DNA of 64,000 nt from Gammaproteobacteria bacterium LSUCC0096 (lineage in GTDB: Bacteria > Pseudomonadota > Gammaproteobacteria > Pseudomonadales > Litorivicinaceae). The first letter of the stretch is position 1; every line of letters starts with the position of its first letter. The position numbers and the translations under genes were made by a program. Under the pieces are notes generated by a model, which was not told the DNA's origin, did no database searches, and was given only the letters and a program-made list of their open reading frames with translations. Positions 1 to 64,000 of the stretch are shown here, in pieces. Location of the stretch: contig VIEA01000001.1 of NCBI GenBank assembly GCA_008087055.1, positions 1,108,245 to 1,172,244 on the forward strand. Reading direction: 5' to 3'.

Positions 1-818
1 AAAAGAGTCCCGCCACTCGCATTCATGAAGCCACTGACCGCTTTCACCACCTCATTTTTGACCAACGGACAATCTAGGCGCTTGGCTTTTGTGTTAAATC
101 GATACGTCTGCTTAAATTCGGTATGGAGCCCCTCACCCTTCTCAATCATTCCCAAAACGGTTGAAGGATTAATTGTATCGCCGTTGTCTATACTATCGAG
201 GCCGAGTTTCTTCTCTAGCTTTGAAAGCTTAGAAATCATAGCGGAATGATTTTTCACCAAATACTGGTTATAAACCCCCGAATACACGAGTTTGCCCCGA
301 ATAGACGCCTCACTAGCCCCCATCTTGGCAGCTATTACCGCCATGTCTACGCCCTGGTCTGCTAAATCTCTGAGTTTGTATGTTTCAAGCTTGGATAAAT
401 CTTCATCAGATTGGCTAAGAAAGGCCAGGATGGACCGAAGAATCCCGCGCGTCTCATATTGTTTTGCCAGGTATTCAAGTCTGCGGTAATCCTCTTTCTC
501 TTCCTCAGATAAGGATAGACGGGCGTTTTCTACAATGGATTCATACTCCAGCTTTGCTTTCACAGCGTGTGGAGTTCTGCCAATTTTTAAACTTATTGAC
601 TCAATGGGATACAGCTCGCTAGCCAATGCCTTGAGAGTCTCTACCTCTTCCTTAGACCAGGGGGCATTTTTATTCTTCGATTGCAAAGCCTTCAATTTAG
701 CGCGTACAGATGAATCTGACCTTTGTAGCTTTTTAGCTATGCTCTCTATCGAATGGCTCTCAGAAATGAGGTTCTCCAAAACTTCGATTTCTTCAATGGT
801 CCAACGCTGAGCCGGCAT
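1..818 (-). CDS. AlbA_2 (Schlafen-type) DNA-binding protein, 3' end missing
   Basis: An uninterrupted minus-strand frame starts at ATG 816-818 and is still open at the window edge, so only the first 272 residues are visible. The N-terminus has two Trp-containing helical repeats (WTIEEIEVL near residue 6 and WSKEEVETL near 54), each followed by a helix like those of SANT/HTH modules (SIAKKLQRSDSSVRAKL, SLKIGRTPHAVKAKL). A third such segment (VIAAKMGASEASIRGKL) lies near residue 175. From about residue 227 the pattern EGLHTEFKQTYRF followed by VKAVSGFMNASGGTL is the start of the AlbA_2 domain (PF04326 family), which binds nucleic acid or nucleotide in regulators and some defence proteins. The link between the repeats and DNA recognition is inferred. 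The C-terminal effector part is outside the window. Confidence 0.8.
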   Translation of the reverse strand, partial: MPAQRWTIEEIEVLENLISESHSIESIAKKLQRSDSSVRAKLKALQSKNKNAPWSKEEVETLKALASELYPIESISLKIGRTPHAVKAKLEYESIVENARLSLSEEEKEDYRRLEYLAKQYETRGILRSILAFLSQSDEDLSKLETYKLRDLADQGVDMAVIAAKMGASEASIRGKLVYSGVYNQYLVKNHSAMISKLSKLEKKLGLDSIDNGDTINPSTVLGMIEKGEGLHTEFKQTYRFNTKAKRLDCPLVKNEVVKAVSGFMNASGGTL

Positions 819-1057
819 ACAAAAGCTTCTCTATGAATACGTGAAATTCGACAACCAATGACACTAAGAGCAAATAACTTTAAGCACCTATAAGGCTGAT
901 CGCCAATGTTCGTAGACTATCGAATTATTTCAGATCGTTATAGTGTTGAACGGATTCACTCAACAGACTTCCATTCACAACAGCGACACAACACATTACT
1001 CTTGCATTAGTTTAAGCTGAAAACAGACTTTTACACTTTGCATTACAGGACATAAGA

Positions 1058-1708
1058 GTGATCACAGCCGAGCAAATTCGACACATTGAAGCCGAATTCT
1101 TAGACGCTAAGAAACGTCGCTCAAAAATCCTTGTATTAGTCAGGAACATCTCTGTCTTTCTAGCCATTCTACTAAGTACTTCGTTCTTGTTACGGGAGCC
1201 CATGTCCGCATTTACTGTTCTTCCGGCAGCGTTGGCGGTTTTTTTTACGATGGGCTTGTTTGTTGATGACTGGTACGACGAAAACAGCCCGACCTTTGGG
1301 GTGGATGAAGAGGCAAACTATGGCTGTTTTGCGACTATTGCTATCCCATTTTTCGTTATTTTAGCCGGCTATGCGGCGACTCAAGTAACAATTCAAGCCC
1401 CCGAACTGCTGCTCCTCCCTGCATTAGCGATTATTGTTTGGCTTAACTATGGCTATTTGAAAAAGCGCCTCAGTCACGTTGCCTATCCGTATCCATTTAA
1501 CTGCTTTACCTGCTCCATGAAATCGGAATTTAGTGATACACAACACTGCCCTTTTTGTGGATTTGAAACAAAATCCAAGAATAAATTACAGGCTTTGAAA
1601 CAGCATGTTCAAAGGACACACCCCGAAATTATGGAAATAACGAGTCTACCTACTCGACGCTGTTCTAAATGTGTGTCGGCCCAAACCCATCAGCTAGATG
1701 CTAACTGA
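1058..1708 (+). CDS. Membrane protein with C-terminal zinc-finger-like segment
   Basis: This 216-residue protein starts at GTG with AGGA seven bases upstream. Residues about 24-130 form three to four hydrophobic segments. A short cytoplasmic-looking tail follows with CFTC...CPFC spacing, then an LKQHVQRTH stretch, which together look like a zinc ribbon overlapping a C2H2-type finger. A further CSKC lies close to the C-terminus. No family is recognised. A membrane-anchored, metal-binding sensor or scaffold is one possibility but is not shown. The last 19 bases overlap the convergent gene at 1690-2028. Confidence 0.65.
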   Translation: MITAEQIRHIEAEFLDAKKRRSKILVLVRNISVFLAILLSTSFLLREPMSAFTVLPAALAVFFTMGLFVDDWYDENSPTFGVDEEANYGCFATIAIPFFVILAGYAATQVTIQAPELLLLPALAIIVWLNYGYLKKRLSHVAYPYPFNCFTCSMKSEFSDTQHCPFCGFETKSKNKLQALKQHVQRTHPEIMEITSLPTRRCSKCVSAQTHQLDAN

Positions 1709-2028
1709 GCGATCAAGAGAACCACTAATCCACCAACCACTGGTATCAGTCCAGCAACAAACTGTATTGCTTGCGCAACCGAACTAGTCCGCTGAAAGCG
1801 GCTAAACGTCCAATGATAGGTCATAACTATAATCGCGGCACCAATCAAAATGAGGAACGTCAATATCGGTGATCCTAAATGCGGATCTAATGCTAAGCCA
1901 GTAAAAGCAATCACAAAGGCAAAGACATAGGTTGGAATCAATAAACTCACTGTCCAGAGAATTGGTCTCTCATTGATTAACTCCACAAAAGCGTCAAACC
2001 AATTCAGCTTTTGGTTATTTAAAGCCAT
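1690..2028 (-). CDS. Small integral membrane protein, unknown function
   Basis: This 112-residue protein has three clear hydrophobic segments (about residues 24-45, 50-70 and 86-108) and begins with a soluble Asn/Lys-containing stretch. GGAGA lies just upstream of the ATG, which supports the start. It converges on and slightly overlaps the zinc-finger membrane gene and is divergent from the gene at 2122. No family is recognised. Confidence 0.6.
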   Translation of the reverse strand: MALNNQKLNWFDAFVELINERPILWTVSLLIPTYVFAFVIAFTGLALDPHLGSPILTFLILIGAAIIVMTYHWTFSRFQRTSSVAQAIQFVAGLIPVVGGLVVLLIAQLASS

Positions 2029-2121
2029 GACTTCTCCATTGTTTCTTCGCTAGCACTCCAATGTCTTTTGATCGAGTACTGATTTAATTCAACCGTACAC
2101 GATCTGAACCGGAGTACCAAT

Positions 2122-3069
2122 ATGAAGCATCCCGTTGTGTTCTTAGTGCAGGTATTTGCATGGTTACTATTGTTTGGAGTAATCGCTGCGACATGGGCTG
2201 GCGTCACCTACCCCAATGGTCGAGCTAAAGCCTATTCGTCTGAATTTTCAAAAATACATCCTATGTGTGTGCATCGTGTTCTGATCGACGATCGATACGA
2301 ATCATCAATCAATCTCCAAATTTGTCATGCTGAATACAAGAACTACCCAATTGTTGTCGAAAGCGTCAAGTCAGTACTTGGTGATCAAACTCTGATTCGT
2401 GTCTCTGCTACCAAACAATCCAAAGATGGTGGCGAATGGGTTGTTGGATATTCGTTCGCGGAGGATGATGCAGGCCAAAACGGACCGTTCTTAATCAATC
2501 TATTTACCAGGTCTCCCGATGAGGTCGAGCTCAGCTCACTGGCAGGAGTCAGTCAGAACAATACCGAACACACGCTGACAGCACATTTTCTTGAGGGCGT
2601 CGGTGATCGCTGTCAAGGCGGGTATGTCGAGTTGATGGGTATGGCAAGCCGTCAGGAGATCGCTCTATCGCAGGCATCAACACTTTATGCACTGCTCAAT
2701 CCACTCGGTCAATTACTGAAGCGTGAACAAAATGCTGTTAGAGCCAGCTTTCCGGAGTGGGAAGCAGGTGATCTGATCAGTGATGCCCCGACAGAATGCG
2801 TGGGCAGACTGATTGGTGTCTACGATCATGTTTCTGAATCCACAACCGTGAATGCCGTTGCCGTGGATTATGACGCATTACTGCGACAGTCTCGTAATGC
2901 CACAGAAGCTTGTATTGCAGATGCAATCGTCCGAGCCAGAGACGATGGCTCATTTCAAAGCGGCCCTTACGCAGTCTATGGACTTGATCACTGGAACAAC
3001 GTTCTCGGCTACGTTCACCAACGCTGCGGCACCGATCAAGCATTCAATCCTATCAATCGTGGAATCTAA
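2122..3069 (+). CDS. Membrane-anchored extracytoplasmic protein, unknown
   Basis: This 315-residue protein has an N-terminal signal anchor (residues about 5-28) followed by a soluble region. The mature part has at least six cysteines, including HPMCVH, LQICHAE and the C-terminal HQRCGT, so disulphides in the periplasm are plausible. A GGAG motif eight bases before the ATG supports the start. The next gene follows after 12 bases and is probably co-transcribed. I recognise no family. Confidence 0.65.
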   Translation: MKHPVVFLVQVFAWLLLFGVIAATWAGVTYPNGRAKAYSSEFSKIHPMCVHRVLIDDRYESSINLQICHAEYKNYPIVVESVKSVLGDQTLIRVSATKQSKDGGEWVVGYSFAEDDAGQNGPFLINLFTRSPDEVELSSLAGVSQNNTEHTLTAHFLEGVGDRCQGGYVELMGMASRQEIALSQASTLYALLNPLGQLLKREQNAVRASFPEWEAGDLISDAPTECVGRLIGVYDHVSESTTVNAVAVDYDALLRQSRNATEACIADAIVRARDDGSFQSGPYAVYGLDHWNNVLGYVHQRCGTDQAFNPINRGI

Positions 3070-3081
3070 GGAAATCACACC

Positions 3082-3372
3082 ATGACTTATCATCAAATCA
3101 TCGACGATATTTTCGACTACTGCGTTGAATTACTCATCATTGCTGCTCGCGCGATCGGCATGACCTACGAAGAAATTAATGTTTGGTTTTTTATCGTGTT
3201 TGAACCACTAGTATTTTTTATGGTCTTGCTCTATGCGCTTAAACTAAAAACTCAGAACAATCACTTAAAAAAGCAATATCAGATCGCTAAGTCTTTTACT
3301 ACCACAGTCATTAATGAAAAAGCTGGCATCACTTATGCAGGATTTCAGACAGACGCCCATTCGGTGTCATAA
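3082..3372 (+). CDS. Small single-pass membrane protein
   Basis: This 96-residue protein is preceded by AAGGA and lies 12 bases downstream of the gene ending at 3069. It has an amphipathic N-terminus, a conserved-looking MTYEEINVWFF segment, one strong transmembrane helix (about residues 37-55) and a charged coiled-coil-like tail (KTQNNHLKKQYQ). Small proteins with a YEEINV motif before a transmembrane helix recur in bacteria, but no function is known to me. It probably works with its upstream neighbour. Confidence 0.6.
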   Translation: MTYHQIIDDIFDYCVELLIIAARAIGMTYEEINVWFFIVFEPLVFFMVLLYALKLKTQNNHLKKQYQIAKSFTTTVINEKAGITYAGFQTDAHSVS

Positions 3373-3502
3373 AACAGACGGTTCATTCTGGTCTCAGCGG
3401 GAATCGCTTCAATCGGGTGAATGGGTCTAAGTAAGTGGAATGTATTTTATCTTCAACGGAATCAAGCCCTCAGGACACTAGCGCCCTGGGGGCTTGGTGC
3501 TT

Positions 3503-3751
3503 TTATAACTGCGTCGTTGGCCCATCTGGGTAGTAACCTCCAAATGAACACGACGGAACATCCCGTATCCACTTATCGTCATCAGACAGCTGCGGAGCCA
3601 TCTCACACCACATCAAGCGTCTCTCTTTTTTGAATTGCTGAAAGTCTTGAACAGTCTCGAATGGACCGTGATCACTCGCCGACGAATCAACTAAAACCGT
3701 AGTGAGTCCAAAAGCCACACAGCACATCATCAATTGCGTTTTGAAAGACAT
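3503..3751 (-). CDS. Small secreted protein candidate
   Basis: This 82-residue frame opens with a plausible signal peptide (MSFKTQLMMCCVAFGLTT, cleavage probably near residue 25) and has a short polar mature part with two further Cys residues. A weak GAGAG ribosome site lies upstream. The opposite-strand frame at 3421-3633 is less protein-like. No family is recognised. Confidence 0.45.
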   Translation of the reverse strand: MSFKTQLMMCCVAFGLTTVLVDSSASDHGPFETVQDFQQFKKERRLMWCEMAPQLSDDDKWIRDVPSCSFGGYYPDGPTTQL

Positions 3752-3874
3752 AAACTCTCAATCTATATATCTAACTCTTAGAGTCTCTCAATAACAAAAA
3801 GTTTCATTTTTTAATCATGATTAAAAACGAATTTCCGTTTAGGCTTACCTCTGATTTGATGACAGGAACTAGGT

Positions 3875-4321
3875 TTGACTGACGTACTAAATTTTCTGGA
3901 ACAAACCTCTGGTGATCATAGAAAACGAATGATCACGGATATTTGGGCTTGGCATGACGATGAATGGGAAAATGAACACGATTTTATTCAGTGGCTTTTT
4001 CCGCTCAATGAGAAAAGCATGTCTGTACCCAATGCGCCAGTTATCCGTGAACCGGAAGTGTCGTGGATCAAAGACTCAAAAGTGGCGCAAGATTCATTAC
4101 GCCGCAGCACTGAGCGTTACAAAGAATTCCTCACCCAAGAAAAGGATTGGAAACTGCCGAATAACCACAACCACCTTAGAATCACTCGCGTCATCAAATC
4201 GCTCAGAATGCTTTGTGGTGATGAGGAAGCCAACGCATTTAAATACTGGGTTGCGGGTCAACTTGGCGACAAAATCGATCTTATCAACACAAAAACCAAA
4301 CAGTTTTGGCGCTTAGCCTAA
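3875..4321 (+). CDS. OGFr-domain protein (opioid growth factor receptor conserved region)
   Basis: This 148-residue protein reads from TTG (CAGGAA upstream). The segment ENEHDFIQWLFPLNEKS followed by NAPVI is the hallmark of the OGFr_N domain, which was named from the vertebrate opioid growth factor receptor and also occurs as stand-alone bacterial proteins. The remainder (KEFLTQEKDWKLPNNHNHLRITRVIKS) fits the helical part of the domain. The bacterial function is unknown, and opioid binding should not be assumed. It is a single gene, convergent with the anti-sigma gene on its right. The TTG start and island location fit acquired DNA. Confidence 0.75.
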   Translation: MTDVLNFLEQTSGDHRKRMITDIWAWHDDEWENEHDFIQWLFPLNEKSMSVPNAPVIREPEVSWIKDSKVAQDSLRRSTERYKEFLTQEKDWKLPNNHNHLRITRVIKSLRMLCGDEEANAFKYWVAGQLGDKIDLINTKTKQFWRLA

Positions 4322-4358
4322 TGACCGATCAAAACATCGGTTACCCAAGCTTTAATCT

Positions 4359-5105
4359 CTAACGATTCGATTCAACAAAAAGACTGACTTCACGCATCGC
4401 CATCTGATAATCCCGCTTGAAAACTGACTCACCTTGGATAATCTTCGACATAATCTTTGCTCCTGGCAAACCATCCTGAACCAGCTGTTCAATACAAACT
4501 GTAGCCATGGCAATTTCAGGGTCGGCCTCCTCCGGCACAATTTTTCGGAGAGTCATCACAGAATTTTCTAATTTTTGAAGTGCTGAACTTGATTCAGGAA
4601 AAGCCCTGACAAACAGTCCGTTGATTCCAACGAACTCGTCCAAGTGGCGAGCCAACTCTATGCCTATACGGACTGGGTTAATGGCACGTTCGCCAATTGC
4701 AGATAAATCAATGTCATCACGTCTCGATGGAGCGCGCTCCATACTCATCATATTCATGGATACGTCGGAAACTGTTCCGTAAATATCAGAAGCCAATTCA
4801 TCAAGAATTCGCCTGAGTCGAGCTGAGTCTGGAATAAGCCTTCTGATAGCTTGAATGTCCGCATCAATAGACCGAGGTTCATACTGCTCAACCATGCGAA
4901 CGAATGAACGATAAGCTGGGTCATTGCGAGTCACTTCCTGAAATAAACCTGCAATTTGATCAGCAACAGCTTTGTGCTCTTCGAGTTTCTTCCGACTGAG
5001 ATTGAATGACTCTGCCTGAAAATCGATCTGTTGGCGCTCGTAATCCGAAAGCTCTCCGTCAACATAGCGACTAATTTCTTCAGCTGTAAGAACTTTAGGT
5101 CCCAT
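4359..5105 (-). CDS. Putative anti-sigma factor paired with ECF-type sigma
   Basis: This 248-residue protein has its start fixed by an ATG that overlaps the sigma-factor stop (TGATG) and a strong AAAGGAGG placed seven bases before it; an upstream in-frame start would lie inside the sigma gene. The N-terminal region (LTAEEISRYVDGELSDYERQQ) resembles the short helical 'sigma-binding' heads of anti-sigma proteins. The rest is helical and soluble, with no transmembrane helix and no visible CxxC zinc site. The role is inferred from coupling to the sigma gene. It could also be a regulated client instead of an inhibitor. Confidence 0.55.
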   Translation of the reverse strand: MGPKVLTAEEISRYVDGELSDYERQQIDFQAESFNLSRKKLEEHKAVADQIAGLFQEVTRNDPAYRSFVRMVEQYEPRSIDADIQAIRRLIPDSARLRRILDELASDIYGTVSDVSMNMMSMERAPSRRDDIDLSAIGERAINPVRIGIELARHLDEFVGINGLFVRAFPESSSALQKLENSVMTLRKIVPEEADPEIAMATVCIEQLVQDGLPGAKIMSKIIQGESVFKRDYQMAMREVSLFVESNR

Positions 5106-5578
5106 CAATGACCTCCTTTCATAAAGGTCAGGAATGCGGTGCGACATCTGCTGATTGCTCCGGCTACAGCACCCTCAGTCATCCCTAGCATGGTTGCAAT
5201 CTCAACGTACCGATATCGCTCAGCCACCAATCCCAGAAGGGACTGACACTGCTCTGATAATTTACGGAAGACCTTCATCGTGTCTATGTAAGACGTTGAG
5301 ATACCTGGCTGAGAGCAGGCAACCTCAAACTCAGCGTCATCGAGGTGAACCGTTCGTCGTGAAGCTCTCCATTTCTCAATGTGCACGTTACGTACGGTGC
5401 GCTTTCCGTATGCAATGAAGTTAATTTCTTCTCCACCAAGTTGCGGTAATCGCTTCAATATTCTTTCCAACGCTTCCTGCACAAGTTCATTGGCCTCATC
5501 AGGATGTCCCACACGAGATCGCGCGTAAACCATCATGTGGGGGATAGCGGCTACCAGCTGCTTTTTTAATTCATCCAT
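5105..5578 (-). CDS. RNA polymerase ECF-type sigma factor
   Basis: This protein is 157 residues from the ATG at 5578; a GTG at 5614 would add 12 residues, but GGAAAT lies properly before the ATG. Sigma region 2 is visible as HPDEANELVQEALERILKRL (about residues 23-42). Sigma region 4 is near the C-terminus (YRYVEIATMLGMTEGAVAGAISRCR), a helix-turn-helix that would read the -35 element. The length is typical of ECF sigmas. It is the first gene of a two-gene unit with the putative anti-sigma. Its target promoters cannot be told from this window. Confidence 0.8.
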   Translation of the reverse strand: MDELKKQLVAAIPHMMVYARSRVGHPDEANELVQEALERILKRLPQLGGEEINFIAYGKRTVRNVHIEKWRASRRTVHLDDAEFEVACSQPGISTSYIDTMKVFRKLSEQCQSLLGLVAERYRYVEIATMLGMTEGAVAGAISRCRTAFLTFMKGGH

Positions 5579-5642
5579 TGAGATTTCCGGTCCAACATCA
5601 TTCGTTTGTAACACGCGATCATTAGGTACTCAAACAGACACA

Positions 5643-6530
5643 TCACACCATTGAACCCCAAAACATATGGATTAATTGGCCGGATTTACTTTGAATTAAG
5701 CGTCCAGTGGAATCACCCTTTGGTACCCAAGCATTCTCCAATCCAAAAGCCTCACTGAGCTCCCAATTCACTGTCCTCAATTCTTCAGGTTTGGATATCC
5801 GCAGCTCACTGGCAAGCCGAGATTCGCTCAGCCACGACCGCACAGCTTTCTTACAATAACTAATGCAAAACCGCGGATAACAAAATAGTTCGATAAAAGG
5901 ATGCTTCACTCCCTCTACAACAAAACCATGGGCATTCATCTTCTCTAAGTACACTTCGATATCGTATTGATCCACGATATCTGACTTATCGAATATTTCG
6001 CCCAAATTATCGGATCGTGACGACACATCATGAGATGCAGCAACACGATCAACACTTGCCCACATCTCAGATTGAATTGAATGATCAAGCTTGTTTTTGA
6101 TCATCGTCGCCTTCGACATTTTCATTGATGGAGTCGCTGCAAAATCCGCCTTTCTGAAAGAGGCAGGCGCTCGACGATCATAGGACCAGCGACCGCGCTC
6201 TACGCAATTCACTGGGACAGACAGACTAGATTGTGGACCAATTACCATTGAGCGTTCGACGATGCGATTCTGCTTCGCCCCTACTAGTGCCTCACCGTCT
6301 AACAACACCAAGTAGCTATCGCTCTTGTTCGTTACCGAGATGCGACCGACTACGCCGCTTTCTGACAACTCTGAGGCATCAACTAACCCTTGATCGAATA
6401 ACTCATCAAAACCAACGAATCCTTCAGGTGGCATGGCTTCATTGATAAAAATTGGAGTGAGTCTCAAATTGCCGAACTCTTGCAGCTCACCAAACTCTAA
6501 ACTTGCGTACGCCTCTTTAAACAACTGCAT
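5643..6530 (-). CDS. ARPP-1 family (DUF6569) protein
   Basis: This 295-residue protein has a perfect AAGGAGG upstream. Residues about 45-120 carry the family core: VVGRISVTNKSD, then LVLLDGEALVGAKQNRIVE and VPVNCVERGRWSY, the signature of the ARPP-1 domain (ARG and Rhodanese-Phosphatase-superfamily-Associated Protein). The family name records that members sit beside ADP-ribosylglycohydrolases and phosphatases. Here a metallophosphoesterase is the next gene and a DraG-like ADP-ribosylglycohydrolase lies 1.6 kb further. The biochemical role is not established. A part in handling ADP-ribose or a related nucleotide is inferred from context. Confidence 0.85.
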   Translation of the reverse strand: MQLFKEAYASLEFGELQEFGNLRLTPIFINEAMPPEGFVGFDELFDQGLVDASELSESGVVGRISVTNKSDSYLVLLDGEALVGAKQNRIVERSMVIGPQSSLSVPVNCVERGRWSYDRRAPASFRKADFAATPSMKMSKATMIKNKLDHSIQSEMWASVDRVAASHDVSSRSDNLGEIFDKSDIVDQYDIEVYLEKMNAHGFVVEGVKHPFIELFCYPRFCISYCKKAVRSWLSESRLASELRISKPEELRTVNWELSEAFGLENAWVPKGDSTGRLIQSKSGQLIHMFWGSMV

Positions 6531-6606
6531 ATAGCCTCCTTATTTAGCTTCAGTTAGAACAGTCATTTACAGAAACGAGTCAACTCACAATTTTCTTCGC
6601 AGTAAT

Positions 6607-7545
6607 TTAGATTTTTTGGTTTTCCACTCTGGGTACGGAAATAAACTTCTCATTCAAAAGTTCTTTTTCACCATCAAATCGATAGGCCACAAGGCTTCCG
6701 CCTGACTTAGCAACTGAGTAATCAAGACAAGCTATATTTTTGGCAAGAGGGATGGGTGGACCATCAAGCCAGTAGTGACCAATGAAAACGATAGGATCAC
6801 TTTCAGGATACATTACGAGAGCTTCTGCAGGCATAGGATCAGTCGGAATGTCTTTCCTGGCGTCTTCTGGACCCATATAGCAATCTCTATAAGTCCCAAT
6901 TTCGCCCCACCAACGCGTTCGCATCACGGTGCGTCGAGTACCTTCTTTATCGTGATAGAAAGCCCCGTGAGGTAAAGGTGTTTCCTTACCTTTGAGTAAC
7001 GTTTCGATAGCACGAAATTCCCTAGTCCCTGTGGTCGAGGCTGATACAAGTAGTTCATCGGTCAAGTACTGAGAACTATATCGCCCCTGCAGGAAGTCAA
7101 TTTCTCTCTGATCCCAACACGCATGAACAACTCGCCAATCAGGGAGATCAATCCAAAGCGGCAAGGTCTTAAACCAGGCGAGCGTCTCTGCATACCCAGT
7201 TGGATCATCAGCAAATTCATCAATAAAGGCTTTGTGCTGCCTCATATTTTTTTCGGAATGTTCACGTAAAGGCTTACCGTTAGTACCGGTGGTTCCAAAA
7301 GCAATCGCGTTAAATTCATGATTACCCATCACGCATCGCGCATTTCCGGCAGCCACCATTGATCGAACGATATCGATCGTCTCTCGCTGCCACGAACCAC
7401 GGTCCACAAGATCACCTACGAAAATTGCTATTCGGTTTTCATCATGCGTAAACCCGCACGATGTTTCCTGATAACCAAGCTTTGTCAGCAACGCCCTCAA
7501 CGATGGTGCTTCACCGTGTATATCTCCAATTAAATCAAATCCCAT
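6607..7545 (-). CDS. PPP-type metallophosphoesterase
   Basis: This 312-residue calcineurin-like phosphoesterase has the three N-terminal metal-binding blocks in order: GDIHG (residues 7-11), GDLVDRG (about 44-50) and GNHE (about 74-77), with VVHACWD and GHYW supplying later histidines. Family members act as Ser/Thr phosphatases or as dinucleoside polyphosphate hydrolases. The substrate is not evident. A GAGGAGGAG ribosome site sits just before the ATG. Lying between the ARPP-1 gene and the ADP-ribosylglycohydrolase, it may act on a nucleotide or phospho-protein in the same pathway (inference). Confidence 0.85.
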   Translation of the reverse strand: MGFDLIGDIHGEAPSLRALLTKLGYQETSCGFTHDENRIAIFVGDLVDRGSWQRETIDIVRSMVAAGNARCVMGNHEFNAIAFGTTGTNGKPLREHSEKNMRQHKAFIDEFADDPTGYAETLAWFKTLPLWIDLPDWRVVHACWDQREIDFLQGRYSSQYLTDELLVSASTTGTREFRAIETLLKGKETPLPHGAFYHDKEGTRRTVMRTRWWGEIGTYRDCYMGPEDARKDIPTDPMPAEALVMYPESDPIVFIGHYWLDGPPIPLAKNIACLDYSVAKSGGSLVAYRFDGEKELLNEKFISVPRVENQKI

Positions 7546-7613
7546 TTCTCCTCCTCTCGAACGTGTCTCGAATCATGGGTGTCGCCGGCACTAAACTGGA
7601 TTACTCTATTCAC

Positions 7614-8186
7614 ATGCCAGCTATTTATTACATGCCAGGTCGTGGCGGTCGGCTAAGCGCGGGGCTGGGCCTTGAGCTCTCTGCTAGAGGCTATGACCTC
7701 ATTGGCCGAGAAATCGCGGGTCCAGGACCACGCGACCAATCAAATCCATTCGCCTCTTTATCCTTTCAGCAGCAAGTAGAAGTCGTTCAACACGACTTGA
7801 AGACTCATGCATGGACACCAGAAGCTCTGGTGATTGGCAATTCATTTGGCGCATATCTCATCGCCCACAGTATTCTTCAGTTAGGATGTTTTCCGGGAAA
7901 ATGTCTCTTCATATCTCCAGTGCTTGGAGCCGTTAAGACAACCGGTATGCTGTTCAAGCCGCCAAAGTCAGGCGCCCTGAAAGATGCGATCGATGATCGA
8001 TCATTCCCCTCAATAATACTCGATATTATCGTCGGTTCAAGAGACGAACACTTTCTTCCCGATCTCGCTGAAAAACTGGATCGAATCACGATCGGCAGCG
8101 TTAAGACGGTCGATGGTGAAGGGCACCGTCTTAATCACGAGATTCTGAAAACGAAGCTGGATCAATGGCTCCCATCGACTCTCTGA
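7614..8186 (+). CDS. Alpha/beta hydrolase
   Basis: The 190-residue form starts at the ATG giving MPAIYYMPGRGGRL, the usual first strand of this fold. An alternative ATG at 7575 adds 13 residues, and neither has a clear ribosome site. The nucleophile elbow GNSFGAY is central. A late Asp (IIVGSRDEHF) and the His of DGEGHRL complete a catalytic triad. The size matches small RBBP9/YdeN-like serine hydrolases. It is divergent from the metallophosphoesterase, and its 3' end overlaps the convergent ADP-ribosylglycohydrolase gene by 25 bases. The substrate is unknown. Confidence 0.75.
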   Translation: MPAIYYMPGRGGRLSAGLGLELSARGYDLIGREIAGPGPRDQSNPFASLSFQQQVEVVQHDLKTHAWTPEALVIGNSFGAYLIAHSILQLGCFPGKCLFISPVLGAVKTTGMLFKPPKSGALKDAIDDRSFPSIILDIIVGSRDEHFLPDLAEKLDRITIGSVKTVDGEGHRLNHEILKTKLDQWLPSTL

Positions 8187-8953
8187 TAGAACTGAGCAAT
8201 TACTGGCGCTAGTTCCGGCTTTAAGTAGGACTGAACTTCTGCGATGAGCGCATCGGGAATCCCAAACATCGCTTCAGCAATACCACCCGAGATTGCTGCC
8301 AGCGTATCAGCATCGCCACCTAGGGAAATCGCATTCCGAATTGCATCTTCATAAGATTCCGCCTCGATTGCACAAATGATTGATTCCGGCACACAGTATT
8401 GGCAAGTCTCGTTGTACACGTGCTCATCACGACAAATATCGACACTACGCTCCATGTCATACCCAAACATGTCCCCTACCGCCTCACGAATCGCCTCACC
8501 ATCAGCTCCATTTCTCGCTAGATAAACAGCTAGAACAACTGCCTGTGCTCCCTTAATACCCTCTGGATGAGAATGACTGACTTCGGTCACAATCTTGGCG
8601 ACCTCTAAAGCAACAGCGAGTTCGTCAAAAAGCCATCCCACGGGCGAGACCCGCATCGCGGCACCATTACCATAACTATTGTAGGGAGGCTGAATGTCTG
8701 GTGCAGCCAGCCATTTGATAAACCCTTGTCCGTAGCCACCAAGTGACTCGGTTGGTAAAACCTTACGCCCCCAACCCCTCATAGACTCAGCGGGATGTAT
8801 TTCATTGAGTAACGAGTCCGCGACTGCAACAGTCATGATTGTGTCATCAGTGATTCCAGCGCGCGGATGAAACAGTGGCGAAAAGTCTTTCCGTTTATTC
8901 CGCGAAAACTCGTAGGGCGAGCCAACGACATCGCCAATGATAGCCCCATACAT
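8162..8953 (-). CDS. ADP-ribosylglycohydrolase (DraG-like)
   Basis: This 263-residue enzyme has the Mg-binding signature of the ADP-ribosylglycohydrolase family: GDVVGSPYE at the N-terminus, GITDDTIMTVAVADSLL around residue 34, and GGDADTLAAISGGIAEA near residue 215, whose Asp residues hold the two metal ions. Such enzymes remove ADP-ribose from proteins or nucleic acids, or hydrolyse small ADP-ribose derivatives. GAGGAAT precedes the ATG. With ARPP-1 and the metallophosphoesterase it forms an ADP-ribose-themed cluster. No ADP-ribosyltransferase is visible in the window. Confidence 0.9.
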   Translation of the reverse strand: MYGAIIGDVVGSPYEFSRNKRKDFSPLFHPRAGITDDTIMTVAVADSLLNEIHPAESMRGWGRKVLPTESLGGYGQGFIKWLAAPDIQPPYNSYGNGAAMRVSPVGWLFDELAVALEVAKIVTEVSHSHPEGIKGAQAVVLAVYLARNGADGEAIREAVGDMFGYDMERSVDICRDEHVYNETCQYCVPESIICAIEAESYEDAIRNAISLGGDADTLAAISGGIAEAMFGIPDALIAEVQSYLKPELAPVIAQFYQRVDGSH

Positions 8954-9011
8954 AGGTATTCCTCGTTATCGTGCTAGGTTGTGCAAGATTTTTGACTGAT
9001 TAAATAGACAT

Positions 9012-9263
9012 CTAATCCCTCAAGACACTTTTTCCACTTTCTGTGGGCGTGCCTTCTCGGACGCGCCCAGTTTCCACTTGTTTAATCTCGACTAACCGTT
9101 CGTTATACATATTCATACAGTCAGCAAGATCGGTTAGAACACTATCTAAGAAATCATTAGCAGAAGGGGCATATCCGCGAAATGTCAGCACACAATCGAG
9201 AGTAACTTCATGCTGTCGATCATCAAAGTCAACAGGAACTATTTTTGGGTCTTTTCTATCCAT
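9012..9263 (-). CDS. Small hypothetical protein
   Basis: This 83-residue acidic protein is preceded by AGGTTAAGGA directly before the ATG. It has no transmembrane helix or signal peptide. The middle (APSANDFLDSVLTDLADCMNMYNE) looks helical. No family is recognised. It sits on the same strand between the ADP-ribosylglycohydrolase and the gene ending at 9292. Confidence 0.5.
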   Translation of the reverse strand: MDRKDPKIVPVDFDDRQHEVTLDCVLTFRGYAPSANDFLDSVLTDLADCMNMYNERLVEIKQVETGRVREGTPTESGKSVLRD

Positions 9264-9291
9264 TCCTTAACCTCAGATATATCAAAGCTCA

Positions 9292-9921
9292 CTAGTACGT
9301 TTCTCTTTCTAGCTCAGCCATCAACCTTGGTTGAAATTCTGGCAACCATTCCCTGAAATCACCAAGAATATCACCGGATACTTTTGGAACGGCCAAAGAC
9401 AGTGCCAAATGCAATGATGTTTCGTATAACAACTTCTCTTTGGCTGGGACTCGAACAAACGGAAACATCAGACTTTTCAAGAGAAGCAGTCCATGTTTTG
9501 GTAGACCGTTAGCAGCCCGAGGGTGACCGGGTGTAGTGTGCTGCAGAAATCGATCTTCAGGAGACAGACTAGTAACTCCGACATACGCTCCGTAAGTGCC
9601 GTTGTAATCGGTGTATCCATCACGTAACACCACGTAAGTATTGCAGGTGTAATTTCGACGCGGAGGAGGGTCTAAAAGAGATAATCGGCCACGTGCCTCA
9701 GCCAACCAGGGAATAGGCGTGACATCTAGCTCCTCACAAATACGTTCAGCAATGCCAATTTTGCTGTCTTTCCCGCGTCGCCTAATTTCACAATAAGCGA
9801 ATGATAGACTCTCGATTTCTTGCTTTGAACCAGAGCTAATGGTGGAGAATAGCTTCTGATAAGACGCCTTATGAAACCAATGCTCTGCAAGCATTCGGTT
9901 TAGTTTTTGATATGTACGCAT
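9292..9921 (-). CDS. Possible GIY-YIG-like nuclease-fold protein
   Basis: This protein is 209 residues from the ATG at 9921 (MRTYQKLN). A TTG at 9963 would extend it, but that stretch overlaps the likely promoter. The centre reads NTYVVLRDGY, then GAYVGVTSLSPEDRFLQH and KHGLLLLKSLMFPF. This spacing of a YVxL strand, a YVG strand, an Arg two residues past the ED, and a Leu-rich helix resembles GIY-YIG endonuclease domains. The terminal Glu of the family would be in KEKLLYETSLH. I infer the fold from this pattern only. It is divergent from the gene at 9976. Confidence 0.5.
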   Translation of the reverse strand: MRTYQKLNRMLAEHWFHKASYQKLFSTISSGSKQEIESLSFAYCEIRRRGKDSKIGIAERICEELDVTPIPWLAEARGRLSLLDPPPRRNYTCNTYVVLRDGYTDYNGTYGAYVGVTSLSPEDRFLQHTTPGHPRAANGLPKHGLLLLKSLMFPFVRVPAKEKLLYETSLHLALSLAVPKVSGDILGDFREWLPEFQPRLMAELERETY

Positions 9922-9975
9922 TGCTAAAACGTTATAGCATTTGATTAGTATATAAAACCTCAAGAGGCGATCTGG

Positions 9976-10293
9976 ATGAACCCAGAAACGATAATCGAAA
10001 TACTAAAAGATCGAGCTCCTGCAATACTTAACCCTACTCTTACTTTTGACATGGGTGCAGAATTCACGATTCTTGCGAAGAACGGTGTGATTTTTCAGCA
10101 GCCTGGGATGCTATTAGATTATTCAGGGGGACAAATTCCTTTTTCGGACGAGATGACTTCCGCTGAGTTTCTTATGACTATTGACGACCTCGCGAGCACT
10201 CTTGAGGGGTTCTTGATCCCGTATGAGGAAATAGATTCAGCGTCATTGGACTGGTTGCTGGATTGCATCGAAAGCTCGGGCTCACAAACTTGA
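9976..10293 (+). CDS. Hypothetical protein upstream of M15-like gene
   Basis: This 105-residue acidic protein has no signal peptide or transmembrane helix. It looks like an alpha/beta domain (LTFDMGAEFTILAKNGVIFQQ), and its C-terminal helix contains a Cys. The next gene begins at its stop codon (tTGa overlap), so the two are translated together. The family is not recognised. Confidence 0.55.
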   Translation: MNPETIIEILKDRAPAILNPTLTFDMGAEFTILAKNGVIFQQPGMLLDYSGGQIPFSDEMTSAEFLMTIDDLASTLEGFLIPYEEIDSASLDWLLDCIESSGSQT

Positions 10294-10859
10294 ATCACTT
10301 CCGTAAGGGCGAAGTGTATTGTGCCGCACCTATAAGATTAGAAAATCTGTGCTCAGCAGGCACTACAGCACAAGCTTTTCCAGACATCGACAATAGGCCG
10401 AAGAGTCAAGATTCTATCGACGCATTAAATGCCTTGATATCAAATATTCTAGAACCGATAAGACTTCACTATGGACACCTGACAATAACTCATGGTTTCA
10501 CAAGCCAAGCACTTGTGAACAAAGTGCCTAGCGGCGTAGCCAAACACTTGGATCAACATTGCAGTCATGAAATAAACGGGCGAGGTAAGCGAATTTGCGA
10601 CCGTAATGGCGCTTCTGCAGATATTTATGTCCCGAATGTTACTGCTATTGATTTAGTAGCATATGTGTTCGATCACCTGCCCTTCGACCGCATTTACTAT
10701 TATGGAGTAGAGAATTCCATTCACATCTCTTATGTCGAAGGTGATAATGCGGGTCAGGTGATCCAAATGCTTAAGAGAAACGGGAGACGGACTCCGAGAG
10801 TGATTTCAAACATATCAAAGTTTTTAACCGAGATTATTTCTACCGATTACTCTTCTTGA
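10290..10859 (+). CDS. Peptidase M15-like protein
   Basis: This protein is 189 residues from a TTG overlapping the previous stop; another TTG at 10263 is possible. A helix with LISNILEPIRLHYG is followed by LTITHGFTS, which matches the start of M15-type (VanX/DacB-like) zinc peptidase folds. SHEINGRGKRI...GASADIYV supplies the His and Asp, and NSIHISY the late His. Such proteins are often phage endolysins or stand-alone proteins with the metal site lost. Whether it is catalytic here is uncertain. Its end overlaps the convergent DUF262-HNH gene by 20 bases. Confidence 0.55.
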   Translation: MNHFRKGEVYCAAPIRLENLCSAGTTAQAFPDIDNRPKSQDSIDALNALISNILEPIRLHYGHLTITHGFTSQALVNKVPSGVAKHLDQHCSHEINGRGKRICDRNGASADIYVPNVTAIDLVAYVFDHLPFDRIYYYGVENSIHISYVEGDNAGQVIQMLKRNGRRTPRVISNISKFLTEIISTDYSS

Positions 10860-12108
10860 GGTTACACTGCATACACAGAGCTTGAGCATTAGCTAAGGTG
10901 GTCTTCCCTCCAGAGGACCATGGCACAATGTGATCAGCGTGCATTTCGTGAAGCTCTATCTTCTTGTTGCAATCAGGATTTTCACAATGCTGATTGGCCT
11001 TGTACCAGATCACAAACCGTTCCTCCTGGGTAAATTGCCGTGTGGAATCTTTAGCCTCTAAATTAGTTAGCGAAGCCAAGAACCACTTTAGATAAACCTC
11101 GTGTCTGGTCTGGATAGAACTTCGTTTCGCACCTTCGGCCTTAAATGCGCTCACATAATGAGCTAAATCGCGATCAACTGGGTCATTCGATGAAATTAGA
11201 GCATCAATTTTCTCTTGGCTACTCCCTATCTCTTTTCGCCTAGCCTCAAAATTGATAAAAGCAGTTCGGACAGTACTCGCATCATTACTAGATAAAGAAT
11301 AGCTATCCATTATTTTTGAAAGCACTAAATAAAGGTCTACGAAAGGCCATTTGTAGCTGAGTCCTGTTTCTTCGTTTGGAAATACTTTTTCCATGAACCG
11401 CAGCACTTTTTTTACTTTGTTTGCGACTTTTGAATTTTCATCAAATTCATCATGATTTGCATACATCCGCATTAGGTCAGCTGCTTTCACGTCATGAGAG
11501 CCGCCTGCTAGCTCTAGCTGAACGACGTGACTAAGATAATCCTGCCGCTCAAAACGAGCTGTTTTAATAGAGAGGCGATCGAATATGGGAAATGTGATAG
11601 CTATGTCATGAATGAAATCACGCATTTTTCCACCAACAGCATTACGCTTTTCCGCAGAATTCAGAGAGACACCCTCTTGAAGCCGTAAGAATAACTGTCG
11701 TATTTCATCGTCTGTAGCATCACTGATAACACTGATCTGTAGCTGATAACCGTCGAGCTTTTGCACAGCCTCTATAGGTAAGTCTGCGTGGTACTTGCCC
11801 GAAAGATTTCCAAAATCAGGCAGATCAGACGAGTCATTACTAAGCGCAAACTTACCCTGAACGAATTCATGAATCGTCGTGAGTCTCTGCTGCCCATCCA
11901 CAACATCAAACTGGTATTCAGAAATAGTGGAATCCCTGAAATAAAACTTAGGAAGATCGAAACCTCTTAAAATCGAGTCGATTAACCTCGCTTTTTGCGA
12001 ATCATTCCAAACTAAACCTCGTTGATAATCTGGACCGAAGTTTATTTTTCCGAACATATGGGGAATCACTAATGCGGCTATCGCATAGTTGTTTACATGT
12101 ACTTTCAT
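10840..12108 (-). CDS. DUF262-HNH nuclease (SspE/GmrSD-like)
   Basis: This 422-residue protein has an N-terminal DUF262 (GmrS/ParB-like NTPase) domain shown by YQRGLVWNDSQKARLIDSIL and DGQQRLTTIHEF. The C-terminus is a canonical HNH endonuclease with CENPDCNKK, HADHIVPWSSGG and LCMQCNLKKS. In the phosphorothioation system the effector SspE is a DUF262-DUF1524 protein that uses NTP hydrolysis and DNA nicking to block phage. This gene has the same plan with a different HNH type. It is the last gene of the minus-strand run, 23 bases after the PLD gene. It could be an SspE equivalent or a separate type IV-like enzyme. Confidence 0.8.
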   Translation of the reverse strand: MKVHVNNYAIAALVIPHMFGKINFGPDYQRGLVWNDSQKARLIDSILRGFDLPKFYFRDSTISEYQFDVVDGQQRLTTIHEFVQGKFALSNDSSDLPDFGNLSGKYHADLPIEAVQKLDGYQLQISVISDATDDEIRQLFLRLQEGVSLNSAEKRNAVGGKMRDFIHDIAITFPIFDRLSIKTARFERQDYLSHVVQLELAGGSHDVKAADLMRMYANHDEFDENSKVANKVKKVLRFMEKVFPNEETGLSYKWPFVDLYLVLSKIMDSYSLSSNDASTVRTAFINFEARRKEIGSSQEKIDALISSNDPVDRDLAHYVSAFKAEGAKRSSIQTRHEVYLKWFLASLTNLEAKDSTRQFTQEERFVIWYKANQHCENPDCNKKIELHEMHADHIVPWSSGGKTTLANAQALCMQCNLKKSNR

Positions 12109-12131
12109 TCGCTAAGCTATATATCCTGCGG

Positions 12132-12968
12132 TTAATGATTCAAACTCAATACTTGAGAATGTCCAGGAACAGTAATCGAAATCTCGTCGTTTTTAAATTT
12201 TTGTATCAACTCAACTAGATTTGCCAATAAATCTTTTATCTCACGCCTATATGGTGCTGGGTCATCATAAACATCATCATGTAACTTGCTAGATAGGTAA
12301 CCAAAACTTGCTGTCCCACCATTTTCTTTCAATGTTTCTTTAATCCAGCGATACGCAGCACTCGACTCAAACTGCCCAACAGTGCTCCATCGATGCGCAT
12401 CCATTGCTTCACCCTGAGGAAAATCAGAACAATAAAGTGATCTTTTCTCGATAAAAATGTCTTCGGGCCAAGCCGGAAATTGCTGAGAATCGTGTTGCGA
12501 AAGTTGTTCTATGTAGTCACGCATTTTTTGTAGCTCACGGGGACCCAAGACCACCCCTTCAGACCATAAGTTGTCAGCTATCTGTATATCTCTATCAGAT
12601 GGAACACCTTCGGTACTGAGCTCATCATTGCAATATCCAACTAACGCCAGCCCACTTCCCGTTAAGTTCGCGCTTCCAACAAAAAGGACCGAATCAAAAA
12701 GATACAGCTTGACGTGCAGTGCTGAGGAGACACGGACATGAATCCCATGTGACAAAGCAATCTCCAATGCTTCAATAGAGCATGCGCCGGCTAAAACATC
12801 AGACGGATTACACCTGATCAGCAATCTGTCGTTTCGAATGACATCTCGACTTTGGAGCACCAAGTTAATCCCTGGCATTGTAAAGAAAGCCGAGTATATC
12901 CAGCATCTCTCGGACAATCTGAAATGGGCAACCAATCGCTCTCGTAATTCAGCAGTCGGCAGCAACAT
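12132..12968 (-). CDS. PLD-family nuclease, SspH-like position
   Basis: This 278-residue protein has a single HKD motif (HVKLYLFD, followed by FVGSANLTGSGL) in the middle, as in phospholipase D-superfamily nucleases that work as dimers. The C-terminal 100 residues are helical and unassigned. It starts two bases after the GHKL ATPase stop, so it is translationally linked. In the SspFGH restriction arm described for some SspABCD loci, a nuclease damages DNA lacking phosphorothioate. The letter assignment here is inferred from order and domain type. Confidence 0.75.
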   Translation of the reverse strand: MLLPTAELRERLVAHFRLSERCWIYSAFFTMPGINLVLQSRDVIRNDRLLIRCNPSDVLAGACSIEALEIALSHGIHVRVSSALHVKLYLFDSVLFVGSANLTGSGLALVGYCNDELSTEGVPSDRDIQIADNLWSEGVVLGPRELQKMRDYIEQLSQHDSQQFPAWPEDIFIEKRSLYCSDFPQGEAMDAHRWSTVGQFESSAAYRWIKETLKENGGTASFGYLSSKLHDDVYDDPAPYRREIKDLLANLVELIQKFKNDEISITVPGHSQVLSLNH

Positions 12969-12970
12969 TT

Positions 12971-14740
12971 TTACGATTCGTTCAGCTTAAATAGTAACTT
13001 TTTGATCCACGAACCCCACTTCTCGCGGAATTCCTCTAGGATTTGTTGTTGTTTATCATCGTAAAGTTCGTCTTCAGCACGCGCAGCCGCTAATAGAAAC
13101 AGATTCATCGCTAAAGCTTCTTGAGTATCCGGCCCTTTACAAATCTTGTCGTAAAGCTCGTCTTGGAATGGATGCTTTCTATTAAGCACAATAGTCATTA
13201 CGTGACCTGATCGTTCGATCGTATAGAATTGATTCCCGGGCCAACTCTTTTCTGCAATCGTGACTCCTGCATTTTTGATTTCATCAACCATATGCTGCAG
13301 CTGTTCTTCAGGTAAATCGCCATACTCTATAGTCAGAATATCTCTGAGTTGAGTGTCCTGCTCTTCCTGAGTGATACTGTCTTTCTCATGAGCCGTCTTC
13401 GTGGGTGCTTTATCCTTTTGGAAGTCTTCACCCGCCATTGCAGATGACTGGCTTGCAGGGTCCGTGCGAGTAGCGGAGCCTTTACCACCAGCTGTCTTGC
13501 CCTTCTCTGGAGCCATTCCGTCGATGCGATCTTTCATACCCTTGTGTGCTTGCTTAAATCGCATGCTGAGTTGTGCTCGGAGAGCTATTTTGTGATCGTA
13601 ATCGACATCGTCCGCCGATACTCCATCAAGTAGATTCTGTACTTCTTCCTGCTCAATGTAATCTACATCACGAACCGCTTGTTTATTATTCGTAACGCCA
13701 AACAGTTCATCTAAATCCGGTTCAAAGCGAATTTCACATCCCCAATATCTCTCTTTAAGCTCCTGAGGATTGAAGTATCCAAAACAACCGAAATCAATTT
13801 CTCTACCTGCTCTGACGAATGAAATACCGGTATTGGATTTGTAGTGATCAACTATGTCCGCGTTATCTGCGTTTCTCGTCCACCTTGCAATATCCTGTCG
13901 AATAGTCGAAAAGCGCATTTCCACGTATGAGGTTTGGCCTCCAACACCAATAACAGCGATCTTTTGAACGTCGCCAAACATTTCGTTTGTGGCTTCACTC
14001 TCGAATCCTGGAAGGTTATGCGGAGTCATTAAATAGAGTGGGTCATTCGGCAAAAGTTGATTACTTTCGACCCCTTCATCATTGGGCTTCACCACCAAAA
14101 TTCGGATGTCCCTTCGGCGACCATATGTATCGTCATCATCCAGGAAATGTCTATAAATCCGGCAAAAGTTGGATTCCATCCTTTTCACAAGGGTCTGCGT
14201 TCTTTTGAGGTCCAAACGGTCGCAGTTCTCCCAGACAATAAGTGACCCATGCTCTTTAATTTGAAGGTCTAAATGCCTAAGAAGATTTCCGGGAATAGCA
14301 CACTCTTCGACTGGGTTGGTCTCTTGTTGTTTTGATTCAATCACCTCGTCAATATCGAGATAGGTTGAATGACAGATTCCGCCTTGCCAGGAATAAACCG
14401 TCACACGTTTACATTGGCTGATGGATGCGAGAGGTAATCCGACTCCAAAGCGACCAATACCTCCTCTCTGATTAAGTCGCGTGCCTTGGGCAAATGCCAA
14501 GCAAATACCCAAAACATCGGCTGGCATACCGTGACCATCATCGTACACAGCAAGAGAGCGAACATTTGCGACAGTGCGAGCCGCGCTCACATTTTCTTCA
14601 AATGCCATAATCCGAATGTTGTCCGCATCAGCCTGTATTGAGTTATCAACGAGTTCAGCTAGAGCCATCGATGTATCTTTATATCCGGCATCACGAAAAG
14701 ACATGATCGCTGTAGCAGCAGGAAAGATATGTGTTGTCAT
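12971..14740 (-). CDS. GHKL/Hsp90-type ATPase, SspG-like position
   Basis: This protein is 589 residues from the ATG at 14740, two bases after the helicase stop; an ATG at 14755 would overlap that gene. The Bergerat ATP site is clear: ELVDNSIQAD (N box), DDGHGM (G1) and GRFGVGLPLASI (G2), within the first 110 residues. The middle resembles the transducer domains of GHKL machines. The region around residues 415-460 is low-complexity (Lys/Gly/Ser/Ala/Thr) and probably a linker. GHKL ATPases occur in many DNA-repair and defence systems. It would give ATP-driven clamping in the restriction arm (inferred). Confidence 0.75.
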   Translation of the reverse strand: MTTHIFPAATAIMSFRDAGYKDTSMALAELVDNSIQADADNIRIMAFEENVSAARTVANVRSLAVYDDGHGMPADVLGICLAFAQGTRLNQRGGIGRFGVGLPLASISQCKRVTVYSWQGGICHSTYLDIDEVIESKQQETNPVEECAIPGNLLRHLDLQIKEHGSLIVWENCDRLDLKRTQTLVKRMESNFCRIYRHFLDDDDTYGRRRDIRILVVKPNDEGVESNQLLPNDPLYLMTPHNLPGFESEATNEMFGDVQKIAVIGVGGQTSYVEMRFSTIRQDIARWTRNADNADIVDHYKSNTGISFVRAGREIDFGCFGYFNPQELKERYWGCEIRFEPDLDELFGVTNNKQAVRDVDYIEQEEVQNLLDGVSADDVDYDHKIALRAQLSMRFKQAHKGMKDRIDGMAPEKGKTAGGKGSATRTDPASQSSAMAGEDFQKDKAPTKTAHEKDSITQEEQDTQLRDILTIEYGDLPEEQLQHMVDEIKNAGVTIAEKSWPGNQFYTIERSGHVMTIVLNRKHPFQDELYDKICKGPDTQEALAMNLFLLAAARAEDELYDDKQQQILEEFREKWGSWIKKLLFKLNES

Positions 14741-14742
14741 AG

Positions 14743-16332
14743 TTAGTGTTCCCATACATCGTTGAAGTAGTTGTAGGCCATATTCTCGGATGGCATTCCC
14801 AAAATATTGTCAATCACGTCAATCACCGTAGCCGACAAATTGCCTCCATTTTTCGGTCCTCTGATCGCACGACCTATCATCTGCGAATAGAGAACTACAG
14901 ATGCTGTAGGTCTAGTGATAAAAACCGTATTGGTATTGGGAGCATCAAAACCTGTGGTCAGTACCCCATAATTAATTAAGAAATTCACTTCGCCAGCTTT
15001 ATATTGGCGTATAGACTCCGCTCGATCGTAGGGGCTTGTTGAGCCGGTTATAAGCCGTGAATCAATATCGCGAGCGGTGCATAAGTCAGAAAGTAATTCG
15101 GCATGAGCGACTGAACAAGCAAAAACAATAACCTGCTTATCCTCACTATCAAGCTCTACCAATCGGTTAAAAATCAGAAGATTGCGTTCATTTTGCTCAC
15201 CGAGCCTCTTCAAAAAACCTTCCGGTAACTCCATTAACTCGGTCAGTTTCCTGCGCTCATCGTCGGTGAGGTCAAGATCAAGGTCTGTTTTAATTTCCTC
15301 TCGCTCCAAGCGGGCTAAGACTCCGAGGTCCTGGAGATAGCCGATCCCATCTTCCATCGCCGTACCGTCATCGTGACATAAACCAACTTTATTACCGTTG
15401 AAGAACTGATTTAGCCTTCGATTTTCATCTTCATCATCTCCACGGCCGGGAGTGGCTGTCAGGCCCATTATTCTGGGAGGGATCGAAGCCATGGACAATG
15501 TGCTTATTGCGACATCGTAGGTCGGTGCGATTGCTTTGTGAGCTTCATCCACCACAATCATCCGAGTGTGTTTACTTATTGAATCCAAGAGTTTCAGATC
15601 ACTGGCTGACTTTAGTTGAGCATGAATGGACTGGAAGCTGGCAACTACAAAACCTCTTTCTGGTACTGACCCCGGCCGTTCTACGCCACCCCAAACGCGC
15701 GTAATGGCAACCATATGATCACCCTTCTCACGCCATATTCGTTCAATAGACTCTACGGCCTGTTGGCACAACTCTTCAGAATGTGCGAGCCAGACTATCA
15801 GCGCAGGCCCAGGTGGCTCTTCGCGAAGAATATCGGCCATTAGCTCACAAGCTGTTCGAGTCTTACCAGCTCCCGTCGGCATATGTAACAAAACTCTAGA
15901 TGAGCTCTCTCGCAGCTTTTGAAGAGCGCGTATCTTGATATTGAATTGATATGGATGAAGGTCTGTCTGAACAGAGATAAGGGAAATTGGATTGATGACA
16001 GCTTTTTTATCCTGTGGACCGAATTCTTTCGGTAGCCCAAGCGTTTGCAACAATCGCTGCACTGCTTCAGATCGAATAGACCATTGAACAGTCCTACCAG
16101 ACCCTAGCACATAAGAACGATCGAAATCGTCCATATGAGACAAAACCATATCACGGAGCTTTTTTTCAGCGAGGATCGCAGCACCATAGCGTTGAACTAA
16201 GATGGCACTCAACCTTGAGGAGGTTACCTTTACGCGAAACAGCCTTTCCATGCTTTCGAGGGTTTCCATACCCACAAGTTCGGAAAGCTTCGCCACACCA
16301 AAGCGGTTCATAATGGTTAGAAGCTTTTCCAT
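14743..16332 (-). CDS. SF2 DEAD/DEAH helicase, SspF-like position
   Basis: This 529-residue protein begins with an unassigned helical region (about 125 residues) followed by a full SF2 helicase core: the Q-motif-like HPYQ, Walker A PTGAGKT, motif II VVDEAHK, motif III GLTATPGR and motif VI QMIGRAIRG. It resembles type III restriction/UvrB-like translocases. It is separated from the SspD-like gene by 36 bases and coupled to the GHKL ATPase gene. Together with those genes it fits the three-gene SspFGH cassette that accompanies SspBCD in other genomes. Confidence 0.8.
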   Translation of the reverse strand: MEKLLTIMNRFGVAKLSELVGMETLESMERLFRVKVTSSRLSAILVQRYGAAILAEKKLRDMVLSHMDDFDRSYVLGSGRTVQWSIRSEAVQRLLQTLGLPKEFGPQDKKAVINPISLISVQTDLHPYQFNIKIRALQKLRESSSRVLLHMPTGAGKTRTACELMADILREEPPGPALIVWLAHSEELCQQAVESIERIWREKGDHMVAITRVWGGVERPGSVPERGFVVASFQSIHAQLKSASDLKLLDSISKHTRMIVVDEAHKAIAPTYDVAISTLSMASIPPRIMGLTATPGRGDDEDENRRLNQFFNGNKVGLCHDDGTAMEDGIGYLQDLGVLARLEREEIKTDLDLDLTDDERRKLTELMELPEGFLKRLGEQNERNLLIFNRLVELDSEDKQVIVFACSVAHAELLSDLCTARDIDSRLITGSTSPYDRAESIRQYKAGEVNFLINYGVLTTGFDAPNTNTVFITRPTASVVLYSQMIGRAIRGPKNGGNLSATVIDVIDNILGMPSENMAYNYFNDVWEH

Positions 16333-16368
16333 GCAAAGTAATCCTTACTTGTTTACTGGATACACATA

Positions 16369-17238
16369 TCACTTATGACATGAAAAGCAAATCTTTGAAG
16401 ACCCATAGACCTCTTCGATCGAAACACCCTCATCCGAATCAGGACGTAGTGCATTACCAGGGCGCCGACCTATTCTAGCCTTACGTTTTTCAAAATCTGC
16501 CTTGATTTGCTCAACCCTCTCAGGCTGTGAGAGTTCGATTAGTGACTCCCTCTCAGACCATGTAAATGGAGAGCCGTTCTCGATGGCATCTTTTTCGTAT
16601 TTGATAGCCTCAGCAAACGCATCAGGATGCTTCTCCATCAGATGAACCCACTCAATTTTTTGCTGATAAAAACAGAAGGTACAGCCGCTCCTACTCCGCC
16701 ATTTATAGTATTCAGGCAAGCCGAGTCCGTAATCTTCTAGAATCGAAAACACCCCTTCCTTATCGATTCCTTTATCCATAAACGGCATACATGGAACGAT
16801 TAAATCATTTGTCGAGATGTAACCTTCCCGGAAGGTTTCATCAGCTCTAATGGCAACAAGGGTGACAACCTTATTACCTTCTTCGAGCGTCGGTTCAATC
16901 CACTCTTCAAAGGGCTTAATTTTAAGTTGACGTGTACACCAGCGCGTTTGAGGCGAAGGCAGAAAATGCCCATAACGAATCTTGAGCCAATAATCGAAAT
17001 CACGATCAGCATTCAAATGAACGATATTTTTACCCAGGACGACTTCAAGTTTTTGTAGGTACTCGTATACCTCAGGTAACTCTTTACCCGTGTCTGAGAA
17101 GAAGTACTCGATGTCTAAGTCAGGATGCTCCTGCGACATAAATACTGCTAAAGCAGATGAGTCTTTTCCGCCCGATAGCCCTAATACAAAACGGGTTCCA
17201 TCAGGCTGCTCGTACAACTTGTCAACGGACAACTTCAT
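16369..17238 (-). CDS. sspD: PAPS-reductase-like ATP pyrophosphatase (SspD/DndC-like)
   Basis: This 289-residue protein has the N-type ATP pyrophosphatase loop LSGGKDSSALAV at residues 20-31. Cysteines in RWCTRQLK, SGCTFCF and the C-terminal CFSCHK could carry sulfur or an Fe-S cluster, as in DndC. In Dnd and Ssp phosphorothioation this enzyme activates the DNA phosphate with ATP so that sulfur can be inserted. Its ATG overlaps the stop of the SspC-like gene (ATGA). The assignment rests on domain and position between the DUF4007/ATPase pair and the restriction genes. Confidence 0.85.
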   Translation of the reverse strand: MKLSVDKLYEQPDGTRFVLGLSGGKDSSALAVFMSQEHPDLDIEYFFSDTGKELPEVYEYLQKLEVVLGKNIVHLNADRDFDYWLKIRYGHFLPSPQTRWCTRQLKIKPFEEWIEPTLEEGNKVVTLVAIRADETFREGYISTNDLIVPCMPFMDKGIDKEGVFSILEDYGLGLPEYYKWRSRSGCTFCFYQQKIEWVHLMEKHPDAFAEAIKYEKDAIENGSPFTWSERESLIELSQPERVEQIKADFEKRKARIGRRPGNALRPDSDEGVSIEEVYGSSKICFSCHK

Positions 17239-20200
17239 ATCGTTTTCGACTCCTTCGATAGTCTCTTAGCCAAGACTTGTGCCAAGGCGGCAGATAAGAT
17301 GGATTCATCCTGAGTAGATTGTGCGATCGCCGATTCCAATCGGTCCGCAGTCTCAGCGACTAGGGCTCGTTCGCTTTCAGTCAAATTTAAATCCAAGAGC
17401 ACATCATTGTCAGGGGTCGAGACAACTGCGAAATAATCACCCTCGCTCTCAGAATCACCAAGCAATGAGGATAGCCGTCTAAATTTTTTTGCAAAAATCA
17501 GGAGCTCAGCATCAGCACGCTTCAAATCGAGATCAGTCCATAGCTTTTCAGGCTTACCTGTAAGTGCAGCTATAAGATCGAGAGAGGGTTGTTCAACTGA
17601 ACACTGCAGGAGTGCCTTCCGTACCGATTCAAATGCATGATCCCCTGTATCAGGAAGTAGGGCTATTTTAGCCGCAACCTGTCTCGCGGATGCTTCAGTG
17701 ACACTTAAGCCTAGGGCCTGCAGGAGCTTAGACACATACGTAGATGCCAATTGATGCGGATGGTTGACCAACTCAGACATTGTTAATGCTAATTTCTCAG
17801 CAAGTTTGTCTTGGCCTAGAACCCTTGGAATATCTTCAAACAAAAGCTTATTTGGATCGTGCGCGGACTTTAATACCGTTCGCAAACTAATTGCGTTGTC
17901 CGATAGATGCCGTGTTTTCTTCGAGAACGGCGACAGGCTATCGAAGACCTTTACCAACACTCGTGCAATTTCGAGAGGTTCCTCAGAAGCAGCATTAGCC
18001 TCCAAAACTGAGCTAAGTCCTCTAGCAAGATCGCGTAAAACCTCTAGCTTGGATTCGTCAAGCTCGTTCCACCCCAGTGCAAAATCTTTGGGTGACTGCA
18101 TGCATACTTCAATATCGATCTCCGTGAGATCAGCACGGAATACACCTTGCTGATAAATACTCAGTCGGTCGTGGTATGTCATCGTAAAAATTGGGGCAAG
18201 AAGAGAGTGAAGACCTGCTGGCACACCAAATGGAGGTGCTGCCCAAAACTCTTGTATCGCAGCCATCGTTAGTTGCTCGGGGCTTGCTTGGATCAATGCC
18301 AACGTTTCTTCAAACATCTGTGCCAATGCTGAATTTGGATCAGACTTCAGTAAATCAACTAGCGCATAGTTTTTATCAAGGAGTCCGAACTTAACTAAAA
18401 CACTCTCAAGAATACCTTTCTCAGCGGGGTATCCGTCGATACCTAAAGATTCTTGCCCCTGATTATGGAATAACTTGCTTATCAGGGTATTGACGCCTGA
18501 CTGGGCTGCCGTATTAACAAAAGAACGTGCCAACAATTCGTTATCGATATAAGGCATGCTTCTGTATACATGGCGCATGACATCCGATACAGCAGAATTG
18601 AGACCTTTACTGGATTCAGCATGAAGCACGCCAAAAATCATCCATTCGCCATCATTTACTTGCTGATTAAAAGCCGTCTGAAAAGCCTTCTCTGCTGCAT
18701 GAAGCCGAATACTCACCTCACGTTTTGCAACCTTGTCCAGTGCCAACAGTTTATTGGTTGCTATTAGCTTTTGTAGTCCAACCGCATCTTTAAGAGCCCT
18801 CACAGCAAGGGTGCTCGAGAGCGAGGCTGCGATCACAGCAATTGACGACTCAACATCATCGACTACCGCTTTAATTTCTTCGATTGAGCGCCCGACTCCA
18901 ACAACCGCGGACACAGGGTGCTGCGATACTGCATCTCTCAATTGATCCAGTGCCGTGTCTTTACTGTAGACAAATATCGGGCACCATTTCAGCGCGCCGG
19001 ATTCGTGATAAAAGCGTTTTGCCAAAACAGGCGACAAATCGAGTGCTCTGGCAAGTTGCTCTGGTTCAAGATCAGCTCGACCGATTGATACATCTTTCAA
19101 TGATTCAATCACGTCAAAGTCCGAGCCTTCAACCGGGAAATACTCCTGAGAATAGTCGCGGTAAACAATCAGCTTTTTATTAACTAGGCCGGCTATCGCG
19201 GCCTTAGTATCCGCCTTATCTCCCTTAGGCAGAGCGAGCTCGATGAGTCGTTCACTAACACTAACGCCCATATTTCTTGGAGTCATCGCGAGACAAGCTA
19301 TCGCCTTATAGGCCGATACTTCAGACGCAGTTGCCTCACTCATCCTCAATCGCTGCAATCCGTCTTGCACTGTTCTCCACAAAGAACTCAGCTCACCTGT
19401 AAACAGGGTTGGACCGTGATTAGCTTCAAGATAGTCAAAGAAGTGCGTTAACCCATACAGCTTCGTCTGCCCGCCCTCAACCATAGCGCGGTATGAACTC
19501 GGCTCTACAGAGCCAAAAAACGCTACGACAGATCGTTGGTTTTGTTGAACTAGCGTTTTTAAAATTCCGACAATGGCGACTGAAGCGACTGGCTCGAGTG
19601 CCGGCAGTTCACGAAAAACCGTTTGAAAAATTGTACGAGAGCTCGCAGATGAACTTAAGGCTCGTGCCGCTGCATCAGCATGAGCTTTCGCTGTTGGCCG
19701 GAGATCGATATCACTTATTAGTCCAGAAACTAAGCCAAGCTGCTCTTCTGTGGTTGGAGCAAACGGTAAGTCTTGGAATCGACCCTGAACTTTTCTCCAT
19801 TCGTTCGTGACGAGCGAATCAGCTCCTGTCAGATAGTCTCGGAACGATTGATGCAAACAGCAGATAATGGTGACTTTACCGCCTTTCCTCTCGCCAAGTT
19901 CGGCAAGCATTTGAAGCGCGTACAAATCGCCTCCGGAAGATGCGGCGTACTCAAGTGATTTGCCGAATTCGTCAACGATCAAAATCAAACCGCCGGGAGT
20001 CGAGGCTGCTTTTTCCTGGATAGCCTTTACAATCGCATCCGCTGTCGATTCGTTATCTAGACCCAATGATCGCGCAATCGAGGAAGTAACATCCTCACGC
20101 GCGCCGAGAGCCACCACAACTTCACCGCGCCCATTTTCTGCGCCATTTATAGCTTCGGATAGCTCTGTCGCTGAACTACCCAATCGATCTGCAGCCAATT

Positions 20201-20426
20201 TCGCTACTTCTGGAGAACCGCCGATCACAGCAGATATTAGAGACAAGAATGTTGATTTACCCGACCCATAAAGCCCGGTTAACGTAAATGCACCTTGCCC
20301 TCGTGCCCGTGCCGCAACGATTTTATCTACCGTATCTTTGATGGTCTGGTTTACTTGGATCGACTTGATGAAGCTTTCATCGTTGAGGTCTCTAGCAACA
20401 ACGGATGATCTGCGAATTAGACTCAT
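17235..20426 (-). CDS. sspC: Large P-loop ATPase (SspC-like)
   Basis: This protein is 1063 residues from the ATG at 20426, which overlaps the DUF4007 stop (ATGA). The first 300 residues are a P-loop ATPase: GLYGSGKSTFLSLI as Walker A and LILIVDEFGKSLEY as Walker B. About 700 residues of helical sequence with no recognised domain follow. In the Ssp system a large ATPase acts with the DUF4007 nickase and the PAPS-reductase-like protein to make single-strand phosphorothioate. The order B-C-D seen here matches that system. Confidence 0.8.
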   Translation of the reverse strand: MSLIRRSSVVARDLNDESFIKSIQVNQTIKDTVDKIVAARARGQGAFTLTGLYGSGKSTFLSLISAVIGGSPEVAKLAADRLGSSATELSEAINGAENGRGEVVVALGAREDVTSSIARSLGLDNESTADAIVKAIQEKAASTPGGLILIVDEFGKSLEYAASSGGDLYALQMLAELGERKGGKVTIICCLHQSFRDYLTGADSLVTNEWRKVQGRFQDLPFAPTTEEQLGLVSGLISDIDLRPTAKAHADAAARALSSSASSRTIFQTVFRELPALEPVASVAIVGILKTLVQQNQRSVVAFFGSVEPSSYRAMVEGGQTKLYGLTHFFDYLEANHGPTLFTGELSSLWRTVQDGLQRLRMSEATASEVSAYKAIACLAMTPRNMGVSVSERLIELALPKGDKADTKAAIAGLVNKKLIVYRDYSQEYFPVEGSDFDVIESLKDVSIGRADLEPEQLARALDLSPVLAKRFYHESGALKWCPIFVYSKDTALDQLRDAVSQHPVSAVVGVGRSIEEIKAVVDDVESSIAVIAASLSSTLAVRALKDAVGLQKLIATNKLLALDKVAKREVSIRLHAAEKAFQTAFNQQVNDGEWMIFGVLHAESSKGLNSAVSDVMRHVYRSMPYIDNELLARSFVNTAAQSGVNTLISKLFHNQGQESLGIDGYPAEKGILESVLVKFGLLDKNYALVDLLKSDPNSALAQMFEETLALIQASPEQLTMAAIQEFWAAPPFGVPAGLHSLLAPIFTMTYHDRLSIYQQGVFRADLTEIDIEVCMQSPKDFALGWNELDESKLEVLRDLARGLSSVLEANAASEEPLEIARVLVKVFDSLSPFSKKTRHLSDNAISLRTVLKSAHDPNKLLFEDIPRVLGQDKLAEKLALTMSELVNHPHQLASTYVSKLLQALGLSVTEASARQVAAKIALLPDTGDHAFESVRKALLQCSVEQPSLDLIAALTGKPEKLWTDLDLKRADAELLIFAKKFRRLSSLLGDSESEGDYFAVVSTPDNDVLLDLNLTESERALVAETADRLESAIAQSTQDESILSAALAQVLAKRLSKESKTI

Positions 20427-21349
20427 GCGTACGCCCCATCCAGCCAACGGTTAGCAGCTTGATAAGACAATGGCTCGGAGCGCTGAATTTGACGGACCCC
20501 GCCACCTTCGCTGGAAACAAATACACCATCAGTAACTTCTTCCAGTGCATCAATTAGCTCCTCAAACTGCTCAGAAGCTATTCTTAAGACTTTGCCAGGC
20601 GATCCCACAGAATACCTAAGTGTATCGACGGCCAAAGTGCTCGCTTCTGCGTTCGCTTGTTTCCAATACCGAAAAACGAGATACGCAAACATTGAAGGAG
20701 ACAAATCGACTGATAGTGGCTGAAGGAAAAATTCGTCGCCTTCGCGCTTCAGGAAACCCAACTCGACAAGGGGACCATCGATAACATCCTCAGCTGCAGC
20801 CTTTCGTTTTACAGGCTTTTTAACGTAGCAGTTAATACATGTTTGAACATCTCTTTGAATCGTTGCCCTCGAGGGCATCTTCATTCCCGATGCCTGAAAT
20901 TTTGCTACTACTCCATGCAATAAATCATCCACCACAAAGGATTCGTGGGGGATTTCGTTAAACAAATAAAACCAGCTGACATAACTCTTATTGCTTGCAA
21001 GCAAGTAGTGAATCAACGCCGATGTTTGAGCTTTCTCCATGAACGGATCAAGACCAAACTCTCCGAAAATACGATCGCCAAGTTCGGTAGGTGAAGGCAC
21101 CAGCGGGATATCCGAATTCTGAGCGATTATCTGAGTGGATTTACCCCAAAATTCCATGGCTAAACACATGTTCCTACCGGCGCCTAATGTGGCGATCGCC
21201 GCCGGTGCGCGAAAAGCGTTTTCCATCGCTCCGTTTTGAGCCATTTCTTTGGCTAAATCATAGGATTTCTTTAACCAGCCAAAACGCAACGAGAAGGTCT
21301 CATGACCTGATACAATTGGCTTGCTGTCTTCAAGTAATTCTGTTTGCAT
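20423..21349 (-). CDS. sspB: DUF4007 protein (SspB-like nickase)
   Basis: This 308-residue protein carries the DUF4007 N-terminal signature SGHETFSLRFGWLKKSYD followed by a short alpha-helical domain (FRAPAAIATLGAGRNMCLAMEFW). DUF4007 proteins are the SspB component, reported to nick DNA at the site of phosphorothioation. AGGGAA precedes the ATG. It is the first gene of the minus-strand operon and has only 45 bases before the divergent cysteine desulfurase. No classical nuclease motif is visible by eye, so the nickase role is from family knowledge. Confidence 0.85.
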   Translation of the reverse strand: MQTELLEDSKPIVSGHETFSLRFGWLKKSYDLAKEMAQNGAMENAFRAPAAIATLGAGRNMCLAMEFWGKSTQIIAQNSDIPLVPSPTELGDRIFGEFGLDPFMEKAQTSALIHYLLASNKSYVSWFYLFNEIPHESFVVDDLLHGVVAKFQASGMKMPSRATIQRDVQTCINCYVKKPVKRKAAAEDVIDGPLVELGFLKREGDEFFLQPLSVDLSPSMFAYLVFRYWKQANAEASTLAVDTLRYSVGSPGKVLRIASEQFEELIDALEEVTDGVFVSSEGGGVRQIQRSEPLSYQAANRWLDGAYA

Positions 21350-21394
21350 AAATTTCCCTGCTGAACAAACAGTATATAGATTTCGGAGCTGAGA
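21350..21394. promoter_or_regulatory. 45-bp divergent promoter region of the ssp locus
   Basis: Only 45 bases separate the sspB-like ATG from the sspA-like TTG. The stretch includes AGTATATAGA, which could act as a -10 element on either strand, and GGAG six bases before the TTG as ribosome site. Two promoters must overlap here or extend into the coding regions, which would tie sulfur supply to the modification and restriction genes. The reading is by eye only. Confidence 0.45.
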
Positions 21395-22552
21395 TTGGCC
21401 GCCACACCACTATTTTTTGACCATAATTCGTCAACGCCAGTTTCTCCGCGGGTCGAGAGGCGAATGCTTGAAGTTCTTCACAAATTCTACGGAAATCCGC
21501 ACTCACAAACGCACAGACATGGATGGAACGCAGCCAGTCTGATTTCAGATCTGTCCTACAGCATCAGCTCATATTTTTCAGCGAGCTTACATACGGTTTT
21601 TACCTCAGGGGCAACGGAGGCAAATAACCTCGCATTTAATCTTAAATTCCCGTCTCAAAGACCGAATGTATTGATCGGACCTTTGGAACATTCAGCTGTA
21701 GAAGAACCTGCACTGCGACTAGCGCAAAAATTAGGCGGGGAACTCATCACTATTCCTTGTAACGAAGAAGGCTATATCGACCTAGGGTTTGTGACCGATG
21801 AACTTTTGGCGAGTTGCGCTATTGTATCGGTCAGCTTTGCTTCCGGCGAAATAGGAACCATACAAACAAAGCTAGAGAGACTGCGCGATAAAGCCAAGCA
21901 AAGCGGCGTGTGGTTTCATAGCGACATGTCACAGGCGCTGCAGCACCCACAAGCGAGACTGTTCGCCAGCGGGTGTGACGCCATCTCAATTTCTGGTCAT
22001 AAAATATATGGTCCACAAGGGGTGGGGGCACTTGTTGTAAGTGAGCAATTCCGAAATGCACTGGAACCAATTCTTATTGGCGGCGGGCAACAAGATGGTG
22101 TTCGAGCAGGAACAATGCCTACATTTTTGTGCGCTGGACTCGCGGAAGCATTGATAGAGACATCCGATTGGATTGAATCTGGAGCTTCCGCAGACCTGAC
22201 TGACAGGGTTCGATTCTTTTTCAAAATGCTCGAGGCCGAAATTGGGATTAGATACTCCGAATCGATCGAAATCATTGGCCCAACAACATTTACGGATCGC
22301 GTACCTGGAAACCTGACGGTGCGGCTGCCTAAGGGGCTAGATGCGTCTGATCTTCTAATGGCCTCTTCGGCTACTTTTTCTGCATCTCAAGGCTCTGCAT
22401 GTCACTCAGGTCAAGAAACCGCATCATCATCGTTACGCGCTGTAGGAATAACTGACCGGGACGCTCGTAGAGTAATTCGGTTTGGCTTGGGTCGAGACAC
22501 CAAGAGGAGCGATATAACAACTGTGGTCGATGAAATTAGCAGATTGATCTAG
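21395..22552 (+). CDS. sspA: Cysteine desulfurase (SspA/DndA-like)
   Basis: This 385-residue class V aminotransferase-fold enzyme starts at TTG with GGAG upstream. It has the expected order: FDHNSSTPVSPRV at the N-terminus, TSGATEANNLAF for cofactor contacts, the PLP lysine in SGHKIYGPQG and the active-site cysteine in SQGSACHSG near the C-terminus. Such enzymes take sulfur from cysteine as a persulfide, which SspA/DndA hand to the phosphorothioation machinery. It faces away from, but is next to, the sspBCD-like operon. Housekeeping IscS could be the donor in its place, but the position argues for a dedicated role. Confidence 0.85.
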   Translation: MAATPLFFDHNSSTPVSPRVERRMLEVLHKFYGNPHSQTHRHGWNAASLISDLSYSISSYFSASLHTVFTSGATEANNLAFNLKFPSQRPNVLIGPLEHSAVEEPALRLAQKLGGELITIPCNEEGYIDLGFVTDELLASCAIVSVSFASGEIGTIQTKLERLRDKAKQSGVWFHSDMSQALQHPQARLFASGCDAISISGHKIYGPQGVGALVVSEQFRNALEPILIGGGQQDGVRAGTMPTFLCAGLAEALIETSDWIESGASADLTDRVRFFFKMLEAEIGIRYSESIEIIGPTTFTDRVPGNLTVRLPKGLDASDLLMASSATFSASQGSACHSGQETASSSLRAVGITDRDARRVIRFGLGRDTKRSDITTVVDEISRLI

Positions 22553-22570
22553 TCACAGATTGCCAACCAC

Positions 22571-23134
22571 CTAAGTCTCCCAATCCCAATCGCAATCCCA
22601 ATCTGCTCCGTCACCCTCGAAAATAGTTACCACCCCATCATAGGTATAACCCAAAAGATTCCCGTATAAATCAAAGGTAAGCATGGGCTGCCGACTAACA
22701 ATTAGGTTTTCAGGGTTCCCGATAAAATCTAATTCTTCTCCAGACACGTCCCACAGTTGCACATCGAGACTACTATCAACAAAACCTATCCTTCCTGGAT
22801 AGGTCAAAAATCCTATCAAATTTAAGGATTTCATTTCTGCAACGGTTGTAGGCAAACCAATTTCTTCACATTCTTCAAGGTGAGGTCCCATGAATTTACC
22901 CAGCAAGGAGTCCGCTGAAACAGCATCAACAGGCATCACTAGATCTTCAAAGTTCTTACAACCAAGATTACAAGTTTTTTTTTCGAGCGGAGCAGCGGCT
23001 TGCTTTTGAAAAACCGAGGCAGGTGATTCTTTACTCTCTGCTAAATCGATTTCGGTCAACTCTCGAATACAGGCCCGATGAAACTGCTCAAGAACTTCAT
23101 CATTAATTCGATTCTGTAAAATCTTGTCATTCAT
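22571..23134 (-). CDS. Acidic hypothetical protein
   Basis: This 187-residue protein is strongly acidic and ends in a Trp/Asp-rich tail. It has no signal peptide or transmembrane helix. The N-terminal half is helical with a CNLGC pair near residue 55. The C-terminal half looks beta-rich with repeats like QLWDVSGEELDFIG and YGNLLGYTYDG. It lies 13 bases downstream of the trypsin-like protease and is probably co-expressed. No family is recognised. Confidence 0.55.
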   Translation of the reverse strand: MNDKILQNRINDEVLEQFHRACIRELTEIDLAESKESPASVFQKQAAAPLEKKTCNLGCKNFEDLVMPVDAVSADSLLGKFMGPHLEECEEIGLPTTVAEMKSLNLIGFLTYPGRIGFVDSSLDVQLWDVSGEELDFIGNPENLIVSRQPMLTFDLYGNLLGYTYDGVVTIFEGDGADWDCDWDWET

Positions 23135-23147
23135 TCAACTACCCAAC

Positions 23148-24476
23148 TTAATCATCTCGACACCAAGAGCAATCGAGGTCTTCGACCGCAAACGAGTACC
23201 GCATCCACAGTGAATACATCTCAGGAGTCGATTCGTATACTCGAGCGACAACATTTACCTTCTCACCCTCAGGAACATCTTTTAAATACTCGTACAACTC
23301 TTTCAAATTAAGATGCGGCCTACCATCTACAGAGAAAATCTCGTTCCCCGAATCAAAATCAATCCCAGATGAGTCATCGTAGTCCGTATCGATACTCTCA
23401 ATAACCAAGACCGGAGGTTGCATTCGTCCATTCAGGAATGATGAATCACTCTTATCATCCTCCGCGATCGTCAAGCCGGTGAAAAAAAGCCACTCCGTTA
23501 AATGCAACGATTGCCCACGTGTAATCGGAATCTCAATCAACTCTTCCATCCCATCACGCAATACGGACAAGGTAACGCGATCTCCGTCATACCCACGCAT
23601 CGCGTCAGCCAGATCGCCATCTGTCTCAGGATGCCAGAAGTTGCCATTCCAACTCAGTATCTCGTCACCAGGCTTTAATCCCACCGACGGATGAAAAACC
23701 ACACCAACCAAATTGCTCAACTCATCATCGACAACCATCAATTGGAATTTGAACCTTGGCCGTGCGGGATTCTTGCCCTCAGATAGGAGTGTTGTGATCC
23801 GGCAGATATCTTTACTTTTGGTGAGGAAACCTAAATCACTTGAATTAAATCCTGCTGTCATCATTCCGATGACTTCGCCAGTATCGCGCATCACAACTGG
23901 ACCGCCAGAACTCCCTGACTCGACAACTGTATCGGTCGTAAAGTAGCTCCCTTCGACATGAAAATCTTTTTGCCCGGATAGAACACCCGTCGAAAACGTG
24001 AATTCTTGACGCTTTGGATGACCAATCGAGAACACTTTGTCGCCACGGTTAAACTCGTAGTCGCAATCCAAGGTCAGAGGTTCGCGGTCCTTGACCAGTG
24101 CTGGATCGACCTGAATTACTGCCACATCATGCTTTGAATCAACGAATACACGTTTAGCAGTAGTAAAGCTCTTTTGATCTTCAAACCGAACGCGGAGTTG
24201 TGTGGGGCCATATCCTGAAACATGGGCATTGGTCATGATCCAGCCTTTGTCGCGATCAATCAGAAAGCCCGTCCCTGTCCACCGACCATAAGGATCATCA
24301 TCTTCAAGAAGGCCATACGCTAAATGCGCCTTGATCATCACCACCGCGTCCGATGCACGCGCAACATGTTGAGATGCAGTCTCAGCACTAGCCACGCCAC
24401 ATACTGCTAGTAGGGAGAACGCTATGGATACTCGAAACTTGGACCACGGACCTGTGTTCATATCTTTGTAATTCAT
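23148..24476 (-). CDS. Secreted trypsin-like serine protease with PDZ-like domains
   Basis: This 442-residue protein has a signal peptide (hydrophobic VSIAFSLLAVCGVASA, cleavage after about residue 32). The catalytic His is in TNAHV, the Asp in KHDVAVIQV and the Ser in GSSGGPVV, so the triad is complete as in DegP-type S1C proteases. Two C-terminal PDZ-like segments follow (GVVFHPSVGLKPGDEILSWN and a second near SVDGRPHLNLKELY). It is expected to act in the periplasm. It starts at ATG 24476; a second ATG fifteen bases on is also possible. Its presence in the island, beside a defence locus, is unusual. Confidence 0.75.
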   Translation of the reverse strand: MNYKDMNTGPWSKFRVSIAFSLLAVCGVASAETASQHVARASDAVVMIKAHLAYGLLEDDDPYGRWTGTGFLIDRDKGWIMTNAHVSGYGPTQLRVRFEDQKSFTTAKRVFVDSKHDVAVIQVDPALVKDREPLTLDCDYEFNRGDKVFSIGHPKRQEFTFSTGVLSGQKDFHVEGSYFTTDTVVESGSSGGPVVMRDTGEVIGMMTAGFNSSDLGFLTKSKDICRITTLLSEGKNPARPRFKFQLMVVDDELSNLVGVVFHPSVGLKPGDEILSWNGNFWHPETDGDLADAMRGYDGDRVTLSVLRDGMEELIEIPITRGQSLHLTEWLFFTGLTIAEDDKSDSSFLNGRMQPPVLVIESIDTDYDDSSGIDFDSGNEIFSVDGRPHLNLKELYEYLKDVPEGEKVNVVARVYESTPEMYSLWMRYSFAVEDLDCSWCRDD

Positions 24477-24686
24477 CCTTCCAGTATTCGTTCAAACGCT
24501 ATAACGGTTTCACTTCGCAGGATGAAAAGCAACCACGCGCTCAATAACTGCATTAGAAGGGTTACTGTGGATTTTTTCTGCCATCAATTCTCAGTCGGCG
24601 ACCCCCACCCCTTTTTTCAGGCCGCACCCTAACTAACAGAAGACTAGCGTGACTAGTTAAACCCAAGTAGTGAGGTACATTTTCGA

Positions 24687-24714
24687 TCGAACCTCGAACC
24701 TCGAACCTCGAACA
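24687..24714. repeat. Heptamer tandem repeat TCGAACC
   Basis: The heptamer occurs as four head-to-tail units, three perfect and a last one ending in A, just upstream of the HGG-type small gene. It could be a slippage repeat or a protein-binding array. Confidence 0.9.
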
Positions 24715-24766
24715 AGGTTTTATTGCGCCTGGAGGGTCGGGTTAAAATGGAAATGAGAAAGACCCC

Positions 24767-25048
24767 ATGAAAGGCGATGATATGAAGCTAACAAAATCTA
24801 ATATGTCTAGATTGGTCGAATCAGGAACGGCAACCAGATTCGGGGATGACTGGCCGGGAAAACGTTGCCTGGCTAAGACAAGATCAGGCACCCCATGTCA
24901 AAAAGCTGCGATTAAAGGGAAAGACCGCTGCCAGCTCCACGGAGGGAGAACACCATGTTCAAATAAAGCGACTACAAAAACGCAAAGCTTTCACTCACAA
25001 ATACAAGCAATCAAACGCTGGGCGGAACAAAACGGCTACACGATTTGA
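24767..25048 (+). CDS. Small Cys/His HGG-motif protein
   Basis: This 93-residue basic protein has the core KRCLAKTRSGTPCQKAA followed by KDRCQLHGG, the motif of small CxxC-like proteins often found beside integrative or transposable elements. The usual extended C-terminus after HGG (STGPKT-type) is replaced by an unrelated short tail, so this may be a shortened copy. A second ATG (codon 6) has a better AGG spacing. The function is unknown. Confidence 0.55.
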   Translation: MKGDDMKLTKSNMSRLVESGTATRFGDDWPGKRCLAKTRSGTPCQKAAIKGKDRCQLHGGRTPCSNKATTKTQSFHSQIQAIKRWAEQNGYTI

Positions 25049-25120
25049 GGCAAGTGTTTTCTATTAAGGGGGAAACAGGCCCCCCCCTGTTAAAAAAAAA
25101 AATATCGAGGCCAGAATCTT

Positions 25121-25284
25121 GTAACGAGTGTACTAACGTAACGAAACGCTCTGAAACACGCGTAAATGCTGAATTCTTAATCGTAACAGTTTCAAAGAAT
25201 CCGTTACGTTCGTAACACTTAAAAACAGCATATTGACAGTCCTAACGCCAAAATAGGGGTGATAATGAGAAAAAATTTGTAACG
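25121..25284. repeat. Dispersed GTAAC/GTTAC motifs in the island's terminal non-coding region
   Basis: Between the HGG gene and the tRNA fragment about 350 bases hold no convincing frame. Within them GTAAC or its complement occurs at least six times (near 25121, 25138, 25183, 25203, 25212 and 25279), most with a flanking CG. Such a cluster could be iterons or arm-type integrase sites near an attachment end. No function is proven. Confidence 0.45.
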
Positions 25285-25418
25285 TGGGGGGCCTCTAACC
25301 CCCTATAAGGGAAATCAAAAAGTACCGCTCCATAAGGTAGTCCGTCAGTTGTCCAAAATGGAAATTTGGCCAGTTAAATAATAAAAATATCAATTAAATC
25401 AGCTATTAATTTTTATAC

Positions 25419-25471
25419 ACTCCCAGCCTTCCAAGCTGGTGATGAGGGTTCGATTCCCTCTACCCGCTCCA
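25419..25471 (+). pseudogene. tRNA-Gly(TCC) 3' half, island attachment-site remnant
   Basis: From the anticodon arm (CCAGC, loop CTTCCAA with anticodon TCC, GCTGG) through the T-arm (GAGGG TTCGATT CCCTC) and acceptor TACCCGC with TCCA, this reads as the 3' half of tRNA-Gly(TCC). The 5' half (expected GCGGGTA and D-arm) is absent; AT-rich sequence replaces it. Integrases that use tRNA genes leave a 3' duplicate at the far end of the element, so this marks the right boundary of the island. The intact tRNA should lie outside the window. Confidence 0.85.
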
Positions 25472-25571
25472 ATTAAGACCTCTTCACCAAATTGGTTGCG
25501 AATCCTCACCAAACCGTTAAGTTTCCAGACGCATAACCGATATATGAATAACTGACGTATTGGGAAGTTTT

Positions 25572-26009
25572 ATGCAACGCGTACTGATTTTAATTTCGAT
25601 TGTTCTCCTCGCAGGCTGTTCAAGCATGAACGCTTCGCAGAAAAAGCTGCCGGTCGAAGTCCTCGAGAGCAATCCTAAAAAAGTCAGCAGCTCATATGAG
25701 CAATACATGACCATTGCCGAGTATTTTACAATTCAGGCCGAAGTACCTTACATCGCACAGTTTCGGGTTAAAGAAGGATTGCCTGAAGACTTCAAGCAAA
25801 CATTTGCATCACTCTCAGATTTGACACCGACTGCCGTATTGAACTATTTCCAGAAAAATCCTGAGTATGTGGTTGGCATGCAAAACTATCTCAATTCAAT
25901 CATCCGGGCCGGCTACATCTCTCACGCTACGGGAAAACAACTACTTCTGAGTGCTCTAAAGGGTTCAATCAACGGTCTCAATACGACCACCCTACCGACA
26001 GCGGAATAG
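25572..26009 (+). CDS. Small lipoprotein
   Basis: This 145-residue protein starts at ATG 25572 (GGGAAG upstream); a TTG four codons earlier is less likely. It has a signal peptide ending in the lipobox LLAGC with the modified Cys at residue 16. The mature part is helical and soluble. No family is known to me. It is the first core-looking gene to the right of the tRNA scar. Confidence 0.6.
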   Translation: MQRVLILISIVLLAGCSSMNASQKKLPVEVLESNPKKVSSSYEQYMTIAEYFTIQAEVPYIAQFRVKEGLPEDFKQTFASLSDLTPTAVLNYFQKNPEYVVGMQNYLNSIIRAGYISHATGKQLLLSALKGSINGLNTTTLPTAE

Positions 26010-26031
26010 ATCCTACTCGCCCTTTCGGCGC

Positions 26032-26262
26032 TCAAAACCAACGCAACATTCCGATGATACCTGCGGTCGCGTAAAAGAACTGGAGTACCAAAATTCCGCG
26101 ATGACGACCGAGGTAAGCCCACAGACCAATCGAAAAAGATGAGACTAAAAGTAGGGTAAAACCAATAAATTCAAGACCCGTATTTGAAGCAACAAGCAAC
26201 GAATACACGATCGCTGTGATCACACCAAACCATTCAAGTGACTGAGCAACCGACAATTTCAT
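26032..26262 (-). CDS. Small three-helix membrane protein
   Basis: This protein is 76 residues from the ATG (MKLSVAQSLEWFG) with GAGGTGTGAG before it; a GTG 12 bases upstream is not needed. Three hydrophobic segments fill nearly the whole protein, with a conserved-looking GLWAYLGRHRGILVLQFFY turn. It resembles small membrane proteins of unknown role in gammaproteobacteria. Confidence 0.65.
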   Translation of the reverse strand: MKLSVAQSLEWFGVITAIVYSLLVASNTGLEFIGFTLLLVSSFSIGLWAYLGRHRGILVLQFFYATAGIIGMLRWF

Positions 26263-26323
26263 CTCACACCTCACAAAAATCAGGGATGCATTAGATGAGA
26301 TTAAGTCACTTTAAACAAGCCAA

Positions 26324-26593
26324 TTATGACTGGCGATGGCCATGCTGCTTCTTAAAGCCAGAACCCTGCGATCCCTGCCCACCATGCTTTTGCATTCTTT
26401 CTTCTTGGGTCATTTTCAAATGCTCATTGCGGCGCTCAAGCATCTGCTTTTGTTGCTCTGGCGAGGCACTCTCGAAACGCTTTTGAAATTCCTCTGACTT
26501 TTGAATCATCCGCTCGTGCTCAACTGCATCATCTGCAAATGCCGTGCTCACCATTAATGAAGCAACTAATCCTGCAATAAATCCTGATTTCAT
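26324..26593 (-). CDS. Small secreted charged protein
   Basis: This protein is 89 residues from ATG 26593 (GGAGAATTCAG upstream). It has a signal peptide (FIAGLVASLMVSTAFA) followed by a charged, helical Gln/Glu/Arg-rich mature region and a His/Gly/Gln-rich tail. It could bind metal through the terminal His residues, but this is a guess. Confidence 0.6.
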   Translation of the reverse strand: MKSGFIAGLVASLMVSTAFADDAVEHERMIQKSEEFQKRFESASPEQQKQMLERRNEHLKMTQEERMQKHGGQGSQGSGFKKQHGHRQS

Positions 26594-26734
26594 CTGAATT
26601 CTCCATAACACGTTGAAGGAGTATTACGGGTTACCAGTTACCTTTCTGTGACTAAGTTACACAGACCAATGGCTAACTGAGCTGAATCGTCGCACGCGCT
26701 ACGCTTGGACCCACAATAACCATAAGGAATATCG

Positions 26735-27160
26735 ATGAAGACTCTCGTTACAGGGCTCATTGCAGCCTCTCTCACTGCTTCAGCTTGGGCTGCTGAGCAT
26801 AAAATTGCATTTCATGTCGATCAAAACGACCCTCAGGTCATGAACATGACTCTAAACAACGTCCAAAACGCGGTGAATTACTATCAATCACAGGGCGATA
26901 CAGCAATGATTGAGGTCGTGGCATATGGACCAGGCTTGAATATGTTTGTGGCTGGCAAGAGCCCGGTCGCCGACCGCATCGAGCGCATGAGTCTAGATAT
27001 CGATAATCTGGCATTCAAAGCATGCGGAAACACATACAAAAATATGAGTAAGAAGGCTGGAAAAGACGTGCAGTTATTAGATGCTGCGGAGATCACGCCC
27101 TCAGGCGTCATTCGTTTGATCGAACTGCAAGAGAAAGGCTATGCCTACATCAGGCCCTAG
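26735..27160 (+). CDS. DsrE/DsrF-like periplasmic protein
   Basis: This 141-residue protein has a signal peptide (cleavage after SAWA, residue 19). The DsrE-like fold is shown by HKIAFHVDQNDPQVMNMTLNNVQN, EVVAYGPGLNM and the late KACGNTYKNM, whose Cys is the conserved position of the family. DsrE proteins can carry sulfur, but exported members often have unknown roles. Its end overlaps the convergent lipoprotein gene by four bases. Confidence 0.75.
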   Translation: MKTLVTGLIAASLTASAWAAEHKIAFHVDQNDPQVMNMTLNNVQNAVNYYQSQGDTAMIEVVAYGPGLNMFVAGKSPVADRIERMSLDIDNLAFKACGNTYKNMSKKAGKDVQLLDAAEITPSGVIRLIELQEKGYAYIRP

Positions 27161-27708
27161 CGCTGAACAACCTGGAAACTAAACTCTCGATTGACATCTG
27201 CAAGCTGCTCTTGCTTCAGATGTCCCATCGACAATCCATAGACACCAACACAGTTGGTGCCAGGATGCGGGTCGTACAACAGACGGCTTTGCAGATCTGC
27301 GAAGATAAAACTCACCATCAATGCACCTGGATCAAACCGTTCGTAGATCTCTACAAACTGACCGGTACCCGGTTCAAAATCAAATTCAAGCTCGCACTTT
27401 AAAAAATGCTCTGGCTCACGCACGACGATTTTGTTTTTACCAGCCTGAAGAGGAAGGTAGCTCGCACCACCTGCCTTGAACATTGCAACCGAATCACCGT
27501 TAACGATGAACTCAGCGTCTTGGTTTTCCCAGAGCTTAAAGCCGCTGGTTCTAAACACCAGAAGTGAGTCGTGCGGCGCAACCTGAGCTTCGGCAGTCGT
27601 CTTGACCTGAGCTTGAGAATAACCCGTTTTGACAGGTTCAAATGCACACCCAGAAACGGCTAACACAGCGGTCAGCCCGACACATTTTGCGAGGTGGTTT
27701 AGACGCAT
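27157..27708 (-). CDS. Putative lipoprotein
   Basis: This protein is 183 residues from ATG 27708; an upstream TTG would add five. The signal sequence ends in AVSGC, a type II lipobox. The mature part looks like a beta-sandwich (YLPLQAGKNKIVVREPEHFLKCELEFDF) similar to small DUF-type lipoproteins that bind periplasmic partners. There is a second Cys in PGTNCVGVYG. The function is unknown. Confidence 0.65.
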   Translation of the reverse strand: MRLNHLAKCVGLTAVLAVSGCAFEPVKTGYSQAQVKTTAEAQVAPHDSLLVFRTSGFKLWENQDAEFIVNGDSVAMFKAGGASYLPLQAGKNKIVVREPEHFLKCELEFDFEPGTGQFVEIYERFDPGALMVSFIFADLQSRLLYDPHPGTNCVGVYGLSMGHLKQEQLADVNREFSFQVVQR

Positions 27709-27784
27709 TGAAATCCGTTCCAAAACTGATATGGAACAAATAGTTACATGAACTTCTTAAGAGATCAAAGATTTTTTAACAAAA

Positions 27785-27805
27785 AGCGCCGGATATTCCG
27801 GCGCT
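27785..27805 (-). terminator. Bidirectional Rho-independent terminator
   Basis: The stem AGCGCCGGA with its complement TCCGGCGCT leaves a three-base loop and is flanked by A-runs on one side and T-runs on the other. It lies just past the stop of the minus-strand PhoX-like gene and can also end convergent transcription. Confidence 0.9.
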
Positions 27806-27815
27806 TTTATCTATC

Positions 27816-29930
27816 TTACTGTTGAGCGACAGGATCAACCATGCGTTCGTCAGCAACGATTTTAAGCCCCTCTTGTGGAAGCCTGATGTTAAACATAAAC
27901 ATTTGGCCACCCATATCAGCCTTCTGTTCAGCGACGGCACCCGCTGATTCCGCCTTGTGCTGCAACACACCGATGAAAGTGCTTTCAGCAAGAGTCGAGA
28001 GCTCATTGATCCGCTGTTGGCCCATCCCTGCTATTTCGTCGCGGGTATAGAACGTGCCATCAGACTTTTTAGAGACCAGCGCAGTGACATTCCAAGTTCC
28101 TGAAAATTCAGATGAATTCGCCTTCTTAAACGTTCCACCATAGGCTGACACACCTTTCTCTGCACGCGGATTGTTCTTTCCACCAGCCATCGCAAGGAAA
28201 TAACCAGTTTCTGGCTGCGCTGGTTTCATTGTCATTGGATCGAGTGTGATCACAAACTTACGTTCACCAAACTCATTGCCGGAATCTTCGTCAACAATCA
28301 GTAAATCCGCATCCGCTGTTTTTACCCACAACAAGCCATCAGGCTGTGTGGTTTTTGCTGTACCGTCTTTCCATGTTGCGTGCGTACCTTCACCACCATG
28401 CTTTACACCCTTATCAGCGACCTTCAACGTCAATGATCCATCGATCGCAGGTAACGTGCGCACAACATCAACAGCAACTGACTCAGGTAAATCCCCGTTA
28501 GCAGCTCGAATTTCATTCACAAAGTTCGTCAATGTGACACCCAGCATGCCGCCTTTATTTGTCATGTTTTGAATGTAGCGCTGATTGTTGACGTCAGGGT
28601 CCACTGCAGGATGCTCAGTCTTCGAATCACCAACAAAGAACGTATAGCCTGCCGGCTGCTCGTTGGCTTGTTGCCATTTGAAAATGTCAGTCTCTTTCAC
28701 AGCGACCGTCTTATCCCATCCTTTCCATTGATAAGAAGTTGGGAAAAAGCGTGCTTCAAAGGTATCTGGCGCATTGGCGTCGGTCATGTACTGATCCAGC
28801 ATCTTCTTGCTCGTGTCGACTGAATCAATTCCCAATGACGCAAACTCAGCATTCGATAACGCCATTCCATAGATCCGACCGTACAAGAGACCATTACGCG
28901 CCAAGAACTTATCGCGTGCGCTCGCTGATCCATTTTGATCAACAGGACGATTATTCATATCAACGCCCTTCTTACCCACATAAATCCGCAGTGGTGCCGG
29001 TTCAACATCATGGTTATAGCCCGCCATGACGAGGACAACATAATCGGGATGCTTTGGATTGATCGGCAGAATTTTCTCAAATCCAGACTGACCAAGCGCT
29101 GGAACCGTGTATGCCGTTTGGTTGGTAATATCGACGGCAACCGACGCGAGGCCTAAGGTGTCATTGGCATCGACCCCAGTGCCTTCAAACATTTCGCTGA
29201 TTTCCCACTCTTCAGCGGTCAGCCATACATCATTCGCAAAACCGACGCCCGGACCATACTTATTCGCAGGCTCATACCAAGCCCCGCAAAAAGATTGGAA
29301 AAAGAAATCGCCTTCAGTCACTTGATGATCTTTGTTGAACTCAACCAGTTGTCCATTGGCAAGTGTCTGGTTACCCCAGCGACCACCCTTTGAGCGCGGT
29401 AAAACTTCTTCACCCAACTGGTTATAAATACGATTGAATAAATGACCAGATCCTTTGACCATTCCTGATGCTGCATCATTATTTGTTAAGAAATTAGCGA
29501 ACTGGGAACGATCGTAATCAATGGTGTGAATGTGCGAGCCAGTAAATTTCGCCCCACTGACCATTTCCCAACCGTATGTTTGTCCACCACCGCGTTTCTT
29601 ACTCATCGGACCATAGGACTCAGACTGATAAGCCACACGAATCGTTTGCTCATCAATCAACCAGGCCGCATGACCATCTGGGTAGCCTGTGAGTGCCTTT
29701 TTGGTTTTCGCATCCACTTCACCCACTGTCGCAATCGGCTTCATGCGCCCTAAAAATGGGAATGCAGTATCACCGCTTTGGCCATCTTGTAAAAACGCTT
29801 GGTTAGTACCTGCTGTACTCGCCTCTGGAATCAGTGCTGTCACCTGACCAATCGTTTTGGTTTCAGAAGCCACAGCAGTCATCGATGCAGCCAAGACTGC
29901 AATCGGTAATAAACGCTTATTAAAGGTCAT
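27816..29930 (-). CDS. Large secreted PhoX/DUF839-like phosphatase candidate
   Basis: This 704-residue protein has a signal peptide (cleavage after residues 20-23) and GGAGGG before the ATG. The YPDGHAAWLIDEQT, GSHIHTIDYDRSQFANFL, FCGAWYEPAN and VWLTAEEWEI blocks are reminiscent of DUF839/PhoX proteins, which bind Ca and Fe and hydrolyse phosphoesters outside the cytoplasm. The match is partial by eye. Other calcium-dependent beta-propeller hydrolases are possible. It is a single gene, closed by the terminator at 27785. Confidence 0.55.
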   Translation of the reverse strand: MTFNKRLLPIAVLAASMTAVASETKTIGQVTALIPEASTAGTNQAFLQDGQSGDTAFPFLGRMKPIATVGEVDAKTKKALTGYPDGHAAWLIDEQTIRVAYQSESYGPMSKKRGGGQTYGWEMVSGAKFTGSHIHTIDYDRSQFANFLTNNDAASGMVKGSGHLFNRIYNQLGEEVLPRSKGGRWGNQTLANGQLVEFNKDHQVTEGDFFFQSFCGAWYEPANKYGPGVGFANDVWLTAEEWEISEMFEGTGVDANDTLGLASVAVDITNQTAYTVPALGQSGFEKILPINPKHPDYVVLVMAGYNHDVEPAPLRIYVGKKGVDMNNRPVDQNGSASARDKFLARNGLLYGRIYGMALSNAEFASLGIDSVDTSKKMLDQYMTDANAPDTFEARFFPTSYQWKGWDKTVAVKETDIFKWQQANEQPAGYTFFVGDSKTEHPAVDPDVNNQRYIQNMTNKGGMLGVTLTNFVNEIRAANGDLPESVAVDVVRTLPAIDGSLTLKVADKGVKHGGEGTHATWKDGTAKTTQPDGLLWVKTADADLLIVDEDSGNEFGERKFVITLDPMTMKPAQPETGYFLAMAGGKNNPRAEKGVSAYGGTFKKANSSEFSGTWNVTALVSKKSDGTFYTRDEIAGMGQQRINELSTLAESTFIGVLQHKAESAGAVAEQKADMGGQMFMFNIRLPQEGLKIVADERMVDPVAQQ

Positions 29931-30096
29931 AAGACCCTCCCATTGTCATCACATTCGATTCAACCAAAATCCCACAACTCGTGAGCTGGAGTGTCTAATC
30001 TCGTCAGAATGGATGACAGTTTGGCCACAATCTTGAGACAATTTTGTGACGATTTGATCAGCCATCGATCTACCCCCCCAACGCCAGAGGTTTTTC

Positions 30097-32412
30097 ATGC
30101 ATCACTACTCATTACAAATCAAAGGGATGACATGTGGAGGATGCGCTGCATCAGTGCAGAGAAAATTCGAAGAAATTCCAGAGATCGATACATGCGAAGT
30201 CAACTTCGCCACAGAATCAGCGCGCATTGGCAGTCAGACGTCACTTCACCCAAAACAACTCATCGATTGGGTCCGTACATTTGGTTTCAGCGTACAAACT
30301 GCACATCACGTTTTTAAAGCAACAGATACTCAATTTGATGAAAAAGTACTGCAAAGCCTGCTCGAAACTGATCCTGCTGTAATCGTATTTCAGTTGAATC
30401 GAGAACTCAAAAGCATCGACTTCACTACACTTCCTGACGCAAATACACGTGAACTCAGAGATGCGCTCGAGACACGTGGCCTTAGAGAGGTCACCACAGC
30501 TACTGTCCAAGACACTCCAGGCGAAAATACAAGTCATCAACGTGATGTGTGGATATCTGCATTGTTGGCATCACCACTCGTACTTCAAATGATCGGCATG
30601 TGGCTTGATTTTAGTTGGCATCTACCCATTGCGCTTGAGTGGATACTCGCAACTCCGATTCAATTCTGGTTTGGACTTCGTTTTTACCGAGGCGCGCTGG
30701 CCGCATTAAGGCGTGGTGAGGCCAATATGGACACGCTTGTTGCACTCGGAACAAGTGTTGCCTACGTCTACAGTCTCTACCAATGGGCGACACTCGGATC
30801 CGGTGCCGTCGGCCACCTTTATTTCGAAGCATCAGCCGTCGTGATTACGCTTGTGTTAGTTGGTAAAACCATCGAAACAAAAGCAAAACAAAGCGCGCTT
30901 GAATCGGTCGCTGCACTCTTTGCCTTAAAACCGAAGGTCGTCATCTGTTTACGACAAGGCAAAGAAGTCGAGCTTAATCTGAACGATATCTCCTCTGGTG
31001 ATGTCTTGGTCATCCGAGCGGGACAACGCATCGGCGCAGATGGAATAGTCATCAAAGGTGAGGCAGACGTTGATGCGTCAGCAATGACAGGCGAATCACT
31101 ACCGGAATACAAAACAATCGGAGACTCGGTGATTTCAGGGACATTGGTTGTTAACGGGACCATCCGGGTGAGCGCTGAACGCGTGGGCGATGCATCCACC
31201 GTCTCCCAAGTCGCAGAGCTCGTTAAAAACGCGCAAATGGGTAAAGCACCCATTCAAAAGCTGGTTGACCGTATCAGCCGCGTTTTTGTGCCTATCGTAC
31301 TGATCCTCGCTCTGACGACCTTAGCCGGTTGGCTCGCACTCGGACAAACGCCAGAATTTGCGATCGCTGCGGCAATTAGTGTGCTCGTGATCGCCTGCCC
31401 GTGTGCACTTGGACTCGCCACGCCAACAGCTCTTGTTGCTGGCACTGGTTTGATTGCAAAAAAAGGAATACTAATCAAGGATATACAAACACTTGAAGCA
31501 CTCCCCGATGTCGAAGTGATCGCATTTGATAAGACAGGCACTCTCACCAAAGGCGAGCCTACCGTCACACATACAGAAGCACTCGATGAACATCGTGACA
31601 CCTTCACTAAACGCTTAGTTCAGGTTGCTCGAGAATCAACGCACCCGCTTGCAGAGGCTATCGTTCGCGATCTCGATGCGTCATCGATTGAATTCGTCGA
31701 AGTCGAAGACGCCATGACACTACCAGGCCAAGGGATCTCTGTTGTGATCGAAGGCGCCACCTACAAACTCGGCCAGTTATCATTTGTCACTGATGCAGCA
31801 AACGATTCTGCACCACAGAATCAAACGACCGTGAGCTATTTAAGCAAAAATGGTCGTGTACTCGGGCATGTTGAATTTTCGGATTCAACACGAGATGAAG
31901 CTGACTCTGTCATCAAGGCGCTCAAAACAGACCACAAAACGACCGTCATGCTTACAGGCGATCATCAGTCTGTCGCCAATACACTCAGTCAAAAACTTGG
32001 CATCGATCACGTTCATTCCAAACTGACTCCAAACCAAAAAATTGAAATCATTCGGTCTTATCAAGAACGAGACCAACGCATCGCCATGGTAGGAGATGGG
32101 ATCAATGATGGCCCAGCGCTCACTCAAGCAGATGTTGGGATCGCCATGGGAAGCGGGAGCGAGATTGCCCTGAAATCTGCACCTGTCGTACTCATGCGTG
32201 CCGATCTTCGTCTCATCCCAGAAGCGATTCACTATGCGAGAAAAACACGTCTGGTTATCAGACAAAACCTTGGATGGGCTTTTGGCTATAATGTGTTGTG
32301 TATCCCGCTTGCAATGTCTGGGCTACTGACACCATCCATCGCAGGTGCAGCCATGGCGCTCTCATCAGTGAGCGTGGTCATCAATGCACTTAGGCTGAAA
32401 TATTCAGACTAA
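30097..32412 (+). CDS. copA: Copper-translocating P1B-type ATPase
   Basis: This 771-residue protein has one N-terminal heavy-metal domain (GMTCGGCAAS, residues 10-19), the actuator loop GEADVDASAMTGES, the membrane CPCALGLATPTAL motif, the phosphorylation site DKTGTLTKG, the HP of STHPLAEA and the hinge MVGDGINDGPAL. The CPC with a GMTCxxC head fits Cu(I) export across the inner membrane. GAGG precedes the ATG. No copper chaperone or CueR is visible next to it. Confidence 0.9.
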   Translation: MHHYSLQIKGMTCGGCAASVQRKFEEIPEIDTCEVNFATESARIGSQTSLHPKQLIDWVRTFGFSVQTAHHVFKATDTQFDEKVLQSLLETDPAVIVFQLNRELKSIDFTTLPDANTRELRDALETRGLREVTTATVQDTPGENTSHQRDVWISALLASPLVLQMIGMWLDFSWHLPIALEWILATPIQFWFGLRFYRGALAALRRGEANMDTLVALGTSVAYVYSLYQWATLGSGAVGHLYFEASAVVITLVLVGKTIETKAKQSALESVAALFALKPKVVICLRQGKEVELNLNDISSGDVLVIRAGQRIGADGIVIKGEADVDASAMTGESLPEYKTIGDSVISGTLVVNGTIRVSAERVGDASTVSQVAELVKNAQMGKAPIQKLVDRISRVFVPIVLILALTTLAGWLALGQTPEFAIAAAISVLVIACPCALGLATPTALVAGTGLIAKKGILIKDIQTLEALPDVEVIAFDKTGTLTKGEPTVTHTEALDEHRDTFTKRLVQVARESTHPLAEAIVRDLDASSIEFVEVEDAMTLPGQGISVVIEGATYKLGQLSFVTDAANDSAPQNQTTVSYLSKNGRVLGHVEFSDSTRDEADSVIKALKTDHKTTVMLTGDHQSVANTLSQKLGIDHVHSKLTPNQKIEIIRSYQERDQRIAMVGDGINDGPALTQADVGIAMGSGSEIALKSAPVVLMRADLRLIPEAIHYARKTRLVIRQNLGWAFGYNVLCIPLAMSGLLTPSIAGAAMALSSVSVVINALRLKYSD

Positions 32413-32759
32413 TCTTCTTTCCGAGACGTGATCGAGGCGATCACAATTCCGGCGATCATGAAGACTCCACCGATTGGGGTAATTGCACCCAATAGGCCCA
32501 CATCCAAAATCACAAGCAGGTACAACGAGCCAGAGAAGATCAAAAGACCCACTACGATCAATCGATAAGCCCAGCTCGAAAATTGAAATGAAGAACCGCT
32601 CAACGCAATTAAAAGAAGACTCATCCACGCGTGATACCGCACAGCCGTGTCCCAAGTCTCCAAACGATCAGGTGTCACCATTGCCTTCAAGCCATGCGCT
32701 CCGAAAGCACCAAAAATAACTGCCAACGCAAGCAACCAGAGCCCCGTACGCATCATCAT
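32409..32759 (-). CDS. DUF423 membrane protein
   Basis: This protein is 116 residues from an ATG at 32759 that overlaps the stop of the upstream gene (ATGA). It has four hydrophobic segments with the family patterns FGAFGAHGLK and AVRYHAWMSLLLI, and GGVFMIAGI near the end. The DUF423 family (YgdD in E. coli) is of unknown function. It converges on copA, with a four-base overlap at the stops. Confidence 0.85.
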   Translation of the reverse strand: MMMRTGLWLLALAVIFGAFGAHGLKAMVTPDRLETWDTAVRYHAWMSLLLIALSGSSFQFSSWAYRLIVVGLLIFSGSLYLLVILDVGLLGAITPIGGVFMIAGIVIASITSRKED

Positions 32760-33010
32760 CCGAGCCACTCGATGAGACCCCAAATCAATCCACCAAATAA
32801 CAACACGATAAGACCTGCCAAAATCAACATAGTTTGCACCCAGTCTTTGATCATCGCTTCAATCAAATCACGCGTTGTTTGCGTCCCAAATGCAATCCAG
32901 CACACCAGTAGCGATACTGGGAAAAAAGCAATCACGAGCATCGACACGGCTGCAAATTCATAGAATTTCAGAGATAAAAACGGGTTAGCGCGAGGGAGTT
33001 CTTCTGTCAT
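32756..33010 (-). CDS. Small two-helix membrane protein
   Basis: This protein is 84 residues from the ATG giving MTEELPRANPFLSLK; a longer frame to 33172 would run into the divergent lipoprotein gene. Two transmembrane helices flank a short amphipathic linker (TTRDLIEAMIKDWVQ). It is translationally coupled to the DUF423 gene. The function is unknown. Confidence 0.55.
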   Translation of the reverse strand: MTEELPRANPFLSLKFYEFAAVSMLVIAFFPVSLLVCWIAFGTQTTRDLIEAMIKDWVQTMLILAGLIVLLFGGLIWGLIEWLG

Positions 33011-33118
33011 CGCAATAGTGTGCCATGTCTTTCCGGCCACGTCCTTGAAACGAAGGTGAACGATACCTTTCCAAGAATGAAAGAATCCGTTAGCGTGATC
33101 ACAAACAAGGAGTGACGG

Positions 33119-33526
33119 ATGCGCCAACTTTTCATTTGTATAGCCCTCATGGGAGCGCTCACTGGTTGCCAACTAGTGCCACAAAAAACGAATCCTCTAG
33201 CAGCGCTTGAGACAGCTGATGGTCCGCAAATCGTGATTGCAGAAACCAGTGCACTCCTCTCACAGTTCGCCTCGGTGGATGTCTTTCTCAATGGGGAGTA
33301 TGTCGGGAATACGGGCGATGTCCCTGTGATGACTATTCCGGTCACACAAGCCAACAACCACATCGTCGCACAAGGTCTCTTTGCAGCGAGCTATGCAGAT
33401 TTCGGTGAACTCAAGTTTGAGAGTACAGACTCAAGCCATCACTACATTTTGATTGAGCCGTCAGTGACCGACACAATCATCGTACGCGAAGTCAATCGCG
33501 CACAGTGGACAGCCCTTAGTAAGTAG
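33119..33526 (+). CDS. Small lipoprotein
   Basis: This 135-residue protein has AAGGAG before the ATG and a lipobox LTGC at residues 14-17. The mature part contains a beta-rich PEGA-like segment (VDVFLNGEYVGNTGDVPVMTIPV). The function is unknown. It overlaps the convergent rhomboid gene by 11 bases. Confidence 0.65.
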   Translation: MRQLFICIALMGALTGCQLVPQKTNPLAALETADGPQIVIAETSALLSQFASVDVFLNGEYVGNTGDVPVMTIPVTQANNHIVAQGLFAASYADFGELKFESTDSSHHYILIEPSVTDTIIVREVNRAQWTALSK

Positions 33527-34175
33527 GCAAACGGTTACGATCAATGAACCAAGGCATTAAAAAATAGCCCGCAACAAAACCGCCCAAATGCGCCTGCCAG
33601 GCAATTTGCCCGCCCATGAACACGTGCAACAGCACGTGGATTACAATCAGGCTAATAATGACTGATGAGGCTGAGCGCCCAGGGCGTCCGAGACGCTTCA
33701 ACTCAGCGCGCGATGCCTGCAGCCAAAAACCAATCAGACTGAACACCACGCCAGAGGCTCCCACCATCGGAGCTGACGTGGTTTCGAGCAGACCAAACAT
33801 CACACCACTGCTAATTGCTCCAACGAGCATCGTCAAAAGCGTCAGTCGTAACCCGAAATACACTGCAAGCGTTTTGCCAAGCGCAATAAAAATGACAGTA
33901 TTCATCAACACGTGGATTGTGCCTGCATGCAAAAACGCATGCGTTACCAACATCGCATAGGATTGGCCCGGGAAGAGCGCTTGATCGACTGCGCCTGGCG
34001 GAAATAGAAAGTCCCAAAAAGCACCATAAGAAATCATCAGACTTCGAAGATCAAAGACACCGAACCATCCGCGATCGGATAATTGGGCCAAGCCCTCGAA
34101 TGCGAGCATGACACCTGTAAGCCACCACAGAGTTTTTGGTGTCTTTGGACCACCAAAGACGGGAACTATCTGCAT
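33516..34175 (-). CDS. Rhomboid-family intramembrane serine protease
   Basis: This 219-residue protein has six hydrophobic segments, HAGTIHVLMNTVIF, the catalytic Ser in GASGVVFSLIG and the catalytic His in AHLGGFVAGYF. The serine and histidine lie in separate transmembrane helices, as expected for an active rhomboid that cleaves membrane proteins. It is divergent from ettA. The substrate is unknown. Confidence 0.85.
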   Translation of the reverse strand: MQIVPVFGGPKTPKTLWWLTGVMLAFEGLAQLSDRGWFGVFDLRSLMISYGAFWDFLFPPGAVDQALFPGQSYAMLVTHAFLHAGTIHVLMNTVIFIALGKTLAVYFGLRLTLLTMLVGAISSGVMFGLLETTSAPMVGASGVVFSLIGFWLQASRAELKRLGRPGRSASSVIISLIVIHVLLHVFMGGQIAWQAHLGGFVAGYFLMPWFIDRNRLPTY

Positions 34176-34307
34176 TCATCATCTTCCATCAATCAGTGTT
34201 GAGAATACCTTGAGGCCAAGATCAGGTCGAGCGATCGCACTCAAAGACGAAATCTTGGTATCCTCATCCCCTTTATCGCTTTTTATTGACAGGATTCCAG
34301 GCTTTAC

Positions 34308-35978
34308 ATGGCACAGTTCGTATACACCATGAATCGGGTGAGCAAAATCGTTCCCCCGAAACGCGAGATTTTAAAAGACATCTCCCTTTCTTTCTTTCCA
34401 GGCGCAAAAATTGGTGTGCTTGGTCTCAACGGCTCCGGTAAATCAACGCTCTTGAAAATCATGGCTGGGGTTGATTCTGAAATTGATGGTGAAGCGCGTC
34501 CGCAACCTGGTATCAATGTGGGCTATCTTCCACAGGAACCACAGCTGAATCCTGAGCAAACGGTGCGTGATGCAGTTGAAGAGGGAGTTGGCGAAATCAA
34601 ACAGCTCCTGACACGATTTGATGAAATTTCAGCCGCGTTCGCAGAGCCGATGTCCGACGATGAGATGAATGATCTCTTGATGGAACAAGGTGAGCTGCAA
34701 AACCAAATCGATGCGGTGAATGGCTGGGAATTAGATCGCGTGCTCGAACAAGCCGCCGATGCGCTGCGTCTTCCACCATGGGATGCCAAGATTGAACACC
34801 TCTCAGGTGGTGAGAAACGCCGCGTTGCACTCTGTCGCCTGTTGTTGCAAAAACCAGACATGCTGTTGCTCGACGAACCAACCAACCATTTGGATGCTGA
34901 GTCAGTCGCGTGGCTTGAGCACTTCTTGGTCGATTTCGATGGCACAGTGGTCGCTGTCACCCACGACCGCTACTTCTTAGATAACGCTGCAGGTTGGATT
35001 CTAGAACTTGACCGTGGCCGCGGCATTCCATTTGAAGGGAACTATTCAACCTGGCTTGAAGCCAAAGAAAAGCGTCTCGAGCAAGAGCAGAAGTCAGAAG
35101 AAGCACGTCAAAAGACCATCAAGAGTGAACTTGAATGGGTTCGCCAAAATGCCAAAGGCCGACAAGCCAAATCCAAGGCACGTCTCAAGGCCTTTGAAGA
35201 ACTTCAAAGCCAAGACACACAAAAGCGGAACGAAACCCAAGAAATCTATATCCCACCAGGACCACGACTTGGCGATAAAGTGGTCGAGTTCAGTCATGTG
35301 AATAAGGCATTTGATGACAAGATGCTGATCGAGGATTTGAGTTTCTCAATTCCAGCAGGTGCGATTGTCGGCGTGATCGGTGGTAACGGCGCCGGTAAAT
35401 CAACGCTCTTTAAGATGATTACCGGTCAAGAATCTCCTGATTCGGGAACCGTTGAAATCGGTGACACTGTTGAACTCGCGTATGTCGATCAGTCACGAGA
35501 TGCTCTTGATGGATCGAAAACGGTCTGGGCGGAAGTGTCCGATGAACAAGACATGATTACTGTCGGCAACTACTCGATCCCCAGTCGTGCGTATTTAGGT
35601 CGATTCAACTTTAAAGGTGGTGACCAACAGAAGTTCGTGAAAGATCTCTCTGGTGGTGAGCGCAACCGACTCCACCTTGCCAAAACATTAAAGCAAGGCG
35701 GGAACGTTTTGCTTCTCGACGAACCGACCAACGATCTCGATGTCGAAACACTGCGTGCGCTGGAAGAAGCACTACTCGCTTTCCCTGGAACAGTCCTTGT
35801 GATCTCTCACGATCGTTGGTTCTTAGACCGGATCGCAACACACATTTTGGCCTACGAAGGCGATTCTCAAGTAACCTTCTTCGAAGGGAACTACACAGAA
35901 TACGAAGACGATCGGAAGAAACGCTTGGGCGGTGAAATTATCCCAACTCGCGTGAAATATCGTCGACTCGCTGACTAA
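34308..35978 (+). CDS. ettA: Energy-dependent translational throttle protein EttA (ABC-F)
   Basis: This 556-residue protein has two ABC cassettes without membrane domains: GLNGSGKST with [15 protein letters not shown], and GGNGAGKST with [16 protein letters not shown] charged P-site interaction motif between them (about residues 235-300) is rich in Lys and Glu. EttA binds the ribosomal E site and tunes early translation to ATP level. The length is as in E. coli. It starts the five-gene + strand run to 39904. Confidence 0.93.
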
Positions 35979-36877
35979 TGAGTCGCACCTGGCCGTATCT
36001 GGTGCTGTTGCTCCCGCCCCTATTTTGGGCGGGAAACTTCATCGTCGGCCGGGCGTTTGCGTCAGATCTTGGCGCGATCACCATGTCGTTTTATCGCTGG
36101 CTGTTCGCGCTGTGCCTGCTACTACCCTTTGCTTTCCAAACAGTCCGCAGAGAACTCCCGGTCATCATCAACAATCTGCCTATTTTGACGATTCTCGCAC
36201 TTCTATCGGTTGCAAGCTTCAATGTGCTTTTGTATCTCGGTCTACGGGACACTGAAGCGACCAATGCGCTGTTAATTAACTCATCCATCCCTGTCTGGAT
36301 TGTGCTCTTTGGTGTTCTATTCTTTAAAGACACGTTAAGCGCGCGCCGTGGGGCTGGAATTTTGGTCTCTTTGATTGGTGTGGCTTACCTCATCCTAAGC
36401 GGTCAATCCGATCATTTCACAGTCAATCCTGGTGACTTATGGGTGATTTCATCATCGATTGGCTGGGCTTTGTATTCGCTCACACTTCGAAAAAAACCAA
36501 GCGAACTCTCAGGCCTTGGTTTTCTTGCCTACATTGTATTTTTTGGGGTCTTCTTTAACGGACTCTTGTTGAGTCTCAATCCATTGAATGAGCCACCGAT
36601 TCCGCTAACACTCGATACACTGTATGCCGTTGGTTACGTCGCCATCTTTGCATCTCTCGGAGCCTATGTGTGCTGGAACTACGGTGTTGGACAGCTCGGC
36701 GCGCAGGTCGCAGGCCAATACATCCACTTGATGCCATTTTACGGTGTCATCTTGGCCTACATTTTCTTGAATGAATCTCTCACTTCAAATCATTGGATTT
36801 CTGGTGCACTCATCGCAACCGGTCTATTTCTTGCACTAAGGCAGCCCAACCATGCAATGGCATCCAAATCCAACTGA
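35978..36877 (+). CDS. EamA-family drug/metabolite transporter
   Basis: This 299-residue protein has ten predicted transmembrane helices in two EamA repeats (starting LLPPLFWAGNFIVGRAF and, in the second half, GDLWVISSSIGWALYSL). It overlaps the ettA stop by one base (TAATG). It is expected to export a metabolite in the inner membrane. The substrate is unknown. Confidence 0.85.
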   Translation: MSRTWPYLVLLLPPLFWAGNFIVGRAFASDLGAITMSFYRWLFALCLLLPFAFQTVRRELPVIINNLPILTILALLSVASFNVLLYLGLRDTEATNALLINSSIPVWIVLFGVLFFKDTLSARRGAGILVSLIGVAYLILSGQSDHFTVNPGDLWVISSSIGWALYSLTLRKKPSELSGLGFLAYIVFFGVFFNGLLLSLNPLNEPPIPLTLDTLYAVGYVAIFASLGAYVCWNYGVGQLGAQVAGQYIHLMPFYGVILAYIFLNESLTSNHWISGALIATGLFLALRQPNHAMASKSN

Positions 36878-37970
36878 GCGTCGCGCGCACGCGAGCCTCA
36901 AATGGTCCACGTTTCCCGACAGTGAATTACCCCTGTGGGTCGCTGATATGGATTGTGCACCACCACCTTGCGTCATCGAAACGATCCATCAAGCAACTGA
37001 TCATGGAATTTTTGGCTATGGCACCGAACCGAAGGGCTTTAGACATGCCTGGGTCGAACATCTCCGTAACCGCCACCAGTGGGATATCGATCCTGACTGG
37101 ATTGTGCCCGTGGCAGGCGTTGTCCCAGGAATGCGCTTCGCACTGATGGCACATCCAGAGATCCGGCATGTGCTCACGCCGACACCAGCCTACCCCTACT
37201 TTAAAACGGTCCCCTCGATTGAACGACGAACTGAGCATCCGATTGCGCTGACTCGTATCGGCGATACGCTCGAACCTTCTCTCACTCACATAAGAGATAC
37301 GCTCGATTCACTGACAGAACCATCCGCAATTCTCTGGTGTAACCCACATAACCCAGGTGGCACCGTCTATTCCAAAGAATGTATCCAAACACTCGTCACA
37401 ACAGCATCTAAACACGATACGCTCATTGTGAGTGACGAGATTTGGGCTGATCTCATCTTAGATGGTCAGGCGCATATTCCGCTGGGTCTCATCGCACCAA
37501 ATGACCAGCCAACGATTACGCTAATGGCCGCGACCAAAACATTCAATGTGGCAGGCTTCGGCTGTGCAGTCGCAATCATTCCGGAGCCAAAAACACGCGC
37601 ACGTTTCCAAGAAACACTGATCGCGATGCCACATATCGCACCGCTAGCCTATGCAGTGACTGAATCGTGTCTTCGCGATGGCTGGCACTGGCATCGTGAA
37701 TTAATCGATGCGTTAAAATGCAATCGCAGCCGAGTCCTTGATTGGGCTGTAACTCATCCTGAGTTTGAAGTGACCACCGGACGAGCCACCTTCCTTGCCT
37801 GGATCGAGTCGCACCATCAAAAAGACCTATCAGAACGCTTTGCTCGGCAGGGTGTCCGTCTATCGCCTGGAACACCTTTTGGTTCAGAAACCGCTGTGCG
37901 CTTGAATTTTGGGACCAACCCCGCCACTTTAGATGAAGCGCTACGCCGAATGGATGCGGCACTCCTGTAA
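36852..37970 (+). CDS. MalY/PatB-like cystathionine beta-lyase (PLP)
   Basis: This 372-residue fold-type I PLP enzyme has LPLWVADMDCAPPP and GIFGYG at the N-terminus, the cofactor residues in NPHNPGGTV and VSDEIWADLI, and the PLP lysine in AATKTFNVAG. Family members cleave cystathionine or cysteine to pyruvate, and some act as aminotransferases. Its first 26 bases overlap the EamA gene, so co-expression is likely. Confidence 0.85.
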   Translation: MQWHPNPTERRAHASLKWSTFPDSELPLWVADMDCAPPPCVIETIHQATDHGIFGYGTEPKGFRHAWVEHLRNRHQWDIDPDWIVPVAGVVPGMRFALMAHPEIRHVLTPTPAYPYFKTVPSIERRTEHPIALTRIGDTLEPSLTHIRDTLDSLTEPSAILWCNPHNPGGTVYSKECIQTLVTTASKHDTLIVSDEIWADLILDGQAHIPLGLIAPNDQPTITLMAATKTFNVAGFGCAVAIIPEPKTRARFQETLIAMPHIAPLAYAVTESCLRDGWHWHRELIDALKCNRSRVLDWAVTHPEFEVTTGRATFLAWIESHHQKDLSERFARQGVRLSPGTPFGSETAVRLNFGTNPATLDEALRRMDAALL

Positions 37971-37987
37971 ACCCGAGAGGAATACAC

Positions 37988-39031
37988 ATGATCGAAAAAC
38001 GCCCACTGGGTAAAACCGGACTCGACGTCACATCCATTTGCCTTGGTACCATGACCTGGGGTGAACAAAATACGGAAGCTGAAGCACACGAGCAGTTGAG
38101 TTATGCCTGCGACGAACGCGGTATTAACTTCATCGATACCGCTGAACTCTATCCTGTCCCGCCAAAAGCAGACACCCAAGGCCGGACCGAACAATACATC
38201 GGCTCGTGGCTCACCAAACGTGGCCAGCGAGACGACCTCGTGATAGCGACCAAAGCATGTGGACCTGGTGAATGGGTCAACTATTTCAGAGGCGGTCCAC
38301 GTCATACGAAGGCACATCTAGAGGCCGCAATCGACGCATCACTGGCTCGACTTCAAACCGACTATGTCGATCTTTATCAGCTCCACTGGCCTGATCGTCC
38401 CACGAATTTCTTTGGTCAATTGGGCTACACCCACGTTGATGGCGCAGACGAGACACCGATCGATGAAATCCTTACCGCACTCGAAAGCCTCGTCGTCAGC
38501 GGCAAAGTCAGAGCAATCGGTCTTTCGAATGAGACACCTTGGGGTGTGATGACGTTCCTTGAAATTGCACGTCGTGAAGGGCTTCCTGTCGTCGCATCCA
38601 TTCAAAACCCCTACTCACTACTGAATCGAACCTTCGAGATCGGTCTTTCGGAAATCGCACACCGGGAATCTGTGGGCTTACTTGCCTATTCACCACTCGC
38701 TTTTGGGGTACTGTCTGGAAAGTATTTAGGTGGTAAACGACCTGAAGGTGCCCGACTGACCCTCTTTGATCGATTCAGTCGCTACTCCAATCCTGAAGCA
38801 ACAACAGCAACAGAGGCCTATGCGGCACTTGCTGCCGAGCACGGTCTCTCCCTGACGGAAATGGCACTCGCTTTTGTGACCTCAAGGCCATTTGTGACAT
38901 CCAATATCATTGGAGCGACGTCAATCGAGCAGCTAAAAGAAAATATTGATACACATGATGTCAAACTCTCCGATGCCATTCTTGATGGCATTGAAGCAAT
39001 CCATATCAGCCAACCCAACCCATCACCTTAA
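37988..39031 (+). CDS. tas: Aldo/keto reductase, Tas-like
   Basis: This 347-residue protein starts MIEKRPLGKTGLDVTSICLGTMTWGEQN, typical of Tas. The catalytic Tyr is in DTAELYPVP, the Lys in IATKACG and the His in YQLHWPDR, giving the complete AKR tetrad with the Asp of DTAE. It is NADPH-linked and the physiological substrate is unknown. It lies 17 bases after the PatB-like gene. Confidence 0.88.
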   Translation: MIEKRPLGKTGLDVTSICLGTMTWGEQNTEAEAHEQLSYACDERGINFIDTAELYPVPPKADTQGRTEQYIGSWLTKRGQRDDLVIATKACGPGEWVNYFRGGPRHTKAHLEAAIDASLARLQTDYVDLYQLHWPDRPTNFFGQLGYTHVDGADETPIDEILTALESLVVSGKVRAIGLSNETPWGVMTFLEIARREGLPVVASIQNPYSLLNRTFEIGLSEIAHRESVGLLAYSPLAFGVLSGKYLGGKRPEGARLTLFDRFSRYSNPEATTATEAYAALAAEHGLSLTEMALAFVTSRPFVTSNIIGATSIEQLKENIDTHDVKLSDAILDGIEAIHISQPNPSP

Positions 39032-39040
39032 GGATTGACT

Positions 39041-39904
39041 ATGACACCACGTCGCAGCGCACTCTTTATGCCCGCGCATAACGAACGAGCTGTTGCCAAA
39101 GCACGGACGCTCGATTGTGACGTGGTCATTCTGGATCTTGAAGATGCGGTTGCTCCAGATACCAAACACAGTGCTCGAGATACCGCCAAAGCATCTGTTT
39201 TGGATGGTGGCTTCGATCCACGTGAAATCGCGGTACGCGTCAATGGTATCGGCACTGAATGGCACACCGATGACATCAACGCATTTGTTAACGCCCCCTT
39301 AGATGCGATCGTGATTCCTAAAGCAGAATTACCGGCCGATATCACTCAACTTGGCGAGCAGATGGATGCGCTCGGTTACGGCCCTGATGTTGAATTGTGG
39401 CTCATGGCCGAGACGCCAACTGGCGTCTTCAATGCGCGTGAACTCTGCCAAGCACATCCACGCGTTGGAGCGCTCTTATTAGGAACGTCTGATTTGGCTA
39501 AATGCTTGCGAATTCCTGCAACCATTGAACGCGATGGGCTATTGCATGCCCTCTCACACTGCGTACTCGCTGCACGAGAAGCCAACATCGATGTATTAGA
39601 CGGGGTGTGTTTGGATCTCGCAAACCCAGAAATTTTTCAAGTGCAGTGCGAACAAGGACGACAACTCGGATTCGATGGCAAAACGTTGATTCACCCCTCA
39701 CAAATTGCAACTGCTAACGAAGTCTTCGCACCATCTGATGATGAAATCGAGCGCGCACAACATATTATGACCGCCTGGAATGAAGCACTCGCCCGTGGCG
39801 ATGGACTCTGTGTACTGAACGGAAAGTTGGTTGAGAATCTGCATGCGGAGGAAGCCTTAAGAACAATCGCTCTTCACGAGGCAATAAAAGCCCGCTCATT
39901 CTAA
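39041..39904 (+). CDS. HpcH/HpaI aldolase/citrate-lyase-like (CitE-type) CoA-ester lyase
   Basis: This protein is 287 residues from ATG 39041; an in-frame TTG two codons earlier is spurious, since AAGGATTG sits before the ATG. CitE-like landmarks are DLEDAVAPDTKH (metal and substrate Glu/Asp), VRVNGIGTEW and PKAE. The active-site Arg is in SRRSALFMPAHNE-like position at the N-terminus. Stand-alone CitE-like proteins act on malyl- or citramalyl-CoA. Here it ends the ettA run. The substrate is not fixed by context. Confidence 0.82.
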   Translation: MTPRRSALFMPAHNERAVAKARTLDCDVVILDLEDAVAPDTKHSARDTAKASVLDGGFDPREIAVRVNGIGTEWHTDDINAFVNAPLDAIVIPKAELPADITQLGEQMDALGYGPDVELWLMAETPTGVFNARELCQAHPRVGALLLGTSDLAKCLRIPATIERDGLLHALSHCVLAAREANIDVLDGVCLDLANPEIFQVQCEQGRQLGFDGKTLIHPSQIATANEVFAPSDDEIERAQHIMTAWNEALARGDGLCVLNGKLVENLHAEEALRTIALHEAIKARSF

Positions 39905-40747
39905 TGGCGTGACGTCCACAGAGACTTCGAGCGCATGCTGACTCCCACCCGTCATTAAGCCCTTCAGTGGAACCACATCACCATAATCTCGCCCCCAGGC
40001 AAGCGTGACGTGACGCTCTGACGGAAGAAGGCCATTCGTTGGATCAAAATCAATCCATCCAGTTCCAGGAACAAAGACACTGACCCATGCATGTGATGCA
40101 TCGGCTCCCATCAGTTTGGGCTGCCCAGGTGGCGGATCGGTTTCCAGATAGCCTGAGACATATCGGCACGCGACACCCCTGGATCTCAAGGTTGCAAGCA
40201 TCAGATGGGCAAAGTCCTGACACACACCCCGCTTCTCGGACAACACAAGTCCAACGGGCGTTTCGACATCACTGAAATTTTGATCGTAAACGAACTCACG
40301 AAAAATGAACTCATTCAGTGCATTGGTCGATTCAAGAAGGCCCCGGCCGGCTGTAAAAAAGCCAGAAGCAAATTGCTGAATATCTGTATTACTGGTTGGT
40401 ACATAAACACTCGGCCGGCAGTAAAGACGCGTTTTCGCAGGAATTACCAACTGAGCATCCCAAGCAACATCACGCTCTAAATCGACACGCGTTGGGCGGA
40501 CTTCCACTTCGGACTCAGCCAGTACATTGAGCTCTGTATGCACTTCGTCGATTGAGAACTGAGATACTCGATTACCGAATAAATCGTGTCGCTCGTGCAC
40601 ATCCTCAATGACCGGCAAAATTGTCAGCCGCGCACTTAACACTTGTTGGTTCAATGTGTCCCGGGGAAGCAGTGTCGCATGGCTATGACACAAGCTCACA
40701 GGCTGCCCATACTGGTACCGATTGCGGTGTCTCACTCGATAGCGCAT
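39896..40747 (-). CDS. Transglutaminase-family protein
   Basis: This 283-residue protein has an N-terminal Bact_transglu_N-like beta domain (YRVRHRNRYQYGQPVSLC) and the catalytic core GVCQDFAHLM (Cys), DASHAWVSVF (His) and WIDFDPTNG (Asp). It overlaps the stop of the upstream ATP-grasp/alpha-E gene by one base. The pair is a recurring bacterial operon linked to peptide ligation or cleavage of unknown substrate. Confidence 0.88.
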   Translation of the reverse strand: MRYRVRHRNRYQYGQPVSLCHSHATLLPRDTLNQQVLSARLTILPVIEDVHERHDLFGNRVSQFSIDEVHTELNVLAESEVEVRPTRVDLERDVAWDAQLVIPAKTRLYCRPSVYVPTSNTDIQQFASGFFTAGRGLLESTNALNEFIFREFVYDQNFSDVETPVGLVLSEKRGVCQDFAHLMLATLRSRGVACRYVSGYLETDPPPGQPKLMGADASHAWVSVFVPGTGWIDFDPTNGLLPSERHVTLAWGRDYGDVVPLKGLMTGGSQHALEVSVDVTPLE

Positions 40748-43167
40748 CAGCTCACCTTCACCAATTGTTGCGGGACATCCGCATGACTGAAGTAGGCAAG
40801 CGTAATCGCCTCACTCAAGCTTGAGAGTGTTTCAATCTGATGATCTAGGGTGTCGAATAACGGCTTCTTGGGAGACCCCTGAATCGTCATCAGATCGTCT
40901 GTTTGCGCCATCTGAAGACCCGCATGGATCCGGAATGCCAGCTGTTGTAACTGCGTCTTACGACCCACTAACTGCTGCACCGGCAATCCCTGAACCAAAC
41001 TTTCAAGACGCGCAGCCAGATAGCCGATTGCGCGTGGCGTCTCTGTATCCAGTAACAACAGATCCAGTATCGCTGTTGGATGCAGTCGCGTCCTGTAGCG
41101 ACGCCGATAAGTCATCACGGTATCAGTGACTTCAAGAACCAATTCCCACTGGTTGATATCCTGAGTCTTCAACGTCTGAAATGCATAATTTAAGAGCATC
41201 AGGGTTTTACTCGCGCGCTCTAAATGCCGACCGATATCCATAAACCGGTGCGCGAACGTACGACTCATGGTGTCGTTATTCAAACCTGAGAAGGTCGCCA
41301 ACTGCATTAGAATCGAGTCCACCTGATCAAGCAACCGACCGGCATCTGCATGCTTCATCCAGCCAATCCGCTCAATCATTTGCTCAAGGTTCACAAGTGC
41401 ACGCCATGCATCATCACTCAAGTAGTCTGGTGTCGCTCGTGCATTACGCATGATGGCGTTAATCAACTCGCTTAACCCACCAACAGCTGTCCGCGTGAAT
41501 ATCAATTGATGAATTTCTGAAGCGGCATCGTCAAAGTTGATTTCATCTGTTCTAAATTGCGCACCTAAAAGCCAAAGTGCTGCTTGTTGGCGCTCAGTGC
41601 GCACATCAATGGCGCCAGCCAATACTTCCCTCACAAGACGCGTGAGTCCATCGGCACGCTCAACATAACGACCCAGCCAAAACATCGCATCCGCAACACG
41701 GCTCGGCGTCATGGACTGATCCACTGGCCCAAGAGCCGGTGCATCCATCTCAGCAAACATGGAGAGCTGATTGTCCGGCTCCATTCCCATGACCCAAAGA
41801 TCTTTATAGCGTTCTGGCGTATTCGGGCGTAACTGTGCCCAAGACGCATCGTGATTACACGACGCGAGCCCACCAGGCATCACATCAACTTTCTGATCCT
41901 GCGATTGCGCGGTATACATGCGAAGGACTGCAAACGATTCGCCACGCGCAGTGCCTTCGGCAACGGGTACTGTTTCCAAATCAATCGCTTGCCACGCAAC
42001 CCAACTCGATGGGTCAGAAGCGATTCGCGCTTTCAACGTATCCCTTTCAGATTCGGGAAGATCTCTGACAACAAAAGACTCACCCGCTGGAAAAGCCGAT
42101 GCGTGGCGAATCAACACATCGGGCCAAAGCGACTCAAACTCTTCTCGCTCATCCGCATCACCCAGCCAAAGCGCGGGCAGTGTTTTAAGAATGAGTTCCT
42201 CACCGAGTAACTTCTGACACAGGCCTTCAAAGCGCCCCATCCACAACGGTGAGTCAATCACACCAGAGCCAGGCACATTACCCATCCGAACACCACCACG
42301 ACGGACAGCGTCCATCAATCCAGGTGTCCCTTGACGGCTCAATCCATTCAGCTCAAGCGGATCGATATCTTGATCAGCCACTCGACGCAAGACGCCCGAG
42401 ACTGGGCGAAGACCACTCAACGTCTTTAGCATCAGCCGATTACCACGAACGGTCAGGTCATCGCCTTCGGCCAGCGTAAAGTCCAAATGATTCGCCAAAA
42501 ACGCATGCTCAAAGTAGCTCTCAACGGACTGGCCTGGCGTCATCAAAATCGATAAATCCTGATCGCGGCTGTCAGCTCGCAAAAACTGCCGCAAAGTTCG
42601 GAAAAATCCAGATAACCGCTTTACTGACATCCGACGAAGCAAATAGCCCATCACGCGCGACATAATCAATCGCCGCTCCAGCACATAGCCAAGGCCTGCC
42701 GGTGCACGGGTACTTTGCCCCAACACAAACCACTGACCATGACTGTCGCGCACCAGATCGTGTGCTAAAAAGCTGACCCATGGGGTTTGTGGATTTAGTC
42801 CGTGCGCTTCGATGAGATATTCTGGATTGGAGAATAGTAAATCGGCCGGAACCGAACCATCGGCCAACAAGTGGCGCTCGCCGTAGATATCATTAAGTAA
42901 GGCTTCGAAAAAACGCATCCGTTGCGTTAGACCACGTGCCAGATGCTCGAAGGTCGATTCACTCATCAAGTACGGCACGACATCGAGCTGCCCCTGACGA
43001 TTCTGATGATGTTTGGACGTATGCGCCTGATATGTGAGGCCGTTCTCTTTTAAGCGGCGCTCGACTTCTTCTGCCCAGCGCGCCTGTTGATTACCCTCGT
43101 CATAGTCAAGGGCGGAAAACAGAGTTTCCCAGGCGGTATCGATTGATTGGGTAGTTGAATCAGACAT
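40747..43167 (-). CDS. Circularly permuted ATP-grasp / alpha-E fusion protein
   Basis: This protein is 806 residues from ATG 43167 (MSDSTTQ), since the longer frame overlaps the LysR gene. The N-terminal half is a type 2 circularly permuted ATP-grasp domain (DUF404/DUF407 type; YLIEAHGLNP, GQSTRAPAGLGYVLERRLIMSR). The C-terminal half is the helical alpha-E domain beginning MFWLGRYVERADGLTRLVREVL. These two domains are usually on separate proteins, so the fusion is notable. It forms a unit with the transglutaminase. A peptide-synthesis role is inferred. Confidence 0.88.
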   Translation of the reverse strand: MSDSTTQSIDTAWETLFSALDYDEGNQQARWAEEVERRLKENGLTYQAHTSKHHQNRQGQLDVVPYLMSESTFEHLARGLTQRMRFFEALLNDIYGERHLLADGSVPADLLFSNPEYLIEAHGLNPQTPWVSFLAHDLVRDSHGQWFVLGQSTRAPAGLGYVLERRLIMSRVMGYLLRRMSVKRLSGFFRTLRQFLRADSRDQDLSILMTPGQSVESYFEHAFLANHLDFTLAEGDDLTVRGNRLMLKTLSGLRPVSGVLRRVADQDIDPLELNGLSRQGTPGLMDAVRRGGVRMGNVPGSGVIDSPLWMGRFEGLCQKLLGEELILKTLPALWLGDADEREEFESLWPDVLIRHASAFPAGESFVVRDLPESERDTLKARIASDPSSWVAWQAIDLETVPVAEGTARGESFAVLRMYTAQSQDQKVDVMPGGLASCNHDASWAQLRPNTPERYKDLWVMGMEPDNQLSMFAEMDAPALGPVDQSMTPSRVADAMFWLGRYVERADGLTRLVREVLAGAIDVRTERQQAALWLLGAQFRTDEINFDDAASEIHQLIFTRTAVGGLSELINAIMRNARATPDYLSDDAWRALVNLEQMIERIGWMKHADAGRLLDQVDSILMQLATFSGLNNDTMSRTFAHRFMDIGRHLERASKTLMLLNYAFQTLKTQDINQWELVLEVTDTVMTYRRRYRTRLHPTAILDLLLLDTETPRAIGYLAARLESLVQGLPVQQLVGRKTQLQQLAFRIHAGLQMAQTDDLMTIQGSPKKPLFDTLDHQIETLSSLSEAITLAYFSHADVPQQLVKVS

Positions 43168-43234
43168 GCAAACTGGTTTGTGACCAAAGAGGTGAGAGTC
43201 TACCTCCTTGTGTAACGAACCGGTAGTCAAACAA

Positions 43235-44119
43235 CTAATGCACCGAACCGCTGAGCGTACGCATGAATGCAAGCGCCGCATGAATCCGAGGTATCCGCTC
43301 AGTGGTCGGGTGCGATACCAAGAAAAACTCTCGATGTAACTGAAGCTCAGGAAGTATCGCTATCAATTCTTCACCATCTTCAAGCAAAAAATCATGCAAT
43401 ACCCCAACTCCAAGCCCAGAACGCACTGCTTCAACTTGACCAATTGGAGAGTAAATAGCGATGTTCGATTGCCACCCACTACTAATCTGCTTTGCGATAT
43501 TGAGCCGATCACTGAAGAGAAGATCCTCGACATAGCCGATCAAACGATGCGTGAGTAACTCATCGATGGTTTTCGGTATTCCATGATCGGCAACGTAAGA
43601 TTTACTTGCGTAGAGCCCTAACGCATAGGCACCCAAACTTTCCGAGTGCAATTGCCCCTCGCTCGGACGACCCACCATCACCGCAATATCAGCTTCCCGA
43701 CGCGACAGTGAGAATCCAGGTGTTTGTGGAACAATTTCGAGATTAAGGTCAGGATGTTCTTGAAGTAGCCGGCCAAGATTGGGGGTCAGCACTTTTAATG
43801 CAAAACCCTCAGGCGCGGCGATACGGACTGTCCCGGACACTGAACGACCATGGGATTCAAAAATCGAACTCGCAGCGTCGATTTCAGCCTCTGCTCGCTC
43901 TAAATACTCAACCAAACGACTGCCCTCGTTGGTCAGTTGCATCCCTTTGCTGTGTCGTGTCAGCAGGCTCGTACCAACGCGATGCTGCAACTGATTTAAG
44001 TGCCGCGACAGGGTCATCACCGACACACCCAAAGCCTCGGCCGCACGGCCTAACTGCCCTGCACGCGCCACAGCGAGTAGGTATCTCGCATCTTCCCAAT
44101 TCAGTTGCTTTTGTTTCAT
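43235..44119 (-). CDS. LysR-family transcriptional regulator
   Basis: This protein is 294 residues from ATG 44119 (MKQKQLNWEDARYLLAV); upstream ATGs at 44137 and 44155 run through the operator-like palindrome. The winged helix-turn-helix is in QLGRAAEALGVSVMTLSRHLNQLQ. The effector domain starts near residue 90. It is divergent from mmsA and probably controls it together with itself. No effector is known. Confidence 0.85.
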   Translation of the reverse strand: MKQKQLNWEDARYLLAVARAGQLGRAAEALGVSVMTLSRHLNQLQHRVGTSLLTRHSKGMQLTNEGSRLVEYLERAEAEIDAASSIFESHGRSVSGTVRIAAPEGFALKVLTPNLGRLLQEHPDLNLEIVPQTPGFSLSRREADIAVMVGRPSEGQLHSESLGAYALGLYASKSYVADHGIPKTIDELLTHRLIGYVEDLLFSDRLNIAKQISSGWQSNIAIYSPIGQVEAVRSGLGVGVLHDFLLEDGEELIAILPELQLHREFFLVSHPTTERIPRIHAALAFMRTLSGSVH

Positions 44120-44127
44120 CAACCCAA

Positions 44128-44149
44128 GATACAACATATTTGTTGTATC
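44128..44149. promoter_or_regulatory. Perfect operator palindrome between lysR and mmsA
   Basis: Two 9-base arms, GATACAACA and TGTTGTATC, flank TATT. The site is nine bases from the lysR ATG and 78 bases before mmsA. It is the likely binding site of the LysR protein, giving autorepression and control of mmsA. Confidence 0.65.
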
Positions 44150-44226
44150 AAACACATTATATTTTCTATTGAATCATCATTTTTAAGGATATTTAATGCT
44201 GACAATCCAAACTTTAGAGGTGCACG

Positions 44227-45726
44227 ATGTCTGTATTAGGTAACTTCATAGGCGGCAAACAAGTCGCTTCAAACTCAGGACGAACAGCGACTGTCTTCAA
44301 TCCAGCAACAGGCGACAAACGCTTTGACGTCGCCCTATCATCAGCCGATGAAACCCGTGCTGCGATCGCAAACGCGCAAGAGGCATTCGCATCATGGAGC
44401 AAAGTGACTCCTCTCAACCGCGCGCGCGTGATGTTCAAATTTAAAGAGCTTGTCGAAAAACACGCAGATGAACTCGCTGAACTGATTACCTCTGAGCACG
44501 GAAAAGTATTTTCAGATGCGAAAGGTGAATTAACACGCGGTCTTGAAGTTGTTGAGTTTGCATGCGGCATCCCACACTTGCTCAAAGGCGAGCACAGCTT
44601 AAACGTTGGCCGAGATGTCGATAGCTATAGCCAAATGATGCCAATGGGTGTTTGTGCGGGGATCAGTCCATTTAACTTCCCAGCCATGGTACCGATGTGG
44701 ATGTTCCCTGTGGCCATCGCGTGCGGTAATACGTTCGTAATGAAGCCTTCTGAAAAAGATCCATCGACACCGCTCCGTTTGGCAGAGCTTCTGAAAGAAG
44801 CGGGTCTTCCAGACGGTGTGTTCAATGTCGTCAACGGGGATAAAGAATCTGTTGATGTCCTCTTAACTGATGAGCGCATCCAAGCAGTTAGCTTTGTTGG
44901 TTCAACACCAATCGCTGAATATATCTACTCAACAGCGAGTGCTCATGGCAAGCGCGTCCAAGCACTCGGTGGCGCAAAGAATCATATGGTCATCATGCCA
45001 GATGCTGATCCTGTACAAGTGGTTAGCTCATTAATGGGCGCTGCTTACGGTTCTGCAGGTGAGCGCTGTATGGCGATCTCGGTCGCAGTCTGTGTTGGTG
45101 ACGAAGTCGCGGACAAGTTAATCCATGACCTGAAGACTGAAATCGCTGGCATGAAAGTCGGTGCCGGTATGAATTCTGATGAGCCACACATGGGGCCATT
45201 GGTCACGCGTGAGCATGCAGACAAGGTTCTCGGTTACATCAATCAGGGCGTTTCAGAAGGTGCAACACTTGTCGTTGATGGCCGAGATTTCGTTGTCACA
45301 GGTAATGAAAATGGCTATTTCGTTGGCCCAACACTGTTTGACCACGTTAAACCGGGTATGCGCATCTATGACGAAGAGATCTTTGGCCCTGTCCTGTCAG
45401 TCGTGCGAGTGGAGAGCTATGAAGAAGCCGTACGACTCATCAACGATCATGAGTACGGTAACGGAACGGCCATCTTCACACGTGATGGCGATACCGCGCG
45501 CCAATTTACCGAAACAGTCCAAGTCGGCATGATTGGGGTCAACGTCCCTATTCCTGTTCCGATGGCATTCCACAGTTTCGGGGGATGGAAACGAAGCCTC
45601 TTCGGTCCATTACACATGCATGGACCAGACGGTGTGCGTTTCTACACACGGATGAAAACCATCACAGCACGCTGGCCGACTGGTCTTCGAGCTGGTGCTG
45701 AATTCTCAATGCCTACGATGAAGTAA
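44227..45726 (+). CDS. mmsA: CoA-acylating methylmalonate-semialdehyde dehydrogenase
   Basis: This 499-residue aldehyde dehydrogenase has GAKNHMV near the cofactor loop, the catalytic Cys in GERCMAISVAV, and the C-terminal FGGWKRSLFG typical of MmsA. It converts methylmalonate semialdehyde to propionyl-CoA in valine catabolism, and also acts in inositol and beta-alanine routes. AGGTGC lies before the ATG. It is regulated through the LysR palindrome (inference). Confidence 0.92.
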   Translation: MSVLGNFIGGKQVASNSGRTATVFNPATGDKRFDVALSSADETRAAIANAQEAFASWSKVTPLNRARVMFKFKELVEKHADELAELITSEHGKVFSDAKGELTRGLEVVEFACGIPHLLKGEHSLNVGRDVDSYSQMMPMGVCAGISPFNFPAMVPMWMFPVAIACGNTFVMKPSEKDPSTPLRLAELLKEAGLPDGVFNVVNGDKESVDVLLTDERIQAVSFVGSTPIAEYIYSTASAHGKRVQALGGAKNHMVIMPDADPVQVVSSLMGAAYGSAGERCMAISVAVCVGDEVADKLIHDLKTEIAGMKVGAGMNSDEPHMGPLVTREHADKVLGYINQGVSEGATLVVDGRDFVVTGNENGYFVGPTLFDHVKPGMRIYDEEIFGPVLSVVRVESYEEAVRLINDHEYGNGTAIFTRDGDTARQFTETVQVGMIGVNVPIPVPMAFHSFGGWKRSLFGPLHMHGPDGVRFYTRMKTITARWPTGLRAGAEFSMPTMK

Positions 45727-45732
45727 CAAAAA

Positions 45733-45750
45733 AGCGGCCCCAGGGCCGCT
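45733..45750 (+). terminator. Rho-independent terminator of mmsA
   Basis: The stem AGCGGCCC with GGGCCGCT and a two-base loop is followed by TTTCTT, seven bases after the mmsA stop. Confidence 0.9.
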
Positions 45751-45899
45751 TTTCTTATCCTGATGGCTCAGTTTCAAAGTGTATAAGAGCTGCAAACACA
45801 ACACCCCTCCCAAAATTAATCAAGAGGTTGCAAAAAGTCGCATTTAGGGTCGTTTTGGCGTATCTTTCGTCGAGTGTTTAAAGCTGCGAGGTAGCCACC

Positions 45900-46121
45900 A
45901 TGCCGATGTCCGTAAAGCTCTCTGATGAACTGGTCAAACAGGCACGCCAATACGGCGAGGTCTATCACCGCTCGACTCCCAAACAGATCGAATACTGGTC
46001 GCGCATTGGCAAAATTTTGGAGGAAAACCCAGACCTTCCCTATAGCTTTATCAAAGATGTTCTTTTAGCCAAACAGGAAGCGGAAAGTGGCGACTTGACG
46101 CCCTATGAATTCGGTTCGTAG
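45900..46121 (+). CDS. ParD-like antitoxin
   Basis: This 73-residue protein has MPMSVKLSDELVKQARQYGEV at its start, the ribbon-helix-helix opening of ParD-like antitoxins, and a helical C-terminus that would wrap the toxin. The next gene begins on the base after its stop, typical for toxin-antitoxin pairs. Confidence 0.78.
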   Translation: MPMSVKLSDELVKQARQYGEVYHRSTPKQIEYWSRIGKILEENPDLPYSFIKDVLLAKQEAESGDLTPYEFGS

Positions 46122-46400
46122 ATGAAAATCGTCCAAACAAATCAATTCAAAAAAGAGATAAAAAAACTTCACCCAAATCAGAAAAAGGATGTCGATGAGG
46201 CAGTCAGAGCCATCATGAAAAATCCTGATCTTGGCCAACCTAAAGTCGGGGACCTAGCTGGCATAATGGTCTACAAATTTAAAATGATCAACCAACTGAC
46301 TTTGCTGGCCTATACCTACCAAAACCAAACAATCATACTGACCTTGCTCGCGCTTAGGACTCATGAAAACTTCTACCGAGATTTAAAAAAGTCTCGATGA
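46122..46400 (+). CDS. RelE/ParE-family toxin
   Basis: This 92-residue protein has KEIKKLHPNQKKDVDEAVRAI, PKVGDLAGIMVYKFK and the terminal THENFYRDLKK expected of RelE/ParE toxins. It pairs with the ParD-like gene. Whether it acts on gyrase or mRNA is not clear. Confidence 0.8.
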   Translation: MKIVQTNQFKKEIKKLHPNQKKDVDEAVRAIMKNPDLGQPKVGDLAGIMVYKFKMINQLTLLAYTYQNQTIILTLLALRTHENFYRDLKKSR

Positions 46401-46443
46401 TATCAGCGTCCACACAGAGTAATGACGCCGCGCTGATCTTTGA

Positions 46444-46635
46444 ACTGACGCTGGACCATCGGTACTCGCGACTCTGGTGCTCCTGAGCGAAAATAATCCA
46501 GAAAGAAATATCGATTGGACCCTGGCGCTTGTCGGAGCATGGTTGGTATCAAGCCTGATCTTTTTATCATCAGACTTACTGTACAAGGTTTTGGGTGCCA
46601 AAGGTCTCAAGGCTATCGAGCGATTGATTAGCTAA
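46444..46635 (+). pseudogene. marC: C-terminal remnant of a MarC-family membrane protein
   Basis: The frame TDAGPSVLATLVLLSEN followed by LIFLSSDLLYKVLGAKGLKAIERLIS is the end of a MarC-type (UPF0056) multi-pass protein. An in-frame TGA lies at 46441-46443, no ATG or ribosome site is present, and the upstream 130 residues are missing; ParE ends 43 bases before. The gene was probably truncated when the toxin-antitoxin pair inserted. It is too short for function. Confidence 0.65.
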
Positions 46636-46637
46636 GT

Positions 46638-46727
46638 TGGCGGAGAGAGGGGGATTCGAACCCCCGATACGGTTACCCGTATACTCGCTTTCCAGGCGAG
46701 CCCTTTCAACCACTCAGGCACCTCTCC
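46638..46727 (-). tRNA. tRNA-Ser(GGA)
   Basis: This is a 90-base tRNA with acceptor GGAGAGG, a long variable arm (stem built from TACGGG and CCGTA) typical of Ser, anticodon loop CTGGAAA with anticodon GGA, T-arm GGGGG TTCGAAT CCCCC and CCA encoded. It lies directly after the marC remnant. Confidence 0.95.
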
Positions 46728-46770
46728 GAAGGCGTCGCACTATACAGGCTGAAAGCGCCCTTTTCCAGAA

Positions 46771-47325
46771 TCAAAGACGCGTCAAAAACGCTTCTGGATC
46801 AATCTCTGGTGGCGATGGCAAATCAGCCGCGGGTCGCCCGAGATAGATCATCGCAACCACTTGCTCATTCTCATCGAGTTCAAGCATTCGGGAGACCTCC
46901 CCTGAATAGGTTACGTTACCCGTGCGCCACATCGCGCCAATACCCAGCATGTGCGCCGCTGTCACAATCAATTGCGCTGCACAGCCAGCCGTGACCAATT
47001 GCTCACTTTCAGGAATTTTTTCGTTGTCATTTGGGCAGAAAATAACGGAGAGAAGCGTTGGCGCGCGCAACGCTTTATTTTTAGCAGCCTCAATGGCCTC
47101 CTCAGAAACATCCACAAGATCGCCGTGCAGATAGTCACTCATGGCTTCGCCCAACCGCTCCCTCGCCTCGCCCTCAAGCAAGATAAAACGATAGGGTTTA
47201 AGTCGACCATGATCACAGGCTCTAAGACCCGCTCGCAAGATCAAATCCAACTCTTCGGCACTAACACCTGGCTCAACGACCCGCGGAACGGACACGCGGG
47301 ACAGTAACGCGTCTATCGGCGACAT
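46771..47325 (-). CDS. Nitroreductase-family oxidoreductase (YdjA-like)
   Basis: This protein is 184 residues from the ATG giving MSPIDALLSR, with AGAGGA before it; the longer frame has no support. FMN-binding features are LRACDHGRLKPYRF and MLGIGAMWRTGN, with LGRP near the C-terminus. It is probably NAD(P)H-dependent, substrate unknown. Confidence 0.82.
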   Translation of the reverse strand: MSPIDALLSRVSVPRVVEPGVSAEELDLILRAGLRACDHGRLKPYRFILLEGEARERLGEAMSDYLHGDLVDVSEEAIEAAKNKALRAPTLLSVIFCPNDNEKIPESEQLVTAGCAAQLIVTAAHMLGIGAMWRTGNVTYSGEVSRMLELDENEQVVAMIYLGRPAADLPSPPEIDPEAFLTRL

Positions 47326-47356
47326 ACTCTGTCCTCTCATGTGATTTTTGCTAACG

Positions 47357-48193
47357 TTAGTGCCGAGCAAGCCTCGGTGGCAAGAACTTAATTGGCGCCA
47401 TCGATCGAACTGGATTGATGTCGAGCCCACCACGTCGGACAAATCCTGCCCAAACAACAAGTTCTGTCGGTTTCAGGCAGCTCAGCAAATCTTGATAAAT
47501 TCTCTCAATACAGGCTTCATGGAAGCCGGTATGGTTTCTGTAAGAGACCAAATAAGCCAGTAACGATTCAGGGAACAGCTTCACAGGCGCTTTATATTTC
47601 ACCACAACAGTCGCCCAATCCGGTTGGCTTGTCACCGGACAGTTCGATCGAAAAACATGACTATGGAACCGTTCAGCTCCTGATTGATTGGGATCAGTCT
47701 GTAGCAACAAAGAATCCGGCTCATAGACAGCCAAATCAACAGGTAACGAATCGATACAAATCCCCTTCGGAGCCTCGACATCAAAACGCGAATCATCAAG
47801 CGCATAGAGTACGAACTCAGGACGGACTCCCAGAACGCTTTGAAGGTCATCAGTGACCCGAGAGACAAGCTCGGATTCACTGTCAATCCGTTCATTTGCG
47901 AAGCTATTCAAATAGAGTTTTAGGGATTTGGATTCGCACAAATTTGGGCTATGAGCAGGAACCACCAATTGCCCGATTCGCATCACAGGCTTTCCGTGAG
48001 AATCGAGCCAGGATACTTCCCAACAATTCCAAAGGTCATGCCCCTCAAATAAGGATGGATCGATCTCTTCCACACCACGCGCAAGCGTCCGAGGAACACC
48101 AACCAATACGGATGGATCATAGCGGTCAGGCTGCTCAGAGCTCTGCCCGAGTGGTAACTGGCTCTGAATCCCTTCAAGACCCGTTGGATTCAT
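47357..48193 (-). CDS. queF: NADPH-dependent 7-cyano-7-deazaguanine reductase QueF
   Basis: This 278-residue protein has the long YqcD-type length with two T-fold halves. The catalytic Cys is in FRSNCPVTSQPDW and the Asp in the same block; the NADPH and substrate residues include ESKSLKLYLNS. It makes preQ1 for queuosine in tRNA. Its ATG overlaps the permease stop (TAATG), so it is the last gene of the ABC-exporter unit. Confidence 0.92.
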   Translation of the reverse strand: MNPTGLEGIQSQLPLGQSSEQPDRYDPSVLVGVPRTLARGVEEIDPSLFEGHDLWNCWEVSWLDSHGKPVMRIGQLVVPAHSPNLCESKSLKLYLNSFANERIDSESELVSRVTDDLQSVLGVRPEFVLYALDDSRFDVEAPKGICIDSLPVDLAVYEPDSLLLQTDPNQSGAERFHSHVFRSNCPVTSQPDWATVVVKYKAPVKLFPESLLAYLVSYRNHTGFHEACIERIYQDLLSCLKPTELVVWAGFVRRGGLDINPVRSMAPIKFLPPRLARH

Positions 48194-48999
48194 TAAGAAC
48201 GTACCCCAGCACCATTTGCTAGTAATCGAACCGCAATGACATAGGCCACAACCGTCATTGAAACCAATATGCCATAGGCCCAGCCCAATGAAATATCAGA
48301 GACCCCTAAAATCCCAAAGCGAAACGCATTGACCACGTACAAGATGGGATTGAGCTGCGCGACACCTGCCCAGAAGTCTGGCAATAAATCGATACTGAAG
48401 AATACGCCGCCCAAATACGTCAGTGGCGTCAAGACGAATGTTGGCACAATACTCACATCATCAAAGCGTTTGGCATACACACCGTTGATGAACCCAAGCA
48501 ATGAAAATAAAACTGCTGTCAGCAACGTAATTGAGATCACAGCAAGGATGTTATGAATAGCCAAATGGGTAAAAAATAAAGATAAGATCGTGACGATGAT
48601 CCCGACAAACACGGCTCTCGCGACCCCGCCCGTTACATAACCTAATAAGATCGTTTGATTCGAAATCGGGGAAACCAACATCTCTTCGATGAATTTACCA
48701 AATTTCGCACCAAAAAACGAACTGGAAACGTTGGCATATGAATTCGTAATGACGCTCATCATGATCAGGCCCGGCACAATGTAGGCCATGTAATCAAAGC
48801 CACCCATATCTCCAATCCGCCGACCAATCAGGCTTCCAAAAATAATGAAATACAGCGTCATGGTGATCGCAGGCGGAATCATTGTTTGCACCCATATACG
48901 GGTGAAACGTCGAACTTCAGTGCGCACAATGGTCTGGTAGGCGACCCAATTTGGATTCCCAAAATCCGTCGCTTTCTCTTCATAATTCGCCAAACTCAT
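48193..48999 (-). CDS. ABC-2 type transporter permease (YadH-like)
   Basis: This 268-residue protein has six transmembrane helices, the ABC-2 signature (YLGGVFFSIDLLPDFWAGVAQLNPILYVVNAFR) and a length like YadH. Its ATG overlaps the end of the ATPase gene by four bases. It forms an exporter with the ATPase upstream; the substrate is unknown. Confidence 0.88.
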   Translation of the reverse strand: MSLANYEEKATDFGNPNWVAYQTIVRTEVRRFTRIWVQTMIPPAITMTLYFIIFGSLIGRRIGDMGGFDYMAYIVPGLIMMSVITNSYANVSSSFFGAKFGKFIEEMLVSPISNQTILLGYVTGGVARAVFVGIIVTILSLFFTHLAIHNILAVISITLLTAVLFSLLGFINGVYAKRFDDVSIVPTFVLTPLTYLGGVFFSIDLLPDFWAGVAQLNPILYVVNAFRFGILGVSDISLGWAYGILVSMTVVAYVIAVRLLANGAGVRS

Positions 49000-49916
49000 T
49001 TGCTATCTCCTGATGTCATCGAGACAAAGAGTTCTTCGAGACGGTTTGTTTTGGTTCGCATTGAAATCACCGACACCTGATGCGCTGATAAAGCCGCAAA
49101 TACTTCATTCAACGACTGTCCCTTATCCACCTCAACTTCTAACGTCATGGCGTCGGGTAACGCACACTCGTACCCGTCAATCACCGGTATGGAATCAATG
49201 GGAGCCGCTAAATCACAGACAAAAGTGACCGTATGCAGAGAGGCCAAGAGATCTCGAGTCGATGAATTCGCGATGATTTCACCATGGTTAATGATCGATA
49301 CGTTTCGACACAACGCTTCGGCTTCCTCGAGATAATGTGTCGTCAGGATAATCGTTGTACCCTGGTTATTAATCTCTGTTAAGAAATCCCACATACCACG
49401 ACGAAGCTCGATATCGACCCCAGCTGTCGGTTCATCCAAGATTAATAGATCGGGCTGATGCACCAAGGCACGCGCAATGAGTAGGCGACGTTTCATACCG
49501 CCCGACAGTGCACGAGATGGATTATCGCGCTTATCCCACAGACCGAGTCGCTTTAAATAATGCTCAATCCGAGGCGTCGCCTCAGCCCGAGGAATGCCGT
49601 GATAGCCGGCTGTATTAATCAGAATGTTCTGAGTCTTCTCAAACTGATTGAAATTGAATTCCTGCGGGACCACGCCCAAATGTCGTTTTGCCATCCCAAA
49701 ATCGTGGTCAATGTCATACCCCATGACTTTGACCGAGCCAGATGATTTATTCACCAGAGAACAAAGAATTCCGATGGTGGTACTCTTGCCAGCTCCATTC
49801 GGTCCCAAGAGCGCAAAGAAATCACCCTTCTCAACCGTTAAATCAATGCCTTTTAAGGCTTCAAACCCATTGTCGTAAGTCTTCTTTAAACTATTAATCT
49901 CAAGTGCGTATGACAC
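48996..49916 (-). CDS. ABC transporter ATP-binding protein (YadG-like)
   Basis: This protein is 306 residues from the GTG at 49916 (VSYALEINSLKKTYDNG). A longer frame to 50075 lacks a ribosome site and crosses a small upstream gene. Walker A is GPNGAGKST, the signature LSGGMKRRLLIARAL and Walker B LLILDEPTAGVD. The C-terminal accessory domain is typical of YadG. It partners the downstream permease. Confidence 0.88.
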   Translation of the reverse strand: MSYALEINSLKKTYDNGFEALKGIDLTVEKGDFFALLGPNGAGKSTTIGILCSLVNKSSGSVKVMGYDIDHDFGMAKRHLGVVPQEFNFNQFEKTQNILINTAGYHGIPRAEATPRIEHYLKRLGLWDKRDNPSRALSGGMKRRLLIARALVHQPDLLILDEPTAGVDIELRRGMWDFLTEINNQGTTIILTTHYLEEAEALCRNVSIINHGEIIANSSTRDLLASLHTVTFVCDLAAPIDSIPVIDGYECALPDAMTLEVEVDKGQSLNEVFAALSAHQVSVISMRTKTNRLEELFVSMTSGDSK

Positions 49917-49986
49917 AGCAAACTCATTTGTTGGAGGTGGTTTATAAAGCGTGCAAGGATACAGAGCATCGGGGTCAGTTGCATCT

Positions 49987-50121
49987 TTAACGGCACAAAA
50001 GCCAGCAACATAAATCTCCGTTTTCCCAGAAATGGCAAACTTGCGGGCGATACGGATTGACGACCTGATAGGCAATTAAAAATCCGAGTACCATAATGAC
50101 GATCAACGCCACGCGATGCAT
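49987..50121 (-). CDS. 44-residue single-pass peptide with four cysteines
   Basis: This frame starts at an ATG with AAGGGG seven bases before it. It has a transmembrane-like N-terminus (VALIVIMVLGFLIAYQVV) followed by a short tail with CHF and CCWLLC. It lies upstream of the YadG-like ATPase on the same strand. It may be a small membrane protein or a leader peptide. Its length makes proof by eye impossible. Confidence 0.4.
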   Translation of the reverse strand: MHRVALIVIMVLGFLIAYQVVNPYRPQVCHFWENGDLCCWLLCR

Positions 50122-50195
50122 TCACAACCCCTTCACTAACAGCAGTAATATCTGCGCGCGTTCTGAATAATCAAGTCAATCTGGATCTGAGTTAC

Positions 50196-51065
50196 TCAAT
50201 CGAACCTTAGTGCTCGTAACGAGGCGAGAACCCGCTCGGCCATCACACTGGATGGAGTCCCAATTTGCGACCAAATGCTCAAATGATCTGTATTTGCTAC
50301 TGATGCTTGCGTCCAATCCGTTTTATCAGCCCAAACCTGAGCCAAATAGGTTTGCTGTTCAAAAAAACCCACAGTTTCAAAAGCGCCTACGGTTGAGTCC
50401 ACAGATAAGCCCTCAGGAGGCGTCGAATGCGTTGGGCTTAATGCATTTGATTTCTCAACAGTCAGGCCAAGCCTTTCATTCATCTGCGTCCCAATCAAAT
50501 ACTGCAAATCGAAGACGCCTGACACGAGGCAGAGATGCCCAATTCGACCACTGATTGTGGTCTGCTTTTGTGCAGACCGACAAGCGAGCATCGCAGCTAA
50601 ATGTGCACCAGCAGAATGTCCGATCACCGCTATCCGATTGCAGTCGAGATGTAGGCTGTATTGGTTATCAACCAACCAATGTGTCGCCATCTCAACGTCA
50701 TCGATAATGTCGCTAATCTCGACCGAAGGACATAAACGGTAATTCAATAGTGCGACTGTCCAACCAGCCTCACACAGGCTTCGGCAGACGTGCCGATTAT
50801 CTGCTTTATCAAGGGCTTGCCAATATCCGCCATGAATCACGATGACTAGAGGTGTTTGATGTACGCTCGCTGACGAATTCCCAGGAAACAGATCCAAACG
50901 ATGACGCGCGTCATCACCATAGGCGAGATCAATCAATGCATCGTCGCGAGATGCGAGATAGTCATCGGACAATTGGCGCCATGATTGAAAAATTTGCAGA
51001 TGCTCTGGAATAGCCCGTCGTACATTATAGGCGCGATCCCGCAGTTCGTTGAAATCAGACACCAA
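50196..51065 (-). CDS. Alpha/beta hydrolase (esterase/kynurenine-formamidase-like)
   Basis: This protein is 289 residues if started at the TTG that overlaps the LivF stop; a GTG one codon on is the alternative. The oxyanion HGGYW and nucleophile elbow GHSAGAH are characteristic, with RHRLDLF before them. The late His is in ANTDHLSIW. The 11-base overlap with LivF couples it to the transporter operon, so it may hydrolyse the imported substrate. Confidence 0.8.
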   Translation of the reverse strand: MVSDFNELRDRAYNVRRAIPEHLQIFQSWRQLSDDYLASRDDALIDLAYGDDARHRLDLFPGNSSASVHQTPLVIVIHGGYWQALDKADNRHVCRSLCEAGWTVALLNYRLCPSVEISDIIDDVEMATHWLVDNQYSLHLDCNRIAVIGHSAGAHLAAMLACRSAQKQTTISGRIGHLCLVSGVFDLQYLIGTQMNERLGLTVEKSNALSPTHSTPPEGLSVDSTVGAFETVGFFEQQTYLAQVWADKTDWTQASVANTDHLSIWSQIGTPSSVMAERVLASLRALRFD

Positions 51066-51768
51066 GGTATTGCTCCATCATCTGAGATGAATTCAATAAT
51101 GACTCTGAATCGCCCTCCCATACGAGTGAGCCCTTATCCATAATATAGTGACGATCAGCAAGTCGAGCCATTGCTTCCGGATGCTTATCAATGACTAAAA
51201 TTGCCTGTCCAGACTGTTTCAAATTATGTTCTAACACACGCCAAATTTCATCACGAATCTTGGGCGCCAAGCCCTCAGTTGCTTCATCTAAAATCATAAA
51301 TTTGGGATTCGTCATCAAGGCACGTCCAATTGCGAGCATTTGTTGCTCACCACCAGATAGCGTTCGTGCGTAATGGCTGGACAAGAGTGCGAGCTTTGGA
51401 AAAAGATCCAAGACTTTCTCAAGCGTCCATGGAGAATCCACTTCAAACCGATTGGCTGCAGTGGCAATGAGATTCTCAACAACTGTCAAATTGGGAAACA
51501 CTTGGCGACCCTCAGGAACATAACCAATCCCAAGCTGTGCAATCTGATGTGATTTCAAGCGGCGAATCGATTGTCCATCGATCGTAATCTCACCCCCAGT
51601 GATTGGATTGAGTCCCATAATGCTCCGCACTGTGGTTGTTTTGCCCATCCCATTTCGTCCCATCAGAGTCACAACTTCACCGATGCCGACACTCAAGGTG
51701 ATACCAAACAAAACCTGGCTGGCACCGTAGCCGCCAGTGACGCGCTGCAGATTGAGCCAATCAGTCAT
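51055..51768 (-). CDS. livF: Branched-chain amino acid-type ABC ATPase LivF
   Basis: This 237-residue protein has Walker A GRNGMGKTT, signature LSGGEQQMLAIGRAL and Walker B FMILDEATEGL, as in LivF. Its ATG overlaps the LivG stop by four bases. It forms the ATPase pair of a Liv-type importer with LivG. The true substrate may not be an amino acid. Confidence 0.87.
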   Translation of the reverse strand: MTDWLNLQRVTGGYGASQVLFGITLSVGIGEVVTLMGRNGMGKTTTVRSIMGLNPITGGEITIDGQSIRRLKSHQIAQLGIGYVPEGRQVFPNLTVVENLIATAANRFEVDSPWTLEKVLDLFPKLALLSSHYARTLSGGEQQMLAIGRALMTNPKFMILDEATEGLAPKIRDEIWRVLEHNLKQSGQAILVIDKHPEAMARLADRHYIMDKGSLVWEGDSESLLNSSQMMEQYLGV

Positions 51769-52517
51769 ACCGACTCACCGAGATAGGCGTCTCGTACGAA
51801 TGGATTCACACGGACTGCTTCGGGGAGATCAGTACAAATCACCTCCCCTTTGACCAAGACACTGATGCGATCTGCGAGTCGAAAAACGACATCCATATCG
51901 TGCTCCACGAGAACGACAGCAATCGAGCCACGAAGCCTATCAATCCGCTCGGCCATCTCTAGCGATTCAGTCCGACTCATTCCAGCCATCGGCTCATCCA
52001 ATAACAGCACCTTGGGATTCAAAGCGAGACCCAATGCAAGTTCGATCTGTCGTTGTTGACCATGCGCCAAGTTGGCTACTCGGAGCTCAGCAATATCCAT
52101 CAACTCATGCGCATCGAGTAATTGATCAACAGTCTTTCTCAACGCAGGGTCTTTGGACGCTTGACGCCAAAATCGAAAATGATGTGTATCTCTGGACTGC
52201 ACCGCCATGGCAAGGTTGTCCCGAACCGATAGCGCTGGGAATAGACTTGTGATTTGGTAGGTCCGCGCAATGCCGCGCCTCGCTCGCTGATCAGCAGACC
52301 ATCGAGTGATCTCTTCTCCTCTAAAAAAGATACGACCGGAATCTGGGCTAATCTCACCGCTTAATTGATGAATCGCTGTCGATTTACCCGCACCATTAGG
52401 TCCAATCAGAGCATGGATTTCTCCTTCTACGACCTCAAGATTCAATCCGTTGGATGCAGTGATTGCACCAAAGTTTTTGGTTAAGTTCTCGACGACGAAC
52501 AATGCCCTATTCATCAT
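51765..52517 (-). CDS. livG: Branched-chain amino acid-type ABC ATPase LivG
   Basis: This 250-residue protein has Walker A GPNGAGKST, a signature-like LAHGQQRQIELALGL and Walker B VLLLDEPMAGM, with GIARTYQITSLFP as the LivG-type Q-loop region. It overlaps the LivM stop by 11 bases. It pairs with LivF. Confidence 0.87.
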   Translation of the reverse strand: MMNRALFVVENLTKNFGAITASNGLNLEVVEGEIHALIGPNGAGKSTAIHQLSGEISPDSGRIFFRGEEITRWSADQRARRGIARTYQITSLFPALSVRDNLAMAVQSRDTHHFRFWRQASKDPALRKTVDQLLDAHELMDIAELRVANLAHGQQRQIELALGLALNPKVLLLDEPMAGMSRTESLEMAERIDRLRGSIAVVLVEHDMDVVFRLADRISVLVKGEVICTDLPEAVRVNPFVRDAYLGESV

Positions 52518-53499
52518 CTCTCTGACCTACTAAAAACCGGTAAAGCCCACCCCGGGCAAACAAAACAGAAAACACTAATAGCGGGCCTAAAATCACCATC
52601 CAGTGCTCCGTCAAGCCAGCGAGAACTTCCTCAAACGACAACAGCAAAAAGGCGCCAACCAACGGGCCAATCAACGTACCCATGCCGCCGAGGATCACCA
52701 TCACCATGAGTTCCCCAGAAGTACTCCAAGCCATCAAACTCGGGCTGACAAATTCATTTTGATTGGCCATTAAGGCGCCTGCGAGCCCGGTACCCATGGC
52801 AGAAATCGTGAATGCCAATAGTTTATAGCGAACCACTGGATATCCGAGCGTTCGCATCCTTGGCTCGTTATACCGACACCCTGTTAATACTCGACCAAAT
52901 CGGCTTTCAACGACGCGACGACTCAACAAAAACCACAAGCTAACGAGGACTAAAACCACATAATAGAACTGTGATGAATCAGACAAATCGAGTCCTGGAA
53001 TTTCTGAACGCTGCCAGAGATTGAGACCATCTTCTCCACCATAATCAGGCAAACCGATCATGAAAAAATAAAGCATCTGAGCAAATGCCAGAGTGATCAT
53101 AATAAAATAAACGCCTTGAGTTCTGAGACTCAAAACACCGATCAACAAAGCGATAAAGCCAGAAACTAACATTGCCAACGGCCATTGCACGAATGCGCTC
53201 ATCGATCCAACCCATTCGATGGGTAAAAACGGAATCACCTCATCATAGAAGTTGTGATGAGTTAACACGCCCACAACATAGGCTCCGAGACCAAAAAATG
53301 CAGCGTGCCCGAAACTAACCATCGCACCGTATCCCAAAATAAGATCAAGACTCATCGCCGCAAGCCCATAAATTAACATGCGTGTTGCAATCGTGATCCA
53401 AAATGGATCATCCATGGCGTGTGCAATCCATGGTAGTACCACGAGTACCGCAAAAATCGCGAAGCGGACGAGTGTACCGCGAGACAAACTAGGTTCCAT
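52507..53499 (-). CDS. livM: Branched-chain amino acid-type ABC permease LivM
   Basis: This 330-residue protein has about nine transmembrane segments and the LivM signature GYGAMVSFGHAAFFGLGAYV plus TLGYPVVRYKLLAFTISAMG. It overlaps LivH by 11 bases. It is an inner-membrane channel half. Confidence 0.87.
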   Translation of the reverse strand: MEPSLSRGTLVRFAIFAVLVVLPWIAHAMDDPFWITIATRMLIYGLAAMSLDLILGYGAMVSFGHAAFFGLGAYVVGVLTHHNFYDEVIPFLPIEWVGSMSAFVQWPLAMLVSGFIALLIGVLSLRTQGVYFIMITLAFAQMLYFFMIGLPDYGGEDGLNLWQRSEIPGLDLSDSSQFYYVVLVLVSLWFLLSRRVVESRFGRVLTGCRYNEPRMRTLGYPVVRYKLLAFTISAMGTGLAGALMANQNEFVSPSLMAWSTSGELMVMVILGGMGTLIGPLVGAFLLLSFEEVLAGLTEHWMVILGPLLVFSVLFARGGLYRFLVGQRDDE

Positions 53500-54403
53500 A
53501 GGCTCTATACAGACCCTCGGGCCTGACGATTAGTACTAGTGCCATAACGATGTAAATCGCCATACTCGACACAGATCCGGCGAGCGCATCAGCACTCGCC
53601 GTCGGTAACATCGTTTTCAGGAGGGTCGGCAAAAATGCGCGGCTCAAAGTATCGACAATGCCAACCAAAAGACCGGCAACTAACGCGCCCTTTACAGATC
53701 CGATGCCGCCGATAATGATGACAACAAATGTCAAAATCAAAATCTGTTCACCCATGCCAACTTCAATTGCCAATAGAGGGCCGGCAAGACCACCTGCTAG
53801 ACCGGCGAGCCCTGCACCGAGCGCAAAGACAACCGTGAACAACAGCGAAATATTAAAGCCAAGTGCAGTGACCATTTCGCGATGGGTTGCACCAGCCCGG
53901 ATCAACATCCCAAGTCGTGTGTGAGTGATGAGATGTCTTAAAAATAGCGCAACAACAATGCCTGAGATGATTACAAATAATCGATAGGCTGGGTACGGAG
54001 TATCTGGCAAGATCTGAACGGTCTCACTCAGCCAGTCTGGTGGATTTAAAAAAAGCGCCTGCGGACCAAAAATCATTTTGGTCGCTTCATTAGCAGTTAA
54101 GATGATGCCGAAAGTCGCCAATACCTGATCGAGATGATCACGGTGATACAGATGACGCATCGCCAAAAGTTCAATGAGTACGCCACAGCAGGCTGCTGCA
54201 ACACAGCCACCAAAGAGACCAATCGCAAATGAACCCGACATCACTGTCACGGTCGCAGTGAAATAAGCACCGACCATATAAAGCGAACCATGGGCTAGAT
54301 TGATCAGGTGCATGATCCCAAAAATCAACGTTAACCCAGCAGCCATTAGAAACAGCATCATGCCGAGCTGTACGCCATTAAGCAGTTGCTCTAAAAATAA
54401 CAT
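53489..54403 (-). CDS. livH: Branched-chain amino acid-type ABC permease LivH
   Basis: This 304-residue protein has eight to nine transmembrane segments, with GLTLIFGIMHLINLAHGSLYMV near the N-terminus and GGIGSVKGALVAGLLVG near the C-terminus, both LivH hallmarks. It lies 43 bases after the substrate-binding-protein gene. It pairs with LivM. Confidence 0.88.
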   Translation of the reverse strand: MLFLEQLLNGVQLGMMLFLMAAGLTLIFGIMHLINLAHGSLYMVGAYFTATVTVMSGSFAIGLFGGCVAAACCGVLIELLAMRHLYHRDHLDQVLATFGIILTANEATKMIFGPQALFLNPPDWLSETVQILPDTPYPAYRLFVIISGIVVALFLRHLITHTRLGMLIRAGATHREMVTALGFNISLLFTVVFALGAGLAGLAGGLAGPLLAIEVGMGEQILILTFVVIIIGGIGSVKGALVAGLLVGIVDTLSRAFLPTLLKTMLPTASADALAGSVSSMAIYIVMALVLIVRPEGLYRAYGT

Positions 54404-54446
54404 CAGCGTCTAAATTCTAGCGAGCCATCATCACTCGCTGTCGACA

Positions 54447-55619
54447 TCATTTCATTTTGCATTCACTGGCATAGGCGTCTTGATGTTGAGTAAAGACTGT
54501 TCCCACCAATTGGTTAGTCACAGAGTCTCCTTCTCGCACCACTTTACGCACATAAATACTCTGGATCGGGTGTTGGTTTGGACCAAATCGAAAATCTCCG
54601 CGCACTGAAGAGAAGTCAGCTTTCGCTAACGCCGCACGAAATTTTTCTCTATTTTTGTAATCCGAGCCTACAGCACGAAAAGCGCTATCTAAAAGCAAAG
54701 CTGCGTCATAGCCTTGGGACGCATAGAGTGATGGTTTGCGTCCATAGGTTTCCATAAACTTAGCAACAAATGCTTTATTCGCTGAGTTATCAAGATCATG
54801 AGAGTATTGCGACGTGTTCATCGTATCGATAGCGGCATCCCCAACAGCCTTCAGAATACCCTCATCAAATGAAAAAGCTGGACCGAACAAAGGGATAGAC
54901 TCTTTCAGCCCTGCTTGGGCATATTGCTTGGTAAAATTAATACCCATCCCCCCAGGCAAGAAGAAAAACACAGCATCAGGATTTTCAGCTCTTAAATTTG
55001 CGATCTCCGCCGCGTAATCAACCTGGCCGAGCTTGGTATAAACCTCTCCCGCAATCTGCCCTTTATAGAATCGCTTGAATCCAGCCAACGCATCCTTTCC
55101 AGCGGGGTAATTCGGGGCTATGAGATACACTTTATTGTATCCCTTGTCGGAGACGTACTGTCCCATTGCCTCGTGGAGATTGTCGTTTTGCCAGGCAACG
55201 TTGAAGTAGTTCGGATGACAACGTTTCCCTGCGAGCAAAGACGGGCCTGCATTTGGGCTGATATAGATGGTGCCATCGGCGGTCACACTAGGGATCACAG
55301 CCATTGCCAGATTCGACCACACGATTCCTGTCATGATATCAACTTGGTCGCGCTCCACCATGCGTCTTGCGATCTGCTTGGCGTTATCCACCTTGCGACC
55401 ATCGTCAACAATAATCATGTCAACGTCGATACCGCCAAGCTGATTATTCCGTTCCTTCAGCGCAAGTTCGAAACCATCACGAATATCGATACCCAGTGAG
55501 GCGCCACCCCCAGACAGTGTGGTAATCATTCCGATTTTGGCGGGTTCAGCCAAAGCATTTGCCGAAACACAAAGTGAAGCTAGCGCGATAGCGTTCCGAA
55601 TTTTAGGGGACAGTTGCAT
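54447..55619 (-). CDS. ABC transporter substrate-binding protein (LivK type)
   Basis: This protein is 390 residues from ATG 55619 (AAGGA upstream); the longer frame to 55802 runs into tRNA-Gly and is not real. The signal peptide is cleaved after residues 23-25 (SANALA). The Peripla_BP_6 fold is shown by KIGMITTLSGGGASLGIDIRDG and APNYPAGKDALAGFKRFY. The binding pocket suggests an amino acid, aromatic or amide-like solute, not certain. It is the first gene of the importer operon. Confidence 0.87.
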   Translation of the reverse strand: MQLSPKIRNAIALASLCVSANALAEPAKIGMITTLSGGGASLGIDIRDGFELALKERNNQLGGIDVDMIIVDDGRKVDNAKQIARRMVERDQVDIMTGIVWSNLAMAVIPSVTADGTIYISPNAGPSLLAGKRCHPNYFNVAWQNDNLHEAMGQYVSDKGYNKVYLIAPNYPAGKDALAGFKRFYKGQIAGEVYTKLGQVDYAAEIANLRAENPDAVFFFLPGGMGINFTKQYAQAGLKESIPLFGPAFSFDEGILKAVGDAAIDTMNTSQYSHDLDNSANKAFVAKFMETYGRKPSLYASQGYDAALLLDSAFRAVGSDYKNREKFRAALAKADFSSVRGDFRFGPNQHPIQSIYVRKVVREGDSVTNQLVGTVFTQHQDAYASECKMK

Positions 55620-55723
55620 ATTGTTATCCTTCTTGACGATTGCCTCAAACTTAGAGGATGTCGCGAAGGGACACAAGAGGTCAATGCGAGTATGGATCTT
55701 GACCTTCCTGTCGGCACAAACAA

Positions 55724-55752
55724 AAAAAGCCCCGTCAATGACGAGGCTTTTT
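55724..55752 (-). terminator. Terminator after tRNA-Gly/tRNA-Glu
   Basis: The stem AAAAAGCC and GGCTTTTT encloses an inner CGTC/GACG stem with one mismatch and a three-base loop. It lies downstream of the two minus-strand tRNAs and before the substrate-binding-protein gene. Confidence 0.85.
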
Positions 55753-55757
55753 GAATT

Positions 55758-55833
<76 letters not shown>

Positions 55834-55836
55834 AAG

Positions 55837-55912
55837 TGGCGTCCCGTAGGGGGTTCGAACCCCTGTTGCCGCCGTGAAAGGGCGGAGTCCTAGGCCACTA
55901 GACGAACGGGAC
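55837..55912 (-). tRNA. tRNA-Glu(TTC)
   Basis: This is a 76-base tRNA with acceptor GTCCCGT, anticodon loop CTTTCAC (anticodon TTC), T-arm AGGGG TTCGAAC CCCCT and GCCA. It is the first gene of the pair. Confidence 0.96.
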
Positions 55913-56012
55913 AGACCGGGTTGTTTCTAAACCCTGACCTAGTAGGGCATCAACGAAACAGGCGCGCATTATGCCAGCCGAGACGGGAAAGGCAAGCCCT
56001 TCACCGAAATTT

Positions 56013-56939
56013 TTACCAAGAAATCGATAGAGATTTTTCTGCAAGAACCGAAGCGGCTGCCGAAACAACGACCCCGTGACGCGCAGCTACGCGAGCACGG
56101 TCTTTATCATAGCCACCACCAATGACGGTCGCACAGGGCAGACCGGTATTACAAATCCTTGAGATCACCCCATAATCACGGCGGTAGAGGCCGTCTGTGG
56201 TAATCGACAAACGACCCAAGGCATCATCCACATGCACATCACTTCCGGCATCGTAGATTACAAAGTCTGGATGCCAACTTGCGATCACCGATTCAAGTGT
56301 CTCAAAGACAACTGAAAGGTACGCATCGTCTGTCATACCATCAGGACAGTTCACATCCAAATCACTCTCGACTTTTCTCACTGGAAAATTCTTCTCTGCA
56401 TGAATCGAGCACGTAAATGTCTGCGGGTCATGAGCTAAAATTGATGCCGTCCCATCGCCCTGATGCACATCACAGTCAAAAATTAATACTCGAGAAGCCA
56501 GACCTTGATTGATTAGGTAGCGCGCTGACACAGCAAGATCGTTGTAGATACAAAACCCAGAACCTCGGTCGAAGTGGGCATGATGGGTCCCACCAGCCAA
56601 ATGACTAGCTAGCCCATAGGTTTTCGCCAACTCACAGGTCCGTATTGTGCCTCCAAGGGCCAAAATTGTTCGATCACGAAGTCCTTCACTCCATGGAAGA
56701 CCAATCTCACGAATTGCCTTCGCATCAAGCGTCCCAGACTGAAAGCCATGCACGTAGTCGAAATCATGTGTTTCAACTAACACATCAATTGGGCATGGAG
56801 TTGGGGTAACGACTTGGGTATTCGGAACGTGATGATCGACCCAGTCTTTCAGAAGCCGAAACTTCGCCATCGGAAACCGATGTGACTCTGGAAACTCGGG
56901 GCTATACCCCGGGTCCCAGACGATCGGTAGTCGATTCAC
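56013..56939 (-). CDS. Histone-deacetylase-superfamily hydrolase
   Basis: This 308-residue protein has the HDAC metal site: GGTHHAHFDRGSGFCIYND, then DCDVHQGDGTA (DxH) and YDAGSDVHVDD (second Asp). In bacteria such enzymes deacetylate small molecules, polyamines or acetoin-linked substrates. It is translationally coupled to ugd (ATGA overlap), so a role with sugar metabolism is possible but unproven. Confidence 0.86.
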   Translation of the reverse strand: MNRLPIVWDPGYSPEFPESHRFPMAKFRLLKDWVDHHVPNTQVVTPTPCPIDVLVETHDFDYVHGFQSGTLDAKAIREIGLPWSEGLRDRTILALGGTIRTCELAKTYGLASHLAGGTHHAHFDRGSGFCIYNDLAVSARYLINQGLASRVLIFDCDVHQGDGTASILAHDPQTFTCSIHAEKNFPVRKVESDLDVNCPDGMTDDAYLSVVFETLESVIASWHPDFVIYDAGSDVHVDDALGRLSITTDGLYRRDYGVISRICNTGLPCATVIGGGYDKDRARVAARHGVVVSAAASVLAEKSLSISW

Positions 56940-58264
56940 CGACCGATACCGACGTACTCCCAGCCCTGTTCCCTCAGGCGCTTTGGATCATATTGGTTAC
57001 GACCATCAAAGATCGCTCGATTCTTCATGACGCGTTCCATAGCCTTAAAGTCAGGCTGTCTGAAGAGATTCCATTCTGTTGCCAAAATCAGCGCATTGGC
57101 ATCTTTAACTGCATCGTATTGATGATCACAGAGGATGAGTTTGCTACCGATCCAGGATGCATCAATTTCATGTGTGATGGTCTCCATAGCCACTGGATCG
57201 TATGCTTTCACGATCGCACCGCGCTCAACCAGTTCCCGAATCATCACGGCACTGGATGCTTCACGCACATCATCGGTCCCGGGCTTAAACGCTAAGCCCC
57301 ACATGCCAAACACCATGCCTGATAAATCCTGCCCATATGACTCGATGATTCGCTCGACCAATCGATGCTTTTGCATCTGATTTCGATCTTCAACTGCTTG
57401 CATCAAGATGGGAGAGAATCCGACATCTTTGGCCATACCAAGGATCGCTTTCACATCCTTTGGAAAACACGATCCACCGTAACCACAACCTGGAAAGATG
57501 AAACTAAACCCAATCCGTGGATCCGAACCAATACCCTTTCGGACATTCTCAACATCGGCGCCCAAACGCTCACACAGATTCGCCATTTCGTTCATAAAGG
57601 AGATCTTTGTCGCGAGCATTGCATTGGCCGCGTATTTGGTCATCTCAGCGTCACGAACACCCATAAACATCAGCTTATCTCGAGTCCGACTGAAGGGTTC
57701 ATACAGCTCACTCAATACATCACGCGCACGTTCAGAATCCGTACCAACCACCACACGATCTGGCCGCATGAAATCTTCGACAGCCGCACCCTCTTTCAAA
57801 AACTCAGGATTACTGACGACATCGAAGGGGATGTTTGCACCACGGGCCACGAGTGCTTGAGTCACTTCTGCCTCTACCTTCTCCGCAGTACCCACAGGAA
57901 CAGTCGACTTATCAGCAATCACCAAATAATCAGTCATGTGCTCGCCCAAACCGCGCGCAACCTCGAGTACGTAACGAAGATCAGCGGAACCATCTTCGCC
58001 TGGTGGCGTACCTACAGCGATCATCGCGACCTGGGTACCATCAAGCGCACCTTTTAAGTCATCAGTGAATTCGAGCGAACCGCGCTTGAAATTCCGCTCG
58101 ACGATGGCTTCGAGACCTGGCTCATAGATCGGGATCTCACCGCGGTTTAAGCGCGCTAGTTTGTCTTTATCAACATCCACACAGACCACGTGGTTGCCCA
58201 TTTCGGCAAAACAGGCACCCGTTACCAAACCAACGTAACCGGTACCAACAACTGCTAACTTCAT
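56936..58264 (-). CDS. ugd: UDP-glucose 6-dehydrogenase
   Basis: This 442-residue protein has the NAD motif VVGTGYVGLVTGACFAEMG, the mid-protein FPGCGYGGSCFPKD containing the catalytic Cys, and WGLAFKPGTDDVREASS. It makes UDP-glucuronate for surface polysaccharide. It lies six bases after galU, which supplies its substrate. Confidence 0.93.
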   Translation of the reverse strand: MKLAVVGTGYVGLVTGACFAEMGNHVVCVDVDKDKLARLNRGEIPIYEPGLEAIVERNFKRGSLEFTDDLKGALDGTQVAMIAVGTPPGEDGSADLRYVLEVARGLGEHMTDYLVIADKSTVPVGTAEKVEAEVTQALVARGANIPFDVVSNPEFLKEGAAVEDFMRPDRVVVGTDSERARDVLSELYEPFSRTRDKLMFMGVRDAEMTKYAANAMLATKISFMNEMANLCERLGADVENVRKGIGSDPRIGFSFIFPGCGYGGSCFPKDVKAILGMAKDVGFSPILMQAVEDRNQMQKHRLVERIIESYGQDLSGMVFGMWGLAFKPGTDDVREASSAVMIRELVERGAIVKAYDPVAMETITHEIDASWIGSKLILCDHQYDAVKDANALILATEWNLFRQPDFKAMERVMKNRAIFDGRNQYDPKRLREQGWEYVGIGR

Positions 58265-58270
58265 AAATGC

Positions 58271-59101
58271 TTAGAGTCCGTTCTTGTAAAATTTTTCATA
58301 ACAATGATTGGTCGCATCAACAAATCCATCGATCGAACCACAATCAAATCGACGCCCTTTGAAGCGATACGCCAATACACAACCTTCTTGCGCTTGTTTC
58401 TTCAACGCATCAGTGATCTGCAGTTCACCATTTTTACCTGGCTCTGTCTCACGCAGCACATCAAAAATATCCGGTGTCAGGATATAGCGACCGATGATCC
58501 CCAAATTCGACGGCGCTTCTTCTTTCGATGGCTTCTCGATCATATCGGTAATACGGTAAACGCCATCTTTCAATGGCTCACCAGCCACCACGCCGTACTG
58601 ATGAATATGGTCATCAGGCACTTCTTCGACCGCGACGATTGAGCAGCGGAATTGTCTAAAAAGTTTCACCATCTGCATCAACACGCCGTCACCATCTGCG
58701 ATACACAAATCGTCAGCTAAGACGACAGCAAAAGGTTCATCACCGATCAATGTTTCACCGGTCAAGATTGCATGCCCAAGACCTTTCATTTCTTTTTGAC
58801 GGGTGTAGGAAAATTCGCATGCCTCAATCAAATCACGGGTTGGCTGAATCAGATCCTCTTTACCTGTACCCCGAATCTGATCCTCAAGCTCATAGTTCTT
58901 ATCGAAATGATCTTCAATCGCACGTTTCCCACGGCCTGTCACAAACCCAATACGCGTAAGCCCTGCATCCACTGCTTCCTGCACCGCATATTCAATCAAT
59001 GGCTTATTCACCACAGGCAGCATTTCTTTCGGAGACGACTTGGTCGCGGGTAAGAATCGTGTGCCATAGCCGGCCACGGGGAAGAGGCATTTATGAATCA
59101 T
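58271..59101 (-). CDS. galU: UTP-glucose-1-phosphate uridylyltransferase
   Basis: This protein is 276 residues from ATG 59101. It has the nucleotidyltransferase motif FPVAGYGTRFLPATKSSPKEM, the substrate block VLADDLCI and GELQITDAL. It makes UDP-glucose. It is first in the galU-ugd-HDAC-like unit. Confidence 0.93.
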   Translation of the reverse strand: MIHKCLFPVAGYGTRFLPATKSSPKEMLPVVNKPLIEYAVQEAVDAGLTRIGFVTGRGKRAIEDHFDKNYELEDQIRGTGKEDLIQPTRDLIEACEFSYTRQKEMKGLGHAILTGETLIGDEPFAVVLADDLCIADGDGVLMQMVKLFRQFRCSIVAVEEVPDDHIHQYGVVAGEPLKDGVYRITDMIEKPSKEEAPSNLGIIGRYILTPDIFDVLRETEPGKNGELQITDALKKQAQEGCVLAYRFKGRRFDCGSIDGFVDATNHCYEKFYKNGL

Positions 59102-59177
59102 CAAGCGTCCTATGTCATGAACTTGTCACTTAAACGTCACAAAGATACCAGATTCAATGTGACAAATCGGTGTCAAA

Positions 59178-59555
59178 TTATACTGATGCTCTCTTCGGCT
59201 CAGTGATCAGCACCTCCAGTGGAATACCAAGGCCACGATGTAGTCGACGAATCATCTGTATGCTCAAGCCACGCTTTCCAGCTAAGACCTCATACACTCT
59301 ATTCGGCTGACCGATGAAAGGAACCAGGTCTGATACCGTGAGCCCTCTCTGGTCCATCGCAAATTTCAGATAATCAATTGGATCCGGCTGCTCGAGGGGG
59401 TATCGCTTACGCTCATAAGCGTCAATCAAGATTGCGAGTGCCTCTAAAGTAGCCTCTTGAGCTGAACCAGGTTCAGGCTCTGGGTCAGCTAACGAGGAAA
59501 ATCGATCTAACGCTCTCCGATGGTCGCAGTCATTCCGAATTGGGAACAAATCCAT
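59178..59555 (-). CDS. Orphan HigA-type antitoxin
   Basis: This 125-residue protein has a helix-turn-helix in the C-terminal half (LTVSDLVPFIGQPNRVYEVLAG, followed by LSIQMIRRLHRGLGIP), as in HigA-family antitoxins. GAGGATTTGAGAG precedes the ATG. No HigB toxin gene fits in the 86 bases upstream, so it stands alone. An AACGC...GCGTT inverted pair at 59589-59608 could be its operator. Confidence 0.72.
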   Translation of the reverse strand: MDLFPIRNDCDHRRALDRFSSLADPEPEPGSAQEATLEALAILIDAYERKRYPLEQPDPIDYLKFAMDQRGLTVSDLVPFIGQPNRVYEVLAGKRGLSIQMIRRLHRGLGIPLEVLITEPKRASV

Positions 59556-59641
59556 ACTCTCAAATCCTCGAACCGTATCAAAAAATTGAACGCAATATTT
59601 ATCGCGTTATTGGAGTAGTCCCATATTGGGATTAATCAAGG

Positions 59642-59857
59642 TCAATAATGACACGAAATACTGCCTAATTCACACCCTTTCCATTCGTAGGAGCTTGTCT
59701 TTGATTGAGCAATCTCGCTCGCGACTGCAGCAACCTTCGACCTAACCGTCCCGCCTAAGAATCCAACCGCAGCAATAGATGCCACAGCGATCAGGCCCAC
59801 GATGACCAGATATTCCGAAAGACCTTGGCCTTGTTGTTTCGATTGAATGCAATGCAT
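59642..59857 (-). CDS. Flp/Tad-type pilin subunit
   Basis: This protein is 71 residues from ATG 59857 (GAGGAG before it). The short leader is followed by GQGLSEYLVIVGLIAVASIAAVGFLGG, where the Glu of SEY and the hydrophobic helix are as in Flp pilins. No Tad/Cpa assembly genes are in the window, so assembly must occur elsewhere. Confidence 0.68.
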   Translation of the reverse strand: MHCIQSKQQGQGLSEYLVIVGLIAVASIAAVGFLGGTVRSKVAAVASEIAQSKTSSYEWKGCELGSISCHY

Positions 59858-59986
59858 GAATGCTCTCCTCTGTTGAATTAAGGAGAGCCTAGCTCGAGTT
59901 AAAAAGCTGTCTGGACTAGCTGTACCGAAGTACAACCAAACTCAAAATACTCAGACCTCCACTACTCTTTATTGATACATGAAAGA

Positions 59987-60029
59987 GTTGACTAATTGTC
60001 AACCTGTGATAAGTTGCCAGAAAGGCAAC
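59987..60029. promoter_or_regulatory. Twin palindromes upstream of higBA
   Basis: GTTGAC-TAATT-GTCAAC (59987-60003) is followed by GTTGCC-AGAAA-GGCAAC (60013-60029). Both have 6-base arms and 5-base spacers, with 26 bases centre to centre. They end 10 bases before the toxin ATG and are the likely HigA operators. Confidence 0.6.
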
Positions 60030-60039
60030 AGAGGTGAAG

Positions 60040-60351
60040 ATGCAAGTGATCTCAAGAAGGCCTTTTTACTCAGCAGAAACTCGTTATCCAAACCAACGGC
60101 AAGCGCTGACTGATGTTTACCGTATTCTCAAGCAAGGACAATTTGAAAGTCCCGACTTAATGCGGAAGGTCTTTAAATCGCTGGATAATTTTAAATACAA
60201 ACCGAAATGGTGGGTTATCAACATCGGGGGCAATCATTTAAGGCTGATCGCATTTATCCAATTTTCGCAAAACAGAATTTACGTCAAACATATTGTTAAC
60301 CACGCCGACTACGACAAACTGTGTCAGCGCTATCAACGCGGAGAATTATGA
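60040..60351 (+). CDS. higB: HigB-type toxin
   Basis: This protein is 103 residues from ATG 60040 (GAGGTGAAG before it). HigB_toxin features are RRPFYSAETRYPNQRQAL, FKYKPKWWVINIGGNHLRLI and IYVKHIVNHADYD. It would cleave mRNA on the ribosome. Its stop overlaps the antitoxin start (ATGA). Confidence 0.82.
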   Translation: MQVISRRPFYSAETRYPNQRQALTDVYRILKQGQFESPDLMRKVFKSLDNFKYKPKWWVINIGGNHLRLIAFIQFSQNRIYVKHIVNHADYDKLCQRYQRGEL

Positions 60352-60779
60352 TGACGGCTATCGCTCTCAAAACCTTATGCCATGAATTTGTCGAAGCCGC
60401 TGGTCCTTATCTCAACATCAACGAGCGAAAACGCTACATTGAAGCGATCGAGCTCGTGGAAGTACTGCTCGAGGAGGCCGACGACTCAAGAAACGATCCG
60501 CTCAATAAAATTATCGATGTACTCACCCGGTCAATTCACGAATACGAGAACCGAGATCAACATATTGCCGACTTTGAGCAGAGAATCTCAACGGAAACAG
60601 CTGAGCGAGCTGTACTCAGAGTTCTTATGGATCAACATCACTTAACGATGAGTGATTTCCCCGAGATTGGTAGCAAATCAATGGTCTCTCGAGTCTTATC
60701 AGGTCAAAGAAATCTTACGAAGAAACATATCGAAGCCTTATGCCAGCGTTTCCATATCAGTCCGGTGCTATTTTTTTAA
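60348..60779 (+). CDS. higA: HigA-type antitoxin
   Basis: This protein is 143 residues from ATG 60348 (GCGGAG upstream). Its N-terminal helical part would bind HigB. The helix-turn-helix lies in the C-terminus (LTMSDFPEIGSKSMVSRVLSG). It is translationally coupled to higB, and probably binds the twin palindromes. Confidence 0.8.
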   Translation: MMTAIALKTLCHEFVEAAGPYLNINERKRYIEAIELVEVLLEEADDSRNDPLNKIIDVLTRSIHEYENRDQHIADFEQRISTETAERAVLRVLMDQHHLTMSDFPEIGSKSMVSRVLSGQRNLTKKHIEALCQRFHISPVLFF

Positions 60780-60854
60780 TCCAATACGATAGTCATTGTT
60801 CGAATTGTAATCGGTGATTACATTAGATTGATGCTGTGCGAAGGGACAAATAAC

Positions 60855-61451
60855 ATGTGGGACGAACGCTACCAAACTCCTGAATACATCTTCGGCGATC
60901 AACCCTGCCAATGGCTGATCATGAATCAACATCGTCTACCAACATCGGGCAGAGCACTGGCCCTTGGAGACGGCGAGGGGCGAAACGGCGTGTTTTTAGC
61001 CGAGCTTGGTCTTCACGTGACTTCGGTCGACTTATCGGAGGTCGGTTTGAGTAAGGCACGTGACTTGGCCGAAAAGCGCGGGGTCTCGATCCAAACGGTA
61101 CAAGCAGATCTCGAACATTATGAAACCGACCCAGATAGCCAAGATCTCATCGTCTCAATCTATTGCCACTTACCCGATGCGATTAGGAAACTTGTGCACT
61201 CGCGCGCCGAGAAAGCTCTGAAGCCGGGTGGATTATTCATATTGGAAGCATTCCATCACTCACAATTAAAGTATCAATCAGGTGGTCCAAAGACCACGGA
61301 CCTGCTTTATGATTTAGATGCGTTGATTGGGGACTTTCAAGCACTCCAGATATTGGAGGCATTTGATGGATTATGTTACCTCGATGAGGGTGCCAGACAC
61401 TCAGGACTCGGCCATATCGTGCGATTGGTCTTACAAAAACCACAGCAGTGA
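60855..61451 (+). CDS. Class I SAM-dependent methyltransferase (TehB-like)
   Basis: This protein is 198 residues from ATG 60855 (AAGGGAC before it). The SAM motif is ALALGDGEGRNGVFLAELG; the acidic end of strand two is SVDLSEVGLSKA. The length and order match TehB/thiopurine-type methyltransferases that detoxify small compounds. Confidence 0.78.
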   Translation: MWDERYQTPEYIFGDQPCQWLIMNQHRLPTSGRALALGDGEGRNGVFLAELGLHVTSVDLSEVGLSKARDLAEKRGVSIQTVQADLEHYETDPDSQDLIVSIYCHLPDAIRKLVHSRAEKALKPGGLFILEAFHHSQLKYQSGGPKTTDLLYDLDALIGDFQALQILEAFDGLCYLDEGARHSGLGHIVRLVLQKPQQ

Positions 61452-61460
61452 GGGTTATCT

Positions 61461-61745
61461 ATGCGTCTTTTATTAATTGCAGCCATTCTTTCTAGCCAAG
61501 CATTTGCCGAGGACTACAAACCTGACGCGGAAAACGGTGCGTTTCTTCATGGTGATCATTGCGTTGAATGCCACATGGTCGATAGCCACGAAGCACTTTA
61601 CACAAGAGAGAATCGAGTGGTGAACGAACGCATCCGATTGAATGGTCAAGTCAGTGCATGTGTCCAAGTCTTAGATTTAGGTTGGTTCCCAGACGAAGAG
61701 AAAGATGTTTCTGAATTTTTAAATCAGGAATATTACAAGTTCTAG
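61461..61745 (+). CDS. Small periplasmic cytochrome c-like protein
   Basis: This 94-residue protein has a signal peptide (LLLIAAILSSQAFA). One heme-binding CVECH follows early, and a distal Met or His could serve as sixth ligand. It lies nine bases after the methyltransferase, so it is likely co-transcribed. The electron partner is unknown. Confidence 0.68.
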   Translation: MRLLLIAAILSSQAFAEDYKPDAENGAFLHGDHCVECHMVDSHEALYTRENRVVNERIRLNGQVSACVQVLDLGWFPDEEKDVSEFLNQEYYKF

Positions 61746-61846
61746 CGTCGTATCAGTTGCTCGAATTGAGGTTCGCGCCTCGATAGGTTTGCAGTTCTAC
61801 CGATCAGACAATCCGGCATATTTGACTAATGCAGGTATCTTTAAAA

Positions 61847-61885
61847 TTCCTGCAAATCTGTAGTTCAACTCCTGATTTGCAGGAA
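61847..61885. repeat. 12-base inverted repeat in intergenic DNA
   Basis: TTCCTGCAAATC and its exact complement GATTTGCAGGAA are separated by 15 bases. It lies in the 380-base stretch (61746-62126) that holds no gene. It can form an RNA stem or be a protein site. Confidence 0.7.
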
Positions 61886-62050
61886 ATAACGGTACCAACA
61901 TATGTCAATTAATTAGTGAGTGGATGAGCCGGATGAGCCGAATGCCCCCAAATTGTCTTACTCCATCGGTTGCAAATCAGTTTGTTCGGTATAGCGCATC
62001 ACAATCGCCGGTCATTTCCTGCCAAACTTGCAATCAATACGTACATAAAA

Positions 62051-62115
62051 ACTGTGTATCGCGACCTATACTGCATTGAGGCTTTTTTGATTCGTGTATC
62101 GATACGCGATACAGT
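62051..62115. promoter_or_regulatory. GTATCG palindrome cluster before second toxin-antitoxin pair
   Basis: ACTGTGTATCGCG (62051-62063) is mirrored by CGCGATACAGT (62105-62115), with GTATCGATAC between them. The cluster precedes the toxin start by 11 bases. It is a probable autoregulatory operator; the exact binding protein is inferred. Confidence 0.45.
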
Positions 62116-62126
62116 GGAGATGATTG

Positions 62127-62405
62127 TTGATTTATAGTTTCCAGCACAAAGGACTTCGTCTGTTCTATGAAACTGGCTCAGTTCAGGGAATTCAAGCGAA
62201 GCACGCCGATCGACTTAAGCGAATCTTGATGTTGCTGGATGTCTCGAGGAGCCCGAGTGATTTGCAAATTGAGAGTTTTCGACTACATCGACTCAAAGGA
62301 GCGAAATCTGAAACTTGGCCTATTTGGGTGAGCGGAAACTGGCGAGTCACATTTGGATTTCGAGGAACGAATGTCGAACTGGTTAATTATGTCGACTATC
62401 ATTGA
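62127..62405 (+). CDS. higB: HigB/RelE-family toxin (plasmid maintenance killer type)
   Basis: This protein is 92 residues from TTG 62127; another TTG three bases earlier is possible. FQHKGLRLFYETGSVQGIQAKHADRLKRIL and the final WRVTFGFRGTNVELVNYVDYH are the family's typical blocks. GGAG is seven bases before the chosen start. It is followed by its antitoxin. Confidence 0.82.
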   Translation: MIYSFQHKGLRLFYETGSVQGIQAKHADRLKRILMLLDVSRSPSDLQIESFRLHRLKGAKSETWPIWVSGNWRVTFGFRGTNVELVNYVDYH

Positions 62406-62415
62406 GGACACAGAC

Positions 62416-62730
62416 ATGCTGCATGATCATCCGCATCCCGGCGAACTCCTTCGAGAAGATGTCATTCGACCGGCTGGACTGTCGGTCAGTCACGCGGCTC
62501 AGTGCTTAGGAATGTCACGAGTCGCTTTATCAAGAGTTCTTAACGGTAAAGCTGCAATCAGTCCAGATCTTGCAATTCGGCTCGAAATGGCCGGTATTAG
62601 CACCGCGCAAGCTTGGCTTTCGATGCAGATGAACTATGACCTTTCGAGGGCTCGGCAGACACCCCAGCCGATGATTGTTCCTCTGAAAACCTTGGCATCA
62701 GAAAGCTCAGAAACACAAAAGACTGGGTGA
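62416..62730 (+). CDS. higA: HigA-family antitoxin
   Basis: This protein is 104 residues from ATG 62416 (GAGGA upstream); the longer frame overlaps the toxin gene. HPHPGELLREDVIRPAGLSVSHAAQCLGMSRVALSRVLNG is the HigA/XRE-type helix-turn-helix with the typical start. It binds and silences the upstream toxin. Confidence 0.85.
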   Translation: MLHDHPHPGELLREDVIRPAGLSVSHAAQCLGMSRVALSRVLNGKAAISPDLAIRLEMAGISTAQAWLSMQMNYDLSRARQTPQPMIVPLKTLASESSETQKTG

Positions 62731-63370
62731 GTAAAAAAGGGAATTTTTCGCTTTTTATATCAATAACTCGAAAGAAAACAGGGAGCTAAAGCGAGGTCCT
62801 GGTTGATGCTGTTAACTTATTGAATTTAAAATGGTTTTATTGCGATTTATGAACTTCACTACAGTTTGATGAAAAAACGTTATCTAACGCGAAGCAACAC
62901 TGCTTTCTTCGCGCGAAACAATGTTTTGTAACACTTCCGTCACAAAGTCGAAAAATGGGAAAATAACACTAATAGAATCAATTACTTATCACTGTAAGTC
63001 AGGACCTCGCCGGGAAGTCCGATTTTCATACAAGTAATTGATATATAAAGCAAAAAATCCGATTTAGACAACACTGCTTTTTTCGCGCGAAACAATGTTT
63101 TGTAATGGTTTCGTCATAAAGCGCAAGAAAAAAACCAACTAACATTCTTATAACTAATGGGTTACACCGTAATCTAAGACCTCTTAAAAAGATCCGTTTG
63201 TCATACAAATGATTGATGTATAGACTACTTGTTCATCTTTGATCTCGCTGCCCGTGTAATGTCAGCTCGCACCGCTGATTTACTGGACCGCTGGGAGAAG
63301 TGATCCTCATTTCCGACGCATAGTATCGAAGGTGTACCAAACAAAAAATCAAGCAACCAAGAGAGAGCCA
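62731..63370. repeat. Gene-free 640-bp region with 174-bp tandem repeat
   Basis: No convincing gene is present. Two direct copies of about 174 bases begin at 62895 and 63069. Each carries the palindrome TTCGCGCGAA (62908-62917 and 63082-63091), the block ACAATGTTTTGTAA and, near its end, TCATACAA. The copies are diverged outside these blocks. GCGAGGTCCTG at 62791-62801 is repeated inverted at 63000-63010. It sits upstream of the mannose-1-phosphate guanylyltransferase gene and may be its control region. Confidence 0.8.
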
Positions 63371-64000
63371 ATGACAACCCTTGTTCCCGTTCTACTTGCA
63401 GGCGGCTCTGGTACACGTTTATGGCCAACTTCACGAAAAAGCTATCCCAAGCAGTTTGTCGACTTGATCGGATCGGGCGAATCATTACTACAATCAGCAC
63501 TCAAACGTTCACAATTCATACCAGAAGCCGCGCCTTGGATAATTGTCACGGGCCAAGACTATCGATTTTTAGTAGCTCAACAGGCGAATGAAACTGAAAT
63601 ACGAGTCGACTCGATTCTTCTCGAGCCTGTCGCTCGAAATACAGGTCCCGCGATCGCTTTAGCAGCTTTTGAAGCGCTCGAAATTCACGAATCCCCAAAA
63701 CTTATGGTTCAAACAGCTGATCATTGCATCCGGGATATGATGGCATTTAGCAGTGTCGTCAATGAAGCTTTTGAATCTGAGGCTCCATTTGTCTTATTTG
63801 GAATAAAGCCAACGCGTCCAGAAACAGGTTATGGCTACATAGAATGCGGAACCGCTGAGGGCTCAGCATTTGTGGTTAAGTCCTTTAAAGAGAAACCTGA
63901 TCGCGCTACCGCTGTACGCTACCTCCAAGCGGACAATTATCTTTGGAACAGCGGAATGTTTATGGTCAATGCCAAACACTATCTCGAAACATTAAAGCTA
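63371..64000 (+). CDS. manC: Mannose-1-phosphate guanylyltransferase, 3' end missing
   Basis: The first 210 residues are visible and the frame is open at the window end. The nucleotidyltransferase signature LLAGGSGTRLWPTSRKSYPKQF and EPVARNTGPAIALAA are diagnostic of ManC/AlgA-type enzymes, which make GDP-mannose. A phosphomannose-isomerase domain may follow outside the window. AGAGAG lies before the ATG. With galU and ugd nearby it points to surface polysaccharide synthesis. Confidence 0.9.
   Translation, partial: MTTLVPVLLAGGSGTRLWPTSRKSYPKQFVDLIGSGESLLQSALKRSQFIPEAAPWIIVTGQDYRFLVAQQANETEIRVDSILLEPVARNTGPAIALAAFEALEIHESPKLMVQTADHCIRDMMAFSSVVNEAFESEAPFVLFGIKPTRPETGYGYIECGTAEGSAFVVKSFKEKPDRATAVRYLQADNYLWNSGMFMVNAKHYLETLKL

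Follow-up and report, generated by a model that had tools for sequence, protein, structure and literature searches.

A helicase, MORC-like ATPase and PLD gene trio beside sspBCD, an apparent restriction partner of Ssp phosphorothioation systems

Which restriction partner accompanies the phosphorothioation genes of Gammaproteobacteria bacterium LSUCC0096? Proteins of the SspABCD family place a sulfur mark, a phosphorothioate (PT), on one DNA strand, and this mark is a single-strand PT at 5'-CpsCA, with SspA or IscS serving for the sulfur. An earlier note on a 64,000-nucleotide stretch of this genome (the window) had placed both known restriction types, SspFGH and SspE, in one operon with a complete SspABCD set. 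The modification genes are indeed complete, as all four proteins are near full-length PADLOC matches within one cluster (Table 1), and the profile searches against SspA to SspH that the note had called for returned SspA, SspB, SspC and SspD in their own families and not in unrelated ones. Neither known restriction type was present by profile, which points to a third type rather than to both known ones.

Table 1. Features of the ssp locus and its surroundings, in positions of the window
Feature	Position	Strand	Evidence
sspA, cysteine desulfurase	21395..22552	+	PADLOC SspA 2e-79, DndA 1e-75; Aminotran_5
sspB, DUF4007 protein	20423..21349	-	PADLOC SspB 4.6e-67; PF13182 2.3e-61
sspC, large ATPase	17235..20447	-	PADLOC SspC 3.8e-194; Walker A G, G, K, S kept
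sspD, PAPS-reductase-like protein	16369..17238	-	PADLOC SspD 4.9e-124, full profile covered
SF2 (RadD-like) helicase, first gene of the trio	14743..16332	-	ResIII 1.3e-21, Helicase_C 3e-16
MORC-like GHKL-S5 ATPase with its own C-terminal region	12971..14755	-	HATPase_c_3; MORC-like profile and fold
PLD-type nuclease candidate, single HKD-like motif and C-terminal region	12132..12968	-	PLDc_2 9.2e-5; motif; fold
DUF262 (GmrSD_N) protein with C-terminal HNH, last gene of the operon	10840..12108	-	PF03235 6.3e-20, PF01844 7.2e-12
Copy of the 3' end of tRNA-Gly(tcc), probably the attR of the locus-bearing island	25422..25477	+	56-bp match, 96% identical to G000:C1:1100489-1100544

The operon is as first described, in coordinates and in order. 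It comprises seven minus-strand genes, transcribed as sspB, sspC, sspD, SF2 helicase, GHKL ATPase, PLD and DUF262-HNH, and in the window neighbouring genes overlap or lie at most 36 bp apart, so the helicase, GHKL and PLD genes join sspBCD without real gaps, as had been claimed. sspA is on the plus strand and divergent from sspB, and sspC may start at an in-frame ATG at 20426, which would give a 4-bp overlap with the sspB stop. The locus of ssp genes and trio appears intact, because nearly all residues in columns at least 95% conserved per family are kept, with few differences in SspA, SspC, SspD and the GHKL protein; those kept include H and K of the PLD protein, the Walker lysines of the helicase and of SspC, E and N of the GHKL protein and the SspA cysteine. 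Probably the locus lies within a mobile island, as the region matched by the putative attR extends over 3' sequence of a tRNA-Gly gene that an integrase follows.

The helicase matched RadD at 1.7e-34, under the curated cut-off, and found RadD and SauUSI among its PDB matches. It is also PbeA-like at a distance (6.7e-25 over part of the PADLOC profile, without the PLD part). Profile comparison of the GHKL protein gave MORC2, MORC4 and MORC3, and its fold search had MORC3, SMCHD1 and MORC4 as the top VIA rows, with MutL and topoisomerase VI close behind. A GHKL plus S5 module is present, and the S5 motif region reads GISFVRAGREI at 310-320. Here E319, invariant across the family, occupies a position where the MORC S5 motif GhXhhpXXRhl (PMC2292703) wants a hydrophobic residue, and the protein is therefore called MORC-like, by sequence and fold, and not filed as MORC.

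In the PLD protein, PLDc_2 scored 22.7 bits, under the Pfam cut-off of 27, and H85, K87, S99 and N101 of an HxK...GSxN motif are invariant in an alignment of 47 rows. Its AF2 model (pLDDT 93.8) had SauUSI as top fold match (2.6e-8), with NgoAVII lower down, and by motif and fold the protein is a candidate nuclease. SauUSI is one polypeptide without a GHKL ATPase and reads methylated cytosine. Like NgoAVII, SauUSI (PDB 7clg) is an ATP-dependent restriction enzyme with PLD and helicase parts, and the helicase and PLD proteins of the window resemble a split SauUSI.

The trio was set equal to SspFGH by the earlier note, which could not be upheld. At E ≤0.001 no trio protein matched an SspF, SspG or SspH model, nor did any at E ≤10 among all rows of the GHKL and PLD proteins and the best 25 of the 33 helicase rows, the weakest eight of which lie above 0.011, whereas these models find the SspF, SspG and SspH proteins of a different genome at 5e-215 or better (713 to 2,359 bits). 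A scan of six trio genomes gave SspH matches in all six, confined to profile positions 1334-1765 and to frames of 734-1,294 aa, and there were matches in eight of 14 control genomes as well; these matches cover only the FtsK-like part and occur in controls, and they are therefore read as FtsK. Beyond the locus, the window genome holds only such FtsK-type SspH matches, and no SspE at E ≤1e-10. As in the window, the three-gene SspFGH cassette of Vibrio anguillarum FF-93 adjoins sspBCD and the modification genes are shared, but its products are SspF with a Walker A motif, SspG without known similarity and SspH, whose C terminus is FtsK-like (PMC8092258) and whose length in L130 is about 1,800 aa, whereas the window encodes a helicase, a PLD protein and a MORC-like ATPase.

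The DUF262-HNH gene likewise is not the SspE that had been proposed. The modification genes are shared with SspABCD-SspE and DUF262 recurs in the last operon gene; however, SspE, at about 770 aa in L104 and L103 (model of 766 positions), joins GmrSD_N to GmrSD_C (DUF1524), whereas the window protein has 422 aa with GmrSD_N and a PF01844 HNH, and no GmrSD_C (PF07510) by Pfam. The SspE model reached only 5.8e-4 over residues 26-82, and the top PADLOC match was NsnA (1e-37). GmrSD_N relatives stand directly behind the PLD gene in L037 and L107. By Pfam the relatives in L037, L107 and L065 show GmrSD_N and no HNH, so conservation of the HNH part has no support among these three. Its probable role is that of an additional, optional nuclease or of a sensor of modification.

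Several other systems share parts with the window. DndCDEA-PbeABCD (PMC6459918) also combines PT with helicase and PLD domains, but there PLD and helicase are fused in PbeA, the partner PbeC resembles SMC and modification relies on dnd genes, whereas the window has a separate PLD protein, a GHKL ATPase and ssp genes. PbeC gave no row for any operon protein, the Pbe models find neither the GHKL nor the PLD protein at E ≤10, and PbeABCD was ruled out, there being neither a PLD-helicase fusion nor PbeC among the operon proteins. Prokaryotic MORC/paraMORC restriction operons, with GHKL-S5 ATPase, SF2 helicase, nucleases and a predicted restriction-modification role, are tied to DNA methylases in the available text of PMC2292703, whereas the window operon is joined to ssp; that text mentions neither PAPS, phosphoadenosine nor cysteine desulfurase, and contains "sulf" and "thio" solely within names of genera. 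MzaB aligns through its N-terminal GHKL domain with the window GHKL over residues 18-207 of 594, but reaches 71 bits where the curated cut-off is 850, and MZA was ruled out on this score. No description of a trio-ssp linkage was found in the open literature, which included the available text of PMC10853773, PMC12839542, PMC12137116, PMC10952713, PMC11931770 and PMC12904381; subscription papers and preprints lay outside the search.

The helicase-GHKL-PLD trio is a conserved module linked to sspBCD. With the GHKL family alone as query, at least 332 loci were confirmed and the best 80 examined; the query alignment was built from loci already known to carry ssp, and at least one locus (L037) comes from the genome of a seed (L030). 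Within these best 80, at least two of SspB, SspC and SspD lie in the examined flank of 61 loci, spanning 14 phylum-level groups by title, and at least one in 65; where at least 9 kb was available on both sides, 41 of 48 loci hold two or more. A helicase relative occurs in 76 of the same 80, the third gene is a PLD in 51 and another nuclease-like protein in 10, and SspE is at the locus in 10. Trio and ssp genes share a strand in 40 of the 61 linked loci and are opposite in 21, so this is not one frozen operon. Among 299 genomes from the phylum there were five full-length GHKL genes, each of them, that of the window too, next to ssp, and ssp genes were present in all inspected plasmid regions (eight, of 52 plasmid matches). 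Distant GHKL controls (n = 13, four of them, L121, L122, L125 and L126, with less than 6 kb on one side) had no ssp, helicase or PLD match in the stretch examined. A fourteenth control, L033, was excluded since this diverged GHKL relative sits with dndA- and dndC-type genes, another PT system.

Distance correlations, which ignore species relatedness, were high for SspB-SspC (r 0.95), helicase-GHKL (0.68) and GHKL-PLD (0.57), and low for GHKL-SspC (0.39); that of helicase-SspC was 0.16. This pattern indicates two coherent modules that are loosely re-paired, as expected for modification and restriction. Two ssp genes were absent from the examined flank in 19 of the best 80 loci, 12 of which have less than 9 kb on a side. 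The remaining seven include L055, L072 and L099, with helicase and GHKL and neither PLD nor ssp, which means that the helicase-GHKL pair can exist where no ssp is linked; L056 and L079 resemble them, making five such loci in Chloroflexota, two with short flanks.

The reverse census started from SspD. The helicase-GHKL pair stands beside 22 of 50 SspD genes, or 18 of 46 once the four centre genomes known to carry it are set aside; the same 46 neighbourhoods hold SspFGH (n = 6), PbeC (n = 4) and SspE (n = 2), and 17 have neither the trio nor any of these. Among the 17 are G249, with an SspH-like piece (365 bits), and G745 (L155), whose distant MzaB-like GHKL gene (92 bits) is some 4 kb away from SspD, so that other GHKL proteins, too, can be drawn to ssp loci. 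The PbeA model absorbed some trio helicases and was therefore dropped, a GHKL score of at least 250 bits serving as module marker; its long single-gene matches in L160 and L161, at about 800 bits and lacking PbeC, were left out of the Pbe count, and two further seeds went into a rebuilt SspE model. The pair of G459 lies outside the examined stretch and was counted via L024, which has the same plasmid (equal in length, 55,266). Twelve of 31 cyanobacterial genomes were left out, their SspD scoring below 340 bits (L151 and L152, which were inspected, have no trio), as was one of seven actinobacterial genomes (an SspD fragment at a contig end); SspD matches with stop codons in G519 and G427 were retained, and L143, L150, L166, L167 and L170 are cut by contig ends.

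From these observations, the ssp locus is probably a PT restriction-modification system with a previously undescribed restriction module. SspA, SspB, SspC and SspD would mark a single strand of host DNA with sulfur, and helicase, MORC-like GHKL and PLD would form one effector for which the mark separates self from non-self. The GHKL dimer would close on DNA upon ATP binding, the helicase would move along or open the DNA, and a PLD dimer would cut DNA lacking the mark. We infer that the trio forms a complex that acts on DNA, spares PT DNA and stops phages, although sequence does not decide between PT as protecting and PT as activating.

The latter role underlies a competing reading, in which the trio is switched on by PT in the host DNA and blocks phage replication, unmarked DNA not being attacked as such. 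SspE depends on PT for activity (PMC8092258), and PbeABCD, whose PbeA gives the helicase its distant likeness, needed PT, with no growth defect upon dnd loss (PMC6459918). Yet Pfam finds no PT-reading domain in the trio at 0.001, the other two trio proteins gave no Pbe match at E ≤10, and separate PbeA/PbeC genes lie beside other ssp loci, and we regard this reading as rather unlikely. The trio might also be an independent system that meets sspBCD only through defense islands, in line with the Chloroflexota loci, the low helicase-SspC correlation, the MzaB-like gene of L155 and the probable mobile island; a linkage this frequent and tight, its absence from all 13 controls, the overlaps or short gaps of the window and the dnd-type neighbours of L033 make that improbable.

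Two further readings, as known systems, fare worse. A diverged SspFGH or SspE system, suggested by the position next to sspBCD and by the common DUF262, is very improbable given the profile results, and SspE or SspFGH coexist with helicase-GHKL in L029, L103, L104, L047 and L051, which makes them different things. Type 4 BREX, which combines PglZ and BrxL with BrxC and BrxP, shares SspB/C/D-like proteins, and BrxC matches SspC at 1.3e-65 and BrxP matches SspD at 1.1e-10, but both window proteins match Ssp models far better and the genome has no PglZ at 1e-5; BREX was ruled out and its probability is close to nil.

In the survey of PMC8092258, 2,211 of 2,678 sspBCD clusters lack sspFGH and sspE, and further restriction counterparts were offered as one explanation. 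For a large share of the clusters without a known partner the trio is a concrete candidate, judging from the sampled SspD neighbourhoods, and it is apparently a widespread restriction partner of Ssp phosphorothioation systems, hitherto undescribed in the literature found. If true, it connects MORC-like ATPases with a defined mark in the backbone of DNA. A bolder idea, possible though doubtful, is that the commonest effector of single-strand PT in bacteria is built around a MORC-like ATPase, which would read the mark and, together with a helicase and a nuclease that can be exchanged, clamp, compact or cut unmarked invader DNA. Such an effector would be a bacterial counterpart, perhaps a source, of the eukaryotic MORC/SMCHD1 machines that silence genes and invaders by chromatin marks.

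The seven-gene minus-strand operon claimed in the earlier note is confirmed. Its genes run in the order sspB, sspC, sspD, helicase, GHKL, PLD and DUF262-HNH, and where neighbours do not overlap, no gap exceeds 36 bp. The note's claim of a complete SspABCD set is likewise confirmed, since a profile search against SspA to SspH placed SspA, SspB, SspC and SspD firmly by PADLOC (2e-79 for SspA, 3.8e-194 for SspC). The window proteins retain nearly all residues at family columns that are at least 95% conserved, catalytic residues among them.

Features of the ssp locus and the probable island around it (G000, the genome of the window; L175, a stretch of G000)
Feature	Coordinates	Strand	Remarks
sspA	window 21395-22552	+	divergent from the seven-gene operon; PADLOC SspA 2e-79
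sspB		-	operon; PADLOC SspB 4.6e-67
sspC		-	operon; PADLOC SspC 3.8e-194
sspD		-	operon; PADLOC SspD 4.9e-124
helicase gene		-	operon; Pfam ResIII, DEAD, Helicase_C
GHKL ATPase gene		-	operon; Pfam HATPase_c_3
PLD protein gene		-	operon; Pfam PLDc_2, sub-threshold
DUF262-HNH gene		-	last in operon; Pfam GmrSD_N + HNH
trypsin-like protease with PDZ domain	window 23148-24476		just outside the ssp locus, within the island
copy of tRNA-Gly(tcc) 3' end	window 25422-25477
tRNA-Gly(tcc) gene	G000:C1:1100464-1100538		followed by tyrosine integrase
tRNA-Gly(tcc) and integrase together	G000:C1:1100464-1102216 (L175 4465-6217)
CHAT-domain protein	L175:6168-8525		in island
sigma-70-region-2 protein	L175:9141-10031		in island
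Schlafen/AlbA_2 protein	L175:11897-13063		in island

The ssp locus lies in what is probably an integrative island, some 33 kb long, with tRNA-Gly(tcc) and its integrase at one boundary and the copy of the tRNA 3' end at the other. Across the genus, a search at 1e-30 found SspD in only one of 22 genomes, of which several are incomplete; this fits a recent gain of the locus.

The genes downstream of sspD had been read as SspFGH and the last gene as SspE, and neither reading survived. In the part of PMC8092258 drawn on here, SspF is described as having a Walker A motif, SspG as without known similarity and SspH as having an FtsK-like end. PADLOC contains models for all three, none of which matched the helicase-GHKL-PLD trio at E ≤ 0.001 or appeared in a scan at E ≤ 10, complete for GHKL and PLD and covering the best 25 of 33 matches for the helicase. 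By comparison, three genes adjoining sspBCD at L130, a locus in another genome, match the SspF, SspG and SspH models at 4.6e-232, 5.2e-215 and 0, and SspFGH was therefore rejected. SspE was rejected because the DUF262-HNH protein matches its model only over residues 26-82 (5.8e-4) and has no GmrSD_C in Pfam, and because no SspE occurs in the genome at 1e-10.

Helicase, GHKL and PLD genes form a conserved module that is linked to sspBCD. Full-length or near-full-length GHKL relatives occur in 5 of 299 genomes of the window's phylum, and in all five, the window's own included, helicase, GHKL and PLD adjoin ssp genes. Among 52 plasmid matches, eight of the top ten were inspected, and all eight regions (Alphaproteobacteria, Cyanobacteria, Bacteroidota) have ssp genes within 12 kb; on one plasmid (L021) the third gene shows no PLD likeness by the PLD profile used. 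The GHKL alignment alone was scanned against one genome per species (84,980 species), which confirmed at least 332 relatives. The best 80 of these were taken further with ssp, helicase and PLD profiles built from 13 loci: at least two of SspB/C/D are present in 61 loci and at least one in 65, a helicase relative in 76 and a PLD relative in 51. Where flanks reach at least 9 kb on both sides, 41 of 48 loci hold two or more of SspB/C/D. By record titles the 61 ssp-linked loci cover 14 phylum-level groups. Relative to sspC, the module has the same orientation in 40 of the 61 and the opposite orientation in 21.

As controls, thirteen genes whose proteins match the N-terminal GHKL part only (L034, L115-L126) were taken with their surrounding stretches, and none of the 13 stretches matches an ssp, helicase or PLD profile; four of them extend less than 6 kb on one side. 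A gene at L155, encountered in the census that starts from SspD, counts against a clean split: it encodes an MzaB-like GHKL protein (92 bits), and SspD is only some 4 kb away. This gene (14471-16276), 3' of sspBCD and with an 817-aa gene that matches no PADLOC model ahead of it, is perhaps another GHKL-type partner. The dnd genes constitute the other phosphorothioation system, and at L033 (G167:C203) a fourteenth, intermediate GHKL gene (180 bits), MORC-like and diverged, has a diverged helicase and dndA- and dndC-type genes alongside, which suggests the same kind of ATPase at a Dnd locus.

Nineteen of the 80 loci lack two ssp genes, 12 being short-flanked and seven full-flanked. Among the latter, SspFGH is present at L060 and L087, one of the three ssp genes at each of L069 and L104, and no ssp gene at L055, L072 and L099. 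L055, L056, L072, L079 and L099 are Chloroflexota loci with helicase and GHKL and no PLD; around L055, the one of these five examined, are rhamnose isomerase, aldolase/dehydrogenase and CopC-CopD genes.

The linkage was also followed from SspD, found in 11/398 genomes sampled from the window's phylum, 31/292 cyanobacteria at 1e-30 (19 of them at 340 bits or more), 14/296 Bacteroidota and 7/296 Actinomycetota (phylum names inferred). The helicase-GHKL pair adjoins SspD in 22 of 50 neighbourhoods examined, namely 6 of 11, 8 of 19, 5 of 14 and 3 of 6 in the same order, with one genome (G459) counted via L024. Once four centre genomes known to carry the pair are removed, it stands beside SspD in 18 of 46, compared with SspFGH in six, PbeC in four and SspE in two, one of which (G009) also has the trio; 17 match none of trio, SspFGH, PbeC or SspE. 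At L128, L156, L157 and L168, PbeC-type genes adjoin sspBCD instead of dnd genes, L128 with a clear PADLOC PbeA alongside. Small cyanobacterial genomes (G464, G406, G629, G423 and others) carry up to seven SspD-like PAPS-reductase genes (~265 aa) each, and the two stretches examined (L151, L152) have no trio. Cyanobacterial ssp loci L078, L134, L138, L139, L140, L142 and L149 encode a DndB-like protein of ~760-790 aa, matching PF14072 at L139.

Pairwise distances, in figures that take no account of species relatedness, are in strong agreement among the ssp genes (r 0.95 for SspB-SspC, 0.88 for SspC-SspD) and also among those of the module (0.68 for helicase-GHKL, 0.57 for GHKL-PLD). Agreement across the two sets is weak (0.39 for GHKL-SspC, 0.16 for helicase-SspC). 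The third gene varies, being PLD in 51/80 loci and a different protein of ~340-380 aa in 10/80, which at L087 has a PADLOC endonuclease match over residues 1-94 (8.3e-15) and a marginal Cap4 nuclease match. Ten of the 80 loci include SspE, and six of these ten have no PLD. L047, L051, L053, L080 and L088 carry SspFGH, helicase, GHKL and the alternative gene, then convergent sspBCD, an arrangement of two restriction modules sharing one modification set; at L060 and L087, SspFGH adjoins helicase-GHKL and an alternative nuclease-like gene. A DUF262-HNH relative lies directly 3' of the PLD gene in the window, L037 (same genome as the alignment seed, L030) and L107. Pfam finds no HNH in the latter two relatives, so that recurrence, a rare one, is established for the gene rather than for its nuclease part.

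The computation shows the protein families, intact sites and ssp linkage. Mechanistically, SspABCD would mark one strand at a short motif, a GHKL dimer would clamp DNA that the helicase translocates on or opens, and a PLD dimer would cut where the sulfur mark is missing. The main rival has the opposite logic, the trio being activated rather than restrained by the phosphorothioate (PT) mark, as described for SspE and PbeABCD in the portions of PMC8092258 and PMC6459918 drawn on.

GHKL-helicase-nuclease operons were predicted in 2008 to be restriction-modification systems with methylases (PMC2292703); the window trio shares this composition but is associated with ssp genes. DNA sulfur genes are not mentioned in parts 1-2 of the three in that paper's main section or under a term search of it, nor GHKL in the main texts, as far as covered, of a PT survey (PMC10853773) and a BREX survey (PMC12839542). 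Among the openly accessible journal papers listed by term searches, none was found to describe the trio-ssp linkage. The window locus is best read as a PT-based system whose restriction module is undescribed and apparently common.
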